From NCBI GenBank assembly GCA_937995755.1, contig CALKJD010000034.1:37574-101573 (forward strand): a DNA stretch of 64,000 nt. Reading direction: 5' to 3'. The notes beneath the pieces were generated by a model. It saw only the letters and a list, made by a program, of their open reading frames with translations, did no database searches and was not told the origin of the DNA. Source of the stretch: an uncultured Saprospiraceae bacterium (lineage in GTDB: Bacteria > Bacteroidota > Bacteroidia > Chitinophagales > Saprospiraceae). This document shows positions 1-64,000 of this stretch, piece by piece. The position numbers and the translations under genes are program-made. Each line of letters begins with the position of its first letter. Positions within the stretch are counted from its first letter, which is position 1.

Positions 1-263
1 ATGCCAGCTATTGTTTTTTTTATAGAAACAAATAGATCATATTTATTCCATTTGGTTTACACCCATATGGGTGATATAGCTTGGTTAACGTATTTCAGTT
101 TGTACTCTGATTTGGAATATTGGTCTTGTATTTTATTGAATAGCAAGACTTCTCTAAAATTTATGTTAAGCCCAATTATGTAATTATTCATTACCTTTCA
201 TCCTAAAGGTGAATCACTTTGAAGTTTTTTAACTCCATCATTCTATAATCGGATTATACAATT

Positions 264-1004
264 ATGATTTATCGTTTATTCTCACTTCATTTAGTATTAG
301 TAGCTGTCGGTCTTTTATTATTTATGACAGGCTGCCGTACTGCAGGAATGTATACTTCTAACCCTAGGGATAAGATGGCTTTTGCAGGTACTCAGTTTGA
401 ATTGACTAAGAGTGATTCCTTTTACTTGACTAGCTGGACAGACAATTTTATAAGATTGTTTGATGAAAATGGTAATCAGATTTTTGAAAGAGACAATCAA
501 TATCGCGGTTATGGTACCTATCAATGTTCTGGAGATTCCTTGTCGCTTCATTTTTGTAATGAAGACTCTATTACAGTACAACTAGGTATTGATAGGTTAG
601 ACAGTATAGTTAACCTTTCTATTTATATCTATGATGAACAAGGGATGCTATTACATCCTGACGTGGATCTATTAGATGAAGAAGGGATTAAAGTGCAGAG
701 ATTGTTTAATGAATACAAAGACGTTTTTAATTTTGAAATAGATAGTAAGGATAAGCCATCGCTTATGAAGTTGAAAAGTAGATGGTTAAATATTGAAAAT
801 CCAACAGTTGACCTATCTGTATTAGAAGATGGAGATCATACGATTAAGCGAAAAAGCTATAATGGATACTTTGCGAAAGGCGTAAGGACTATATGGTTTA
901 AGAGACGTCCGACAGGCATTAGGTATAAACTTAAAGATAAAGTAAGGTACCTTCCCAAGAAATGGAAATGGAATTGGATCAATAAGTTATACCGAGATTA
1001 TTAA
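264..1004 (+). CDS. hypothetical lipoprotein
   Basis: 246 aa ORF, signal peptide with lipobox-like LLLFMTGC. Confidence 0.7.
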   Translation: MIYRLFSLHLVLVAVGLLLFMTGCRTAGMYTSNPRDKMAFAGTQFELTKSDSFYLTSWTDNFIRLFDENGNQIFERDNQYRGYGTYQCSGDSLSLHFCNEDSITVQLGIDRLDSIVNLSIYIYDEQGMLLHPDVDLLDEEGIKVQRLFNEYKDVFNFEIDSKDKPSLMKLKSRWLNIENPTVDLSVLEDGDHTIKRKSYNGYFAKGVRTIWFKRRPTGIRYKLKDKVRYLPKKWKWNWINKLYRDY

Positions 1005-1017
1005 TACTAGAAAGCAA

Positions 1018-2040
1018 TTAATCGTCTAACCCATACCATTTAGCAACTGTCTTAGTGGCTATTTTTCCCTGTGGTGTATAATCCTTGTCAAAGTATCCTT
1101 CGTGGCCCATTCCGTTAGGAAACCATTTCCACATAAATCCTCCTGCCCACCAAGATTCTTTCCAGAATACGGTGTATAACGCCTCTAGAGCATTGGCTTG
1201 TGCTTGCTCGTTGACAGGTAGTTTATGTCTTTCCTTTTCTATTTCCCATGCCTTCCAAGCGCATTTGTCAATAGACATATATCCATACTCCGTAAATAAT
1301 ATTGGCTTGCCTTCTCTTCTTGATAGTTTGTTGAGAATGCTTTTGGTCTCCTGCCATTTATCGATCAGATCGGCTACGCTAGGTGTCTTATCATCGGTGA
1401 GTGGAAAGTAGGCACTCAGGCCTATATAATCCAGATCATCCCAAAATGGTATTGATTCATAGCCATCCCAATTGGAAGAGTAGGTCAATTCACCTTTATA
1501 AAATGTTCTGATTTCTTTGATTAACGATCTCCAAAAGGCTTCTCTTCTTTGAGCAGCTAATTTATATTCAGTACCGATACAAAACATTTCTGCAGATTGG
1601 TCAGCAGCTACTTTGGCAAATGTAATAATGTATTCACGGTAGTTGTTTTCCCATTCTTTCCATTCTTTTTCGGTGTCGAACTCCATATCACCTACCCAAT
1701 CATTGTGCATGTATACCTGTGGTTTTACCATCACTTTTACACCTGCTTTGTGTGCTTTTTTAATGCATTCTTCTACACCTTCTACTCGTTCTCCCCACCA
1801 TTGTCTATCCGATCCAAATCTTACACCAGTCTCACCTGATCTAGAAAACCCAAAGGGTACTAAAGCAATCCATCCTGCATTTACCTCTTCTATCTCCAGC
1901 ATTGGATCACTGTCAAATGGTCTTGGCGGAGCTACCATCGTGAGGCCATCTACTTTAAAGGAGGCCATAGGTGAAGATGGCTGCGCGCAGCTGATCAGAG
2001 ATAAAGACACGAGGCCTATAAGTACAAGGAGTTTGTTCAT
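1018..2040 (-). CDS. glycoside hydrolase family 113-like lipoprotein (TIM barrel)
   Basis: SLISC lipobox; IGTEYKLAA and LFTEYGYMSI match acid/base and nucleophile Glu motifs of GH113-type enzymes. Confidence 0.75.
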   Translation of the reverse strand: MNKLLVLIGLVSLSLISCAQPSSPMASFKVDGLTMVAPPRPFDSDPMLEIEEVNAGWIALVPFGFSRSGETGVRFGSDRQWWGERVEGVEECIKKAHKAGVKVMVKPQVYMHNDWVGDMEFDTEKEWKEWENNYREYIITFAKVAADQSAEMFCIGTEYKLAAQRREAFWRSLIKEIRTFYKGELTYSSNWDGYESIPFWDDLDYIGLSAYFPLTDDKTPSVADLIDKWQETKSILNKLSRREGKPILFTEYGYMSIDKCAWKAWEIEKERHKLPVNEQAQANALEALYTVFWKESWWAGGFMWKWFPNGMGHEGYFDKDYTPQGKIATKTVAKWYGLDD

Positions 2041-2175
2041 ATGATAAAGGTAATAGTCTATATGGACTAGATGTTCTATTGATCTGAAGATTAGGAAATA
2101 TTAACACCCAATATGTCATTTGTTCTACAACTAAGAATCAAAGTAGTTTTAATAAGTATGAATATTCAAAATGCC

Positions 2176-2183
2176 TATCTTTG
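2176..2183 (+). promoter_or_regulatory. Bacteroidota -7 box TATCTTTG upstream of mtaB
   Basis: exact TAnnTTTG match 29 nt before the ATG at 2205. Confidence 0.5.
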
Positions 2184-2204
2184 TGTCATAATACCAATTA
2201 TATT

Positions 2205-3533
2205 ATGTCAACACCACTCAACGTAGCATTCCATACTCTAGGCTGTAAGCTAAATTTCTCGGAGACGAGTAGTATCAGACGAATGTTTGAAGATCATGGC
2301 TATGGTACTTGTACAATCGAGGATGGAGCAGATATCTACATCATCAATACTTGCTCAGTAACGGATTTTGCAGATAAGAAATGTAGATATGAGGTGAGAC
2401 GTGCTCTTAAGCATTCGCCTAACGCGAGAGTAGTGGTAATAGGTTGCTATGCCCAACTAAAGCCTAAGGAGATATCTGAAATTCCTGGTGTAGATCTAGT
2501 GCTGGGTGCAGCTGAAAAGTTTAATATCATTAAATATATTGATGGTCTGTCCAAAACTACGGATAAAGGAATGGTCTTGGCTGGTGAAGTATCCGAAGCG
2601 AATAGTTTTGTAGATGCTTTTAGTTTTGGAGATCGTACTAGGTCGTTTCTTAAGGTTCAGGATGGATGTAACTATAAATGTACATTCTGTACGATACCTC
2701 AAGCAAGAGGAGCAAGTAGATCAGATACTATCGAAAATGCTATCGCTAATGCTAAGAAGATTGCAGATTCCGGCGTGAAAGAAATTGTACTCACGGGTGT
2801 CAATCTTGGAGATTTTGGTAACGGCACTGAGGTAATCGAAGGTACTAAGCCGAAGAAGGAAGCTATGTTTATCGACCTTATTCAAGAGCTAGATCAAGTA
2901 AATGGCGTAGAGAGATATAGAATATCATCTATAGAGCCTAATCTTCTTACAGATGAGATTATCGAGTTTGTTTCTAAGAGTAATAGGTTTTTACCTCATT
3001 TCCATGTCCCATTGCAATCTGGATCAGATAAGGTACTCAAGGCAATGAAGCGAAGATACCTCACACCGTTATATACTTCTAGAGTAGAAAGTATCAAAAA
3101 ACATATGCCTCATGCCTGTATCGGTGTGGATGTCATAGTGGGATTTCCAGGAGAGACGGATGAAGATTTTAAAGAAACTTATAATTTTCTTAAAGATCTG
3201 GATATCTCATATCTTCATGTATTTACTTATAGTGAGCGAGCTAATACTCCTGCCGCGGAGATGGGCGAACCAGTACCGATGAATGTTCGTCGTGAAAGAA
3301 ATGAAATGCTAAGGATTCTTTCTGAAAAGAAGAAGCGTGCGTTTTACGAACAACACTTGGGGTCGACGAAGCAAGTACTTTGGGAGCCTTGTAAGCAAGA
3401 GGACATGATGAATGGATTCACTGACAATTATGTAAAAGTGCAAGCTCCACTCAGGTCAGATCAGATAGGTAAAGTAGAGCAAGTTACGCTCAATGGAATC
3501 GAAGAGAATTCTTTGGTTAGCATTAGCTATTAG
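2205..3533 (+). CDS. mtaB: tRNA N6-threonylcarbamoyladenosine(37)-C2 methylthiotransferase MtaB
   Basis: TLGCKLNFSET, INTCSVTDFADKK, radical SAM CNYKCTFCTIPQARG; ATG 2205 preferred over TTG 2181, which lies inside the promoter box. Confidence 0.93.
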   Translation: MSTPLNVAFHTLGCKLNFSETSSIRRMFEDHGYGTCTIEDGADIYIINTCSVTDFADKKCRYEVRRALKHSPNARVVVIGCYAQLKPKEISEIPGVDLVLGAAEKFNIIKYIDGLSKTTDKGMVLAGEVSEANSFVDAFSFGDRTRSFLKVQDGCNYKCTFCTIPQARGASRSDTIENAIANAKKIADSGVKEIVLTGVNLGDFGNGTEVIEGTKPKKEAMFIDLIQELDQVNGVERYRISSIEPNLLTDEIIEFVSKSNRFLPHFHVPLQSGSDKVLKAMKRRYLTPLYTSRVESIKKHMPHACIGVDVIVGFPGETDEDFKETYNFLKDLDISYLHVFTYSERANTPAAEMGEPVPMNVRRERNEMLRILSEKKKRAFYEQHLGSTKQVLWEPCKQEDMMNGFTDNYVKVQAPLRSDQIGKVEQVTLNGIEENSLVSISY

Positions 3534-3635
3534 GCCATTTTTAAAATCCATTTCCCCTTGTTAATGCTTGATAACGATATGTTATCGTAGAACTCATATG
3601 TCTGTCAATTGACCTTCTCGATTTATATTTAAATC

Positions 3636-4763
3636 ATGAAATATTCAATTATATTAATTTTTCTGCTTGCAATAGCTTGTCGAAAAAGTGAACGGCCTCC
3701 GCTCGGAAAGGGCACGCTTTATTTTCCAGCAGAAGTGTATAGCGGTCCAGGAGCGGTCTGGAAATATTATGTTCATACGACTCCAGATGGAGGACAGCGA
3801 AAAACGAATATTAAGTACAGGAAACTGGTATATGATAACGCTAAGTTATATTTGACCGACTATGCCGCCGACTTTAAAGAATCTTATAATGAAGTAATAA
3901 GTTTAGAAGGTGATGTTTGGAAAATCGATTCTACATATAGTTATGACTATAGAGGATCTCTTGACAGTTTGCGTACACCTATGATCTATAGTATTGGTAA
4001 AGAGAACGTGTATTTAAATTGGTCTGATAGTAATGCTGTACTAAAGCGAAGTATTAGTAATGCAAATTGGGTAAATAATATTAGTGCGACGCATAATGAA
4101 GTCAAGGATTCGCTTGTTGGAGGGAAGAAAATAAAGACATTTATTGGGACTTTATTATCCAATGCATCATCTGATATTGATACGATTAGGACAGCGTTTA
4201 TTTGGCGTAGAGAATTTATACAAGGTATAGGAATGGCTGCGCAGTATTTCGAAGGTGAAACGGTAAGTACGGAATGGCAAGTAGATGAAATAATGTCGAT
4301 TGAAGAATTTGAGCAGAGAGCCAATCATGGAATGTATAGAGTAGCATATATTGATCCTGATAAAGCCATAGATGGTCAGAGAGATTTTGAAACATGCTAT
4401 CATATCTCAAAAATAAATGACTATTATAATGATGATAGAGCACAACATCTTGGAGGTAAAGGAGGACTGTGGGAAATGATAGAAAATTATCTGAATTATA
4501 GCTTATTGAAAAATCAAGAAGGTTATTTTACTTTTCGGTTTGTAATTAATTGTGAAGGGAAAGCTGGTAGATTTGTTACTGAAGAGGCGGACCTTGAATT
4601 TAATAAAACAGAGTTTTCTGAAGAACTTAGAATGCATTTTCTTGAAATGCTAATGAATGTGTCTCAATGGAAAAATCTATCTATAAATGGTGAAGCAAGA
4701 GACGCATATGTTTATGTCACATTTAAAATACAAGATGATGAAATTGTCGAAATACTACCTTAG
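3636..4763 (+). CDS. hypothetical lipoprotein
   Basis: 375 aa, LLAIAC lipobox. Confidence 0.7.
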   Translation: MKYSIILIFLLAIACRKSERPPLGKGTLYFPAEVYSGPGAVWKYYVHTTPDGGQRKTNIKYRKLVYDNAKLYLTDYAADFKESYNEVISLEGDVWKIDSTYSYDYRGSLDSLRTPMIYSIGKENVYLNWSDSNAVLKRSISNANWVNNISATHNEVKDSLVGGKKIKTFIGTLLSNASSDIDTIRTAFIWRREFIQGIGMAAQYFEGETVSTEWQVDEIMSIEEFEQRANHGMYRVAYIDPDKAIDGQRDFETCYHISKINDYYNDDRAQHLGGKGGLWEMIENYLNYSLLKNQEGYFTFRFVINCEGKAGRFVTEEADLEFNKTEFSEELRMHFLEMLMNVSQWKNLSINGEARDAYVYVTFKIQDDEIVEILP

Positions 4764-5622
4764 CATTTTTGTGTGCTTCACATTGATGATTACATCTTGT
4801 GGCGGAAAATCAAAATCTATTTTATATAAAAAAGAGTATACTCAAGAAGAGAAATTAGCTTTAGCAGAATCCCTCTCTAACGGAGCAGGGACAGACTTGT
4901 ACTATCAAGGTGCAGTAGGAGAGCGCATGATCATTTGGGAGGCGTTGAAGCATAATCCTGAAGGCGCTTGGGGCTGGAGAGAAATAGGCGTGCCTTATCT
5001 TAAAAGGGGGTTTGCTCATGAAGCTTCTAAGTACTATTCCAAAGCGGTCGAATACGACGCAGAAGAATGGCTAGGTTACAAAGCTTATTGCTGGTTGTAT
5101 TTCTATAGAGATTATGAAAGGGTAATAAATGAATTAGATAGGTATGATGCATTTACACCTAACTTTGTGGACTACCCGCAGGCTACATCTGTTGATTTCA
5201 TGAGAGGAGTCGCCTACTTGAGATTAGGTAAATTGGAAGAAGCTATAGGATATCTACATAAGCATTTGATAGATGAAAAAGAAAATACTGGAGCTGAATA
5301 TATAGAGCCCAAAGATTACTTAATGCTCGGTGTCGCATGGTATGAAAAAGGTGACTATGTAAAAGCATTAGAAGTCATTGATGAAGGCATACTTCATAAC
5401 GATTCTACTGCAGATCTATACTTCTATAGAGCGCTTGCTTCGGCTAAACTAAGTGATGTAGTAGCGGCTAATACGTTTCTAGATCAAGCGGAGTACTATA
5501 TCAATAATGGAGGAAAAAACATTCGTCCTTACATCGAAGAATTCTATGCAGTGTATCAACAAGATGTAGACCAATTGAGAAATGAATTAACAGGCGTAAA
5601 GCCAGTGGTAGAGTTTTTCTAG
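4738..5622 (+). CDS. TPR-repeat lipoprotein
   Basis: MKLSKYYLSIFVCFTLMITSC signal; TPR-like helices; internal ATG chosen over 4687; overlaps previous CDS by 26 nt. Confidence 0.7.
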   Translation: MKLSKYYLSIFVCFTLMITSCGGKSKSILYKKEYTQEEKLALAESLSNGAGTDLYYQGAVGERMIIWEALKHNPEGAWGWREIGVPYLKRGFAHEASKYYSKAVEYDAEEWLGYKAYCWLYFYRDYERVINELDRYDAFTPNFVDYPQATSVDFMRGVAYLRLGKLEEAIGYLHKHLIDEKENTGAEYIEPKDYLMLGVAWYEKGDYVKALEVIDEGILHNDSTADLYFYRALASAKLSDVVAANTFLDQAEYYINNGGKNIRPYIEEFYAVYQQDVDQLRNELTGVKPVVEFF

Positions 5623-6824
5623 TTTCCTTTAGCAACTCTAATTTTACTCACAAGATAGATCGTAATAATACAGAAGAATATCGCGATATACCCTGTGTAA
5701 TTATAGTTGTGATATTTTCCATCGGTACCGACAGTTACTATCGTTCCGCTGATGAAAGCAGTCGCTGCTATCGCTAGTTGCTGGAGTGCAGACTTAAGAC
5801 TCATAAAGCTTCCTCTGGTTTCTGTACTCGCTGCAGCAGTGATAATAGTGTTAGGTGAGATCATACGTCCACTACCAAAGATAAAGAAGAAGGCAACCAA
5901 TGAAACCGCTATCGATAATGGTACTGTGGTCAAGTGTGTAATTAATATAGTAGGTATCCAACTAATCACCATTACTGTAATGAATACTTTCATGACACCA
6001 TACTTGTCTGTCATCTTACCAATGATTGGTGAGGTAATAGAAGTCGCTATGCCACCAGCAAAAAATTGGTAGGCAACCTCTATCTGCGTAAGACCAATAT
6101 TCTTAATCATAAAAGGAGAGATAAATGGTATAATCATAAAGTGACCCATGATCAATACAAAACCTGCAGTCAATGCATACACTTGGTTTTTATCACCAAG
6201 CACATTGCCTAATATTTGTAGAAGTGATTTTCGCTTTTTAGGTTGCAACTTAATATGGTCATTCATAGCTGGGAAAGTAAAAAATATGATTGCGGCCATC
6301 ACAACTCCAAGTAAGCCTAATACCATAAATGGAATTTGCCAAGAGCCTTTAGCGGCTAAGTAAATCCCAAAAGGCACACCCAATGCGGACGCTGCTGAAA
6401 ATGAAGCAAACAAAACTCCCATGGCAGCACCTCTCTCTTTAAATGGAAATAGATCGCTGATGATAGATAGAACTAAAGCGCCTATCATTCCGCCAAAAAA
6501 ACCTGTTGCTGCTCTAAGTGTTATTAATGTCTCATAAGTAGTACATAGCGAACAGAGATAAGTACCTATTGCAAAACCACCGTAGAGGAAGAGTAAAGCA
6601 TTTTTGCGAGGAAGTCTATCTAGAAATACGATACCAAGGATACAGCTTATACTAGCTGCCAAAGCATAAGCAGATACTAACCAGCTATATTGACTTGCAC
6701 TGATGCCAAACTCAGAAATAAATGTATCTCCCAGTGGCATGATCAACATAGAATCAATGATATGCGTGAAATTCATCACAGCAAGAATATAAAGTATGTA
6801 CTTTCTGGAAGGCTCTTTAGGCAT
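5619..6824 (-). CDS. MFS transporter
   Basis: 401 aa, 12-TM-like pattern, MFS motif RLPRKNALLF. Confidence 0.85.
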   Translation of the reverse strand: MPKEPSRKYILYILAVMNFTHIIDSMLIMPLGDTFISEFGISASQYSWLVSAYALAASISCILGIVFLDRLPRKNALLFLYGGFAIGTYLCSLCTTYETLITLRAATGFFGGMIGALVLSIISDLFPFKERGAAMGVLFASFSAASALGVPFGIYLAAKGSWQIPFMVLGLLGVVMAAIIFFTFPAMNDHIKLQPKKRKSLLQILGNVLGDKNQVYALTAGFVLIMGHFMIIPFISPFMIKNIGLTQIEVAYQFFAGGIATSITSPIIGKMTDKYGVMKVFITVMVISWIPTILITHLTTVPLSIAVSLVAFFFIFGSGRMISPNTIITAAASTETRGSFMSLKSALQQLAIAATAFISGTIVTVGTDGKYHNYNYTGYIAIFFCIITIYLVSKIRVAKGN

Positions 6825-6914
6825 AGATTTGAGTTGATTAAAGACTACAATCTACATCAACAATAGTTGTAAATAGAACATTCTATTATTGTAAATGATG
6901 ATTGGTGATGAATA

Positions 6915-7448
6915 TTAGTCGTAGATCAAAAGATCAAATCTTAGTTTATGTTCGGTTACAGTAAGCAGACTTTGTCTTAAATTGTATTTGACTTGCAAAT
7001 CGAATACGCCATCAAGCATGATATCCTTAAGTTCAGATATGCTACTGAGCAATTCTAAGTTGCCTTCGTGATCGAATTCGACAAAGTCATTGTAGTACAT
7101 TTCATTGAAATTGTCATCGTCTACTGAGCTGGCATTGACCACCAAGTTGTTAAGTAGTCGGTATTGAACATTAGGAGTTACAGGTATAATTTGTCCTCTT
7201 CCAGCTACTATGCTAGTCACCTGATCGGCAGTCATACCATTTTGGGCTAGCCTAGTGTGTATTTGATTGGGTACACTATAGATTTCTATCGTATAAGTCT
7301 CTATAGTACTAAATCCTTTGTCTAAGAATACGGTGATTTCAACAGGCATACTAAACCTAGGTTCTTCATCTTTACTACATCCAGAAAATAGAAATATGTA
7401 GCAGATCGCAACTGTCAAAATAGATAACTCTTTCAATCTTAGTTTCAT
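6915..7448 (-). CDS. hypothetical lipoprotein
   Basis: MKLRLKELSILTVAICYIFLFSGC signal; start trimmed from 7592. Confidence 0.65.
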   Translation of the reverse strand: MKLRLKELSILTVAICYIFLFSGCSKDEEPRFSMPVEITVFLDKGFSTIETYTIEIYSVPNQIHTRLAQNGMTADQVTSIVAGRGQIIPVTPNVQYRLLNNLVVNASSVDDDNFNEMYYNDFVEFDHEGNLELLSSISELKDIMLDGVFDLQVKYNLRQSLLTVTEHKLRFDLLIYD

Positions 7449-7580
7449 ATAATACCTTTCATATCGCTCTATAAGAACGCGTGAGAACAGAAAATGCTCA
7501 TAATGTAACGTCGAAATTAAATATTTCGATATCTTGATCATGTAAATTGTACTAACAATTACCATCGAAACAAAACTACC

Positions 7581-9494
7581 ATGGGAGAACAACGCGTATC
7601 AGCACTTAATGACGAGAAGAAAATGCAAAAGTTTGTAAAGGCATTATTGGCCGATGTACAAGCTATGGAATATATGCTAGAGCACGATTGGTTTGAATCT
7701 GGGACTATACGTATAGGTGCTGAGCAGGAGATGGTTATGGTAAATAAGCAAAGCCAAAAGCCAGCATGTGTAGCGATGGAGGCCTTGGATAAAATGAAGG
7801 ATTACGACTGGGTAGAGACGGAACTGGCCAAATTTAACTTAGAGACTAACCTGACGCCTAGAGAATTTGTAGGATCATGCTTTTCTGATCTAGAAAAAGA
7901 AAATTCGGAGAAATTAGAGAAAATCCAAGAAGTATTGGACACTATGGATACTGACCTTGTGCTTACTGGTATACTACCGACGCTCAAGAAGAGGGATTTG
8001 ATCATGGATAATCTTACTCCAAAGAAAAGGTATTACGCCCTTATGGAGGCCATTAATGAGCAGTTGATAGGTAATGCATACGAGTTAAAGCTTAGCGGTA
8101 TTGATGAATTAGCATTAAAGCATGATAGCCCATTATTAGAAGCAGTAAATACCAGTTTTCAGATTCATCTACAGATAGAGCCTAAGGATTTTGTGAAGAT
8201 GTATAATATCGCACAAGCGATTACAGGACCGATTATGGCTATATCGGCCAATAGTCCATTAGTGTTTGGTAAGAGACTATGGCATGAGAGTAGGATAGCT
8301 ATGTTTCAGCAAGCTTTAGATACTCGATCTACGCATGATCATATGAGAGAACGTAGTGCGAGGGTAAGCTTTGGTAGAGATTGGCTGCATGAGTCTATTA
8401 TGGAAATCTATAAAGAGGATATTGCGAGGTTCAGAGTATTGCTTAGTTCTGATGTCAAAGAAGATTCTCTCGCTTGTATTAAGAAAGGGGAGACACCAAA
8501 GCTTAGATCGCTACAGGTACATAATTCTACCGTATACAGGTGGAATAGACCATGTTACGGAATCAGTGATAACGGTAAGCCACACTTAAGAATAGAAAAT
8601 CGTGTAATAGCGGCTGGACCTACAGTGATTGATGAAGTAGCGAGTGCATGCTTTTGGCTTGGACTGATGGAAGGTATGGCGCAACGGACTGATGATATTA
8701 CACAGCATATATCGTTTGAGGATGCCAGGGATAATTTTGCTAAAGCAGCACAATTTGGTATTGACTCAAAATTCAATTGGTTTAATGATGAAAAAATAAC
8801 TGCGTCTCAGCTAATTAAAGAAAAACTTATACCTATAGCAAGAGAAGGTCTAGAATATAGAAAAGTCGACAAAGCTGATATAGACAAGTATCTAGGTGTC
8901 ATTGAAGAAAGAACTGATAAGCATATGAACGGTGCCAGATGGATGCTTAGAGGCTATTCAGAACTCAAGAAAACGATAGGAGAGGATGAGGCACTAAGAG
9001 TAATTACCGCAGAGATCGTTCATAATCAAAAGCAAAATATACCTGTGCATAATTGGCCTGCGCCAGATGCTAGTAGACTCAAACAATATAAGATTTCTGA
9101 AATGTTGGTTTCAGATTTTATGGCTACCGATATTTTTACGGTACAGAAAAACGATATCATCCAATTAGTTGCTGAGTTAATGGATTGGAATAAGATAAAA
9201 TATACGCCAGTAGAAGATTCTAAGGGGAAACTTATTGGACTAGTCTCTGCCAGATTAATATTAAGAGAACTAACAAGAAACCCTTCAAGGCGATCTACTA
9301 GGACTGCTGAAGATATCATGGTGACAGATCTAATTACGATTACCGAAGAAACGACGATAAAGGAAGTTACTAGATTAATGCGTGAGCATAATATCGGTTG
9401 TCTTCCTGTTGTCAATGGTGATGAGTTAGTTGGTATGATTACGGAAAACGATTTTATCCGTATCAGCCGAAGACTAATTGAAAGAATGGGGTAG
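7581..9494 (+). CDS. glutamate-cysteine ligase (GCS2)-like protein with C-terminal CBS pair
   Basis: N-terminal GIRIGAEQE-like GCS2 fold motifs; C-terminal VSDFMATDIFTVQKND and AEDIMVTDLITITEETTIKEVTRLMREHNIGCLPVV CBS repeats. Confidence 0.82.
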   Translation: MGEQRVSALNDEKKMQKFVKALLADVQAMEYMLEHDWFESGTIRIGAEQEMVMVNKQSQKPACVAMEALDKMKDYDWVETELAKFNLETNLTPREFVGSCFSDLEKENSEKLEKIQEVLDTMDTDLVLTGILPTLKKRDLIMDNLTPKKRYYALMEAINEQLIGNAYELKLSGIDELALKHDSPLLEAVNTSFQIHLQIEPKDFVKMYNIAQAITGPIMAISANSPLVFGKRLWHESRIAMFQQALDTRSTHDHMRERSARVSFGRDWLHESIMEIYKEDIARFRVLLSSDVKEDSLACIKKGETPKLRSLQVHNSTVYRWNRPCYGISDNGKPHLRIENRVIAAGPTVIDEVASACFWLGLMEGMAQRTDDITQHISFEDARDNFAKAAQFGIDSKFNWFNDEKITASQLIKEKLIPIAREGLEYRKVDKADIDKYLGVIEERTDKHMNGARWMLRGYSELKKTIGEDEALRVITAEIVHNQKQNIPVHNWPAPDASRLKQYKISEMLVSDFMATDIFTVQKNDIIQLVAELMDWNKIKYTPVEDSKGKLIGLVSARLILRELTRNPSRRSTRTAEDIMVTDLITITEETTIKEVTRLMREHNIGCLPVVNGDELVGMITENDFIRISRRLIERMG

Positions 9495-9655
9495 AGCGCT
9501 CTTTTTTTACGAAGGAAAAAAAAGCGCGGACATCGCATTTCGGAAGCGTTTTGTAGAAACGCGTGCAATACGAAAGAATAGTAGAGCGCTCTTTTTTTAC
9601 GAAGGAAAAAAATCGCGGACATCGCATTTCGGAATCGTTTTGTAGGAACGACACA
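9484..9655. repeat. two-copy compound hairpin repeat (90 bp period)
   Basis: gtagagcgctctttttttacgaagg at 9491 and 9581; each copy has 2-3 stem-loops. Confidence 0.9.
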
Positions 9656-9707
9656 GCTGCATAGTAGAATTTCATAAATAGCTAGAATTAGCCAAAATTA
9701 GGATGGA

Positions 9708-10619
9708 ATGTATTTAAAAGAATATGTCGTAATAATTTTTTCTTTGGTGATTTTAATTGGGTGTAAAGATAATTCACCAATTGTGATAGATCCTACTAAA
9801 TCTGAGTTTAGTCAACATCTTGGAAAAGGTGTGTGGCTTAGGGTTCCTTCATCATTTAAAAAAGCAACTAGCTACGATGGTTATCAAATGAATGACCAGT
9901 CTGCATCTATTTCAGTTAAAATAGTAAATAGGAGTTTAGAAGAATTTAAAAGAACTTTCGAACCCGACGTTCTTTCTCAGATGAAGCAGGAGCTTTTGGA
10001 AATACGCCCTGTCGTGTATGGTGATAACGAATTTGCCTTTTATTCTAAAGTGAGAGATAAACGGAAGAGGACGATTAAATATCTATTAGCTATCGCGAAT
10101 GGAGCAGAGACATACACTATCAAAGCTTTTTGTTTTCAAGATAATGAAAGTCAAGTAGGTCCAAGAATAGAAAAAGCTTTATGGTCTACGTATATTGGGG
10201 AACAAGAAGATGAAAAATATGATTTTTTAATGGCTAGGATTTACTCTGCTGATCATATAGTATTTACAAAAGATGGAGAATTGCCAACCAAGAGTAAAGA
10301 CGAGGCAATAATAGAGGTGAAGGTCTTAGAATTAGATGTACCAATGAGTCCCACTGAAGGAGAAGAGTATTTAAAGAATGAAATATCTAAAATAGTACCT
10401 AATAGGAATGTTGCTGTTACAGTTCAGAAGTTAATTGAGGGCTATTTTTTGGGTGGTGGTGGTGGAGTGTATGATGGTAGAAATGTTTACCTTTCTTTAT
10501 TGATGGGTAATCAAGAAACTAAATTTCTTAAGTGTACAGCAAACGCAAAGATTGAGAAGTCTTATTTTGAAGAATTCATTAAGAAAAAGTATTTAAAGAC
10601 TACAGTTTCTTACCGATAG
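9708..10619 (+). CDS. hypothetical lipoprotein
   Basis: 303 aa, LVILIGC lipobox. Confidence 0.65.
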   Translation: MYLKEYVVIIFSLVILIGCKDNSPIVIDPTKSEFSQHLGKGVWLRVPSSFKKATSYDGYQMNDQSASISVKIVNRSLEEFKRTFEPDVLSQMKQELLEIRPVVYGDNEFAFYSKVRDKRKRTIKYLLAIANGAETYTIKAFCFQDNESQVGPRIEKALWSTYIGEQEDEKYDFLMARIYSADHIVFTKDGELPTKSKDEAIIEVKVLELDVPMSPTEGEEYLKNEISKIVPNRNVAVTVQKLIEGYFLGGGGGVYDGRNVYLSLLMGNQETKFLKCTANAKIEKSYFEEFIKKKYLKTTVSYR

Positions 10620-10633
10620 ATAGTTGTCAAATA

Positions 10634-11053
10634 ATGAAAAAAACAAATACGGAACAACATCCTAATTTACCTAGTGGAGAATGGGAAGGCCTTTACAAAT
10701 ATCCATCTGTGTTACAGGGTATGTTTGAAGAGGGTAAAATGACATTCGTTATCGATTTTTGCAATGGTGAAATAATAGGATTTGGTTCAGATCAAGTAGG
10801 TGGTTATACTTGGAAGGGTAGCTATGATTTAGATCAGATGCAATGTTGGATGATTAAAAGTTACACTACTCACGATATCGATTATGAAGGTAATGTTGAT
10901 GAAAATGGTATTTGGGGATTCTGGCTCACTGGTCATGATCGATTCAAAGGTACATTTCACATTTGGCCTAAAGGAAGAGAAGTAGAAGAAGTGTCTGAAG
11001 AGAAGAAAAATAATCTTGTAGAAATTAAAAAGGTACTAGTAAACAATATATGA
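10634..11053 (+). CDS. hypothetical protein, coupled to msrA-like gene
   Basis: 139 aa; stop overlaps next start (ATGA at 11050-11053). Confidence 0.65.
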   Translation: MKKTNTEQHPNLPSGEWEGLYKYPSVLQGMFEEGKMTFVIDFCNGEIIGFGSDQVGGYTWKGSYDLDQMQCWMIKSYTTHDIDYEGNVDENGIWGFWLTGHDRFKGTFHIWPKGREVEEVSEEKKNNLVEIKKVLVNNI

Positions 11054-11556
11054 ATAAAGTCGGTCTAGGCGGTAGTTGTCATTGGTGTACAGAAGCTGTA
11101 TTTCAATCTTTAGTAGGAGTTAGTAAAGTAGAGCAAGGCTGGATAAGTAGTGATGAATATGCTGCCATGTCGGAGGCCGTAATTGTTCATTTTGATTCTG
11201 ATACAATTTCCTTAGATGTCTTAATAGAAGTGCATTTGCATACACATAGCTGTACCTCAACACATCGGATGAGAGAAAAATATAGATCAGCGGTCTATGT
11301 ATATAATAAAATGCAAAGATCGACTTCCATACAAATCATAAATAGCTTGCAATCGCAATTTGAAATGCCAATCATTACGAAGGTTTTAGACTTTGACACA
11401 TTTGAAAGTAATAAAGAAGAGTATTTGGATTACTATTATAATAATCCAGAGAAGGCTTTCTGCAAAAATCAAATCAATCCAAAGTTGAAGAAGATAATGT
11501 CGATGTTTGCTAAGAGGGTAGACCACAGTAAACTAAACTTTAATAGTTCTCAGTAG
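11050..11556 (+). CDS. msrA: peptide-methionine (S)-S-oxide reductase-like protein
   Basis: GGSCHWCTEAVFQ corresponds to the GCFWGxE motif; HTHSCTSTHRMREKYRSAVY region. Confidence 0.8.
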   Translation: MNKVGLGGSCHWCTEAVFQSLVGVSKVEQGWISSDEYAAMSEAVIVHFDSDTISLDVLIEVHLHTHSCTSTHRMREKYRSAVYVYNKMQRSTSIQIINSLQSQFEMPIITKVLDFDTFESNKEEYLDYYYNNPEKAFCKNQINPKLKKIMSMFAKRVDHSKLNFNSSQ

Positions 11557-11586
11557 TTTACTTATTCATAATCATCATCAAGGCCA

Positions 11587-13155
11587 GTGAAACTTAATAT
11601 ACAAGATACATTCAATAAAGAATTACCAGCAGATCCAATTTTGCGCAACTATAGACGACAAGTAGAAGAAGCTTGTTTTTCATATGTAACGCCTAGAATA
11701 CCAAGTAAGCCTGCTGTAATACATGTCTCTGAGGAGATGCTTGAGGCTATTGGATTAGACGCTGATGAGGCGCAATCTGATACGTTTAAGAGAGTATTCT
11801 CTGGAGCTGAAGTCATGCCTGGTACTTCGCCATATGCCATGTGCTATGCAGGGCATCAGTTTGGTCATTGGGCAGGCCAGCTTGGGGATGGTAGAGCGAT
11901 CAACCTCTGTGAAGTAGTACATAATAATACTCGTTGGGCACTACAGTTGAAAGGCGCAGGAGAAACGCCTTATTCTAGATCGGCCGATGGTTTAGCTGTA
12001 TTGAGATCTTCGGTACGTGAGCATCTTTGTAGTGAAGCGATGTATCATTTAGGGGTGCCTACTACTCGATCTCTTTCTCTATCATTGACAGGTGACGAGG
12101 TGATGCGTGATATGATGTATGATGGGAATGCTGATTACGAGAAAGGTGCAGTGGTATGTAGGGTCGCTCCAAGTTTTTTGAGATTTGGAAGTTATCAGAT
12201 TTTTATGGCTAGAGAAGATAAGAAATCTCTCCAAGTCTTAGTAGATTATACGATGAAGTATTTCCATCCACATATTGAGGGTAGAAAAACGGATGATTAT
12301 CTCCAGTTTTTTCAAGAGGTAGTAGATAAGACTTTGGATATGGTGATTCATTGGCAAAGAGTAGGCTTTGTGCATGGAGTTATGAATACAGATAATATGT
12401 CAATCTTGGGGCTCACTATCGACTATGGCCCATATGGTTGGCTGGAAGGCTATGATCCAGGGTGGACACCTAATACGACCGATGCTCAAGGCAAGCGGTA
12501 CAGATATGGTAGTCAACCCAATATGGCCTTATGGAATTTGATGCAATTGGCTAATGCCCTCTATGCATTGGTAGACGATGTGCCAGCGTTGGAAGCTATA
12601 CTAAAGACATATCAACAAAGCTACCCGAGGAAATATTTTTCCATGATGGGTGAAAAAATTGGAATAGTTACTCAAGGCGAAGCAGATATGAAACTCATTC
12701 AAGAATTGGAGGGTATACTCCAATTATCTGAAACAGATATGACCATATTTTTTAGACTGCTATCTCGAGTGAATGCTTTTGCCATGAATGAAGAGGATGC
12801 GTTAGTAGTAGTCCAAGACGCTTTTTATAAACTAGATGAAATACAAGGAGAGATTAAGATAAAATGGTTGGGATGGATGTCCAAGTATATTGATCGTCTT
12901 ACAGAAATGGACGTTGTTAATGTTGATAAAGTAGCCAAAATGAATGCGGTTAATCCAAAGTATGTGCTTCGTAATTATATGGCTCAGTTGGCAATCGATA
13001 AAGCCAATGAACAAGATTATGGATTGATTGATGATTTATATCAACTGCTAAAAAAACCATACGACGAACAGCCAGAATCTGAAGAGTGGTTTGCTAAGAG
13101 GCCAGAGTGGGCAAGAAATAAAGTGGGTTGTTCTATGCTAAGTTGTAGCTCTTAA
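11587..13155 (+). CDS. selO: protein adenylyltransferase SelO (YdiU family)
   Basis: YAMCYAGHQFGHWAGQLGDGRAI, QLKGAGETPYSRSADGLAVLRSSVREHL, HGVMNTDNMSILGLTIDYGPYG; GTG start. Confidence 0.95.
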   Translation: MKLNIQDTFNKELPADPILRNYRRQVEEACFSYVTPRIPSKPAVIHVSEEMLEAIGLDADEAQSDTFKRVFSGAEVMPGTSPYAMCYAGHQFGHWAGQLGDGRAINLCEVVHNNTRWALQLKGAGETPYSRSADGLAVLRSSVREHLCSEAMYHLGVPTTRSLSLSLTGDEVMRDMMYDGNADYEKGAVVCRVAPSFLRFGSYQIFMAREDKKSLQVLVDYTMKYFHPHIEGRKTDDYLQFFQEVVDKTLDMVIHWQRVGFVHGVMNTDNMSILGLTIDYGPYGWLEGYDPGWTPNTTDAQGKRYRYGSQPNMALWNLMQLANALYALVDDVPALEAILKTYQQSYPRKYFSMMGEKIGIVTQGEADMKLIQELEGILQLSETDMTIFFRLLSRVNAFAMNEEDALVVVQDAFYKLDEIQGEIKIKWLGWMSKYIDRLTEMDVVNVDKVAKMNAVNPKYVLRNYMAQLAIDKANEQDYGLIDDLYQLLKKPYDEQPESEEWFAKRPEWARNKVGCSMLSCSS

Positions 13156-13193
13156 TTATTTTCGTTCTATGAACATATCAATATGTTGCACTC

Positions 13194-13595
13194 TTGTTAT
13201 TGTTCACTTTTGGACTTGTGTCATGTAGTGATGAAAGTGATTCTATGGATGAGGAGATGGAGATGGAATCTGTTGATCTCACAACTCAATTAGTTGGCAC
13301 CTACTCAGGGGATTCTAGATATCAAGAAGGCGGAAGTGGTTTTGCCGAAGATAATAGAAATGCTAATGTTGTATAATCTGCAGATTCATTGGCGACTATA
13401 AGGATTACTTCAGTAGGAGGAGTAATAGTATTAGATGCAAGTCTTGATTCAGATTTTACCTTTATCGTAGATGCAGATTTGATATATTCTGAAGGTCCAT
13501 TTTCTGGTGTAGGAGTACTGAAGGGTGACTCACTTCTGATAGAAATGAATGCTGAAAATAATATATTATACGAGTACAGAGCGAAGCGCCAATAA
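13194..13595 (+). pseudogene. lipoprotein gene interrupted by an in-frame TAA
   Basis: ORFs 13194-13376 and 13389-13595 are in the same frame separated by one TAA (13374-13376); no ATG in frame for the signal peptide. Confidence 0.5.
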
Positions 13596-13738
13596 GTAAG
13601 TATTAGTTATGATTTTAACTATGTACAGAATTCAGTGTTTTGTAGAGTTAAGTACTTCCATGGATAGGTAGCATCTGCACATCACAATTGCAGAACTTAA
13701 AAGAGTTAATATAATAAGGAGGAATACAGATTCGCGTA

Positions 13739-14167
13739 TTATTCTACAGGTTTTAAATTGATAACTTCTTTTTCACTATTTTCAAATATAGCTTCCTTCC
13801 CTTTGATCCAAAAAGTATTTCCAGCATTACTTGTATACTTTTCGCCGCTAGCAGATTCTACATATCTTAAATTATAGGTGGCGTCTTCGTTTTGTTCTTT
13901 CAGTTGGATCCAAGTTAGTCCATCCTTTTCTTCACGATTTGTAATTTGATATATCTTTTTTCCGTCCGTTGATATCCATGGTTTTACTGTCTTTAAGTAT
14001 TTGTTGGCATCCCTTTTCTTGGCTTGCCTTTCTTCTACTTGTTGTCTTTCGTAATCACTTTGGGCTTGCTTCCAATTTTCTGTACTATTATAATATAGTA
14101 TATACACGAGTATACCTACGCCTATTGATACATAAGGCAATAATTTTCTCATTCTTTCTGATGCCAT
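13739..14167 (-). CDS. hypothetical membrane-anchored protein
   Basis: 142 aa, N-terminal TM segment. Confidence 0.55.
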   Translation of the reverse strand: MASERMRKLLPYVSIGVGILVYILYYNSTENWKQAQSDYERQQVEERQAKKRDANKYLKTVKPWISTDGKKIYQITNREEKDGLTWIQLKEQNEDATYNLRYVESASGEKYTSNAGNTFWIKGKEAIFENSEKEVINLKPVE

Positions 14168-14209
14168 AACCTTTTTTAAATATTGGTGAATTTGAAACTC
14201 TAATTGACG

Positions 14210-15415
14210 TTATTTTCCGTTAAGGTAATTTCTCAAATATTCAAAATGTCCTCCTAAGTCTCCGTCTCTAGTTACACTACCTTTATCTAACATTGGACCA
14301 CCACCTGCTTTAAGTTCAGGGATTACATGTTTAATAAACATTTCACCAAATGCAGTAGAAGCGTCTCGCGGCATTTCGTTAGGTAGATTATCTATAGTCA
14401 TCATGTCTAGACTATTCTCCTGATAAGGTTCTGTTTCTAATCGTGTCTTTGGATCATAGCCAAATACAGGATCAGCAATTGTACTTGCTTTGATTGTAGT
14501 AGGAATAGAACTGACTGGTGCAATATCACAAGTTACATCAGCGATCACTTTAATCTTAAAATCTTCTGAATCTAACTGATCCAATGTAAAGAATGCTGGA
14601 GCATTATTATCCCAATATATACCATTGATCATGATATCGCTAGTCGATAAGAAATGCTCGAAATCTGACTCATATAAAGATGGATTATTATAGAAATCTT
14701 TCACATCGTCAAATTCTCTTTTGTCCTTTCTCTTGGTATAATAGAAACTGCTTAATTGTGTATAGACTGGATAATCATATTGATGAGTGATATAATCCAT
14801 AGGTCTTACTTTTTGAAAACCCATATCATCCAAAACTAATGCTGCTCCATTAGCAACCCTTCCGGATCCAGTTAATACTAGTCTTACTGCAGGAAAGGTA
14901 GTTTCATTGTAAATTTCTTTCGCCGCCGCATAATCATAAAGGTCTTTCATTCGAGGAAGCTCAAAACCTCTAGTACGTTGGGCATAAGTCCATAGTGCAT
15001 TGTGAGCACCCACCATTCCTGCAAATTTTCCAAATGCAATTACTCTTGCGCCATTTTCATTAGTTAGTACTTCATAATCAAGAAGTCGGATATTGCGTTC
15101 TATTACCGCCTGTAATAGCTTGCGATTATATACCTGCTCTTTGATAGTATGGGAGAAGAAGAAATAGGTCTTATCAGAGATTAGTTTTTCAATGGGTACT
15201 TCTTTGACACCTATTAGTATGTCTCTATCTGTAATATCTTCAACGACAGGTACTCCTGCTTCTCTATAATTTTCATCTGTAAAACATCTCACTTGTGAAG
15301 ATTGAACCACTAAATCGATGCCTTCGGCTATCAGCTTCTTGCATTGAGAAGGATTAAGTGGCACTCTACTATCTGATGGAGTTTTGTCTTCGCGTATGAT
15401 TCCTATTTTGAGCAT
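14210..15415 (-). CDS. saccharopine dehydrogenase (lysine-forming)/alanine dehydrogenase family protein
   Basis: MLKIGIIREDKTPSDSRVPLNPSQCKKL, VLTGSGRVANGAALVLDDMG; start trimmed to 15415. Confidence 0.8.
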   Translation of the reverse strand: MLKIGIIREDKTPSDSRVPLNPSQCKKLIAEGIDLVVQSSQVRCFTDENYREAGVPVVEDITDRDILIGVKEVPIEKLISDKTYFFFSHTIKEQVYNRKLLQAVIERNIRLLDYEVLTNENGARVIAFGKFAGMVGAHNALWTYAQRTRGFELPRMKDLYDYAAAKEIYNETTFPAVRLVLTGSGRVANGAALVLDDMGFQKVRPMDYITHQYDYPVYTQLSSFYYTKRKDKREFDDVKDFYNNPSLYESDFEHFLSTSDIMINGIYWDNNAPAFFTLDQLDSEDFKIKVIADVTCDIAPVSSIPTTIKASTIADPVFGYDPKTRLETEPYQENSLDMMTIDNLPNEMPRDASTAFGEMFIKHVIPELKAGGGPMLDKGSVTRDGDLGGHFEYLRNYLNGK

Positions 15416-15489
15416 ATTGATCTTCTTGTATAATGAATGCCTAAAAGTAAGGAAAGCAGCGATTTTCATATGGGTGTAGTCTCATTATT

Positions 15490-16050
15490 ATGAAAATGAC
15501 TTTACACAGGATTAAATGTAGCTCACTATTCTTGATAGTTATATTTATGATAGCCTGTGATTCCAATTGTGATCGTGATCTAGTTTGTGATAGTATAAGT
15601 ACTTTTCAAGATGATAGTAATCTATTAGAAAGCATATCCCTGGTAACTCCTAATGCGATAGTGGATGTCGAAGAGGTGTTTAACTTTGTACATCTAGGGC
15701 ATATAGGTCTTGCTGATCCTAAGAAAATTGAGTCTTATGAAATAAAAGTTGATATGAATGACGTCTTTTCATTCCACACCAGTAATCCTTCATTTATAAT
15801 CGATGGCAGCCTTATTTCTATCCCTAAGGATGTAGTTCTTCAGGGAGCTAACTATGTCGAAGAGTTTGCAGATTTTACTATTTCAATATTCTTAGAAGGA
15901 GAAAGTGGATTTATTCATATTACAGGCGAGGTGCTTTTCGTTACTTGTGCTTCTCTGTTATCTGGAGATGTGGATATCAAAGATTGCAGATATAGCTATC
16001 AGATTTCACCATCATATTGGATTGGAGACCCTCCACTCATTTGTCAATGA
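15490..16050 (+). CDS. hypothetical lipoprotein
   Basis: 186 aa, LIVIFMIAC lipobox. Confidence 0.65.
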   Translation: MKMTLHRIKCSSLFLIVIFMIACDSNCDRDLVCDSISTFQDDSNLLESISLVTPNAIVDVEEVFNFVHLGHIGLADPKKIESYEIKVDMNDVFSFHTSNPSFIIDGSLISIPKDVVLQGANYVEEFADFTISIFLEGESGFIHITGEVLFVTCASLLSGDVDIKDCRYSYQISPSYWIGDPPLICQ

Positions 16051-16244
16051 TTAAATCAGATGTCCAAAAGAGTAGTGACTTATTAGAATTTTTGCGTCTA
16101 TTTATTCGGAGACTATTTACCATAACACGCAATGAAATAGTATTCAGCATAGGTCGAATAATTACATGTGTTATATCAATATATGTTTTATACCTATATT
16201 TACATGATTAAAAACGCTTATAACTAACTTAAAACACTTTAACA

Positions 16245-16637
16245 ATGATTCAAGAATTTAAAGACTTTATAATGAAAGGCAATGTGCTAGAATTAGCAAT
16301 CGCCGTAATTATTGCAGGAGCATTTGGTACAGTAATCACTACATTTACTAACGAAGTACTTATGCCACCTATCGGTCAAGCAATTGGAGGGATAGATTTT
16401 GCAGACCTTAAATATGTATTACAAGCTGCATCAGGAGAAGGAGACAATGCTGTTGCTGAGGTTGCTATTATGTGGGGAAAATGGTTAAACACAATTATTA
16501 ACTTTTTAATCATTGCGTTCATATTATTCCTTATAATCAGAGCTAACAACAAAGCTAACCCACCTGCACCTGCTGCACCAGCTGGACCAAGTGAGTTAGA
16601 TTTACTTGCAGAAATAAGAGATGCACTTAAAAAATAA
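16245..16637 (+). CDS. mscL: large-conductance mechanosensitive channel MscL
   Basis: MIQEFKDFIMKGNVLELAIAVIIAGAFGTVITTF...EVLMPPIG. Confidence 0.96.
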   Translation: MIQEFKDFIMKGNVLELAIAVIIAGAFGTVITTFTNEVLMPPIGQAIGGIDFADLKYVLQAASGEGDNAVAEVAIMWGKWLNTIINFLIIAFILFLIIRANNKANPPAPAAPAGPSELDLLAEIRDALKK

Positions 16638-16688
16638 GATTGAAGTCCTAAAGCTTTAGTCTCAGGATTAAGTACATTTTCAAAGTAT

Positions 16689-16724
16689 AAAGCCATCAGT
16701 GATATTTCACTGATGGCTTTTTTT
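16689..16724 (+). terminator. intrinsic terminator downstream of mscL
   Basis: AAAGCCATCAGTGA/TCACTGATGGCTTT stem then T-run. Confidence 0.9.
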
Positions 16725-16762
16725 GTTTGGTATATCAAGAAATATTGATTTAAGCATTAAAA

Positions 16763-17011
16763 AAAAAGGCATATTACTTTGCAAGCCACTGCTTTGGCAA
16801 TACGCTGTCGCCCTTTCCTTCGGAAAATGAAAATAGAGAAAAAAGGCATATTGCTACGCGTGTTTGCTTCGCAAGCCACTGCTTTGGCAATACACTGTCG
16901 CCCTTTCTTCGGAAAATGAGAATAAAGAAAAAAAGGCATATTGCTACGCGTGTTTGCTTCGCAAGCCACTGCTTTCGCAATACACTGTCGCCCTTTCCGA
17001 AGGAAAGGGCT
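16763..17011. repeat. three-copy compound hairpin repeat (90 bp period)
   Basis: aaaaaggcatattgctacgc at 16841 and 16931 plus shortened first unit; last unit ends GCCCTTTCcgaagGAAAGGGC. Confidence 0.9.
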
Positions 17012-17110
17012 TAGTTAAAAATCCCTTAAAACACAATAAAGCTGTTACTATGTCTTTCTAGGCAACGCTCTTACTTAAATCAATTGTAAGAACCTTAAAA
17101 TCTCAGCTTT

Positions 17111-18301
17111 ATGAAAAAGATAATATACATACTCAGCGTAATCCTTCTCGCTAGCTCTTGTAAGAATATTGAGAAGATGGTGGAACAAGGGAAATACGAT
17201 GAAGCCATCGAATATGCGGCTAAGAAACTTCACGGAGAGAAAAACAAGAAGACGAAATACGTTGAAGCATTAGAGGAGGCATATCACAAGGTGACAGATC
17301 AAGATATGGAGAAAGTTAAATTTTTGGCGGCAAGTGGTTATGCTAATAAATATGACCGCATGTATGATATTTTTCTCAAAATTGAAAATAGACAAAGTAG
17401 TATTACACCATTTTTACCGCTGATAAGTGAAGATGGATATGTTGCACATTTTAAGTTCGTACGTACTCATGAGAAGCTTAGTGAGATGGCTGATTTAGCT
17501 GCAGAAGCGCATTATAAATCAGCAGTAGTGGCTTTAGCTGATTATGATAAGTATGAGGATAAAACAATGGCTCGTGACGCATATCAGTATTTAGAGAATA
17601 TAGAGAGATATAGATCTAACTATAAAGATACTAAAGAGCTAAGTAGAGCAGCGCGAAGTAAAGGAACTACACATGTAGCGGTAAGTGTCACTACTGGAAG
17701 CTTTGTATATGCTGGAGATATATCTAAGTATATTCTGTCAAGCTTCGATATTGAACGGTTGAATAGTTTTTGGACTGTGTATGATGATGCGCGTAATTTT
17801 GATGTCGCGGCTGACTATCATGTGATCGTACGAGTAGAAGATATTGTACTTGGTATCGAACGTGAGCGAGTGGATCACTTCCATGAAAAAGCTACAATAG
17901 AAGTAGGTAGAAAAAACGTAGTGAGTGATAATGGTAAAGTGAAAATAGATTCTCTAGGCAATGTTATTACCATTCCTATCCATAAAGATGTGTATGCTGA
18001 AGTTACGGATGTGAAGAGGGAGAAAACAGCTAGAATGTTTTCTGAAGTAATCATCAAAGATGAAAAGAGAAATCGAGTAAAGAGGAATATACCCATTACC
18101 GTAGACGAAGTGTTCAACGACTATATGTGTACTTTTACGGGTGATAAAAGGGCCTTGCCAGCAAACTCTGTTAAGAGACTGGATACGCACCTAGCTCCAT
18201 TTCCACATGATATTGAGATGGTAGAGAATATGAGTTACCAGCTAAGAGATGAAGTATACAGTAAAATAGAACGTGAGATGAGTGATATCATCAGAGCATA
18301 G
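17111..18301 (+). CDS. hypothetical lipoprotein (TPR-like N terminus)
   Basis: 396 aa, ILLASSC lipobox. Confidence 0.7.
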   Translation: MKKIIYILSVILLASSCKNIEKMVEQGKYDEAIEYAAKKLHGEKNKKTKYVEALEEAYHKVTDQDMEKVKFLAASGYANKYDRMYDIFLKIENRQSSITPFLPLISEDGYVAHFKFVRTHEKLSEMADLAAEAHYKSAVVALADYDKYEDKTMARDAYQYLENIERYRSNYKDTKELSRAARSKGTTHVAVSVTTGSFVYAGDISKYILSSFDIERLNSFWTVYDDARNFDVAADYHVIVRVEDIVLGIERERVDHFHEKATIEVGRKNVVSDNGKVKIDSLGNVITIPIHKDVYAEVTDVKREKTARMFSEVIIKDEKRNRVKRNIPITVDEVFNDYMCTFTGDKRALPANSVKRLDTHLAPFPHDIEMVENMSYQLRDEVYSKIEREMSDIIRA

Positions 18302-18314
18302 AATATAGTAAACA

Positions 18315-18347
18315 AGCGGACTAGACATATCTAGTCCGCTTTCTTTT
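18315..18347 (+). terminator. intrinsic terminator
   Basis: AGCGGACTAGA cata TCTAGTCCGCT 11-bp stem then TTCTTTTG. Confidence 0.85.
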
Positions 18348-18378
18348 GTCAAAGTAATGATACAATCATTGAAATAAT

Positions 18379-18386
18379 TACATTTG
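18379..18386 (+). promoter_or_regulatory. -7 box TACATTTG
   Basis: exact TAnnTTTG, about 120 nt upstream of 18509. Confidence 0.4.
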
Positions 18387-18508
18387 CAGCCGCATAAACC
18401 ATTTTATTGCAAATGGTCACTACATATGCATTTTGAATTATGTAAGACGTTAAATGACTACATTATTAAGAACAAGACGTTTATAATAATATACAAGCAA
18501 AATAGAAT

Positions 18509-18910
18509 ATGAATCTTTCAAATGTACTAGCCGTAAGTGGCCTTCCAGGATTATACGAATTAGCATCTAACAGACCTAATGGTCTACTGGTTACGCCTAT
18601 AGAGGGCGGTAAAAGCAAATTCTGTTCATCTCGTAAGCATCAATTTACTCCATTGGAGACTGTTGCAATTTACACTTGGTCTGATACTACAGAGCTAAAG
18701 AATGTATTTAAGTCCATGACAGAGAAGATCCAAGAAGTACCGCTTCCTGATCTTAAAGGTGGTAAAGAAGTTCTTAATGCTTACTTCGAACAGATCCTTC
18801 CTGAGTTTGACAGAGAAAGAGTATATCCAAACGATATCAAGAAAGTAATCAAGTGGTATGTAGCTCTAGAAGCTCAAGGATACTTAAGTGCTACTGACGA
18901 AGAAGAGTAG
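18509..18910 (+). CDS. DUF5606-type conserved protein
   Basis: MNLSNVLAVSGLPGLYELASNRPNGLLVTPIEGGKSKFCSSRKHQFTPLE matches the conserved Bacteroidota family. Confidence 0.8.
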   Translation: MNLSNVLAVSGLPGLYELASNRPNGLLVTPIEGGKSKFCSSRKHQFTPLETVAIYTWSDTTELKNVFKSMTEKIQEVPLPDLKGGKEVLNAYFEQILPEFDRERVYPNDIKKVIKWYVALEAQGYLSATDEEE

Positions 18911-18914
18911 ATAA

Positions 18915-19301
18915 CTAGCGTATTGAGGCTTTTATTTCAATTAGAGCTAATGGAAACACTATTAGTTTTTCGATGATGAAATATGCTAAACCTAATTTAC
19001 TCAACTGCGGAAAGTAGTAAAATACTAAGCCAAGTGACACGGCGCAATAGATTATATTTATCATTCCTATCAATCTAAGGTATTGGTGCCATCGATTTGG
19101 ACTTGCTTTGTAACATGCCAAAGAATACGTTGCAAATAAGCATGCAGCAATTGCCAAATATTGTAATATATGCAATGGCATACCTATAAGATGATTTAGT
19201 GATGGGAGTACTAACCCTAGCATGATAGCTGAAATTACAGCTCCTATCCCATCAATTAGAAATAGGGCTTTGGAGTTAAGGTTTTGGTTTATTATTCCCA
19301 T
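18915..19301 (-). CDS. hypothetical integral membrane protein
   Basis: 128 aa, about 4 TM segments; 10 nt overlap with upstream gene. Confidence 0.65.
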   Translation of the reverse strand: MGIINQNLNSKALFLIDGIGAVISAIMLGLVLPSLNHLIGMPLHILQYLAIAACLFATYSLACYKASPNRWHQYLRLIGMINIIYCAVSLGLVFYYFPQLSKLGLAYFIIEKLIVFPLALIEIKASIR

Positions 19302-20350
19302 GGTCCATCTTTGGTTACATTGACAAAACTATCTCCATATAAGCGATAGAGCCCTCCACCTCCTCCAGTCCAAAATCTCCCTTTCGAATCTTCATAGATG
19401 GTTTGAACAGCTTTCACACCTAGACCTTGATCTTCAGCGAAATTGGTTAGCGTTTCTCCTCCATCATATTTGTATAATCCGTAGCCTTCAGAGCTAAACC
19501 ATATGTGGCCATTAGTAGCTTCATAGACTATGATAGATTCATTATTTTCTATTCCGTTTGTAGTGTCGTAAGTGACAAAAGCATTGCCGTCATACCTACA
19601 TACTCCACCATATCTCGTAGATATCCAGATATTCCCTTTTCTATCTTGTATTATATTGTCAATGTCATTGTCGCATAATCCATTTTCTGTATTGAGAAAC
19701 GTGACATTCTTTCCATCATACTTCGCTACACCTAGGCCACTTGTAGCCATCCATAGTTCATCGTTAATTTCGATAAAATCACGAACACATTGATTAGAAA
19801 ACCTTCCATCATGAGCGTTAGATTCATTTCCAGGTAAATTAAAATCTACAAATTTATCACCTGACAATATGGAAACTCCTTCTATGCTACTGGCCCATAT
19901 TTGTCCTTTGCTATCTTCGTAGACGCTCCACATCCATTCTCCTCTCAGTCCGTCTTTTACAGTATAATTGGTAAATGATTTTCCATCATATACTGATATG
20001 CCACCATAAGTAGTTAACCATATTCGACCATCTTTGGATTGCATAACATCAGTCACTTGAGATCCACTGAGACCATTGGTTGGATTGAAATATTTTACTG
20101 TATTACCATCGTACCTAGCTACTCCATATCCATTAGTGCCCATCCATAGATTACCATTCTTATCTTCAAATATATTGCGTACATATTCGGCGATTTGTGC
20201 TGATGGATCTGGATTGATAAATGGGATAATGGAAGTTGTATGTGTACTATTTGGCTTAGCTCTGCTTTCGTCTTGAGTCTTGCATGATAGTGTAGTAATT
20301 GCCAAAAGTATTACTAGTGCAATGTAGTTTTGGCGTGAGTACTTTTTCAT
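19292..20350 (-). CDS. two-component-regulator propeller (ligand-binding sensor-like) lipoprotein
   Basis: repeated (E)DxxGxxWxGTxGxGxxxYDG blades; TTLSC lipobox. Confidence 0.85.
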   Translation of the reverse strand: MKKYSRQNYIALVILLAITTLSCKTQDESRAKPNSTHTTSIIPFINPDPSAQIAEYVRNIFEDKNGNLWMGTNGYGVARYDGNTVKYFNPTNGLSGSQVTDVMQSKDGRIWLTTYGGISVYDGKSFTNYTVKDGLRGEWMWSVYEDSKGQIWASSIEGVSILSGDKFVDFNLPGNESNAHDGRFSNQCVRDFIEINDELWMATSGLGVAKYDGKNVTFLNTENGLCDNDIDNIIQDRKGNIWISTRYGGVCRYDGNAFVTYDTTNGIENNESIIVYEATNGHIWFSSEGYGLYKYDGGETLTNFAEDQGLGVKAVQTIYEDSKGRFWTGGGGGLYRLYGDSFVNVTKDGPWE

Positions 20351-20530
20351 TGGATGTAATTTAATAATTATTAATTTCAGCGGAGTGGTTTTGTATTTTC
20401 AATGTATGTACAGTTTACCCGATAGCGGTTTTTGAATTGTAAATACTTGTAAACAAGCAGTAAAAATTATGTAGTAGGCTATGGGGTGGAGTCAGCAATG
20501 TATATAATAGGTATGTGTGGTTTAGTATCA

Positions 20531-20569
20531 TAAAAAAAGCTCTCCCCAACATTGTCGAGAAGAGCTTTA
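20531..20569 (-). terminator. intrinsic terminator downstream of asnS
   Basis: minus strand AAAGCTCT...AGAGCTTTTTTT. Confidence 0.75.
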
Positions 20570-20621
20570 ATATGTTACCCAATTAGAAAAAAATTGGTGT
20601 TAAGTTCAATCTTTAGGTGCA

Positions 20622-22058
20622 CTAAAATTCTGCACTGCCAGGATACCTTGGGAAAGGGATGACATCACGAATGTTAGCCATTCCTGTTACGAATTGTACT
20701 AGTCTTTCGAAGCCCAGTCCATATCCTGCATGTGGTACAGTTCCAAAGATTCTAGTATCTAAAAACCACTGCATCTCATCTTGAGGGATTCCCATCTCAT
20801 CCATACGTTGAGTCAGTTTGTCTAGGCGCTCTTCACGCGCAGAGCCTCCAATAATCTCACCGATACCTGGGAATAATATATCCATGGCGCCTACAGTCTT
20901 GCCATCATCATTTTGTCTCATATAGAAAGACTTGATGTCCTTAGGGTAGTCAGTTAGGATTACTGGCTTCTTGAAATGCTTTTCTACTAAAAATCTTTCA
21001 TGTTCCGATTGTAGATCTGCTCCCCATTCGTCTAATACGAATTGGAATTTTTTCTTCTTATTCGGTTTACTGTTTCTGAGTATCTGGAATGCCTCAGTAT
21101 AAGTTAATCTTTCAAATGTATTGTCAACACAGAACTTCAGTTTCTCTCTGAGATCCATAGGTTGTCTCTCAGCTGTTGGTTTGCTTTTATCTTCCTGTAC
21201 GATTCTATTTTCGAGAAACTGTAGATCATCGTCACACTTCTCCATTACATAACTGATAACATACTTAAGCATCTCCTCTGCGAGATCCATATTGTCATTT
21301 AGATCAGCGAATGCTACCTCAGGTTCTATCATCCAAAACTCCGCAAGGTGACGGCTTGTATTACTATTCTCTGCTCGGAATGTAGGGCCAAATGTATACA
21401 CTTGACTCAATCCGAGAGCGGCTAATTCAGCTTGAAGTTGACCAGATACAGTAAGATTAGTAGCCTTACCAAAGAAGTCTTGCTTATAATCCACTTTGCC
21501 ATCTTCACCAACAGGGATATTATCCATATCGAGAGTAGTCACTTGAAACATCTCACCTGCACCTTCAGCATCACTACCTGTAATGATAGGACTGTGTACA
21601 TTGTAGAATCCTTTGTCATTAAAAAATTGGTGGATCGCAAATGTAATCGCATGACGAATACGGAATACAGCACTAAATGTATTAGTACGAACTCTTAAGT
21701 GTGCGTTTTCTCTAAGGAACTCTAATGAGTGCTTCTTAGGCTGAATTGGATATTTGTCTGCATCGCAATCGCCCAATACCTCTAATGATTCTGCCACAAG
21801 CTCTACAGATTGTCCTTTACCTTGAGACTCTATGATCTTCCCAGTAGCTTTTATAGCAGCTCCCACAGTAAATCTCTTAAGTAGCGCAGGATCTTCATTT
21901 TCTTGGTCTACGACTACTTGTAATGTCTTTATCGTCGATCCGTCATTTAATGCAATGAATCTATCATTACGAAACGAACGGATCCATCCCATTACGGTTA
22001 CTTCTCTGTCTAGTTGATCACTTTGGATCAGATCTGCAATTTTCTCTCTTTTCTGCAT
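20622..22058 (-). CDS. asnS: asparaginyl-tRNA synthetase
   Basis: class II motifs: [51 protein letters not shown]. Confidence 0.96.
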
Positions 22059-22086
22059 AGCTTATCTGTTGATATATAATAGGCGG

Positions 22087-22094
22087 CAAATGTA
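22087..22094 (-). promoter_or_regulatory. -7 box TACATTTG for asnS
   Basis: CAAATGTA on + strand, about 29 nt before asnS start. Confidence 0.5.
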
Positions 22095-22138
22095 ATACTT
22101 GATTTCGAATTGATTCACCTCTTAGGTATATGATGTTA

Positions 22139-22975
22139 TTATAAAAACTCTCCTACAATACGATATACTTCTTTTCCTCGTAATGTATGGCCTAAGCCTT
22201 TGACGGTCTTAAGCTCACTACCATCAAACCATTCGTGGATGCGCTCCGAATCTGATATGGGTACCACAGGGTCTAATTCATCGTGTACGATCAGTACTTC
22301 ACAGCTGAGTTCTTTTTCAAAGTCTCTAAAATTGAATTCTTTAAACTGCATGTTGAAAAAGGATTCGAAGTACTCATCCATGGCTAGTCGCGTCTTCTGA
22401 CGTAGAGAAAGTAACTCATGGTATCTATCTATATGCCAACTAAGATCTGCTACTGGGCTCAATAACACTAGTTTTTCTAGTCGACTATACATCTTCTTTT
22501 GTAATAGATGTGCTAGTGATAATGCTCCGAGTGAATGTGCGACGATCCGTGTAGGTTCAAAGGTTTTGAGTGCCACATCGATCATGTTAGCAAAGTGAAG
22601 TAGATTGAAATGGTCCCCCTCCGAGCCACCATGATAGGGCGCATCTAATGCTACGAATCTATGATTTTCTCTACCTAGATGGTCTATCATATCGTACCAT
22701 CGATAGCTGTTGCTGTCCCAGCCATGTATGAGTAGGGTAGTATCACCTGTGCCACCCCAGTCGTAAAGTTTGACATTGAGGTTGTCCACAGACTTTCGCG
22801 TACCTGTTTTTTCAGGTGCTACATTGGGCAGTTCTTTCGGTATGATACGGCCTTGCATAGGATGTATCAATACGTCGATACTTCCTTTCCCAGCTTTTTT
22901 AGTAGAAAACATGTTGATCAACCGATACTTTGCAGATAGCAGTCTTATTATTGTTCTTTCTTTCCAAGTATCCAT
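22139..22975 (-). CDS. alpha/beta hydrolase
   Basis: LLIHGWDSNSYRW, VAHSLGALSLAHLL, GLGHTLRG. Confidence 0.85.
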   Translation of the reverse strand: MDTWKERTIIRLLSAKYRLINMFSTKKAGKGSIDVLIHPMQGRIIPKELPNVAPEKTGTRKSVDNLNVKLYDWGGTGDTTLLIHGWDSNSYRWYDMIDHLGRENHRFVALDAPYHGGSEGDHFNLLHFANMIDVALKTFEPTRIVAHSLGALSLAHLLQKKMYSRLEKLVLLSPVADLSWHIDRYHELLSLRQKTRLAMDEYFESFFNMQFKEFNFRDFEKELSCEVLIVHDELDPVVPISDSERIHEWFDGSELKTVKGLGHTLRGKEVYRIVGEFL

Positions 22976-23026
22976 ATAGAGGGATGCCTAATTATTTTCA
23001 ATTATTTCAATCGTAAAAGCTAAGGT

Positions 23027-23656
23027 ATGAAGTTCTTTCCGATAATGGGTGATGCTTACAAGGTAGATGATTATGCACCTCTTGATCTTTCTGTGAATTC
23101 ATCCAATTATTATGAAGAAAGTAAGGTCAATCAATTATCTCTAAAGGCTTTCGTCGAGAATGTCAAAATTGAATCTAAAGCGAAGCTATTATATGGCGGA
23201 TATCTAGAGCATCGTGCAATATATACCTCAGAGCATTTTACGGGTGAGTCTAGAGATTTTCACCTTGGTATAGATGTGTGGGCTGCAGCTGGCACTCCAT
23301 TATATGCACCTTGTGATATGGTACTCCATAGTATGGCATACAATGCAGCAGAGTTGGATTATGGATATACACTCATTTATCATTTACAAGATTTGGATTG
23401 CCACTTACTCCTAGGGCACTTGAGTAAATCATCATTGGATGGCAAAATAGTAGGAATGAAAGTCAAGGCCCAATCTCAATTAGCGACCTTAGGTGATCCA
23501 TCCGAAAACGGTGGTTGGGAACCACATGTGCATATCCAATTGATCAAAGACATGGGAGAAATGAAAGGAGATTATCCAGGCGTTTGTACGCAATCCGATT
23601 TAGATTATTATCGATCTAATTGTCCGAATCCGATTGGTTTGATATTGAAAGAGTAG
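23027..23656 (+). CDS. M23-type metallopeptidase-like protein
   Basis: HLGIDVWAAAGTPLYAPCD, HLLLGHLS, EPHVHIQL. Confidence 0.8.
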   Translation: MKFFPIMGDAYKVDDYAPLDLSVNSSNYYEESKVNQLSLKAFVENVKIESKAKLLYGGYLEHRAIYTSEHFTGESRDFHLGIDVWAAAGTPLYAPCDMVLHSMAYNAAELDYGYTLIYHLQDLDCHLLLGHLSKSSLDGKIVGMKVKAQSQLATLGDPSENGGWEPHVHIQLIKDMGEMKGDYPGVCTQSDLDYYRSNCPNPIGLILKE

Positions 23657-23754
23657 AATAAGTAAAATATTTAATTAGAGTAAAATTTCCGTTCAGTTCA
23701 TGGATTGTTAGATTTGTGTAAAGCTGTGTAACATAAATTATTTAAAAATAGAAC

Positions 23755-24444
23755 ATGAATTATAATTTTGGAGTTTGTTTGTTATTGATAGCATTGCTAA
23801 GCTCATGTAATAAAGAGGATGTGTGTCCAAGCTCAACTCTTTTAGGGCAGTTAGACTGGTCTCGAGATACTGAAGATTGGTTTCCTGCTGAATATTTTCA
23901 ACAACCTCCTCCCTTAGTTTTCATGAATATTGCTGGTGAGTTGAAATCTTTTGACTTAGATGCCTTGGGAGGGAATGAAGGTTCAGTCCGTGGATTTACA
24001 ATGGAATGTGAGAATGGTATTGATTCAACAGAAGTCTCTTATTCGGAAAAATATTATTATGGAGTATACAAGTCTCAAGATTCTGTTATTATCTCTTATG
24101 AAATGGGTGTCCGAAATGAAGTGTTCACCGCTAGTCAATTGCATGAAGCAGATTTTTATGAGTGGATAAATATCGGTATGTGGGAAGAAATTGGTACTCA
24201 TATATTTATTAATGGTAGAATAAATATTGTAACTGATTTAAGGAATTCAGAACTAGATGAAATCGAAATTGAGCCAAATGTTTTTGTGTTTGATTCTGTT
24301 TGGACTATAGAAGGTGAACAGTTTTATGATTTGTATAGTGTTAGAGAAATTGATAATCAAAAATTCAATTTTCATTTTCAGAAAGGAAAAGGAATAATAG
24401 CTTTTAGAGATAGATCAAGTATGTTGTGGAAATTAGTTGACTAA
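23755..24444 (+). CDS. hypothetical lipoprotein
   Basis: 229 aa, LIALLSSC lipobox. Confidence 0.65.
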   Translation: MNYNFGVCLLLIALLSSCNKEDVCPSSTLLGQLDWSRDTEDWFPAEYFQQPPPLVFMNIAGELKSFDLDALGGNEGSVRGFTMECENGIDSTEVSYSEKYYYGVYKSQDSVIISYEMGVRNEVFTASQLHEADFYEWINIGMWEEIGTHIFINGRINIVTDLRNSELDEIEIEPNVFVFDSVWTIEGEQFYDLYSVREIDNQKFNFHFQKGKGIIAFRDRSSMLWKLVD

Positions 24445-24536
24445 TCATAATCTCTCTAAATCTAATAATCCATCAATCTTTTTCCGCTATCGGCCTAATA
24501 GAATTTATAATCAATAATCTATCAATCAATAATCTT

Positions 24537-26840
24537 TTACATTACCACCTTTGCCCCAAGCAACTCATCAGGAATACCAAAAGCATCTACTAATCCGTGT
24601 GCTTCATATCTCAATTCTTGACATAGTTTACTAATCATTCTTCGGATCGCTTTGGTCTTTACTCCTTCCATATAATCTGCTTCGAGGAACCATCCTTTAT
24701 CTTCTTCTATGACAGTCAATGCAAATAACTGTGATAGCTTAATTAAGATGTTTTTCTCTTCTCCATCTTCAATCGAATCTATTTTATTGACAAATTCTTT
24801 ATATGCGAGACGTTCGATATATGCCTTTGCGAGATCCATCATATGCACTTGCACTTTGAGGAAAGCTTCTGATGGTTTGATACGACGCTTTAGATATTTC
24901 TGCATTCGATTACTGATACTGAGTAGAATTTTCTTTTCTCTATATCTTAAGGCATGATTATGAAAATCTCTATCCATCAAGTGGTCTACAGAAGTCATAC
25001 GCTTATATATAGGATTGTATTCTGCTACCGTATTCATGATACGAGATCGCAAGTATTTGATCACCGCAGTAGTACCTTCTTCGTGGAATGATTGCTTGAA
25101 TTCTGTCAGTAATCCCTTCGCTACTAATTGCATTAATACCGTATTGTCACCTTCGAAAGTTGTAAAGATATCCGAGTCTGCCTTGAGGAATGAGATGCGA
25201 TTTTCTGCAAGGTATCCCTTTCCACCGCAGGCCTCTCTACACTCTTGTATAGTATCTGTAGTATGCCATGTCGCCATTGCTTTAAGACCAGCAGCTTTAG
25301 TTTCTATTTTACGGATTTGCCCTTCATCTGCTTTGACGTAATCTTCAGCCAGTTGTGACATAGCAAAACTGTACGCATAGGTTTTTGCTAGTCTAGGTAT
25401 TAATCTTTTTTGGTGAGTAGGGTAGTCTAAGAGTAATTGCTCTGGCCCATTATCTCCAGTTTCGAATTGGCGACGCTCAAGTGCATATCTTATGGCTATA
25501 GTCAGTGCAGATTTGGTAGCACTAAGTCCAGCAAGTCCTACACATACTCTTCCAGCTACCAATGCTCCGAGCATAGTGAAAAATCTCTTATTTGGATTAT
25601 CTATAGAGCTATTATATTTTCCATCAGTATCTATGTCACCATATTTATTGAGTAGATTGTCTACTGGTACAGTCACTCGATCAAACCATAATCTACCATT
25701 GTCTACACCATTAAGTCCTAGTTTATAGCCACAGTCTTTTACCGTAACTCCAGGAAGGATGTTGCCATCGGCATCTCTGATAGGTACTAGGATAGCATGT
25801 ACTCCATGGCTCTTACCATCTACGATAAGCTGAGCGAATACGGCAGCCATACTACTATGCATCGCATTGCCTATATATTCTTTTCCAGCAGCTAGATTAG
25901 GGCTTTGTATTACTATCGATTTAGTGTTATGGTCATAAGTCGCTGTAGTCTCTAATCCTCTTACATTAGATCCATGTCCAGTCTCTGTCATGGCAAAGCA
26001 TCCTAATAGCTCCGCCTTAGTAAGTGGTTCGATATATAGCTTATGGTGCTTTTCCGTACCGAGCATATACACGGCACCTCCAAATAATCCAAACTGAACA
26101 CCAAACTTTATCGTAAGACTAAGGTCATGATAAGCTAATGTTTCGAAAACAGCTATATGATCTCCAGACATACCGCCTCCACCATATTCTGTAGGGAAAG
26201 CATATCCACCTACGCCTTGTTCCGCTAACAATTTCGTTTTCCATAGTATATCTAATCTGTATTCATCTTTATCTCTTATGTCTCTATAAGCGAATGCTGG
26301 GTCTCTCAGAAGTTTTCGCATTCTGTCTTTAGTAGCTACTCGTTCTCCGTCTAGTATTTTTCTTAAAGCTGTAGGGTCAAAGGAATTCTCGTCACCCAAA
26401 TCTTCTTCAGATCCTAATGATCGCTTTAATATTTTGAGACTTGCTTGATTTTTTAGTCCAAGTGCTTTTTCTATATCCTCTAATGCGTCTATGGTCTTAG
26501 GTGATTTCCATATCTGATCTTGTTTATATTGGATCGACGCTTGTGCGATCTCTGCACCTATCTTGGCTATTGACTTTTTATCGATCAAGTCGAAATCAAC
26601 AGAGTATTCCTTTAGCGCTTTCACCCAAGATCGAAATACTTCGTCAGTAGGGATATTCTTAGGATTAGACCATTGTATGAGGTAAGCCTTATCTTCTTTA
26701 CTCAAAAAATCGGCAGCATCTATCTTCTTATGTATGAGTTTCATTTCACTAGGACTCAATACACTGTCCGACCATCCTACATAGAATAGCGGAAGCATTG
26801 AAAGTATACCTGGCGAGAATTGAGTGGTAGTATTGGACAT
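24537..26840 (-). CDS. acyl-CoA dehydrogenase family protein (long form)
   Basis: GCFAMTETGHGSNVRGLETTATYD, RRQFETGDNGPEQLLLDYPTHQKRL, ACGGKGYLAENRI. Confidence 0.92.
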   Translation of the reverse strand: MSNTTTQFSPGILSMLPLFYVGWSDSVLSPSEMKLIHKKIDAADFLSKEDKAYLIQWSNPKNIPTDEVFRSWVKALKEYSVDFDLIDKKSIAKIGAEIAQASIQYKQDQIWKSPKTIDALEDIEKALGLKNQASLKILKRSLGSEEDLGDENSFDPTALRKILDGERVATKDRMRKLLRDPAFAYRDIRDKDEYRLDILWKTKLLAEQGVGGYAFPTEYGGGGMSGDHIAVFETLAYHDLSLTIKFGVQFGLFGGAVYMLGTEKHHKLYIEPLTKAELLGCFAMTETGHGSNVRGLETTATYDHNTKSIVIQSPNLAAGKEYIGNAMHSSMAAVFAQLIVDGKSHGVHAILVPIRDADGNILPGVTVKDCGYKLGLNGVDNGRLWFDRVTVPVDNLLNKYGDIDTDGKYNSSIDNPNKRFFTMLGALVAGRVCVGLAGLSATKSALTIAIRYALERRQFETGDNGPEQLLLDYPTHQKRLIPRLAKTYAYSFAMSQLAEDYVKADEGQIRKIETKAAGLKAMATWHTTDTIQECREACGGKGYLAENRISFLKADSDIFTTFEGDNTVLMQLVAKGLLTEFKQSFHEEGTTAVIKYLRSRIMNTVAEYNPIYKRMTSVDHLMDRDFHNHALRYREKKILLSISNRMQKYLKRRIKPSEAFLKVQVHMMDLAKAYIERLAYKEFVNKIDSIEDGEEKNILIKLSQLFALTVIEEDKGWFLEADYMEGVKTKAIRRMISKLCQELRYEAHGLVDAFGIPDELLGAKVVM

Positions 26841-27036
26841 AATGAGAATAGTAGTAAAATATTAATAATCGATAAAAATCAAATGATGCTAAAGATATAA
26901 CATTGCATCTATATGTTTATGACAATGTAACTAATAGAAGGTTGAGAAATTATTAAATAATACCTTCATTTTATCATTCTACGACATCCATTTGATTACT
27001 AATGGGCACTTGGGTTGCGTTAAAAGTTGTTTTCAT

Positions 27037-27044
27037 TACATTTG
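27037..27044 (+). promoter_or_regulatory. -7 box TACATTTG for fabG with TTG at 27014-27016
   Basis: TTG-N20-TACATTTG close to the Bacteroidota consensus, 30 nt before ATG 27074. Confidence 0.5.
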
Positions 27045-27073
27045 TATAGATCAATAAATTAATAATCGAGAAC

Positions 27074-27820
27074 ATGGAAATACTAAAAGATAAAGTAGCC
27101 CTCATTACAGGAGGATCAAGAGGAATCGGAGAGGCAATCGTAAGGCAATTCGCCGAAATGGGGTGCGATGTCGCATTTACATATAGATCATCAGGTGAAA
27201 GTGCAGAGAAGATAGCTAGCGAAGCATCGGCAGGCGGACGCAAAGTGAAAGCATACCAATCAGATGCAGCTAACTTTGATCAAGCTGGAGAACTAGTAAA
27301 GTCAGTTATCGAAGACTTTGGCAAGATAGATATCCTTATTAATAATGCAGGGATCACTAAAGATAATCTCATGCTGCGTATGGGTGAAGACCAATGGGAT
27401 CAAGTCATCGAAGTGAATCTTAAATCTGTATTCAATCTTACTAAGCATACGCTACGTCACATGTTAAAGGCTAGATCAGGATCGATTATCAATATGAGCT
27501 CAGTTGTAGGGGTATTTGGTAATGCAGGCCAGGCTAATTATGCAGCTTCTAAAGCAGGTATCATCGGATTTACTAAGTCTATCGCTAAAGAAGTCGGATC
27601 TAGAGGAATTAGATGTAATGCTATCGCTCCAGGTTTTATAGAGACTGATATGACAGGTGAACTTTCAGAAGAGGTAATCAAAGGATATATTGATAACATT
27701 CCGCTAAAGAGACTCGGAAGTGGTAAGGACATAGCTAATGCTTGTGCATTCCTTGGGTCAGATATGGGGAGCTACATTTCTGGTCAGACTTTAAGTGTTT
27801 GTGGTGCGTTGAATACATAA
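27074..27820 (+). CDS. fabG: 3-oxoacyl-[ACP] reductase
   Basis: SDR TGGSRGIGEAI, NNAGIT, YAASKAGIIGFTKS. Confidence 0.93.
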   Translation: MEILKDKVALITGGSRGIGEAIVRQFAEMGCDVAFTYRSSGESAEKIASEASAGGRKVKAYQSDAANFDQAGELVKSVIEDFGKIDILINNAGITKDNLMLRMGEDQWDQVIEVNLKSVFNLTKHTLRHMLKARSGSIINMSSVVGVFGNAGQANYAASKAGIIGFTKSIAKEVGSRGIRCNAIAPGFIETDMTGELSEEVIKGYIDNIPLKRLGSGKDIANACAFLGSDMGSYISGQTLSVCGALNT

Positions 27821-27899
27821 TGACATAATTTCTATAGTTATAATTAAGAGTTTAAGCTTTTTGTGTCAAATACATGATTAATCCGAAAGAAGGAAGACT

Positions 27900-29138
27900 A
27901 TGAAAATATTTTGGACATTCTTATTGGGTCTTATGTTGCTAACAAGTTGTAATAATAAGATCCAATCACTTCGGATCAATAATCTAGCACAAGCTAGCGA
28001 TGATATAGCGACGTTAGACTTGCCTAAAGGCTATGAAGCTTCTTGTCGTGAGCCTCTTAATTATGCGCCTAATCTAGAGTATCCATTAGAATTCTATAAA
28101 CAGCAAGTACGTATCAATGTGCATTACATGGATGCTGAAAAGGGGAAATATAATTTCGATCGAGCAGAAGGCGAATTGTATTTTGATCAGATGATGGAAA
28201 ATGCCATTATGCGTCTAGAAGTGAATGAAAAGATGCGACTTCCTGAAGGAAATGAAACTCCTGTACTTCCGGCTAATTATACCTATGTACTTAGAGATAT
28301 GGATACTGATATAGGTCGAAGTCCTTATGCTTTTCATAAAGATGATGATCTATTTTGGTTTCTTAGTAAAGGGAAAAATCGGAATAATAGTAGAAAAGAG
28401 GTCTTGACCAAGTATCAGCAGGATGAAGGGTCAGTACTTAATGTCTTTATACAGCCAACTCATCCAGATAGTGTAGCGAGCAAAACTTACACTGCAGATA
28501 TCACAGGGATAGCAATGGGTACATATGTAAAGATAGCCGGAGTGTATGAACTTGGATTGCCAGCTTGGCAACATGCCACTAATCTTAATCATGAGATCGC
28601 CCATGTACTTGGTCTAAGCCACTCTTGGTATCGTAATGATGGATGCGATGATACACCGCCTAATAGTAACTGTTGGAGATCTACAGGTAGGCCTCCGTGT
28701 GAAGGGCTTACTAGTAATAATATGATGGATTATAACTCTAGTCAGATGGCACTTACACCATGCCAGATTGGTAAGATGCATCGTAATATGCATAAGCTAG
28801 GCTCCAAACAACGAAAATTGTTAGTGCCGCAATGGTGCGAGTCCGATGATTCCCAATCTATCGTAATTGATAGTGATAGACAATGGCTCGGAGCTAAAGA
28901 TTTAAAAAATGATGTTATTGTGAAAAGTGGAAACAGCTTGGAAATACACTGCAGAGTATCAATGGCTATAGGACGAAAAATAATTGTTGAACCTGGAGCT
29001 ACACTAAGGCTTTTTAATGCTCAATTGCATAACGATTGTGGCGATACATGGAAAGGGATAGACCTACAATCCACTAAGAAGCGTAGAGGCAAAATAGAAA
29101 TGTTTGGGAATTGTAGTATCGATAATGTAGAGGAGTAA
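27900..29138 (+). CDS. zinc metallopeptidase lipoprotein (HExxHxxGxxH) with start of a beta-solenoid-like tail
   Basis: LNHEIAHVLGLSHSW; LMLLTSC lipobox; C-terminal IIVEPGATLRLFNAQLHNDCGDTWKGIDLQ. Confidence 0.8.
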   Translation: MKIFWTFLLGLMLLTSCNNKIQSLRINNLAQASDDIATLDLPKGYEASCREPLNYAPNLEYPLEFYKQQVRINVHYMDAEKGKYNFDRAEGELYFDQMMENAIMRLEVNEKMRLPEGNETPVLPANYTYVLRDMDTDIGRSPYAFHKDDDLFWFLSKGKNRNNSRKEVLTKYQQDEGSVLNVFIQPTHPDSVASKTYTADITGIAMGTYVKIAGVYELGLPAWQHATNLNHEIAHVLGLSHSWYRNDGCDDTPPNSNCWRSTGRPPCEGLTSNNMMDYNSSQMALTPCQIGKMHRNMHKLGSKQRKLLVPQWCESDDSQSIVIDSDRQWLGAKDLKNDVIVKSGNSLEIHCRVSMAIGRKIIVEPGATLRLFNAQLHNDCGDTWKGIDLQSTKKRRGKIEMFGNCSIDNVEE

Positions 29139-29161
29139 TTATTCACATTAAGGATCTCAGT

Positions 29162-29830
29162 CTATTTATAATACGTGATTACTTCATTCGCACTTTTGCG
29201 CTCTAGTACTGGTACCACTGCATCATCAGTCGGATATCCTACAGGTAATAGCAAGAAAGGTCTTTCATTGTCAGGTCGCTCTAGTATCTTTTGAAGGAAA
29301 TTCATTGGGCTAGGCGTATGTGTCAATGTGACTAGTCCTGCGTTATGAATTGCCGATATCAGCATTCCTGCTGCAATACCTACAGATTCATTGACGTAGT
29401 AATTTTTCTTTCTCGCCTCACCATCATAATCAAATGCTTTCTTGAATATGATAATCAACCATGGAGATACAGTCAAAAACTCTTTATTCCAGTCCGTACC
29501 AAATGGCTTAAGGTCTTCTATCCACTCTTCGGACATACGACCATTGTAACTTTTATACTCCTCTTCTTCAGCCGCTGTTCGTATCGCAGCTTTTATTTCA
29601 GGGTTGGATACAGCACAGAATGTCCAAGGTTGCTTATGCGCGCCAGATGGCGCAGTAGATGCGGTCATGATGAGATTCTCTATCACTTCCTCCGGTACAG
29701 GTTGATCAGAAAAAAATCGAATAGATCTTCTTTTATCCATATATTTTCGAAAATCAGCACTGCGCTGAGCCGACTCATCAGCAGTAAGTCGCTGTGCGGT
29801 ATATGATACGAAATTTTCACTATGTGCCAT
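29162..29830 (-). CDS. nitroreductase-fold flavoprotein, iodotyrosine deiodinase-like
   Basis: KRRSIRFFSDQPVPEEVIENLIMTASTAPSGAHKQPWTF and lid EEEEYKSYNGRMSEEWIEDLK resemble iodotyrosine deiodinases. Confidence 0.82.
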   Translation of the reverse strand: MAHSENFVSYTAQRLTADESAQRSADFRKYMDKRRSIRFFSDQPVPEEVIENLIMTASTAPSGAHKQPWTFCAVSNPEIKAAIRTAAEEEEYKSYNGRMSEEWIEDLKPFGTDWNKEFLTVSPWLIIIFKKAFDYDGEARKKNYYVNESVGIAAGMLISAIHNAGLVTLTHTPSPMNFLQKILERPDNERPFLLLPVGYPTDDAVVPVLERKSANEVITYYK

Positions 29831-29885
29831 CTCTATGCTTTCTGCTTGTATTCTTTTAATGTTATTTCAGCTAATGATTGTTTGG

Positions 29886-30584
29886 TTATAGATCACCTAA
29901 TTGTGGTCTGAGTACTATCTCTTCCACTACTGCACTTGGACTCATTTGTAATGCTGCCCATGTGGCGATAGCTATATCTTCTGCTTCCATTAATCTTTCT
30001 CGAGGTAAGTCTACGCCTGCCCAACTGTTAGACCATGTTGCTCCAGGTAATATAGAGGTGACTTTGATTCCCTTATCCTTTAGTTCTTCTCTTAATACTT
30101 TAGAAAATCCAAGCAATGCAAATTTTGAAATACTATAAGATCCACCATTAGGATAGGCTATTTTACTCGCTATCGAACACATATTGAATATATGGCCATG
30201 CCCTTGATTTACCATTCCTGGAAGAAGAGCCCGTGTTAAGTAATATGCACTATATAGATTGGTATTGATCATTTGCTCTAATGCTCCATCTTCTTCTTCG
30301 GCTAGAGCTCCAGGGATAAACAAACCCGCATTGTTGATTAATATATCTACCTGTTCTACCTCTTTTAATACACTGATAGCGAACTGCTGTACTTCGGCTT
30401 TCTTTGACATATCAACTACAGCTGTGAATACTTTCGAATTGTTGTTTTCTTCGATTGTAGATTTCATCTCTCGTAGATCGCTTTCATTTCGAGAGCAGAC
30501 GAACAAATTGATTCCTTTCGAAGCCAGTAAGTCTGCGATGGCTCTTCCTATTCCTTTTGTTCCTCCTGTGATTACTGCGTTCAT
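29886..30584 (-). CDS. short-chain dehydrogenase/reductase
   Basis: ITGGTKGIGRAIADLL, NNAGLF, YSISKFALLGFSK. Confidence 0.88.
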   Translation of the reverse strand: MNAVITGGTKGIGRAIADLLASKGINLFVCSRNESDLREMKSTIEENNNSKVFTAVVDMSKKAEVQQFAISVLKEVEQVDILINNAGLFIPGALAEEEDGALEQMINTNLYSAYYLTRALLPGMVNQGHGHIFNMCSIASKIAYPNGGSYSISKFALLGFSKVLREELKDKGIKVTSILPGATWSNSWAGVDLPRERLMEAEDIAIATWAALQMSPSAVVEEIVLRPQLGDL

Positions 30585-30770
30585 GTTTTTCTATTTTAAG
30601 ATGCTAATGTAGCGAGTTTGAAAAGATATTATAGGTTCTAAAGCTCGAGATGTCTTCGATTGCAGTATTACTGAATTAAGTTTATATCATTTTGTTGGTG
30701 ATGATTTCGACAAATAATACTAGAAATCAATAACGTTCTCGATGATGATTAAATGCTTTACATAAAAAAC

Positions 30771-30778
30771 TATCTTTG
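30771..30778 (+). promoter_or_regulatory. -7 box TATCTTTG for mlaE/mlaF
   Basis: exact TAnnTTTG 43 nt before ATG 30821. Confidence 0.5.
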
Positions 30779-30820
30779 CGCTTTAATGGTTTTTAACAAC
30801 CTAGTTAGTGTAATTAAGAT

Positions 30821-31567
30821 ATGAAACTCAGTTATTTAGCAGATTTAGGGAAATTCGTGTTGTGGCAGAAGGAAGTCTTCCGTAAGCCAGAGAACTGGGG
30901 TATGTATTATAAGGAGCTCATTCGACAAATGTATGATATCGGTATAGGATCTCTACCGATCGTTTTGTTGATAGCAATATTCTTAGGTGCCGTGACTGTT
31001 GTACAGTTCTATTATCAGATGGAAGGCACTCTGATTCCACCATATTATATTGGATACATCGTAAGGGATATGATGATCATTGAGCTTGCACCTATGGTTA
31101 CATGTCTGGTACTGGCAGGTAATGTTGGATCGACAATGGCTGCTGAGATTGGTGGTATGCGACAGAAAGAACATATTGATGCCATGGAAATCATGGGACT
31201 TAATACTTCTAGTTATTTAGTGATGCCAAAGCTAATAGCAGCAGCATATGTGGTGCCGATACTTGTGTGTGTAGCAGCAGTCGTTGGTATTACTGGAGGT
31301 TATTTAGCTAGTGTGCCTTCCGGTTTGTTTACCCAAGCCGAGTATGTGCAGGGATTAAGAGCATTTTTTATTCCGTATAATGTGGTGATGATGTTAGTGA
31401 AGTCAGTGACATTTGCATTGATTCTAGTATCAGTATCCTGTTTTCAGGGGTATTTTGTAAAAGGTGGTAGTATCGAATTAGGAGCAGCCAGTACTAGAGC
31501 TGTGGTATTTGGTGATATTATGATATTACTAGCAGATTATTTCATTGCAGTAGTACTTACAACCTAG
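30821..31567 (+). CDS. mlaE: MlaE-type ABC transporter permease
   Basis: LAPMVTCLVLAGNVGSTMAAEIGGMRQKEHIDAMEIMGLNTSSYLVMPKLIA. Confidence 0.92.
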   Translation: MKLSYLADLGKFVLWQKEVFRKPENWGMYYKELIRQMYDIGIGSLPIVLLIAIFLGAVTVVQFYYQMEGTLIPPYYIGYIVRDMMIIELAPMVTCLVLAGNVGSTMAAEIGGMRQKEHIDAMEIMGLNTSSYLVMPKLIAAAYVVPILVCVAAVVGITGGYLASVPSGLFTQAEYVQGLRAFFIPYNVVMMLVKSVTFALILVSVSCFQGYFVKGGSIELGAASTRAVVFGDIMILLADYFIAVVLTT

Positions 31568-31571
31568 AGTT

Positions 31572-32357
31572 ATGATTAGAGCAGAAGGCATATTCAAACA
31601 ATTTGGAGACCAGGAAGTACTCAAGGGCATTGATTTTACTTTCGAAGCAGGCAAGACCAATCTGATTATAGGTCGAAGTGGAGCAGGAAAAACTGTTCTG
31701 TTAAAGATTTTGGTGGGTTTATTTGCACCTACCCGCGGTCGAGTATGGTTTAATAATATTGACTATACCAATCTAGACAAGAAAGGAATATTGGCGATTC
31801 GTAAAGAGGTAGGGATGCTATTTCAAGGAAATGCGCTGTTTGATTCTATGACGATTGAGGAGAATATCCGCTTCCCTATGGATATGTTTACGCCTATGAC
31901 TGCCAAAGAGAAGTTAATGCGTGTAGACGAAGTGCTCGAGCGTGTAAGCTTAGGTGGGGTTAATCCTAAGTATCCATCTGAAATCAGTGGTGGAATGCAG
32001 AAAAGAGTAGGAATAGCACGAGCTATAGTACTAAAGCCTAAGTATCTATTTTGTGATGAACCCAACTCTGGATTAGATCCTAAAACATCTATTACGATAG
32101 ATGAATTGATTAGTGATATTACAAATGAAGAGAAGATCACTACTATAATCAATACACATGATATGAATTCAGTGATGGAGATTGGTGAGAACATATGCCT
32201 TCTTAAGCAAGGGAAACTGGCATGGAAAGGAAATAAGGACCAAGTATTAAATACAGATAACGAAGAATTGGAGGCATTTATATTTGCTTCACCTTTCCTC
32301 AAAAAACTTGTAGAAGCGGCTAAAAAGAATGGTGCAACCAGCTTAGAAAATCTTTAG
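31572..32357 (+). CDS. mlaF: MlaF-type ABC transporter ATPase
   Basis: Walker A GRSGAGKTVLLK, signature EISGGMQKRVGIARA, Walker B YLFCDEPNSGLDP. Confidence 0.92.
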   Translation: MIRAEGIFKQFGDQEVLKGIDFTFEAGKTNLIIGRSGAGKTVLLKILVGLFAPTRGRVWFNNIDYTNLDKKGILAIRKEVGMLFQGNALFDSMTIEENIRFPMDMFTPMTAKEKLMRVDEVLERVSLGGVNPKYPSEISGGMQKRVGIARAIVLKPKYLFCDEPNSGLDPKTSITIDELISDITNEEKITTIINTHDMNSVMEIGENICLLKQGKLAWKGNKDQVLNTDNEELEAFIFASPFLKKLVEAAKKNGATSLENL

Positions 32358-32398
32358 GCTAGACATAGTTGATATTTAAAATAATTTACAATCTTTGC

Positions 32399-32503
32399 AA
32401 GCGCTTTCAGAAGGAAAGCGAGAACGAAGGTGGAATACTAAGAAACAAGCTGATTGAAAGTATTCTGCAAATCATACCAAGCGCTTTAAAAAGGAAAGCG
32501 CGA
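32399..32503. repeat. two hairpins of the AAGG-loop family just upstream of tRNA-Leu
   Basis: CGCTTTcagaaggAAAGCG and GCGCTTTaaaaaggAAAGCGC (32481-32501). Confidence 0.75.
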
Positions 32504-32510
32504 TACCCAA

Positions 32511-32593
32511 GCCCGGGTGCTGAAATTGGTAGACAGGCATGTTTGAGGGACATGTGTACTACGTACGTGGGGGTTCGAGTCCCCCTCCGGGCA
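32511..32593 (+). tRNA. tRNA-Leu (anticodon GAG)
   Basis: acceptor GCCCGGG/TCCGGGC, anticodon arm CATGT-TTGAGGG-ACATG, class II variable arm, T-arm GGGGGTTCGAGTCCCCC. Confidence 0.95.
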
Positions 32594-32657
32594 CAGCATT
32601 CAGATTTTATCTGACTATAAACCTTGTAAAGAAAGGTTTATCAAATTATATTGAAAG

Positions 32658-32686
32658 AGCTGGTCAATTTTGATCAGCTTTTTTAA
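32658..32686 (+). terminator. intrinsic terminator downstream of tRNA-Leu
   Basis: AGCTGGTCA atttt TGATCAGCT then T-run. Confidence 0.85.
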
Positions 32687-32790
32687 TCTCTCAGCTTTTG
32701 TTGCTCTTATAGTTTATATGCACATTGTACGTATAGCTGACATATAAACAAATTGTGATCATTGACCTTGCATTTTCACCATATATTATA

Positions 32791-32798
32791 TATATTTG
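32791..32798 (+). promoter_or_regulatory. -7 box TATATTTG with TTG at 32768-32770
   Basis: TTG-N20-TATATTTG; no downstream ORF, precedes structured region. Confidence 0.4.
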
Positions 32799-32898
32799 AA
32801 TATGAAATGAGGCAAAAGTGAGCTTCAAATCGTTGATCGATAGTTGATTATAGATATTTCATACATTTATTTAAATTATTTATATATGTTTGAAACTT

Positions 32899-33180
32899 TT
32901 AAGTAAAAAAATCGTTTTTAACTATAGATGTTTGGATATGAAGGTATAAACCTTAGATTTGCGATCCAAATAGAATTATATCACTTAATGAAGTGATCTA
33001 TAAATAGAAATAAATACCAATGGCATGGTTTTAGTCTTAAGACTATCACCAAAGGCCAACAAAAAATAAAGAGAGGTTGACCTCGAATCAGCTTTTAATA
33101 GCAGACCTCTTTAAAGATGTAGTTTTCTTATTTTGAGACCTTAGTCGAAAGAGCCCAGGATTGACAGCAATCTTGGGCTT
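32899..33180 (+). ncRNA. candidate structured non-coding RNA
   Basis: series of stems: TTTGGAT/ATCCAAA, AAGGT/ACCTT, ATCACTT/AAGTGAT, TGGC-TGGT-AGTC/GACT-ACCA-GCCA, 9-bp 33070-78/33104-12, 11-bp 33152-62/33169-79. Confidence 0.4.
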
Positions 33181-33183
33181 ATT

Positions 33184-33524
33184 AATTTCCGGCTTTCTCA
33201 AAAGAAAGCGGAAATGTCGAAATTCGCAATTCAGAATTTCGCAAAAGAGAGTTACTGAGAGAGTTCTCATAAAAAAAGAGAATTATCAAAAGAGCATTTC
33301 CGGCTTTCTCAAAAGAAAACGGAAATGTCGAAATTCGCAATTCAGAATTTCGCAAAAGGTACTTACTGAGAGAGTTCTCATAAAAAGGAGAATTGTCAAA
33401 AAGAGCAATTTCCGGCTTTCTCAAAAGAAAACGGAAATGTTGAAATTCGCAATTCAGAATTTCGCAAAAGAGAGTTACTGAGAGAGTTCTCATAAAAAGG
33501 AGAATTTTTAAAAGAGCAATTTCC
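33184..33524. repeat. three-copy compound hairpin repeat (about 111 bp period)
   Basis: tttccggctttctcaaaagaaa at about 33186, 33297, 33409; each unit has three stem-loops. Confidence 0.92.
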
Positions 33525-33604
33525 TTTTCCCTCACCCCTTTATCCATCGTATTATATTAATCTTCCCATTTCGCCTACCCATTTTTTAGCTGAGCAGTCT
33601 AGAA

Positions 33605-33650
33605 AAAAACAAAAAAAGAGGCACCAACATAGTCAGTACCTCATATTTTA
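33605..33650 (-). terminator. intrinsic terminator for DUF937 gene
   Basis: minus strand GAGGTAC...GTGCCTCTTTTTTTG. Confidence 0.65.
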
Positions 33651-33665
33651 TTGGTTTTCAGAAGA

Positions 33666-34283
33666 TTACTTCTTCATCATTTGCATTCCCATATTTAGCA
33701 GATCATCCATCATGCTGCCATCGCCATCTCTATCGAGTAGTTTTCCGAACATGTCACCAAGTCCACTGCCCTGAGATTGTTGTTGTTGCTGCTGCTGCTG
33801 TGCACCACCAAGAAGAACTTGAGCTAGACCTCCAAGATCAAACCCACTTGATTTTCTTGTTTGTCCTACTACACCCATTACTATTGGAGCAATAAGTTGC
33901 ATGAGTACACCAGATTTGAAGATGTTAAGTCCACTTGATTGCGTAATCAATTGAGCTGCTTCTAATTGCTGCTTACCTAAAAGATGGTTGATGATACCTT
34001 CACCATTCATAGTTTTTGGGTTGCTCACAGCACTTTGTCCAGATAATATTCCCATTAGATTTCCTAATATGCCTCCATCATGATCTTTTTCGATCGCACC
34101 ATATAGTCCAGACCCTTTGTCTTGGTTATTTGCACTTCTAGATATTGCATTCAATAGGAGTTCAGCTACATTGAAAGCGGCTTGCTTAACCTGATTAGGG
34201 TCTTGAGCACCTACTTGCCTTGATAATTGCATGATTACATCGTCTGATAGATGCTGCTGAACTTCGTTTAATAAATTTGACAT
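33666..34283 (-). CDS. DUF937 family protein
   Basis: 205 aa, NLLNEVQQHLSDDVIMQLSRQVGAQDPNQVKQA, Q-rich linker, DRDGDGSMMDDLL. Confidence 0.75.
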   Translation of the reverse strand: MSNLLNEVQQHLSDDVIMQLSRQVGAQDPNQVKQAAFNVAELLLNAISRSANNQDKGSGLYGAIEKDHDGGILGNLMGILSGQSAVSNPKTMNGEGIINHLLGKQQLEAAQLITQSSGLNIFKSGVLMQLIAPIVMGVVGQTRKSSGFDLGGLAQVLLGGAQQQQQQQQSQGSGLGDMFGKLLDRDGDGSMMDDLLNMGMQMMKK

Positions 34284-34499
34284 GTACTTTTAGTTGTTTG
34301 TTAGTTTAATAATATGATGGGGATATTGTTTTGTTTGAATATTGGTTACAAATGCCACTATGTCAAGGAATTGCAATATCTCTCTATAATTGTAAGAGTG
34401 AAATGACACGAATAGTTCCGATACATTGATTGAAATTGCGTTATACTAATTTTACATAATTGTAGCTATACAAGATCGTATTCTCGACAAGTAATTATC

Positions 34500-34507
34500 T
34501 ATATTTG
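34500..34507 (+). promoter_or_regulatory. -7 box TATATTTG for dnaE
   Basis: exact TAnnTTTG 36 nt before ATG 34543. Confidence 0.5.
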
Positions 34508-34542
34508 TCTACCTACCTATTTCAAGATATAAAGGACAACTT

Positions 34543-37500
34543 ATGCCAAAATTTGCACACTTACACTGTCATACCCAATACTCGCTTCTCGATGGCGCAT
34601 CTGAGATAGGAGTGATGATGGACAAGGCTAAAGCTGATGGACAGACTGCAGTAGCTCTTACCGATCATGGAAACATGTTTGGAGCTTATAAGTTTGTGGC
34701 TGAGGCTAATAAAAGAGATATCTTACCAATAGTGGGATGTGAATTCTATATGGTGGAAGATCGCCATAAGAGAAAATTTGAAAAAGCAAAAGGAGAGAGA
34801 GACATTAGGTATCATCAATTGATGTTAGCAAAGAACGCCAAAGGTTACCAGAATCTCTGTAAGCTTTGTTCGCTTGGCTATATCGATGGTCAATATGGAA
34901 AGTTTCCGAGGATAGATAAAGAGTTAGTAGAAAAGTATCATGAGGGTATCATAGCCACGAGTTGCTGCTTAGGTGCAGAAGTGCCGCAGGCGATTATGCA
35001 TGGATTGTTAGAAGAGGCAGAAGAAAAATTGAAGTGGTGGCTTAATCTTTTCGGAGAGGATTATTATGTAGAATTACAGCGTCATAGCGGTTTAGAAAAG
35101 CTAGACTATAGAGATAGAAATGGGAATAAGGCCATATCAAAATATAGTCAAGAAGATATCAATCAGATATTAATAGGTTTTGCTAAGAAACATAATATTA
35201 AAATAATTGCTACTAATGATGTGCATTATGTGGAGGAGGAAGACAATCAGCCACATGATTTACTGCTATGTGTCAATACAGGATCTTTTGTAGAGGACCA
35301 AAATAGATTTAAGTTTGCTTCTTCAGATTTCTACTTCAAGACGCAAGATGAGATGAACCATATTTTCGGTGATGTCCCTGAAGCGATTGATAATACCATG
35401 GAGATTGCTAGTAAGATAGACAAGCTTACACTTAGTAGAGACGTTCTTTTACCTGCATTTCCATTGCCCAAGGGATTTAATAATCAAGAGGACTTCCTTC
35501 GTCATATTACTTATGTAGGTGCTAATAAGAAGTACGGTACGATCACACCAATCATCTCTGAGCGACTCGATTTTGAGTTATCAGTCATTAATGCTTCTGG
35601 GTACCCAGGGTACTTTTTGATTGTACAAGATTTCACTACAGTTGCACGCCAGATGGGAGTAAGTGTTGGTCCTGGTAGGGGATCAGCTGCAGGATCAGCA
35701 GTAGCTTATTGCTTGGGTATTACCAATATTGATCCGATAAAATACGATTTACTATTTGAGAGATTCCTTAATCCTGAGAGGGTATCGCTTCCGGATATTG
35801 ATATTGATTTTGATGATGAAGGTCGTGCCAAAGTCATTGATTATGTAATCGAAAAATATGGGCGAAATCAAGTGGCACAGATCATTACTTACGGTACTAT
35901 GGCAGCTAAGAGTTCGCTAAAGGATGTTGGTCGTGTGATGCAAGTGCCATTAAGTGAAGTAAATGATGTAACCAAATCATTTCCTGAGCAACTTGGAGCT
36001 TCACTTAAAGATGTATTAGCAGAAGGCGGAGTAGCTAAAAAATTAAAGGAAAAACTCAATGGAGATGATGTTGAGAAAGCTGCAAAGTTCCGAGAGCTCT
36101 CAGAACAGGATAACCAAATAGGCGAAATGATTCGGATGGCTAAGAAGCTTGAAGGGTCAGTAAGAAATACTGGGATTCACGCGTGTGGAGTAATCATAAC
36201 GCCAGATGATATTACCAACTATGTACCTGTAACTGTAGCTAAAGACTCAGATATGTTGGTGTCGCAGTTTGATAACTCAGTGGCTGAGGATGCGGGTCTA
36301 TTAAAGATGGATTTCTTAGGTCTTAAAACATTGACGATCATCAAGGATGCCGTACAGAATGTTTTAGACAGTAAAGGGGTTGAGCTCATTCCAGATGAAT
36401 TTCCCTTAGAAGATGAATTGACTTACGAGTTATTCCAAAGAGGAGAAACTGTTGGTATATTTCAGTATGAGTCTCCAGGAATGCAGAAGCACCTCAAGGA
36501 TCTTAAGCCTACAGCTTTTGAGGATTTGATTGCGATGAATGCCTTGTATCGTCCTGGTCCGATGCAGTATATTCCTGATTTCGTAGCGCGTAAGCATGGA
36601 GTCCAAGAGATCAAGTATGATCTTGACGATATGGAAGAGTACCTATCTGAAACTTATGGTATTACAGTCTATCAGGAGCAAGTAATGCTCCTATCGCAAA
36701 AGTTAGCCAATTTCACTAAGGGTGAGGCCGATATGCTGCGTAAGGCGATGGGTAAGAAGAAGAAGAAACTCATTGATGAGATGTTTCCTAAGTTCATGGA
36801 AGGCTGTGAAAAGAATGGACATGATAAAGAAGTATGCAAGAAGGTGTGGACTGACTGGGAAGCATTTGCATCCTATGCATTTAATAAGTCTCACTCTACT
36901 TGTTATGCATTTATAGCTTTCCAAACGGCATATCTCAAAGCGCATTATCCATCAGAATATATGGCATCTGTGCTTAATCATAATAAGACTGATATCAGTA
37001 AGATCAATTTCTTCCTTAGAGAGTGTAAGAGGATGGGTATTACAGTGTTGGGACCAGATATCAATGAGTCTGTCATGAAATTCAACGTGAATGAAAAGGA
37101 TGAAATACGCTTTGGGTTATCTGCTCTTAAAGGAGTAGGAGAGGGGCCAGTAAACGAGATCGTGCGCGCAAGGAAGGATGAGGGTAAGTTTGAAAACCTC
37201 TATGATATGGCGCATAAGCTAAATTTCAAAGCAGTAAATAAAAGATGTCTAGAAAGTCTAGTGCTCGGAGGAGCATTAGATAGCTTTACTGAAGTGAGTA
37301 GAGAGCAATACTTTGGAGGGACAGGAAAGTTTCCAACTCTCTTGGAAGCGATAGTAAGATATGGAAATGCATATCAAACGATGAACGAGACAAATGCGGT
37401 ATCTCTTTTTGGAGAGACTGATGAGACATTGATCGATCAGCCGCAAGTTCCTGAGGTCCTGCCTTGGACAAATATCGATAAGCTTGAAAAAGAAAAGGAA

Positions 37501-38097
37501 GTCACAGGAATATACATTTCAGGACATCCATTAGATGATTTTCAGTTAGAGTTTAAATACTTTGTACAGCATACCCTTGAACAAGCCGAAGCCAGTAAAG
37601 ATCTCTTAGTCAAAGTTGCAGGAATTGTTTCTTCTGCTCAGCATGGTGTATCACAAAGAGGTACTGCATATGGTAGATTTACATTGCAAGATTATCGTGG
37701 TGAGTTAGAGCTAGCGTTGTATAATGAGCAGTATGAAGAGTGGAAATCTTTGTTATTCAAAGGAAATATAATCTATCTAGAAGGTGTGAATAAGAAAGGT
37801 TGGGGAGATAGATATATGTTTAAAGTGAGTAAGATAAAGATGTTAGATACTATAGGAAAACAAATGACAAAGTCAATAACTATCAAGGTGCCGCTAGAGA
37901 GAATCAATGAGCAATTTATCGAACAGCTTGAAGGTCTATGTGAAGAGAATGAAGGAAGTCATAAATTAAAAATGAAAATCTTAGACGGTGAACACCAAGT
38001 TGCTATCGACGTGAAATCTGAGAATAAAATGATTAATGCATCTTTCGAATTCGTTACGGCTTTAGAAGAGATGAATATTTCTTTTAAGTTGAACTAA
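34543..38097 (+). CDS. dnaE: DNA polymerase III subunit alpha
   Basis: HLHCHTQYSLLDGASEI PHP domain; VGPGRGSAAGSAVAYCLGI; PDIDIDFDDEGR; YQEQVMLLSQKLANFTKGEADMLRKAMGKK. Confidence 0.97.
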   Translation: MPKFAHLHCHTQYSLLDGASEIGVMMDKAKADGQTAVALTDHGNMFGAYKFVAEANKRDILPIVGCEFYMVEDRHKRKFEKAKGERDIRYHQLMLAKNAKGYQNLCKLCSLGYIDGQYGKFPRIDKELVEKYHEGIIATSCCLGAEVPQAIMHGLLEEAEEKLKWWLNLFGEDYYVELQRHSGLEKLDYRDRNGNKAISKYSQEDINQILIGFAKKHNIKIIATNDVHYVEEEDNQPHDLLLCVNTGSFVEDQNRFKFASSDFYFKTQDEMNHIFGDVPEAIDNTMEIASKIDKLTLSRDVLLPAFPLPKGFNNQEDFLRHITYVGANKKYGTITPIISERLDFELSVINASGYPGYFLIVQDFTTVARQMGVSVGPGRGSAAGSAVAYCLGITNIDPIKYDLLFERFLNPERVSLPDIDIDFDDEGRAKVIDYVIEKYGRNQVAQIITYGTMAAKSSLKDVGRVMQVPLSEVNDVTKSFPEQLGASLKDVLAEGGVAKKLKEKLNGDDVEKAAKFRELSEQDNQIGEMIRMAKKLEGSVRNTGIHACGVIITPDDITNYVPVTVAKDSDMLVSQFDNSVAEDAGLLKMDFLGLKTLTIIKDAVQNVLDSKGVELIPDEFPLEDELTYELFQRGETVGIFQYESPGMQKHLKDLKPTAFEDLIAMNALYRPGPMQYIPDFVARKHGVQEIKYDLDDMEEYLSETYGITVYQEQVMLLSQKLANFTKGEADMLRKAMGKKKKKLIDEMFPKFMEGCEKNGHDKEVCKKVWTDWEAFASYAFNKSHSTCYAFIAFQTAYLKAHYPSEYMASVLNHNKTDISKINFFLRECKRMGITVLGPDINESVMKFNVNEKDEIRFGLSALKGVGEGPVNEIVRARKDEGKFENLYDMAHKLNFKAVNKRCLESLVLGGALDSFTEVSREQYFGGTGKFPTLLEAIVRYGNAYQTMNETNAVSLFGETDETLIDQPQVPEVLPWTNIDKLEKEKEVTGIYISGHPLDDFQLEFKYFVQHTLEQAEASKDLLVKVAGIVSSAQHGVSQRGTAYGRFTLQDYRGELELALYNEQYEEWKSLLFKGNIIYLEGVNKKGWGDRYMFKVSKIKMLDTIGKQMTKSITIKVPLERINEQFIEQLEGLCEENEGSHKLKMKILDGEHQVAIDVKSENKMINASFEFVTALEEMNISFKLN

Positions 38098-38254
38098 GAA
38101 AATAGATTTAAAATTCTTAAAAGGAAGTAAAGAGGAGAAGTGTGTTTATTATGATTATTAACAACTATTAATACTCATATTAGCAGAACTAGGCTATCAG
38201 TTTTTGAAGGTTCTTATCCTTATTTTATTACCTTTAATGGAACAATTACTACTT

Positions 38255-38953
38255 ATGAATAAATTAGTGAAAGACGCCAAAGAAGGCCTCGCAGGAGTTA
38301 AAGATGGCATGACATTAATGTTGGGCGGATTTGGACTCTGTGGTATTCCAGAGAACTGTATATCCGCACTAGTAGAGGAAGGTGTAAAGGATCTTACATG
38401 TATTTCTAATAATGCTGGAGTAGATGATTTTGGAATCGGACTGATGCTTCAGAAGCGTCAAGTGAAGAAGATGATTTCTAGCTACGTAGGCGAAAATGAT
38501 GAATTTGAGCGTCAAATGCTTTCTGGTGAACTAGAAGTAGACTTAATTCCGCAAGGTTCTCTAGCTGAGAGATGTAGAGCAGGTGGAGCAGGTATACCAG
38601 CATTTTTTACGCCAGCAGGCTATGGTACCGAAGTAGCTATCGGAAAAGAAGTCAGGTACTTCGATGGTAAGCCACATATCTTAGAGTCAGCATTACACGC
38701 GGATTATGCTTTAGTCAAAGCATGGAAAGGTGATCGCTACGGTAATATCATATTCAAAGGAACAGCACGTAATTTCAATCCTGTGATGGCAATGGCTGGC
38801 AAGATCACGGTCGTAGAAGTAGAAGAAATAGTTGAACCAGGAGAGTTGGACCCTAATTTCATACATATTCCAGGTGTATTCGTTCAGCGTATATTCCAAG
38901 GAAAGGGTTACGAAAAACGTATCGAACAGAGGACAACTAGACCAAAAGCTTAG
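38255..38953 (+). CDS. 3-oxoacid CoA-transferase subunit A
   Basis: [34 protein letters not shown]; start trimmed to 38255. Confidence 0.93.
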
Positions 38954-39060
38954 TAACAACTTACAAAGTTTGAAAACCCTGATTCCAAAATTAATAGAGA
39001 TGCAAGCCAAAGACTTAATTTGCTCTCGAACACTCATAATCGATAAATCGCACACTCGCA

Positions 39061-39714
39061 ATGTTAGATAGAAATCAAATAGCTCAACGTATCGCTCAGG
39101 AACTTCAAGATGGTTGGTATGTCAATCTCGGAATTGGTATCCCTACATTAGTAGCGAACTATATTCCAGATGGCATTCATGTCGAATTTCAATCAGAGAA
39201 CGGATTGTTAGGCATGGGCCCATTTCCATTTGAAGGTGAAGAAGATGCAGATCTTATCAATGCAGGAAAGCAAACGGTAACGATGCAGAAGGGTGGAAGT
39301 ATATTTGATTCCAGTATGAGTTTTGCTATGATCAGAGGTCAGCATGTCCAGTTAACAGTATTAGGAGCAATGGAAGTATCTGATAGCGGAGATATAGCCA
39401 ACTGGAAAATACCAGGTAAAATGGTAAAAGGTATGGGAGGCGCTATGGATCTAGTTGCATCAGCAGATAATATCATAGTAGCTATGAGTCATACTAATCG
39501 AAAGGGACAATCTAAGTTGTTACGTCAGTGTTCTTTACCTCTTACAGGCGTAAAGTGCGTAAAGAAGGTAGTGACAAACATGGCTGTGCTAGATATTACA
39601 CCTAATGGATTTCAATTATTGGAAAGGGCTCCTGGGGTCTCTGTCCAAGAAATACAGGCCGCTACAGAAGGGCGTCTAATCATTGAGGGCGATGTTCCTG
39701 AGATGCAATTTTAG
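39061..39714 (+). CDS. 3-oxoacid CoA-transferase subunit B
   Basis: GWYVNLGIGIPTLVANYIPDG, FQSENGLLGMGPFP, MGGAMDLV. Confidence 0.93.
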   Translation: MLDRNQIAQRIAQELQDGWYVNLGIGIPTLVANYIPDGIHVEFQSENGLLGMGPFPFEGEEDADLINAGKQTVTMQKGGSIFDSSMSFAMIRGQHVQLTVLGAMEVSDSGDIANWKIPGKMVKGMGGAMDLVASADNIIVAMSHTNRKGQSKLLRQCSLPLTGVKCVKKVVTNMAVLDITPNGFQLLERAPGVSVQEIQAATEGRLIIEGDVPEMQF

Positions 39715-39728
39715 AGAATTTAAAGCAT

Positions 39729-39773
39729 AAACCCTTGATTTTTTATTTGTAAACTACTTTACATTTAGGGTTG
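39729..39773 (+). terminator. possible hairpin terminator after CoA-transferase B
   Basis: AACCCT...TGTAAActacTTTACA...AGGGTT nested stem. Confidence 0.4.
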
Positions 39774-40068
39774 CCATCTGTCCATCTCAAAAGAATGTTC
39801 ATATTTTTTACCTTATATTAGTTATAGTTATTAGTTGATGAATTATCTATAGTTTTTTAATACTGCACATATTTAATATAGATCAATTTACAAGGCTTAT
39901 TTACTTAGAATTATGTTTTATAGTTCTTTGGATTGGCGTGTTATGTAGATTGTTTTTAACTGAATTGAATTAACTCTAAAATATGTGCAATGTTATATTA
40001 TATACCTTTCGAATTTACTTCTCGTAAAATTTCACAATCATTTCTGAAGATCAGCTTTGTCAATTTAC

Positions 40069-40194
40069 AGATAGGCGATCGATTTAAATGCAAAATTTGA
40101 TTTAAACTCAATTTTGAACATCCAATAGAGCTACTACTAAGTGATATTGCCTATCTCAAATGTTTTTATTTGAAAGCATATCTATTGGATAGAT
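40069..40194. other. interlocking inverted repeats (pseudoknot-like) in a long intergenic region
   Basis: AGATAGGC 40069-76/GCCTATCT 40149-56 interlocks with ATCCAATAGA 40120-29/TCTATTGGAT 40181-90. Confidence 0.5.
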
Positions 40195-40575
40195 GTCAGA
40201 TGGATGAGGGTAGTTTGGTGATTTCTCAGAAAGATTGCCAAAAACAGAATAGAAATAACCGAAAAACGAAAGTTCCATATTCCTGGCTTGTCTCAAGCCA
40301 TATTTGCATCGTGAATATTCACAGTTAAATATATACACTTACATTTTTGGAATAATTGGATACTTAAGTAAGAAAAGTAGTTGTCAACTTTATTGATAAT
40401 TCCTTGAAATAATAACAACCGAAAGGTATTAGCCTTAGAAGTGGGTAGCTATTTGAAAAGTAGTTTTCCGAACCAATTTATTATTCTTTTATTATTTGCT
40501 TTGGAGTGTTGCTCTCCCTGGCATTCATAAATATATGTGCTATTTATTTATGATTAACAACTTAAAATAAATATT

Positions 40576-42861
40576 ATGAAAAATGCCCTTTTAGTACTAT
40601 TTAGTTTGCTTTACTTTAATGTATTCGCCCAATCTGTTAAAGATAATAAGGCGAAAATTAGAAATCAAAACATCAATTTAATTGATGCAAAAACCAATGC
40701 TGAAAAAAGTTATTTATCGATTTTTGATTTAGGAAATAACGATAAATATTTAAAAGATGTTGAAGGAAAAATAATCGGAAAGTTCGGTTATATAGATCAT
40801 GAAGGAAATCCTTTTTATTATACTAACCTATCAAACGATGCGGCGGTAACTACATCTACAGATAAGCTGCATAATGATGCAGGCTTAGGATACGATTTGG
40901 ATGGAACAGGATTGAACGTACTCATTAATGAATCAGGTTCTCCACGATTTACTCATGAACTATTTGCAGGCTCTGGAGGAACTAGAGTTGTAGCAAGTTC
41001 TGATCCATTTTCTAATCATGCTACTTGGGTTGCCGGTATCATAGGTTCTAATGATGCGCTTGGAATTACGTATAGAGGAATGGCTCCTAATGTATCGTTG
41101 GAAATGCAAGAAAATTATGTAACGCAGTATGCTGAAAATTTAATTTCTAATCATTCTATAATTAGATCAAATGGTACGTACCAACCATTTTTTGATTTGA
41201 ATACCTATAATGCTCCTATGCATCTTGAAGTAACGGCTTCTGGTAATGTGGTTGGAGGTAGTTATTATTTGGCAAACAATTCTAAAAATGAATTAACGGT
41301 AGGTAATGTTGCTGATATAGTGGATTATTCTAGTCCGATGGATGTAGTGTATTCTGGATCAGGTGTAGGTCCAACTATTGATGGAAGGATTAAGCCAGAT
41401 TTGGTGGCAAATGGTGTTTCTGTGGGAAGTGCATCTTCATCTTCTGATGTTGGAATTTTAACTTCTGGAGGCTCTTCTGCATCATGTGCTAATGCATCGG
41501 GTTCGCTTATCCTTGTGCAAGAATATTATGAATCTTTGGTAGATTCCTTTATGCGAGCAAGTACCCTCAAAGCATTAGCTGTACATACAGCGACTGAGGC
41601 TGGATCGTATCCTGGTCCAGATTACATTTATGGATATGGTTTGCTTAATTCATTGGAGATGGTGCGCTTGTTAGATGATAATGAAAACACAAGTCTCATT
41701 TTTGAAGAGAGTCTAGATGATAGTGAGGTATTTCAGATGGATGTGTACCCTAACTATAGCGAGCCACTCATTGTGACTCTAGCATGGACAGATCCTAGTA
41801 ATGGTCAATACATATTCCCTTTCAATGGTAATCAAATCGATACGAGTCTTAGAGCATTGGTTAATGACCTAGATGTAAAGATTGTTGGTGATGGCATGGA
41901 GTTTTATCCCTATCTATTGGATAGAATGAATCCATGTGCGCCACCTACTACAGGAGTGAATGTATTCGACAACTTAGAAATGATTGAAATTCCCAATTTG
42001 CCTAATATAGATGGTGCTTATACTGTTGAGGTTTCACACAAAGGAACATTGGTTAATGGTCTTCAGAACTTCTCACTTATTGTAACTGGAGTAGCAGAGT
42101 CATCATCTCAGGCAATTATGAATGACATATGTTTTTCTGAAAGCGAATCTTGTGAATGGGAATTGTCTAAGTCGCAAGAGGCGGATGTAATGGTGGAAGG
42201 AGAACTGACTATTACTAGCCTTGTAGGTAATGATTTATATTCTTTAAATGTATTGCCTGGTGGTGAGCTTACCTTATCAAATGCTGAACTTCATGGGGCT
42301 CACATTTATATCTATCCGCAAGCTAATCTTATTGTTGATGGACGTACTGATTTGAATAATAGTACAATTACTATTCTTAGTGAAGAGTCTGTAAGTTACA
42401 TGAGTAATGCAGAGTTGAAATTAAACGATGCAACTTCAGGAGTTAAGAAAATGGGAATGGAAGATAGCGTACTTTCTAATATTGTAACTGGAAGTGGAGG
42501 ATTAGAAATTTTAGATAATGAAGATTATTTAGTAGATACAATCCATATCAATAATATGATCAATCAAGATTCTATAATAAGTGGCTATGATAATATCATA
42601 ATTGGAGATATAAACAATAGTAATGTTTGTATCGAGAATGAAAGCATCGTGACTTTAGTAGGTAATAAAATCACACTTTCAACAGAAGGGATAGTAATAG
42701 CGCCTGGATCAGAACTAGTAGTGAAGAAGCATGTAGGAAATGACGAACTCATAATACCTAGTGCAAGTTTGAACTCAGTAGTACATAAGTATTATAACGG
42801 TATTACATATCCAAGTCAACCTTGTTTTCACGTGCCTATAAATGTATATGATCCTAACTAA
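40576..42861 (+). CDS. subtilase (S8)-like secreted protein with noncanonical catalytic Asp motif and beta-solenoid-like tail
   Basis: NHATWVAGII (His motif), VTASGN (oxyanion Asn), GSSASCANASGSL (Ser motif); Asp motif region reads LNVLINESGSPRFTH. Confidence 0.75.
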   Translation: MKNALLVLFSLLYFNVFAQSVKDNKAKIRNQNINLIDAKTNAEKSYLSIFDLGNNDKYLKDVEGKIIGKFGYIDHEGNPFYYTNLSNDAAVTTSTDKLHNDAGLGYDLDGTGLNVLINESGSPRFTHELFAGSGGTRVVASSDPFSNHATWVAGIIGSNDALGITYRGMAPNVSLEMQENYVTQYAENLISNHSIIRSNGTYQPFFDLNTYNAPMHLEVTASGNVVGGSYYLANNSKNELTVGNVADIVDYSSPMDVVYSGSGVGPTIDGRIKPDLVANGVSVGSASSSSDVGILTSGGSSASCANASGSLILVQEYYESLVDSFMRASTLKALAVHTATEAGSYPGPDYIYGYGLLNSLEMVRLLDDNENTSLIFEESLDDSEVFQMDVYPNYSEPLIVTLAWTDPSNGQYIFPFNGNQIDTSLRALVNDLDVKIVGDGMEFYPYLLDRMNPCAPPTTGVNVFDNLEMIEIPNLPNIDGAYTVEVSHKGTLVNGLQNFSLIVTGVAESSSQAIMNDICFSESESCEWELSKSQEADVMVEGELTITSLVGNDLYSLNVLPGGELTLSNAELHGAHIYIYPQANLIVDGRTDLNNSTITILSEESVSYMSNAELKLNDATSGVKKMGMEDSVLSNIVTGSGGLEILDNEDYLVDTIHINNMINQDSIISGYDNIIIGDINNSNVCIENESIVTLVGNKITLSTEGIVIAPGSELVVKKHVGNDELIIPSASLNSVVHKYYNGITYPSQPCFHVPINVYDPN

Positions 42862-42915
42862 GGGCATTATGTTTTTTGAAATTATTAATAAGAATAGAAT
42901 TTTAAAATTTTGATT

Positions 42916-43263
42916 ATGGGAGAGTATAAATTATTTGAAGGAAGAAATAGAAATCAATCGTTGTGCGTAAAAGTGTTTGAAGGAATATTCATCATACCAT
43001 TTGATGAAATCGATTATCTGACAAGCCAAAGTAATTACACAACTATACATAAGTCCGATGGGACACAATTAGTAGCCTCAAAAACTTTGGGCTCATACGA
43101 GAATATATTAGATGATCGATTTATAAGGATACATTCTTCGACCATTGTTAACTATACCAAGATCAAGTGGATAAGTAACAATATGGCAAGCCTTAGAATA
43201 AATACTGGAGATGTATTGCAAGTTGCTAGAGCTCGCAAAGATGTTTTGGGTATTCTATTCTAG
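42916..43263 (+). CDS. stand-alone LytTR DNA-binding domain protein
   Basis: IPFDEIDYLTSQSNYTTIHKSDG...RFIRIHSSTIVNYTKIKWI matches LytTR pattern; ATG 42916 preferred over TTG 42910. Confidence 0.82.
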   Translation: MGEYKLFEGRNRNQSLCVKVFEGIFIIPFDEIDYLTSQSNYTTIHKSDGTQLVASKTLGSYENILDDRFIRIHSSTIVNYTKIKWISNNMASLRINTGDVLQVARARKDVLGILF

Positions 43264-43304
43264 GTGACTGAATACTCATTGTTTTAATACAAATTGATTG
43301 ATAC

Positions 43305-43667
43305 CTAGAGCGCTCCAACTTTAAACGTTGGGGCGTTTTTAGGATTATACAAGAATCCGTAGTAGTTAAATTGGAGTTTCATTAAATCTGCACTTGTAGA
43401 ACCTCTAGTTCCATTAGGTAGTCTTACACCAATTTTTAAGGTCTGTATATGGCCATCGTCTAAGAACTGGGTTTGACTATAATCTAGTTCTATATTGCTG
43501 GTTTCGCGAAGGTCTGATTTGATTCTAAATAGCTCATCCTTGGTAGTCATATGAGAAAACTTTACTTCCGCAAAGTCTTTATGTATATCAGATACAGTAG
43601 GTAGATCTTTGGGTTGACAACTGAATAGAAAGAATGCTAAAATGCTAAAAGTAATTATCTGTTTCAT
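43305..43667 (-). CDS. hypothetical lipoprotein
   Basis: MKQIITFSILAFFLFSC lipobox; start trimmed. Confidence 0.65.
   Translation of the reverse strand: MKQIITFSILAFFLFSCQPKDLPTVSDIHKDFAEVKFSHMTTKDELFRIKSDLRETSNIELDYSQTQFLDDGHIQTLKIGVRLPNGTRGSTSADLMKLQFNYYGFLYNPKNAPTFKVGAL
43312..43340 (+). terminator. intrinsic terminator of LytTR gene inside the 3' end of the convergent CDS
   Basis: CGCTCCAAC tttaaac GTTGGGGCG TTTTT. Confidence 0.75.
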
Positions 43668-43867
43668 GGGATTGCTAGATTTCGTAGGTATCATAACGTT
43701 TCGATAGTTTAGTTTATTGGTTTGTCAATTAATTTCAGGGTTATTTTCTTAACCTCTCCTTAACTTACAATACAAGGCTTGTTTTCGTTTACTCTTGAGT
43801 GGTAAGTGATTGATTGACAGATCATAAGATTAGTAAACTTTCATAGCCATTATTCATAAAAATATTG

Positions 43868-43875
43868 TAATTTTG
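43868..43875 (+). promoter_or_regulatory. -7 box TAATTTTG for bamD
   Basis: TAnnTTTG match 55 nt before ATG 43930. Confidence 0.45.
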
Positions 43876-43929
43876 CACGCTTGATCGGAATTTGGGCTAA
43901 TCCATTGACCATCAACTAGATATAAGACG

Positions 43930-44730
43930 ATGAATAGAGTTTTAACCATATTAGTTTTTGCTGTGATACTGATGACTTCATGTAAGTCTAAGTATGAAAC
44001 GATTCGTACTAGTCAAGACCCTGAGTTAATCTATAGCTCTGGATTGGACTATTATAATCAAGGAGATTGGTATAGAGCTCAGTCATTATTTGAGATTGTT
44101 TTGCCATTATATAGAGGTAAAGAGCAAGCAGAAGAACTGTACTATAAGTATGCATACACGCATTACAATGTAGATCAGTTTATTTTAGCTGCACATTATT
44201 TCGATCAGTTTTCTAAGACATTCTACAATAGTGATAAAAAGGAAGAAGCTAGATTTATGTCTGCATTTTCTAATTATCGACTTTCTCCTAACTATAAGTT
44301 AGACCAGACATATACATTGAAGGCTATAGAGGCGTTCCAAGATTTTACTAATACATTTCCTCGAAGTGATAGAGTGCAGCAATGTAACGATCTAATCGAT
44401 GAGCTGAGAGAAAAATTAGAAGATAAGGCTTATTATGCCTCGAAGTTATACTATACTACTGGGTTTTATGAATCTGCATTAGCCGCTTTTGGTAATATGC
44501 TAAAGGATTTTCCTGGTTCAGAAAACGCTGAAGAAGTTCGTTACCTAATGGTGAAGTCAGCTTACATTCAAGCGGACAATAGTATATATGATAAAAAAGA
44601 AGACCGTTTTCGTGAAACTGCTAAGCTCTATAATGAGTTTAAGAAGAAGTATGCGAAATCAGAATACGATGAAGAACTAACTAAGATCTTTGAAGAAACT
44701 ACTAAACAGCTACAAAAATTTAAAGTATGA
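43930..44730 (+). CDS. bamD: outer membrane assembly lipoprotein BamD
   Basis: ILMTSC lipobox, TPR: SSGLDYYNQGDWYRAQSLFEIVLPLYRGKEQAEELYYKYAYTHY. Confidence 0.9.
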   Translation: MNRVLTILVFAVILMTSCKSKYETIRTSQDPELIYSSGLDYYNQGDWYRAQSLFEIVLPLYRGKEQAEELYYKYAYTHYNVDQFILAAHYFDQFSKTFYNSDKKEEARFMSAFSNYRLSPNYKLDQTYTLKAIEAFQDFTNTFPRSDRVQQCNDLIDELREKLEDKAYYASKLYYTTGFYESALAAFGNMLKDFPGSENAEEVRYLMVKSAYIQADNSIYDKKEDRFRETAKLYNEFKKKYAKSEYDEELTKIFEETTKQLQKFKV

Positions 44731-45071
44731 GTGATATCAAATCAAGAGTACAAGGATTAAATCCTAACATCAGAGCTAGAGACGTAAAAGGTTTAGCTGC
44801 GACGACTGGTAATATATATGAAGCTTTACAGATTATATCTGCTAGAGCTAGACGTATAGCATTGGACGTGAAAGATGAACTTCACGGTAAGTTAGAGGAG
44901 TTTGCTGTTCATTCTGATACTATCGAGGAAATCCATGAAAATAAGGAGCAAATCGAAATCTCAAAATTTTATGAAAGGCTTCCAAATCCAGTAGTGATAG
45001 CTACAGAGGAATACCTGGAAGGTAAAATTGAGTATAGATATAAAGATGCAGAAGTAGTAAAAGAAGACTAA
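44727..45071 (+). CDS. RNA polymerase omega/Rpb6-like subunit
   Basis: GNIYEALQIISARARRIALDVKDEL; ATGA overlap with bamD; family order bamD-rpoZ-coaBC. Confidence 0.85.
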   Translation: MSDIKSRVQGLNPNIRARDVKGLAATTGNIYEALQIISARARRIALDVKDELHGKLEEFAVHSDTIEEIHENKEQIEISKFYERLPNPVVIATEEYLEGKIEYRYKDAEVVKED

Positions 45072-45183
45072 TTCTCTATTATAAATGATGTTATTATCCT
45101 TTAATACATGTAGTCTCAGAACGAATGAGCTATATGGTAGTAATGATAGTGTTCATGATTTATACTGTAAATAATATTGTTAA

Positions 45184-45219
45184 TCCTGCCCTTTTGTCTA
45201 AGGGTGGGATTTTGCATTT
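45184..45219 (+). terminator. intrinsic terminator between omega-like gene and coaBC
   Basis: AATCCTGCCCTT ttgtct AAGGGTGGGATTTTG. Confidence 0.65.
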
Positions 45220-45234
45220 ATAAATACCACTGAT

Positions 45235-46434
45235 ATGATACAGGACCTACAAGATAAAAAGGTGCTATTAGCCATCACAGGAAGTATAGCGGCTTATAAG
45301 TCTGCTATGTTAGCAAGGCTATTGATTAAGTCTGGCGCAGACGTAAAGGTGATCATGACACCTTCAGCTACTAAGTTTATTAGTGCTTTGACGATGGCTA
45401 CACTTTCTAAGCATGATGTACATACTGAAGTGGTAAGTAACGAGAGTTGGAATAATCATGTAGAGCTAGGACTATGGGCTGATATTATGCTTGTAGCTCC
45501 ATGTACGGCTACTACCTTGGCAAAAATGGCCAATGGCATAGCAGATAATATGGTAGTGGCTTGTTATCTCTCGGCCAAATGTCCTGTATGGATTGCCCCA
45601 GCTATGGATCTTGATATGTGGCTTCATGGATCTACCAAACGCAATCTAGAGTGGCTAAGGTCGTATGGTAATCATATCGTTCCTGTAGGTCATGGAGAGT
45701 TGGCCAGTGGTCTAGTGGGCGATGGTCGTATGGCTGAGCCAGAGGATATAGTAGCTTCGTTATGTAGTCTGTTTCAAAAAAAAAATGATCTCGTAAACCG
45801 TAAGATTATAATCACTGCAGGTCCTACTCAGGAGGATTTAGATCCAGTTAGATTCATTAGTAATCGAAGTAGCGGAAAGATGGGGATAGCAATAGCTGAA
45901 GAGTGTGCTAGTCGAGGAGCTGAAGTGGTGTTAGTCTTAGGCCCTACATCCCAGAGAAGTCAACATAGTGGAGTCACAACAGTGCATGTAAGATCTGCTC
46001 AAGAAATGTATGAAGCCACGAATGCACAACATAGTACTGCAGATGTATCTATTTTCGCAGCGGCGGTAGCTGATTATCGTCCTGCTACGATATCCAGTAC
46101 GAAAATCAAAAAGAAATCTGACGATATGGCCATAGCATTAGAGCGGACAGTAGATATAGCAGCCACTCTTGGTAAATTGAAGTCTGATAAGCAGATTCAT
46201 GTTGGGTTTGCATTAGAGACTAATGATGAGATGAAGCATGCCAAGGGTAAATTAGAAAAGAAAAATTTCGATATGGTCGTTCTCAATTCACTGAGAGATA
46301 AGGGTGCTGGCTTTCAAGGAGATACGAATAAAGTAACTATACTTAAACATAACTCAGAACCTATACAATATCCACTTAAATCTAAACGTCTAGTAGCTAT
46401 AGATATCGTAGACGAATTGGTTGGTTTTTTGTAG
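45235..46434 (+). CDS. coaBC: phosphopantothenoylcysteine decarboxylase/phosphopantothenate-cysteine ligase
   Basis: ITGSIAAYKSAMLARLL, ITAGPTQEDLDPVRFISNRSSGKMG. Confidence 0.95.
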   Translation: MIQDLQDKKVLLAITGSIAAYKSAMLARLLIKSGADVKVIMTPSATKFISALTMATLSKHDVHTEVVSNESWNNHVELGLWADIMLVAPCTATTLAKMANGIADNMVVACYLSAKCPVWIAPAMDLDMWLHGSTKRNLEWLRSYGNHIVPVGHGELASGLVGDGRMAEPEDIVASLCSLFQKKNDLVNRKIIITAGPTQEDLDPVRFISNRSSGKMGIAIAEECASRGAEVVLVLGPTSQRSQHSGVTTVHVRSAQEMYEATNAQHSTADVSIFAAAVADYRPATISSTKIKKKSDDMAIALERTVDIAATLGKLKSDKQIHVGFALETNDEMKHAKGKLEKKNFDMVVLNSLRDKGAGFQGDTNKVTILKHNSEPIQYPLKSKRLVAIDIVDELVGFL

Positions 46435-46520
46435 GTTATACTAAGAATGCAGTTGCTTAGCGAGGAATTCATTGTTCTAAGCGGTAAAAATTATTTTAGA
46501 GTTTATAAAAAGAATATTTT

Positions 46521-47429
46521 ATGCGAAAGCACCTAACATACATACTATTAGTAATTATAGCAGCAGTAAATACTACATCTGCTCAAGAGCTGAATATTGA
46601 CGTAAGTGTAACAGCGCCTATCAATCCTACCGCAGATCCTAAGTTATTTGAAACATTGGAAAGAGCAGTGTCAGAGCTATTTAATAATACTAAATGGACC
46701 GATGATGAAGTGGCGAGTGAAGAGCGTATAAATGGAACAGTACGAATTACGATAGTAGAAGAGAAGAGTAGTAACTCTTTCGTTGCCAACATAATAGTGC
46801 AGTCTGAGCGTCCAGTATTTCAGGCGGTGTATGTTACACCTATGCTCAACTATGTGGATAAGAGTGTGAGCTTTAATTATGATCTTAATCAGCCGATACA
46901 AAGAAGTGATAATGTTTATCTAGATCAGCTTTCTTCTGTACTGACATTTTATGCTTATGCTATTTTAGCTTTAGACTATGATAGTTTTTCATCACTCGGT
47001 GGCGATGAATATTGGCAGAGTGCACAGAATGTAATTAATGCAATACCTAGTGGACTTACAGACGGTACTGGATGGGATTCAGGAGCGACTACGGTTCGTC
47101 GTAATAGATATTGGCTAGTAGAAAACATGCTGAATCCAAAAGTAAGACCTTATAGACAATCGTTTTATGATTATCATATAAAAGGATTAGATACTATGTA
47201 CGACGATGCGGACAAGGGGAGAGCTATATTATTAGCGGCTATCAATGTCTATGGAGAGGTTAATAGTAATTACAATAATTCTATGGTGATGCGACTTATG
47301 GCAGATACTAAGCGCGATGAAGTCCTCGAAATTTTCCAGGTAGGCGATAGAGGCCAAAAGTCAAAAGTAAGGTCTACTATGTTAAAGATTGACCCCACTC
47401 AAGCCGATAGATACAACGTCTTAAAGTAA
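46521..47429 (+). CDS. DUF4835 family protein
   Basis: ELNIDVSVTAPINPTADPKLFETLERAVSELFNNTKWTDD; conserved neighbour of coaBC in Bacteroidota. Confidence 0.85.
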   Translation: MRKHLTYILLVIIAAVNTTSAQELNIDVSVTAPINPTADPKLFETLERAVSELFNNTKWTDDEVASEERINGTVRITIVEEKSSNSFVANIIVQSERPVFQAVYVTPMLNYVDKSVSFNYDLNQPIQRSDNVYLDQLSSVLTFYAYAILALDYDSFSSLGGDEYWQSAQNVINAIPSGLTDGTGWDSGATTVRRNRYWLVENMLNPKVRPYRQSFYDYHIKGLDTMYDDADKGRAILLAAINVYGEVNSNYNNSMVMRLMADTKRDEVLEIFQVGDRGQKSKVRSTMLKIDPTQADRYNVLK

Positions 47430-47472
47430 AACACATTAATACACGTACAAGGTCTATACCTTTCACAGATAT

Positions 47473-48072
47473 ATGAGACGAATAGCGATTTTGGCATCAG
47501 GTACAGGTAGCAATGCTCGTAAAATTGTAGAGCATCTGCAAGATAATGAGTTCGTTGAAGTCGTATTAATAGCCTCCAACAGAAAGAGTGCCAAGGTATT
47601 GGATATGGCATCTGATCATAGTATTGCCACTACAGTAATCACTAGATCAGACTTTTATCAATCAGAATCATTTCTTAATCAGCTTAGAGAGTTGGATGTT
47701 GACTGGATAGTATTGGCTGGATTTCTTTGGCTGGTACCCTCTAACTTAATATCAGCGTATCCTAATCGCATTGTTAATATCCATCCGGCGCTATTACCCG
47801 CGTACGGAGGAAAAGGGATGTATGGTATAAATGTCCATAAGGCGGTTAAGGACAATAATGATAATGTATCAGGAATGACTATTCACTTAGTCAATGAAAA
47901 TTATGATGATGGGGCTATCATTTTTCAAGGCCGTACGGACATAGATCCAAGTGACTCTCCAGAAGATATAGCGGCCAAAGTACTGAAGTTAGAACACAAA
48001 TACTATCCTAAAGTTATTGAAGGAATGGTAATGGCGCAGCCAAAGTTAACTACTTCGAAGAAATATTTCTAG
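47473..48072 (+). CDS. purN: phosphoribosylglycinamide formyltransferase
   Basis: IAILASGTGSNARKIVEHL, LAGFLWLVPSNLISAYPNRIVNIHPALLPAYGGKGMYG. Confidence 0.95.
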   Translation: MRRIAILASGTGSNARKIVEHLQDNEFVEVVLIASNRKSAKVLDMASDHSIATTVITRSDFYQSESFLNQLRELDVDWIVLAGFLWLVPSNLISAYPNRIVNIHPALLPAYGGKGMYGINVHKAVKDNNDNVSGMTIHLVNENYDDGAIIFQGRTDIDPSDSPEDIAAKVLKLEHKYYPKVIEGMVMAQPKLTTSKKYF

Positions 48073-48448
48073 ACTGCTTCATCATGAAGTATGCATCAAA
48101 AACGGTGTAAACGATATAAACAATTAGAAAGGGTATTATAAACTTGTTAGTGGTAGGCTTAATCAAAGAAAAGTAGCCAATAACCATCACTACGGATCCA
48201 AACATTTTTGCCATCGTATTAATCATGACGATCTGCATGAAAAAATTGCGACTATCCATTCTAGCAGCTCTCTCTGACAAGTAATAGACACCTATAGCTA
48301 AGATAGTAAAGAATCCAATCGATAGATACATCAATGGATTATGATCTGATACATCAAGCAATTCTCCAGCATAGCCAGCAGTAATCGAAGATGCGAGTAA
48401 GGTGATAACCAATCCTAAATAAAACCTCTGGGAAGTTAGCTTTTGCAT
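48050..48448 (-). CDS. AtpI-like membrane protein
   Basis: 132 aa, 4 TM; TAATG-coupled to upstream AtpZ/AtpI-like gene; 23 nt convergent overlap with purN. Confidence 0.65.
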   Translation of the reverse strand: MQKLTSQRFYLGLVITLLASSITAGYAGELLDVSDHNPLMYLSIGFFTILAIGVYYLSERAARMDSRNFFMQIVMINTMAKMFGSVVMVIGYFSLIKPTTNKFIIPFLIVYIVYTVFDAYFMMKQSRNISSK

Positions 48449-48681
48449 TATTTTAAGTTTTCGAGATTTCGATATAGATTAACCATAAATCCTCCAAAAG
48501 CTAATACCACAAATAGAGCCGTCATATAAGCGGTCTTGTTCTCCATCATTGCATCTACTTTGCCACCCGCCCATATTGCGAAAAATAACAATACGGCTAA
48601 TTGCATAGCAATTCCGGAGAACTTCATGTATTTGTTACTCGATGATGCTGATTTTTTTTTAGAATTCGGATTAGTATCCAT
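48448..48681 (-). CDS. AtpZ/AtpI-like F0F1 ATPase accessory protein
   Basis: 77 aa, YMKFSGIAMQLAVLLFFAIWAGGKVD. Confidence 0.75.
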   Translation of the reverse strand: MDTNPNSKKKSASSSNKYMKFSGIAMQLAVLLFFAIWAGGKVDAMMENKTAYMTALFVVLAFGGFMVNLYRNLENLK

Positions 48682-48691
48682 TATTGATTTC

Positions 48692-49111
48692 TTAGCTAAA
48701 TGCTAGAGTATCATCACCTTTTTTAGATGACTTTATACTCTGTCCGCCCATGCTACAGTTACCATTAAATGAAGCACCTGCTTGAATATTGATCTTGTCA
48801 GTAACGATCTCTCCACTGATAGATGCGTTCTCTTTTACGTTTAGAAGTTCAGCAACTTTGAGATTACCAGTGAATTTGCCTTCTATAATGGCATTTTGGC
48901 AGTCCACTTCACCATCTACGATTCCTGTAGGTCCAATAATTACACGGCCCTTGCAATATAGCTTACCTATCAGTTCTCCATCTATTCTGATGTCACTATT
49001 TGCATTGATCGTTCCTTCTAACTTTGTTCCAGTTACGATGCTATTATTAGATCCAGATGCTGATGGTACAGCTTCGTTTCTTTTGTTTTCTTCTTTTTTA
49101 TTTTTAAACAT
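48692..49111 (-). CDS. bactofilin (polymer-forming cytoskeletal protein)
   Basis: SIVTGTKLEGTINANSDIRIDGELIGKLYCKGRVIIGPTGIVDGEVDCQNAIIEGKFTGNL. Confidence 0.92.
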   Translation of the reverse strand: MFKNKKEENKRNEAVPSASGSNNSIVTGTKLEGTINANSDIRIDGELIGKLYCKGRVIIGPTGIVDGEVDCQNAIIEGKFTGNLKVAELLNVKENASISGEIVTDKINIQAGASFNGNCSMGGQSIKSSKKGDDTLAFS

Positions 49112-49562
49112 CTGTTCGGTTTTTTCTTGTAAAATAATCTAAAAGCATTGGGAAGCCTTTTGATTGCCATGGATCACATAAGTCAAGTATGGGTAGAGGT
49201 TTGACACGCTACTTCAATTTGACTGCTCAATATATAGATATAGCGTGATAAAATGACAAATTATTGCCAGTCAATTGGGATGATATTAAATACTAATCAA
49301 ATATCAGACAGATACGTATTAGAATAGTTTTTCATTTGTTTTTGAGGTAGGGAGTTTTAATATTATGGGGCATGAAGTGATGGTACTGTAGGATTGCGAA
49401 CTTAAGTTTGAGGCTTTTTTGGAAGCTAATATATTATGGCGCAAGTCTAAATGTCATAAGTCTTAAACTATACCAGGCTATATTCAATAATAGCATCAGG
49501 TTAATCTAATTATTGGATAATTCATATTGCGTAAAGCTCAAAAATATTAGCTTTATGCGTCC

Positions 49563-52028
49563 ATGTCGATTCCTATTTCTAATCCAAAGTATGTCAATGT
49601 TTTACTGCCTCTAGCGGTACCCAAAAACTATACTTATGCGGTGCCATCTGGTATGCGTGGAGATATAGAATTTGGAAAGAGAGTAGAAGTTCCTCTACGT
49701 AATAGGGCTTACTCCGCTATAGTCATAGAGACTATGAATGAGGTAAATGTTACCTATAAAGCGAAGAATATAAGGGCAGTGATAGATAAAGAACCCATTA
49801 TCACTATGAAGCAATATGAGCTTTGGAAGTGGATGGCTAACTATTATTGCTGTACCGTAGGTGAAGTCATGATGGTAGCATTGCCCTCAGGTCTCAAATT
49901 GACATCGGAGACGAAGCTTATCATAAGTCCTGATTTTGATGACGATTACTCTGATCTTGATGAAATGGAATATCTGATTGCCGAGGCTATTTCGATACAG
50001 AACGAACTTACAATCGACCAAGTCAAAGACATTACGGATCGGAAAGTAGTATATCCATATATCCGTACATTATTAGATAGGCGAGTCTTGTTTATTAAGG
50101 AAGAGTTGCGAAGTAAATATAAGCCGAAGCAAATTAGTGTAGTCGCCTTGAGTGATTCTTATGAAGATACTGAGGCTTCGATGAATCTTGCTTTTGAGAG
50201 GATAGGTAAGACGGAGCAGCAGCATAAAGCATTGTTGGGTTACTATAAATTGTCTCGTCAACAAAGAGAAGTGCCTAAGGCTGCTCTCATGGAGCTGACA
50301 GGAGTAAGTAATGCAGTAATTAAAGGTCTTGAAAAGAAAGGCATTCTAGATATTTATAAGAAAGAGATTAGTCGACTGACTATAGCTAAAGTCAATGAAG
50401 AAGCGGTAATGCCACCTCTTAGTCCTCAGCAAATAGACGCTATAGCCACTATCAAAGAAGCTTGGGAAGAAAAGGAAACTTGTCTCATACACGGAATAAC
50501 AGGAAGTGGTAAGACAAGAGTCTATATGGAATTGATGCAAGAGTACCTTGATCAAGGTAAGCAAGTATTGTATTTATTGCCAGAGATTGCATTGACGAGC
50601 CAGATAGTCAATAGGCTAGAAGCAGCTTTTGGTGATAGGATCGTATTGTATCACAGTAGACTTAATCAACATGAGCGCGTAGAGATCTGGAACGCTGTAC
50701 TTCACGAGGCCAAGATACTCGTAGGTGCTAGGTCTAGTCTACTTTTGCCGTATAGAAATATTGGATTGATCATAGTTGACGAAGAGCATGATGGATCCTA
50801 CAAGCAACATGACCCAAGTCCTCGATATAATGCGAGAGATACATCTTCTGTAATTGCAAGTCAGTTTGGTGCTAAGGTATTGTTAGGGTCAGCTACTCCC
50901 AGTCTTGAGAGTTATTACAATGCTAAGTTGGGTAAGTATGGATTAGCAGAGTTGAGGCAGCGGCATAGTCAAGTAGCGTTACCAGAGATAGAGATAGTCG
51001 ACCTAAAGAATGCTTATAAGACTGGGCGAATGAAATCTTACTTCAGTCTTCAATTACGTAAATCGATTGATAAAGCATTAGCTGAGAAGGAACAAATCAT
51101 CATATTTCAGAATAGGAGAGGATATACACCAACACTCAATTGTGAGGTTTGTGGGTGGTCTGCACAATGTGCTAATTGTGATGTTGGGCTCACGTATCAC
51201 AAGTTTTTTCATGAGCTTAGATGCCATTACTGTGGATATCGAAGTAAAAAGCCAAAGTGCTGCCCTGATTGTGGTAATGATCAGTTGACAGATGCTGGAT
51301 TAGGGACTGAGAAGATTGAGGATATATTGATGGAGTTGTATCCTCAGGCGCGAGTCAAGAGGATGGATTTCGATACGGTAAGATCAAAGAATTCTCATGA
51401 GAAGATATTGATGGAATTCGGAGATAGAGAAATCGATATTTTAGTAGGTACTCAAATGATTACCAAAGGATTAGATTTTGATCATATAGCCGTAGTAGGC
51501 ATACTTAATGCTGATAAACTGCTGCAATTTCCAGATATCAGAGCCGGAGAAAGAGCCTTTCAGTTGATGACTCAAGTGGCAGGCCGTGCAGGACGTCGTG
51601 AGAAGCAAGGTAAGGTAGTGATCCAAACTTTCCAACCAGATCATCCTGTGATACGTGAGACTGTGATGGGAGCGTATAATCTTATGTTTAGAAGAGAAAT
51701 GGGTGAGCGTAAAGCGTTCCATTATCCACCGTACAATCGAATGATTACGGTATTGTTAAAGCATAAAAAGCCACAAACTGTAGATGAGGCAGCCTTAGCA
51801 TATGTCAATCTTGTGGGTTCAAAGCTAGGTACAAGAGTGATCGGTCCATCTCCTCCAGGGATAGCAAGGGTAAGAGGTCTGTATCTACAGCAATTGATTA
51901 TTAAGCTAGAGAAAGACCCTAAAGTTCTACATGCGGCTAAAGTATGGTTGCAAGAAGCAAAAGCTGTAGTGCAAGGGATGCCTGGGTTTAAGAGCGTTCG
52001 GATCAATATTGATGTAGACCCTTATTAG
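49563..52028 (+). CDS. priA: primosomal protein N' (PriA helicase)
   Basis: HGITGSGKTRVYMEL, DEEHDGSYKQHDPSPRYNARD, zinc-binding CEVCGWSAQCANCDVGL...CHYCGYRSKKPKCCPDCG. Confidence 0.96.
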   Translation: MSIPISNPKYVNVLLPLAVPKNYTYAVPSGMRGDIEFGKRVEVPLRNRAYSAIVIETMNEVNVTYKAKNIRAVIDKEPIITMKQYELWKWMANYYCCTVGEVMMVALPSGLKLTSETKLIISPDFDDDYSDLDEMEYLIAEAISIQNELTIDQVKDITDRKVVYPYIRTLLDRRVLFIKEELRSKYKPKQISVVALSDSYEDTEASMNLAFERIGKTEQQHKALLGYYKLSRQQREVPKAALMELTGVSNAVIKGLEKKGILDIYKKEISRLTIAKVNEEAVMPPLSPQQIDAIATIKEAWEEKETCLIHGITGSGKTRVYMELMQEYLDQGKQVLYLLPEIALTSQIVNRLEAAFGDRIVLYHSRLNQHERVEIWNAVLHEAKILVGARSSLLLPYRNIGLIIVDEEHDGSYKQHDPSPRYNARDTSSVIASQFGAKVLLGSATPSLESYYNAKLGKYGLAELRQRHSQVALPEIEIVDLKNAYKTGRMKSYFSLQLRKSIDKALAEKEQIIIFQNRRGYTPTLNCEVCGWSAQCANCDVGLTYHKFFHELRCHYCGYRSKKPKCCPDCGNDQLTDAGLGTEKIEDILMELYPQARVKRMDFDTVRSKNSHEKILMEFGDREIDILVGTQMITKGLDFDHIAVVGILNADKLLQFPDIRAGERAFQLMTQVAGRAGRREKQGKVVIQTFQPDHPVIRETVMGAYNLMFRREMGERKAFHYPPYNRMITVLLKHKKPQTVDEAALAYVNLVGSKLGTRVIGPSPPGIARVRGLYLQQLIIKLEKDPKVLHAAKVWLQEAKAVVQGMPGFKSVRINIDVDPY

Positions 52029-52131
52029 GGTGCCTGATGTTTATTTATTGCCTTTGGCCATTTTCGATTGTGCCAGATCGTCACTTATTCTTATGGAGAG
52101 AAGAACTGTAAGTAAAAGGATAGGGCAAAAA

Positions 52132-52163
52132 AAAATCCACAATCAAATGAATGATTGTGGACT
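52132..52163 (-). terminator. bidirectional terminator between priA and acpP
   Basis: TCCACAATC aaatgaat GATTGTGGA; long T-run on minus strand. Confidence 0.75.
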
Positions 52164-52214
52164 CTTTTAGCTTAAAGATCTACCTCCTGAGAAGTAGACT
52201 CGGTTATTCCGTTC

Positions 52215-52451
52215 TTAAGACTTTTGCGAAGTTAGGTACTCTACCGCCGCGCCTACAGTCTGAATATTTTCAGCTTGTTCGTCTGGAATAGATACATCAA
52301 ATTCTTTTTCGAATTCCATGATTAGCTCAACTGTATCTAGAGAATCAGCTCCTAGATCATTTGTGAAGCTTGCTTCGTTAGTTACTTCTGATTCATCAAC
52401 GCCAAGTTTATCAACGATGATTTGCTTAACCTTTTGTGCAATGTCTGACAT
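52215..52451 (-). CDS. acpP: acyl carrier protein
   Basis: [21 protein letters not shown] phosphopantetheine site. Confidence 0.97.
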
Positions 52452-52888
52452 AGTAAAAATGTTTGTTATAATTTATGAATGCAAAATAATGCATAAGAAA
52501 ATTCCAATCCAAGGTTTTTAACCCTTTTTTAACAAGCGCGAATGTAGGCTAATATCGCAATATTTTGATAATCAACCCATTATAAAAATAATAATAATTG
52601 ATAGAATTGATGCTCCCAAACTTATTGTTGGGTCTGCCTATTGTTTTGATACAATCGTCGTATAAAATTTTATCAAATAATCATTTTCGAAACATAATTT
52701 CGCGTATTTATTAAACTCTGAGTTTATTTAATATCAATCCAAGGTAGAGACTTATTGTAATATGAAGAAATAAAGTTTAATGTCATTGTTGTGCTCGATA
52801 TCGTTACAGAAATTTAATTATTCATTAATAGTAACAAATCTATTTTTAAGCACAATTATTGTACTTTATACACTATCTTAGATTATGC

Positions 52889-52896
52889 TACATTTG
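52889..52896 (+). promoter_or_regulatory. -7 box TACATTTG for pyk
   Basis: exact TAnnTTTG 36 nt before the start. Confidence 0.45.
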
Positions 52897-52931
52897 CAAT
52901 CTTATTTCAAAAAAAGTAAACAGATATCACA

Positions 52932-54380
52932 TTGACTAATACACTCATCAAAGTAGTAGACTTACAAAAGACAAAGATAATCGCGACACTTGGTCCAGCA
53001 TCTAGTAGTAGAGAAAGATTACTAGAATTGGTTAAAGCTGGAGTAGATGTTTTTCGTCTCAATTTTTCTCACGGTAAACATGAGGATCATCAAGCGGTAA
53101 TAGAGAGGATTGTAGAAATCAATAAGACCTATAAGCAGCACGTAAGCATATTGGGAGATTTACAGGGCCCTAAATTGCGAGTAGGTGAGATAAAGGACAA
53201 TAGGCTGGAGATCAAACCTGGAGATATACTCACATTTACATCTCAGAAATGTGTAGGTACGATGAAGAAGATCTATATGAGCTATGAGCAGTTTCCTCAA
53301 GATGTCAAAGTAGGGGAGAAAGTATTGATCGATGACGGTAAGTTAGTATTGAAAGTAAATGCTACGGATGGTAAATCGCAGGTGAAGCTTGAGGTATTAT
53401 ACGGTGGGATTCTTTCGTCAAATAAAGGAGTGAATCTCCCTGATACAAAGATTTCTCAACCATCGCTTACGGAGAAGGATCTTATAGACCTCGAATTTAT
53501 GTTGACGCAGCCTATTAACTGGATTGCGCTGTCATTTGTCCGTAAAGGCAAAGATATTACCGACCTCAAAAAGAAGATTGCTGAAGCTGGCCATATGGCT
53601 AAAGTAATAGCCAAAGTAGAAAAGCCAGAAGCCATCGCCAACATAAAATCTATTATCAAGGCCACAGATGCAGTTATGGTAGCTAGAGGAGACCTGGGTG
53701 TAGAAGTACCAATGGAGAAGCTTCCAAGTATACAGAAGATGATTATCAAAAGATGTATACAGAAAGGAAAGCCAGTAATCGTAGCGACACAGATGATGGA
53801 GAGTATGATTACTAATCCAAGTCCAACACGAGCAGAAATTACGGATGTAGCTAATGCTGTGTTAGATGGTACTGATGCTGTGATGCTATCTGGAGAGACT
53901 TCAGTTGGTGCCCATCCTGTCAAAGTAGTGGAAGCGATGAATAAGATAATCTATGAGACAGAGAAGTCTTATGAGATACATGGAAAAAGGCCTAAGGCAT
54001 CAGAAGATAGCCCAACATATCTTTCTGACAAGATATGCTTGACGGCTTCTAAGCTTGCGGAGGAAATAGGCGCCAAAGGATTAATTGGAATTACAGTATC
54101 TGGATATACGGCTTTCAAAATGTCGAGTTTTAGACCTTCGTGTCCAATATTTATATTTTCACCGCAAGAAGAAATGCTAGCGACGCTTAATTTGCTCTGG
54201 GGAGTTAAATGCTTTCACTATGACAAGTTCTCTACGACAGACGAGACTATTGCTGATTTAGCGCAGATACTTAAGGAAAAGAAAAAAGTAAAGCAAGGAG
54301 ACATTGTTGTCAATACTGCAGCTATGCCGCTTCATAAGCGTTTCCGTACTAATATGCTGAAGATAACTATGGTGGATTAA
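52932..54380 (+). CDS. pyk: pyruvate kinase
   Basis: KIIATLGPASSSRERL, RLNFSHGKHEDH, VMVARGDLGVEVP; TTG start. Confidence 0.96.
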   Translation: MTNTLIKVVDLQKTKIIATLGPASSSRERLLELVKAGVDVFRLNFSHGKHEDHQAVIERIVEINKTYKQHVSILGDLQGPKLRVGEIKDNRLEIKPGDILTFTSQKCVGTMKKIYMSYEQFPQDVKVGEKVLIDDGKLVLKVNATDGKSQVKLEVLYGGILSSNKGVNLPDTKISQPSLTEKDLIDLEFMLTQPINWIALSFVRKGKDITDLKKKIAEAGHMAKVIAKVEKPEAIANIKSIIKATDAVMVARGDLGVEVPMEKLPSIQKMIIKRCIQKGKPVIVATQMMESMITNPSPTRAEITDVANAVLDGTDAVMLSGETSVGAHPVKVVEAMNKIIYETEKSYEIHGKRPKASEDSPTYLSDKICLTASKLAEEIGAKGLIGITVSGYTAFKMSSFRPSCPIFIFSPQEEMLATLNLLWGVKCFHYDKFSTTDETIADLAQILKEKKKVKQGDIVVNTAAMPLHKRFRTNMLKITMVD

Positions 54381-54545
54381 AGCTTTTTTTTTCAAAGAAA
54401 AAAAACGCTGACAGCGGAGTCAGGCAGTGTTTTCAAAAGGAAAACACGTTGACACTGCCATTAAAAGAGCTTTTTTTTCAAAGAAAAAAAACGCTGACAG
54501 CGGAGTCAGGCAGTGTTTTCAAAAGGAAAACACGTTGACACTGTC
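54378..54545. repeat. two-copy compound hairpin repeat (87 bp period)
   Basis: agcttttttttcaaagaaaaaaaacgctgacagcggagtcaggcagtgttttcaaaaggaaaacacgttgacactg at 54381 and 54468. Confidence 0.92.
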
Positions 54546-54793
54546 TTTTTTTACAGAAAAAAATAGGTTTAATAAGCGTGTAACGGACAGGATTTTTTGT
54601 GAAGGGACTGCGTCTATTGTCCTTGCTGCTTCAGTAGGGAGTAGAAAAAGGTTATGAAGTTAGATAACTTCCAATGCGTATCTCAAACTTTAAGTTGCTG
54701 TTTGCTAGAGGAATCTATTTCGCCCTTCATCCGTTAATACTGTACGAGGTAATACCGTATCTTTACCTTATATCATATAACTATTAGTACTAG

Positions 54794-56284
54794 ATGAAGA
54801 TTTACCACTTAGTTTTTACATGCCTATTATCATTCTCTTTGACTGCACAAGACAATGTGGACAATGGATGGACAGAGGAAAAGGTCACTTTAGAGCAATC
54901 ATTTATGGATGCTAATATCCAGATTATGATAGGTAAGTATGATGAAGCGATCAAAATACTTAAGGAAATATATAAGCAGGATAGTAGTAATCCAGGGCTC
55001 AACTTCCAGATGGCTCAGGTCTATGGTTCATTAAATGATCTTCCTTCGGCGATAAAGCATGCCAAGAAAGCGTTAAGTGAATCGCCTGATAATGAATTTT
55101 ATAATCTCTTGCTTGGCAATCTGTATGTAGAATCTAATCAGATGGGGGAAGCGGTACAAGTATTGGATAAATTGATCGTATTGCAGCCAGAAAAAACTGA
55201 GTATTATGATATGTTGGCTAGAGCTCATCTTCGTACTGGAGATTACAATAAAGCAATAGCCACTTTTGATCAGTTAGAAACTCAACTTGGATTTAGTGAA
55301 GATCTAGCATTGCGAAAAGTGGATATTTTAGATGAAAATGGTAAGTCGGAAGAGGTAATCAAAGTGCTTCAAAGATTGGTGTCTGTATATCCTGAAACGA
55401 TGAGATATAGATATAACCTAGCCTCGTACCATAAGAATCAAGGGAATGATAAGGATGCTTTGAAGGTCTATAAAGAAATACTGGAATTAGAACCAGAAGA
55501 TCCTACAGCAAATCTAGCCATGCTAGACAATCCTGATAATCCAAAAGATGAAAAGGGGTACCTCAGTGCTTTGCAACCATTAATCGAAAGTGATAAGATT
55601 CCATTAGACAAAAAGATACTAGAGATGATACCCTATCTAGAAAGATTGGGTTCAGAGCCAGAGCTTGGTGGTCCATTGCTCAAGATAGGCAAGACATTAG
55701 TACAGTTGCATCCTAATGAAGCAAAGGTTCGTGCGATGTATGCTGACATCTTTAATGGATTGGGCAATACGGATAAGGCGATAGAGCAATATGAAAAGAC
55801 TATTGAGCTCAACGATAATGTGTATACAGTATGGGAGCAGCTAATCATGGCTTACGACCAGAAAGGTGATTATACTGCTATGGCTACAAGGGCGGAAGAT
55901 GCTATGGATCTATATCCTAATAAGGCGTCGGCTTATTATCTATACGCAAGTGCAAAGATATCGTCAGGTGAATTGGAAGAGGCGGCAGATTACCTCCAAG
56001 ATGCTGAGATGATAGCAGGTAAAGATTTATATCATAAAGCTAACGTCGAAAATCAAAAAGCTAGACTTGCTATGAAGCAAAAAAGATTTGATGATGCCGC
56101 TAAACATTTATCTATATCTTCTGAATGGTCAATGGGCCAAGATCCACAATCTGTTGAGTTGCTTGGTGATTTAGCTTCGTTGAAAGGTGACAAAACAAAA
56201 GCTATTGATTATTGGAAGAAAGCAGAAAAGCTCGGATCTCTTAATCCAAAGTTATCAGCGAAAATTACTCGAGGGTCTTTATAG
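54794..56284 (+). CDS. TPR-repeat protein
   Basis: signal peptide and multiple TPR motifs. Confidence 0.85.
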   Translation: MKIYHLVFTCLLSFSLTAQDNVDNGWTEEKVTLEQSFMDANIQIMIGKYDEAIKILKEIYKQDSSNPGLNFQMAQVYGSLNDLPSAIKHAKKALSESPDNEFYNLLLGNLYVESNQMGEAVQVLDKLIVLQPEKTEYYDMLARAHLRTGDYNKAIATFDQLETQLGFSEDLALRKVDILDENGKSEEVIKVLQRLVSVYPETMRYRYNLASYHKNQGNDKDALKVYKEILELEPEDPTANLAMLDNPDNPKDEKGYLSALQPLIESDKIPLDKKILEMIPYLERLGSEPELGGPLLKIGKTLVQLHPNEAKVRAMYADIFNGLGNTDKAIEQYEKTIELNDNVYTVWEQLIMAYDQKGDYTAMATRAEDAMDLYPNKASAYYLYASAKISSGELEEAADYLQDAEMIAGKDLYHKANVENQKARLAMKQKRFDDAAKHLSISSEWSMGQDPQSVELLGDLASLKGDKTKAIDYWKKAEKLGSLNPKLSAKITRGSL

Positions 56285-56325
56285 GACATTCATTTTTTTA
56301 GAAGATTTCTGAATAGCATATCTAC

Positions 56326-57087
56326 ATGAAACATATTTTATTCTTCATTTTATTAGGAAGTATATTACTGCTAAGTGCCTGTAAGACGAAGAAAGTAGTC
56401 ATGTCAGGACCTGCGCCTATTTATAGTGATGGAGAAATAGTACAAGCTTTAGAAGATAGAAATGTCAGCTGGGAATGGTTGATTTCTAAAGCGGGTATCA
56501 ATATAGATTCTCCATCTGAAAAAGTGGGAGGTACTATGTATCTCCGTATGAAACGTGATAGCGTGATATGGGTGATGGTAAAAAAGTTTGGAGTAGAGGC
56601 TGTCAGAGCTCAAATCACACCTGATTCTTTTCAGATTGTATATCGATTAGACAGGTCATATGACGAAGGTCGAATTGAAGATTTAATGAATCACTATAAG
56701 TTGGATTTGGCATTTGAAGATATGCAGCAGATGATGTTTGGTAATGTTATGCTGCCAGATAGCGCTCATACTAAAGTGAAACAGTCAGAGAAAGAGCATC
56801 TCGTAAGTGGAGTGAGTGGAGATCTCAAATTAATGTATAGCTTAGATCCTTATCAATTACTGCTTCAGAGTATACTTATCAATGATAGTAAGAATAGAGA
56901 TGTCAATATTGAATATCTAGATTATAGGGATACGGAGGATTTTGGTGCTATTCCCTTCGAGCGGAGATATAGATTGCCGTATAGTGAAACGGAAACTGCT
57001 TCTCTTCAATTAGAATTCAAAGATTTTGAGATCAATGCACCTAGAGCTATTAAATTTTCTATTCCTTCGCATTATGAAAAGTTGTAA
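56326..57087 (+). CDS. DUF4292-type lipoprotein
   Basis: LLLSACKTKK lipobox; order TPR-DUF4292-M23 typical of Bacteroidota. Confidence 0.8.
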   Translation: MKHILFFILLGSILLLSACKTKKVVMSGPAPIYSDGEIVQALEDRNVSWEWLISKAGINIDSPSEKVGGTMYLRMKRDSVIWVMVKKFGVEAVRAQITPDSFQIVYRLDRSYDEGRIEDLMNHYKLDLAFEDMQQMMFGNVMLPDSAHTKVKQSEKEHLVSGVSGDLKLMYSLDPYQLLLQSILINDSKNRDVNIEYLDYRDTEDFGAIPFERRYRLPYSETETASLQLEFKDFEINAPRAIKFSIPSHYEKL

Positions 57088-58210
57088 TTTTTTACTGCTG
57101 TTAGTATGGTGTACGATGTCGATTGCTCTCTCTGCACAAGATAGAGATCAGCTAGAATTAGAGCGTATGCAAGTGATAGAGTCCATAGAAGCTACGGATG
57201 ATCTGATAGCTAATAGTGAGTCGGATAGACAAAAAGGGATCGCTACATTAGTTGCTCTTCGTGGTCAGATTAGTCAAAGGAATGCTTTACTGAATAACAT
57301 AAAGCAATCAATCTCTGCAGCCGAACTGGAAATAGAATACAATCTTACTACACTTGATAGTCTAAATACTAAAGTGGCAAGTATCGAAGATCAATATGCC
57401 TTATTACTTCGGTCCAAGTATGTACGACGTCTGACTGGGAGTAAGTGGATTACAATATTTTCAGCTAGTAATATCAACGAAGCTTTTTTGAGATGGAATT
57501 ATTATCGACAGTTTGATGCGTATCGACAATCCAAAATAGCAGAGCTAGAAACTATACAAGAAGTGATAGCAAGAAAGAATGACGAGATTAAAAAATATGC
57601 TTTAGAAAACTCTGCATTAATCCAAGAGCAGTTGCGCCAAAATAGTGAATTGCAAAGAAGGATTGAGCAGCAAAACGAATTACTTAAGGATCTGCAAAAG
57701 GATAAAGCTATACTCCAAAGTCAACTTTCTGTGATCAAAGAAGCTCGTGAATCGCTCAATCAAGCTATAGAGTCGAGAGTCTTAGGCGAACTATCTGGAG
57801 CAAATATAGGTTCTGATAATAGTGTGTCTGATGAAACTAATCCAGAAATCGTAAAAGGCGAAGTAATCTTGCCTATTACAAATGGGTATGTAGTAGATTT
57901 TTCTATTGGAGATGAGGATAGAATTAAAACCTTATCAATCTCCGCTGCCAAGGGCAGTAGTGTTATATCTATTGCGCCTGGAAGAGTCGTAAGTATCAAA
58001 TCGGTAAATGGTTATGGAAAGATGATTATCTTACAACATGGCCAATATTACAGCATCTATGCAAATCTCAATACTGTAGATGTGAAGGTGGGAAATACTG
58101 TAGAAAAAAGCGATAGAATTGGAACTGTAGATACGAGTGTAGATAATCTTCATTTTGAATTTTGGAAAGACAAAGTGAGATTAGATGCTAAGGCGTGGTT
58201 AGATAAGTAG
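57074..58210 (+). CDS. murein hydrolase activator EnvC-like, M23 domain with coiled coil
   Basis: coiled-coil region and C-terminal GYVVDFSIGDEDRIKTLSISAAKGSSVISIAPGRVVSIKSVNGYGKMIILQHGQYYSIYANL; start trimmed to 57074. Confidence 0.85.
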   Translation: MKSCNFLLLLVWCTMSIALSAQDRDQLELERMQVIESIEATDDLIANSESDRQKGIATLVALRGQISQRNALLNNIKQSISAAELEIEYNLTTLDSLNTKVASIEDQYALLLRSKYVRRLTGSKWITIFSASNINEAFLRWNYYRQFDAYRQSKIAELETIQEVIARKNDEIKKYALENSALIQEQLRQNSELQRRIEQQNELLKDLQKDKAILQSQLSVIKEARESLNQAIESRVLGELSGANIGSDNSVSDETNPEIVKGEVILPITNGYVVDFSIGDEDRIKTLSISAAKGSSVISIAPGRVVSIKSVNGYGKMIILQHGQYYSIYANLNTVDVKVGNTVEKSDRIGTVDTSVDNLHFEFWKDKVRLDAKAWLDK

Positions 58211-58244
58211 GGAAGTTATTTTTATAAAATAAGGAACAAGAATT

Positions 58245-59459
58245 ATGAGTGATAATTGGCAAATAGGGAAAGAGAAAGTAAAAGGTCTCAGAAAAGAAAC
58301 TGAATACGCTGTGTTGGTTGGTGTTATCACTAAGCAATACACTGAAGAGCAGGCAAAAGAACATCTTGATGAGTTGGAGTTTTTGGCAAAGACTGCAGGA
58401 GCAGAAATCAAGAAACGTGTGACTCAGAAGTTGCAGCATCCTGATGTACGTACTTTCGTCGGTAAAGGTAAGCTGCAAGAAATTGCGGAATACATTGAAC
58501 GCAATGAAGATATTTCGCTGGTTATATTTGACGATGATCTTACTGGAAAGCAAGCTAGTATACTAGAGGAAGAACTCAAAGTAAAAATCGTAGATCGGAG
58601 TACATTAATACTCGATATATTTGCTAGTAGAGCGCAGACTGCGCAGGCAAAAACGCAAGTAGAATTGGCACAGACGCAGTATATGCTACCTAGGTTGAGA
58701 GGTCTATGGGATCACTTAGAAAGACAGAAAGGTGGTATTGGTATGAGAGGGCCAGGAGAGATGGAGATAGAGACGGATAGACGTATCGTAAGAGATAAAA
58801 TATCTAAACTCAAAAAGCAACTTGAAAAGATAGATCAGCAGAATTCTACTCAGCGAAAAAATCGTGGAGCTCTTATCAGAGTCGCGCTTGTAGGATATAC
58901 TAATGCGGGTAAGTCTACTTTGATGAATCGACTTAGTAAGTCGGAAGTATTCGCGGAGAATAAGTTATTTGCAACTTTGGACACTACGGTCAGGAAAGTA
59001 GTGTTTGGGACGATGCCATTCTTGCTTTCTGATACGGTTGGATTTATAAGGAAATTGCCTCACCACTTGATAGAGAGTTTTAAATCTACATTGGATGAAG
59101 TAAGAGAAAGTGATATATTAGTACATGTAGTCGATATCGCTCATCCTCAGTTTGAAGATCACTTGAAAACGGTAAGAATGACCTTGCAAGAACTCGGTGT
59201 GACGGATAAACCAACACTCTTAGTTTTTAATAAAATAGATCTTTATAAAGAGAAGTATTTTGATGACTTTCTAGATGATGAAGTAAAGTCGGAAATCATA
59301 ACTGAATTAAAATCTAATCTTAAAAACAATTATGACGATGATAATATTTTCATCTCAGCAGTTACTAAAGAGAACGTAGATGAACTCCGAGCTAAGTTGA
59401 CGGAGATGATAGATTTGGAGTACAATAAAGTATATCCATACAAAACTAAAACATGGTAA
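58245..59459 (+). CDS. hflX: ribosome-associated GTPase HflX
   Basis: GIGMRGPGEMEIETDRRIV, GYTNAGKSTLMNRLSKSEV, FATLDTTVRKV, SDTVGFIRKLPHHLIESFKSTLDEV. Confidence 0.96.
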   Translation: MSDNWQIGKEKVKGLRKETEYAVLVGVITKQYTEEQAKEHLDELEFLAKTAGAEIKKRVTQKLQHPDVRTFVGKGKLQEIAEYIERNEDISLVIFDDDLTGKQASILEEELKVKIVDRSTLILDIFASRAQTAQAKTQVELAQTQYMLPRLRGLWDHLERQKGGIGMRGPGEMEIETDRRIVRDKISKLKKQLEKIDQQNSTQRKNRGALIRVALVGYTNAGKSTLMNRLSKSEVFAENKLFATLDTTVRKVVFGTMPFLLSDTVGFIRKLPHHLIESFKSTLDEVRESDILVHVVDIAHPQFEDHLKTVRMTLQELGVTDKPTLLVFNKIDLYKEKYFDDFLDDEVKSEIITELKSNLKNNYDDDNIFISAVTKENVDELRAKLTEMIDLEYNKVYPYKTKTW

Positions 59460-59549
59460 TTTCCGGCTTTTCGAAGAAAAACGGAAATAACGAAACACGA
59501 CAATTCCGTGTTTCGAAAAAGTAGATTTCCGGCTTTTCGAAGAAAAACG
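59456..59549. repeat. two-copy compound hairpin repeat (66 bp period)
   Basis: atttccggcttttcgaagaaaaacggaaat at 59459 and 59525; CGAAACACG acaattc CGTGTTTCG between. Confidence 0.9.
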
Positions 59550-59614
59550 GAAATATCAAAATAGAGTAAGTGTTGTCAAAATTTAAGTAGCAAATTTTTA
59601 AAACTATATCAAAG

Positions 59615-60118
59615 ATGTCAGTGCTCCAATACAAAAAAGCAATCGTAGCCGAAACTCGTAGGCGGATCATAGAAGAGTCATTACCTCGAATTAAGCAATG
59701 CCTTGATGAATTGTCGGATGAGCAGATATGGCAAAAAGCAAATGCCAATACTAATTCGGTAGGAAATCTAGTTATGCATTTATGTGGCAATGTTCGCCAA
59801 TGGATAATGCATGGATTGGATGGTCAGCATGATGTAAGAGAACGAGATATTGAGTTTAGTGAAAAAGGGCCGATACCCAAGAAGGTTTTGCATAATCAAT
59901 TGAATATTATGATGCATGATCTAGATAAAGCGTTAGGTCGCATAGTAGATCAAGATTTGTTGGAGATGAAGACGATCCAAAAACACTTTCATGAGAATGG
60001 AGTAAGTATTCTCTTTCATGTAACGGAGCATTTTAGTTACCATACAGGTCAAATTACCTATTTTACAAAGATGGTTAAAGATATTGATACTGCCTATTAT
60101 GGCAATTTAGATTTATAG
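59615..60118 (+). CDS. DinB/DUF1572-like protein
   Basis: SVGNLVMHLCGNVRQWIMHGLDG, HFSYHTGQITYFTKM. Confidence 0.78.
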   Translation: MSVLQYKKAIVAETRRRIIEESLPRIKQCLDELSDEQIWQKANANTNSVGNLVMHLCGNVRQWIMHGLDGQHDVRERDIEFSEKGPIPKKVLHNQLNIMMHDLDKALGRIVDQDLLEMKTIQKHFHENGVSILFHVTEHFSYHTGQITYFTKMVKDIDTAYYGNLDL

Positions 60119-60321
60119 CTCCTTTCAGCTTCCTAAGCCGCAGAGATTGGTAAGTTGAAAGGTATAGACTCAACTTCATCATATTAGTCTATAGCCTTCA
60201 GTATGGATTGACCATTACTAAGCGGTTACTCGCTAAATTATTCCTACTTTTACTACTTATATCAACCCTTGCAGCGTTAGATACGTTAAAGCATTGGTTC
60301 ATCTAAAGTAGAGTAGACATT

Positions 60322-61002
60322 TTGAAAAGAACAACACTAATATTTCTGACAATTATAGGCGTATTGATTATAGATCAATGGCTAAAAGTCCACATCAAAT
60401 TGACCTATCCAATCGGAGAAGGTTTCAAAATGTTTGGTCAGGATTGGGCACGCATACATTTCGTAGAGAATAAAGGTATGGCCTTTGGTCTAGAGATGGG
60501 CGGAGAAGCTGGAAAGTACGCACTGTCTATTTTCCGCATATTGATGGTGGGACTCTTAGGCTTTATTATAAAAGGCCTAGTAGAAGCGAAAGAGTCAAAG
60601 TGGTTAATAGTATGTTTCTCATTGATCATAGCAGGTGCTGTAGGCAATATCATTGATAGTATGGTGTATGGTTTGATATTTTCTGCCTCATCATTTCATG
60701 GTCCTGTAGCAGAGTTTATGCCTGAAGCAGGAGGATACGCACCATTTCTTCAAGGTAAGGTCGTAGATATGTTTCATTTTCCAATGGTCACTACTACTTG
60801 GCCAGAATGGGTGCCAAAGTGGGGTGGGAGCTCTCTTGAATTTTTCAGACCCGTATTTAATGTTGCAGATGCCGCTATATCAGTAGGTGTCATTGCTATA
60901 TTACTTTTTCATAGAAGCTTTTTTACTAAGCCAGAAGCCAACAAACATTCAGATGCTAACAGTACGGTTACACCTACAGTAGTATCATTAGAAGAAGAAT
61001 AA
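60322..61002 (+). CDS. lspA: lipoprotein signal peptidase
   Basis: IDQWLKVHIK, FVENKGMAFGL, GAVGNIIDSM, FNVADAAISVGV. Confidence 0.94.
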   Translation: MKRTTLIFLTIIGVLIIDQWLKVHIKLTYPIGEGFKMFGQDWARIHFVENKGMAFGLEMGGEAGKYALSIFRILMVGLLGFIIKGLVEAKESKWLIVCFSLIIAGAVGNIIDSMVYGLIFSASSFHGPVAEFMPEAGGYAPFLQGKVVDMFHFPMVTTTWPEWVPKWGGSSLEFFRPVFNVADAAISVGVIAILLFHRSFFTKPEANKHSDANSTVTPTVVSLEEE

Positions 61003-61010
61003 AATAACAT

Positions 61011-63053
61011 ATGAAATTAAGCAACTACGCCCTAGGCAAATGGATTACAGGAGATGGAGATGGTCAAAATCTATATGACGCATCTACTAATGAAGTCATC
61101 GCTACAGCTAGTAGTAAGGGGCTTGATTTTGCAGAGATGATGCATTATGGTAGGACAGTCGGTTCACCTAAGTTGCGTAAGATGACGTTCCAAGAGAGAG
61201 GCTTGATGATCAAAGCTCTTGCGATGCACCTTCATGGTATGCGCAAGAAGTATTATGAAATGAGTTATCAGACTGGTGCTACTAAAGTAGACAGTTGGAT
61301 TGATATAGAAGGAGGTATTGGCAATCTATTTGCTAATGCAAGTCTTCGTCGTAAGTTTCCTGATCAACCTTATTTTGTAGATGGTGATCAAGTTGGATTG
61401 AGTAAAGAAGGGACTTTCGTAGGGCAGCACATTATGGTGCCTAAGGAAGGTGTAGCAATACATATCAACGCTTTTAACTTTCCTATCTGGGGAATGCTAG
61501 AAAAGTGTGCAGTAAATTGGTTGGCCGGAATGCCAGCTATCGTAAAGCCAGCTACAGTGACTTCTTTCCTTACAGAATATATGGTACGCGATATCATAGC
61601 TTCAGGAATTTTGCCAGAGGGGGCACTTCAGCTGATCTGTGGTAGCGGTAGAGGGATACTTGACAGTGTCACTTCGCAAGATGTGGTCACATTCACAGGG
61701 TCGGCGACTACTGGTCGTATGCTTAAGGCTACTCCAAGAATCATCGAAGAAGCGGTACCATTCAATATGGAAGCAGATTCGCTTAACTGTATAGTATTAG
61801 GTAAAGATGCGGCACCAGGAACCGAAGAATTCAATTTGTTCCTCAAAGAAGTAAGAAGAGAGATGACCGTTAAGTGTGGTCAGAAATGTACGGCGATCAG
61901 ACGTATCATAGTACCAGCGGATTACATAGAAGATGTACAGATTCAGCTTGGTGCAGCTTTACAAAAGACGACGGTAGGTGATCCAAGAGTAGAAGGTGTG
62001 AAAATGGGTGCACTTGCAGGAAAAGATCAAGTAGCAGAAGTAAAGGAGAAAATCAACGAACTGTTACAATCTAGTCAGATGGTGTACGGTAATCTTGATC
62101 AAGTAGATATATATGGAGATAGTAACCCTAATGGTGCTTATATGGCTCCAGTGCTATTGCGTCAAGATGATCCATTCAACAATACAGATGTACACGATAT
62201 AGAGGCTTTTGGTCCTGTATCGACTATCATGCCTTACGATACATTAGATGATGCGATCCAATTGGCTAAGATGGGTAAAGGGTCACTTGTATGCTCAGTA
62301 GCCACTTATGATGATAAAATTGCTAGAGACTATGTACTCGGAGCAGCGAGTTATCACGGACGTATACTAGTACTGAACAGAGAATCTGCGCCAGAAAGCA
62401 CAGGTCATGGATCACCAATGCCATTGCTTGTACATGGAGGCCCAGGTAGAGCTGGAGGTGGAGAAGAGATGGGAGGAATCAGAGGTGTAAAGCATTATAT
62501 GCAAAGATGTGCTGTACAAGGTTCGCCTACTACTTTGACAGAGGTAACAGGTGTGTACCAATACGGTGGAAAGTATAAAGATCCAGGACAACACCCATTC
62601 CGTAAGCATTTTGAAGATATAGAGATTGGCGATACTGTGATCACACATAAGAGATCGATCACAGAAGCTGATATTGTCAACTTCGGCAATGTTTCTTGGG
62701 ATCATTTCTATGCACACACTGATACGACTTCATTAGAGGGTACTACGTTTGAGCAAAGGGTAGCACATGGATATTTTATACTGAGTGCAGCGGCAGGATT
62801 GTTTGTAGATCCAGGCAAGGGGCCAGTACTTCTTAATTATGGTATCGATGAATGTAGATTCACTAAGCCAGTCTATGCCGGCATGACCATAGGTGTAAGA
62901 TTCACTGCTAAAGAGAAGATCATACAGGAGAAAAAAGAAGACGAAGATTTCCGTAAAGGGATCGTGAAATTTCTAGTTGATGTATATGATGAAACTGGAG
63001 AGACCGTAGCGATTGCTACTATACTTACTATGGTAAAATGTAAAGAGAAATGA
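61011..63053 (+). CDS. paaZ: PaaZ-like bifunctional aldehyde dehydrogenase/MaoC enoyl-CoA hydratase
   Basis: ALDH GSGRGILDSVTSQDVVTFTGSATTGR, FNMEADSLN, KCGQKCTAIRRI; MaoC VSWDHFYAHTD...RVAHGYFILS. Confidence 0.92.
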   Translation: MKLSNYALGKWITGDGDGQNLYDASTNEVIATASSKGLDFAEMMHYGRTVGSPKLRKMTFQERGLMIKALAMHLHGMRKKYYEMSYQTGATKVDSWIDIEGGIGNLFANASLRRKFPDQPYFVDGDQVGLSKEGTFVGQHIMVPKEGVAIHINAFNFPIWGMLEKCAVNWLAGMPAIVKPATVTSFLTEYMVRDIIASGILPEGALQLICGSGRGILDSVTSQDVVTFTGSATTGRMLKATPRIIEEAVPFNMEADSLNCIVLGKDAAPGTEEFNLFLKEVRREMTVKCGQKCTAIRRIIVPADYIEDVQIQLGAALQKTTVGDPRVEGVKMGALAGKDQVAEVKEKINELLQSSQMVYGNLDQVDIYGDSNPNGAYMAPVLLRQDDPFNNTDVHDIEAFGPVSTIMPYDTLDDAIQLAKMGKGSLVCSVATYDDKIARDYVLGAASYHGRILVLNRESAPESTGHGSPMPLLVHGGPGRAGGGEEMGGIRGVKHYMQRCAVQGSPTTLTEVTGVYQYGGKYKDPGQHPFRKHFEDIEIGDTVITHKRSITEADIVNFGNVSWDHFYAHTDTTSLEGTTFEQRVAHGYFILSAAAGLFVDPGKGPVLLNYGIDECRFTKPVYAGMTIGVRFTAKEKIIQEKKEDEDFRKGIVKFLVDVYDETGETVAIATILTMVKCKEK

Positions 63054-63176
63054 AATTCTAAAAAGGAAGATAAATTCTAAAAAGAGAAATGAAATTCCAG
63101 ATCTCAAAAGTATGACATGGCTCGAGCCAATCATCGGATTTGGAATTTGGTATTTTTTTAGTTTAGAATTTCTTTA
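63040..63176. repeat. nested inverted and direct repeats between paaZ-like and hydratase genes
   Basis: GAAATTCTAAA near 63052 pairs with TTTAGAATTTC near 63163; AAAGAGAAATGAAATTC at 63042 and 63081; TGGCTCGAGCCA palindrome near 63118. Confidence 0.7.
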
Positions 63177-63202
63177 ATTTTTTAATTTGAAAAATAAAAA
63201 CT

Positions 63203-63970
63203 TTGGACAAAACACAAGCAGGACATATCACTACTTCTACAGAAAACAGAATCTGTACGATCACATTTTTTCACCCAGCACATAACTCGCTTCCTGGAAA
63301 ACTTTTAGGAGAATTAAGAGATGCAATTTATGATGGCGGAGCAAGTGAAGAGAATGATATAATCGTACTCCAATCGGAAGGCGAACGTACTTATTGCGCA
63401 GGAGCTAGTTTCAATGAATTGGTAGCGATAGAAGATTTTCCTACAGGAAAGACTTTCTTCCTAGGATTTGCTAATGTGATCAATGCTATTCGAAAATGTG
63501 GTAAGATTGTAATAGGTCGAGTACATGGGAAAGCAATCGGTGGTGGTGTCGGTATAGCAGCGGCATGCGACTATTGTATGGCGACAAAGTTCGCATCTAT
63601 CAAGCTTTCAGAGTTAGCGGTAGGTATAGGTCCATTTGTAATCGGTCCAGCAGTAGAGCGTAAGGTAGGAGTGTCAGCCTTCTCTCAGATGGCGCTCAAT
63701 GCTACGGAATGGCAGACCGCGGAATGGGGCAAACAAAAAGGATTGTTCACGGAAGTGTTTGAGACCACTAAGCAACTCGATGAGTATATCGCACACTTTA
63801 CAACTAATCTTGTAGACAAAAATCCTGAAGCCTTGAGATTACTCAAAGAAGTATTTTGGAAAGGCACTGAGCATTGGGATGACTTACTAGAGGAAAGAGC
63901 AGAGATGAGCGGAAGGTTAGTGCTTTCTGATTACGCTAAGAACTCCATTGGTGGATTTTTGAAAGGATAA
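63203..63970 (+). CDS. enoyl-CoA hydratase/isomerase family protein
   Basis: crotonase fold: YCAGASFNELVAI, GRVHGKAIGGGVGIAAACDYCMATKFASIKLSELAVGIGP; TTG start. Confidence 0.9.
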   Translation: MDKTQAGHITTSTENRICTITFFHPAHNSLPGKLLGELRDAIYDGGASEENDIIVLQSEGERTYCAGASFNELVAIEDFPTGKTFFLGFANVINAIRKCGKIVIGRVHGKAIGGGVGIAAACDYCMATKFASIKLSELAVGIGPFVIGPAVERKVGVSAFSQMALNATEWQTAEWGKQKGLFTEVFETTKQLDEYIAHFTTNLVDKNPEALRLLKEVFWKGTEHWDDLLEERAEMSGRLVLSDYAKNSIGGFLKG

Positions 63971-64000
63971 AAATGGAGGGAAATCCCAAAAAATAAATAA

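Follow-up and report, generated by a model that had tools for sequence, protein, structure and literature searches.

BOX elements of Streptococcus pneumoniae are modular intergenic hairpin units of variable copy number, as are the elements described here, although the modules differ. To our knowledge, BOX elements are not tied to stop codons. The REP elements of E. coli carry a GTAG tag and a bulge (PMC8266576), and the GTAG end often provides the TAG stop codon of the gene (PMC3733652). According to the passage of PMC12306157 that cites Liang et al. 2015, REPs located within 15 nt of a stop codon stall ribosomes and lower translation. Here we describe double-hairpin elements placed at gene ends in a genus of Saprospiraceae. 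The window (the whole stretch of 64,000 nucleotides that was analyzed) is part of contig C34 of the 4.4 Mb draft genome G000 (92.7% complete). The genus sample consists of four genomes, G000 to G003, all genomes used were drafts, and ORFs were called by length. Among the genomes compared, the closest relative with matching elements is G001 (records CALLPN01, uncultured Saprospiraceae bacterium).

Two arrays of hairpins and the first family

The tandem array at 33184-33524 has a period of 111 and 3.1 copies, with units of 111-112 bp. Three A-B-C units of period about 111 had been claimed in an earlier note on this DNA, and they are present at 33185-33506, where hairpins A, B, and C were read directly. 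In unit 1, hairpin A (TTTCCG-GC-TTTC..GAAA-G-CGGAAA) occupies 33185-33215 and hairpin B (CGAAATTC-gcaattca-GAATTTCG) 33218-33241, both from direct reading and folding, and hairpin C lies at 33262-33284. The A-B pair of unit 2 spans 33296-33352 (A at 33296, B at 33329, C at 33373-33394) and that of unit 3 spans 33408-33464 (A at 33408, B at 33441, C at 33485-33506), all on the + strand. RNA folding of the A-B units 1, 2, and 3 gave -21.7, -18.1, and -17.1 kcal/mol, and the z scores of -5.3, -4.3, and -3.9 versus dinucleotide shuffles indicate that A-B folding exceeds chance. Hairpin C was not found in the G001 counterpart of this array. As it was seen in the 33184-33524 array only, we place it outside the A-B family as a local addition.

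The array at 59459-59561 abuts the stop codon of hflX (GTPase; 58245-59459, + strand) and does so in all four genus members. Its layout is A-B-A. The first base of the A-B pair (59459-59515, + strand) is also the third base of the hflX stop codon. Hairpin B of this pair is CGAAACACG-acaattc-CGTGTTTCG, and the second hairpin A, also read directly, follows at 59525-59554 on the same strand. The proposed covariation of hairpin B between the two arrays was borne out, in that the stems differ yet pair. The CGAAA/TTTCG base attributed to hairpin B needs a small correction for unit 3, which starts with TGAAA (outermost pair T-G). In other genera having a readable hflX end no A-B pair was found at the stop codon, with some of these loci represented by another ORF.

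The array at 33184-33524 lies not at a stop codon but behind the terminator of a candidate conserved non-coding RNA. Alignment places this candidate RNA gene at 32800-33183 on the + strand (start approximate), with a terminal hairpin GAGCCC..GGGCTTATT. Its 3' end directly adjoins the array in G000, G001, and G003, and its last ~120 nt are nearly identical across these genomes. A conserved AT-rich block upstream resembles a Bacteroidetes promoter, and the candidate RNA gave no Rfam match. A further tandem array following a terminator was seen at 16774-17010 (90 bp period, 2.5 copies), and the orthologous place in G001 holds an array with related words (TACGCGTGTTTGCT..GCAAGCCACTGCTT).

A covariance model of the A-B pair was searched in G000-G003 and in 57 other genomes of the order. 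About 24, 18, 8, and 5 matches were found in G000, G001, G002, and G003, respectively, and the family was absent from the 57 other genomes apart from one marginal match (G006, E 0.0014), which was outside the genus and was judged to be chance. The A-B pair is one dispersed family, and within the searched genomes it is confined to a single genus. The earlier note overlooked this dispersal, the limitation to a genus, and the anchoring at stop codons, which two loci alone would not reveal. A GTDB-wide pattern scan returned 66 stretches, of which only three, all in CALLPN01, look real, and the pattern CGGCTTTT..AAAAACG exceeds its control and forms hairpins in G000 and G001 only. Note that contig C91 of G000 terminates (L303) and contig C100 begins (L290) inside near-identical A-B arrays, and thus the assembly was probably broken at one longer array.

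Covariation in two families of double hairpins

Seventeen A-B units from the four genomes were aligned and counted under the two-hairpin structure. Pairing was retained in 93% of cells and changes on both sides were seen in 9 of 21 pairs. The alignment contained 39 double-change cells, versus 13 ± 3.2 upon shuffling and 1-5 with slid partners, and the covariation was 0.324 (shuffled, 0.163 ± 0.016; slid partners, ≤0.09). Uncompensated mismatches as frequent as compensated ones had been named as the outcome that would speak against the pairing. The pairing withstood this test: the count was 25 unpaired cells against the 39 double changes, with 8 of the 25 falling on the loop-closing pair. Hairpin A often has an asymmetric internal loop, GC versus A, and the CAWTTC loop of hairpin B is present in 31 of 53 distinct units. 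An entirely different B stem (GGTTTAC/GTAAACC) with an unchanged loop is seen at purA and g487, and hairpin B at hflX has CACG/CGTG, CGC/GCG, and CGAG/CTTG in three species. Symmetric scoring of the first family gave 1 G.U versus 4 A.C cells and hence no G.U excess. We considered whether the B loop (CATTTC) might pair with the 3' arm of hairpin A and rejected this, because CATTTC is retained where A is TTTGTAC/GTACAAA.

The window also contains elements of a second family, the sequences of which are unlike those of the first although the layout is alike: hairpin 1 at the stop codon, a short linker, and then hairpin 2. One such element (9495-9573, + strand) follows the stop codon of a CBS-domain gene (7581-9494), with hairpin 1 at ~9496-9527 and hairpin 2 at 9533-9573, and a degenerate second copy reaches ~9650. 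Another (54379-54458, + strand) is at the stop codon of the pyruvate kinase gene (52932-54380) and consists of hairpin 1 followed by hairpin 2 at 54414-54458; tandem-repeat reading gave a second copy at 54466-54544 on the same strand. The window holding both families gave no Rfam match above the gathering threshold. A model of the second family was searched in G000-G003 and 35 other genomes, giving 25, 32, 4, and 29 matches in G000, G001, G002, and G003, respectively, and no match in the 35 others.

Hairpin 2 varies in its outer stem and has a short loop and a conserved core (GRMA, a G[TC]G-T-rich stem, and GT). The sequence of hairpin 1 differs almost everywhere, and its stems are often long perfect palindromes. 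In 18 hairpin 2 sequences 95.8% of cells are paired, with 48 double-change cells versus 16.5 ± 2.7 upon shuffling and a covariation of 0.516 versus 0.165, far stronger than in the first family. G.U exceeded A.C by 17 to 2 in a structure-blind MAFFT alignment and by 22 to 2 with symmetric scoring, although many of the G.U cells trace to one inherited column. The excess favors folding of the sense strand. Hairpins of a probable third gene-end family (GTGTTTGC..GCAAACAC, then CGGAG-..ATGTG..CACAT-..CTCCG) were noted at or near stop codons at L168 (G000:C35:9921), L173 (G000:C110:18658), L178 (G001:C21:10433, survey coordinates), and G001:C2:318640.

The pairing had been proposed to be selected or copied as a structure, and this is supported by covariation in both hairpins of the first family across the 17 units and also at orthologous sites. 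Selection versus copying is only partly resolved, because palindrome self-correction can also give compensatory changes. Quasi-palindrome template switching is a known mechanism that produces changes on both sides in a single step. If one arm were copied onto the other in this way and the copies multiplied by slippage, the hairpins could be neutral and functionless, an explanation that fits the near-identical units within arrays and the long perfect palindromes of second-family hairpin 1. We consider it distinctly improbable. The conserved asymmetric loops (GC/A of hairpin 1 and GRMA/GT of hairpin 2) would not survive such correction, which also does not conserve the CAWTTC loop and leaves unexplained both the second-family G.U over A.C excess and the exact placement at stop codons given below.

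Placement at stop codons, transcription, and turnover

When orthologs were grouped, hairpin A started -1 to +3 nt from an in-frame stop codon at 15 of 18 independent first-family sites. The genes are hflX, purA, carB, tatA (~65 codons, named from sequence), and those encoding two outer-membrane proteins, a DUF1573 protein, an IscA/HesB-like protein, an alpha/beta hydrolase, a UvrD/PD-(D/E)XK protein, an S41 protease, an FtsX permease, an ABC-F-like protein, an AAA protein, and one unknown. The host genes of the elements have no common function. In the second family hairpin 1 begins 0-3 nt after an in-frame stop codon at ~40 of some 55-60 sites (hand count). Given ~189 bp of intergenic DNA per ORF, a site would be so placed by chance with a probability of ~0.013, and the corresponding p-values, ~1e-24 for 14 of 17 first-family sites and ~1e-62 for 40 of 55 second-family sites if sites are independent, are indicative only, because the sequences and sites are related and neither cells nor sites are fully independent. 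TA[AG] precedes 26 of 34 first units versus 3 of 21 later units, indicating that the gene, not the repeat, supplies the stop codon.

Other placements were also seen. Besides the array at 33184-33524, L282 and L293 follow terminators (at L293 a terminator-like hairpin), and several second-family sites are 100-350 nt away from a called ORF. At the trpG-like gene of L300 the element overruns the gene end and by eye the stop codon is inside the hairpin loop. At two second-family sites (L277 and L373) hairpin 1 has a TAG stop codon in its apical loop, and its 5' arm is the end of the coding sequence. Stop-codon readthrough was rejected, since frame 0 is not kept open (0.72, 0.88, and 0.60 stops per 66 nt in frames 0, 1, and 2). 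Integron attC sites were considered because attC sites follow stop codons, and were set aside, since by eye the core does not resemble RYYYAAC/GTTRRRY and the order of genes is preserved.

Dispersal over many unrelated genes, presence or absence between orthologs, and tandem arrays are all as expected of REP-like miniature single-stranded DNA transposons, the hairpin ends of which would be recognized by an HuH/Y1 transposase and inserted 3' of TA[AG], with stop codons serving as harmless targets. The conserved bulge in hairpin 1 and the 5' TA[AG] also fit. We regard this origin as rather unlikely, as Y1_Tnp (PF01797) is absent from G000, the examined Y1_Tnp genes of G001 are without adjacent A/B hairpins, GTAG precedes just 3 of 34 first units and 1 of 21 later units, and TA[AG] is missing before most later units. 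Moreover, simple TA[AG] targeting would be expected to strike intergenic TA[AG] sequences far more often than in-frame stop codons, and the core is constant where the stems are variable. Two Y1_Tnp genes of G001 (L209 and L213) are flanked by other short palindromic repeats, AGGCTGAAGGCCTATG and AGCGATGGGCATCGCT. These have the look of genuine REP candidates and bear no relation to the double-hairpin elements.

Orthologous stop codons in the four genomes were located with one query joining the ends of seven proteins. At hflX the A-B pair is present in all four species, the G002 copy being degenerate. At purA it is present in the three species in which the site was found, with differing A stems and with both A and B covarying; the search gave no purA match in G003. 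At the orthologous stop codons elsewhere the pair is intact in some species, decayed in some, and lacking in others. The sites at carB, g487, and omp250 have been lost freely among species, and thus no single site is essential. By eye, the pyruvate kinase stop codon has the second family in G000 and G001 and different, weaker hairpins in G002 and G003. Hence, the sites are passed on by inheritance but can be lost, and their sequences change with the pairing retained.

A same-strand intrinsic terminator lies downstream of seven arrays (purA, carB, and five others), with the element between the stop codon and the terminator, and therefore these seven elements lie inside transcripts with the gene. 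Stable hairpins right after stop codons, some followed by A-rich or T-rich stretches, could themselves be unusual transcription terminators or attenuators. This seems to us very unlikely, because no T run, the mark of an intrinsic terminator, follows hairpin B or hairpin 2, ordinary terminators lie beyond several elements, and a co-directional gene follows most first-family arrays that have a called downstream ORF.

Interpretation and comparison with known systems

The reading we prefer, and to which we give about an even chance, is that these are transcribed gene-end double-hairpin elements of the 3'-UTR, located 0-3 nt from the stop codon and kept for their fold. They probably act on terminating ribosomes or on 3' mRNA decay. 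By analogy with E. coli REPs, hairpin 1 would lie in the mRNA under or just ahead of the ribosome at the stop codon and would slow termination or recycling, whereas the folded hairpin pair could block 3'-5' exonucleases, the net result being that the output of the upstream gene would be tuned. A trans-acting factor may read the conserved core of hairpin 2. In this reading the elements also spread to new gene ends and duplicate in tandem. We suggest, tentatively and with low confidence, that they form a new class of stop-codon-anchored RNA elements having at least two sequence families and one architecture, in which the core is read by a trans-acting factor. What guides their spread would then be the gene end and not a DNA sequence, for instance through coupling to terminating ribosomes or to the 3' ends of mRNAs.

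Exact placement at the stop codons of unrelated genes, together with free sequence and kept pairing, makes "where" and "shape" separable from "sequence". With dozens of gene ends in four species and both gains and losses, the elements provide a natural replicated data set for two questions: whether translation termination and mRNA decay are tuned by structure right behind a stop codon, and by what means palindromic elements reach gene ends when the known REP transposase is lacking.

As described in the part of PMC5910586 that cites them, the double-hairpin elements of Allomyces mitochondria also have two adjacent hairpins, which form a unit that is dispersed between genes and regarded as mobile. 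The Allomyces elements are mitochondrial, unlike those studied here, and that part of PMC5910586 reports no anchoring at stop codons.

Like REP/BIME sequences, the present elements are short, multicopy extragenic palindromes that are both dispersed and in tandem and are mostly downstream of genes (PMC3733652, PMC12306157, PMC8266576). Complementary stem changes are common to both, as is a bulge in some elements, and in the portions of these sources that treat position some REPs are within 15 nt of a stop codon. Unlike REPs, the double-hairpin elements mostly lack the GTAG tag, as the counts above show (a CGTC tag was looked for by eye at the elements and none was seen) and have no RAYT partner (Y1_Tnp, PF01797) in their own genome G000. 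We do not file them as REPs, because tests for the GTAG tag and for a transposase gene flanked by the repeats both came out negative. Also unlike REPs, they always consist of two different hairpins, are 0-3 nt from the stop codon at most sites, have a conserved core with stems that differ from site to site, and are retained at sites between species. The nearest known kind is the REP elements close to stop codons. The position is REP-like, and the elements carry features not reported for REPs in PMC3733652, PMC12306157, and PMC8266576.
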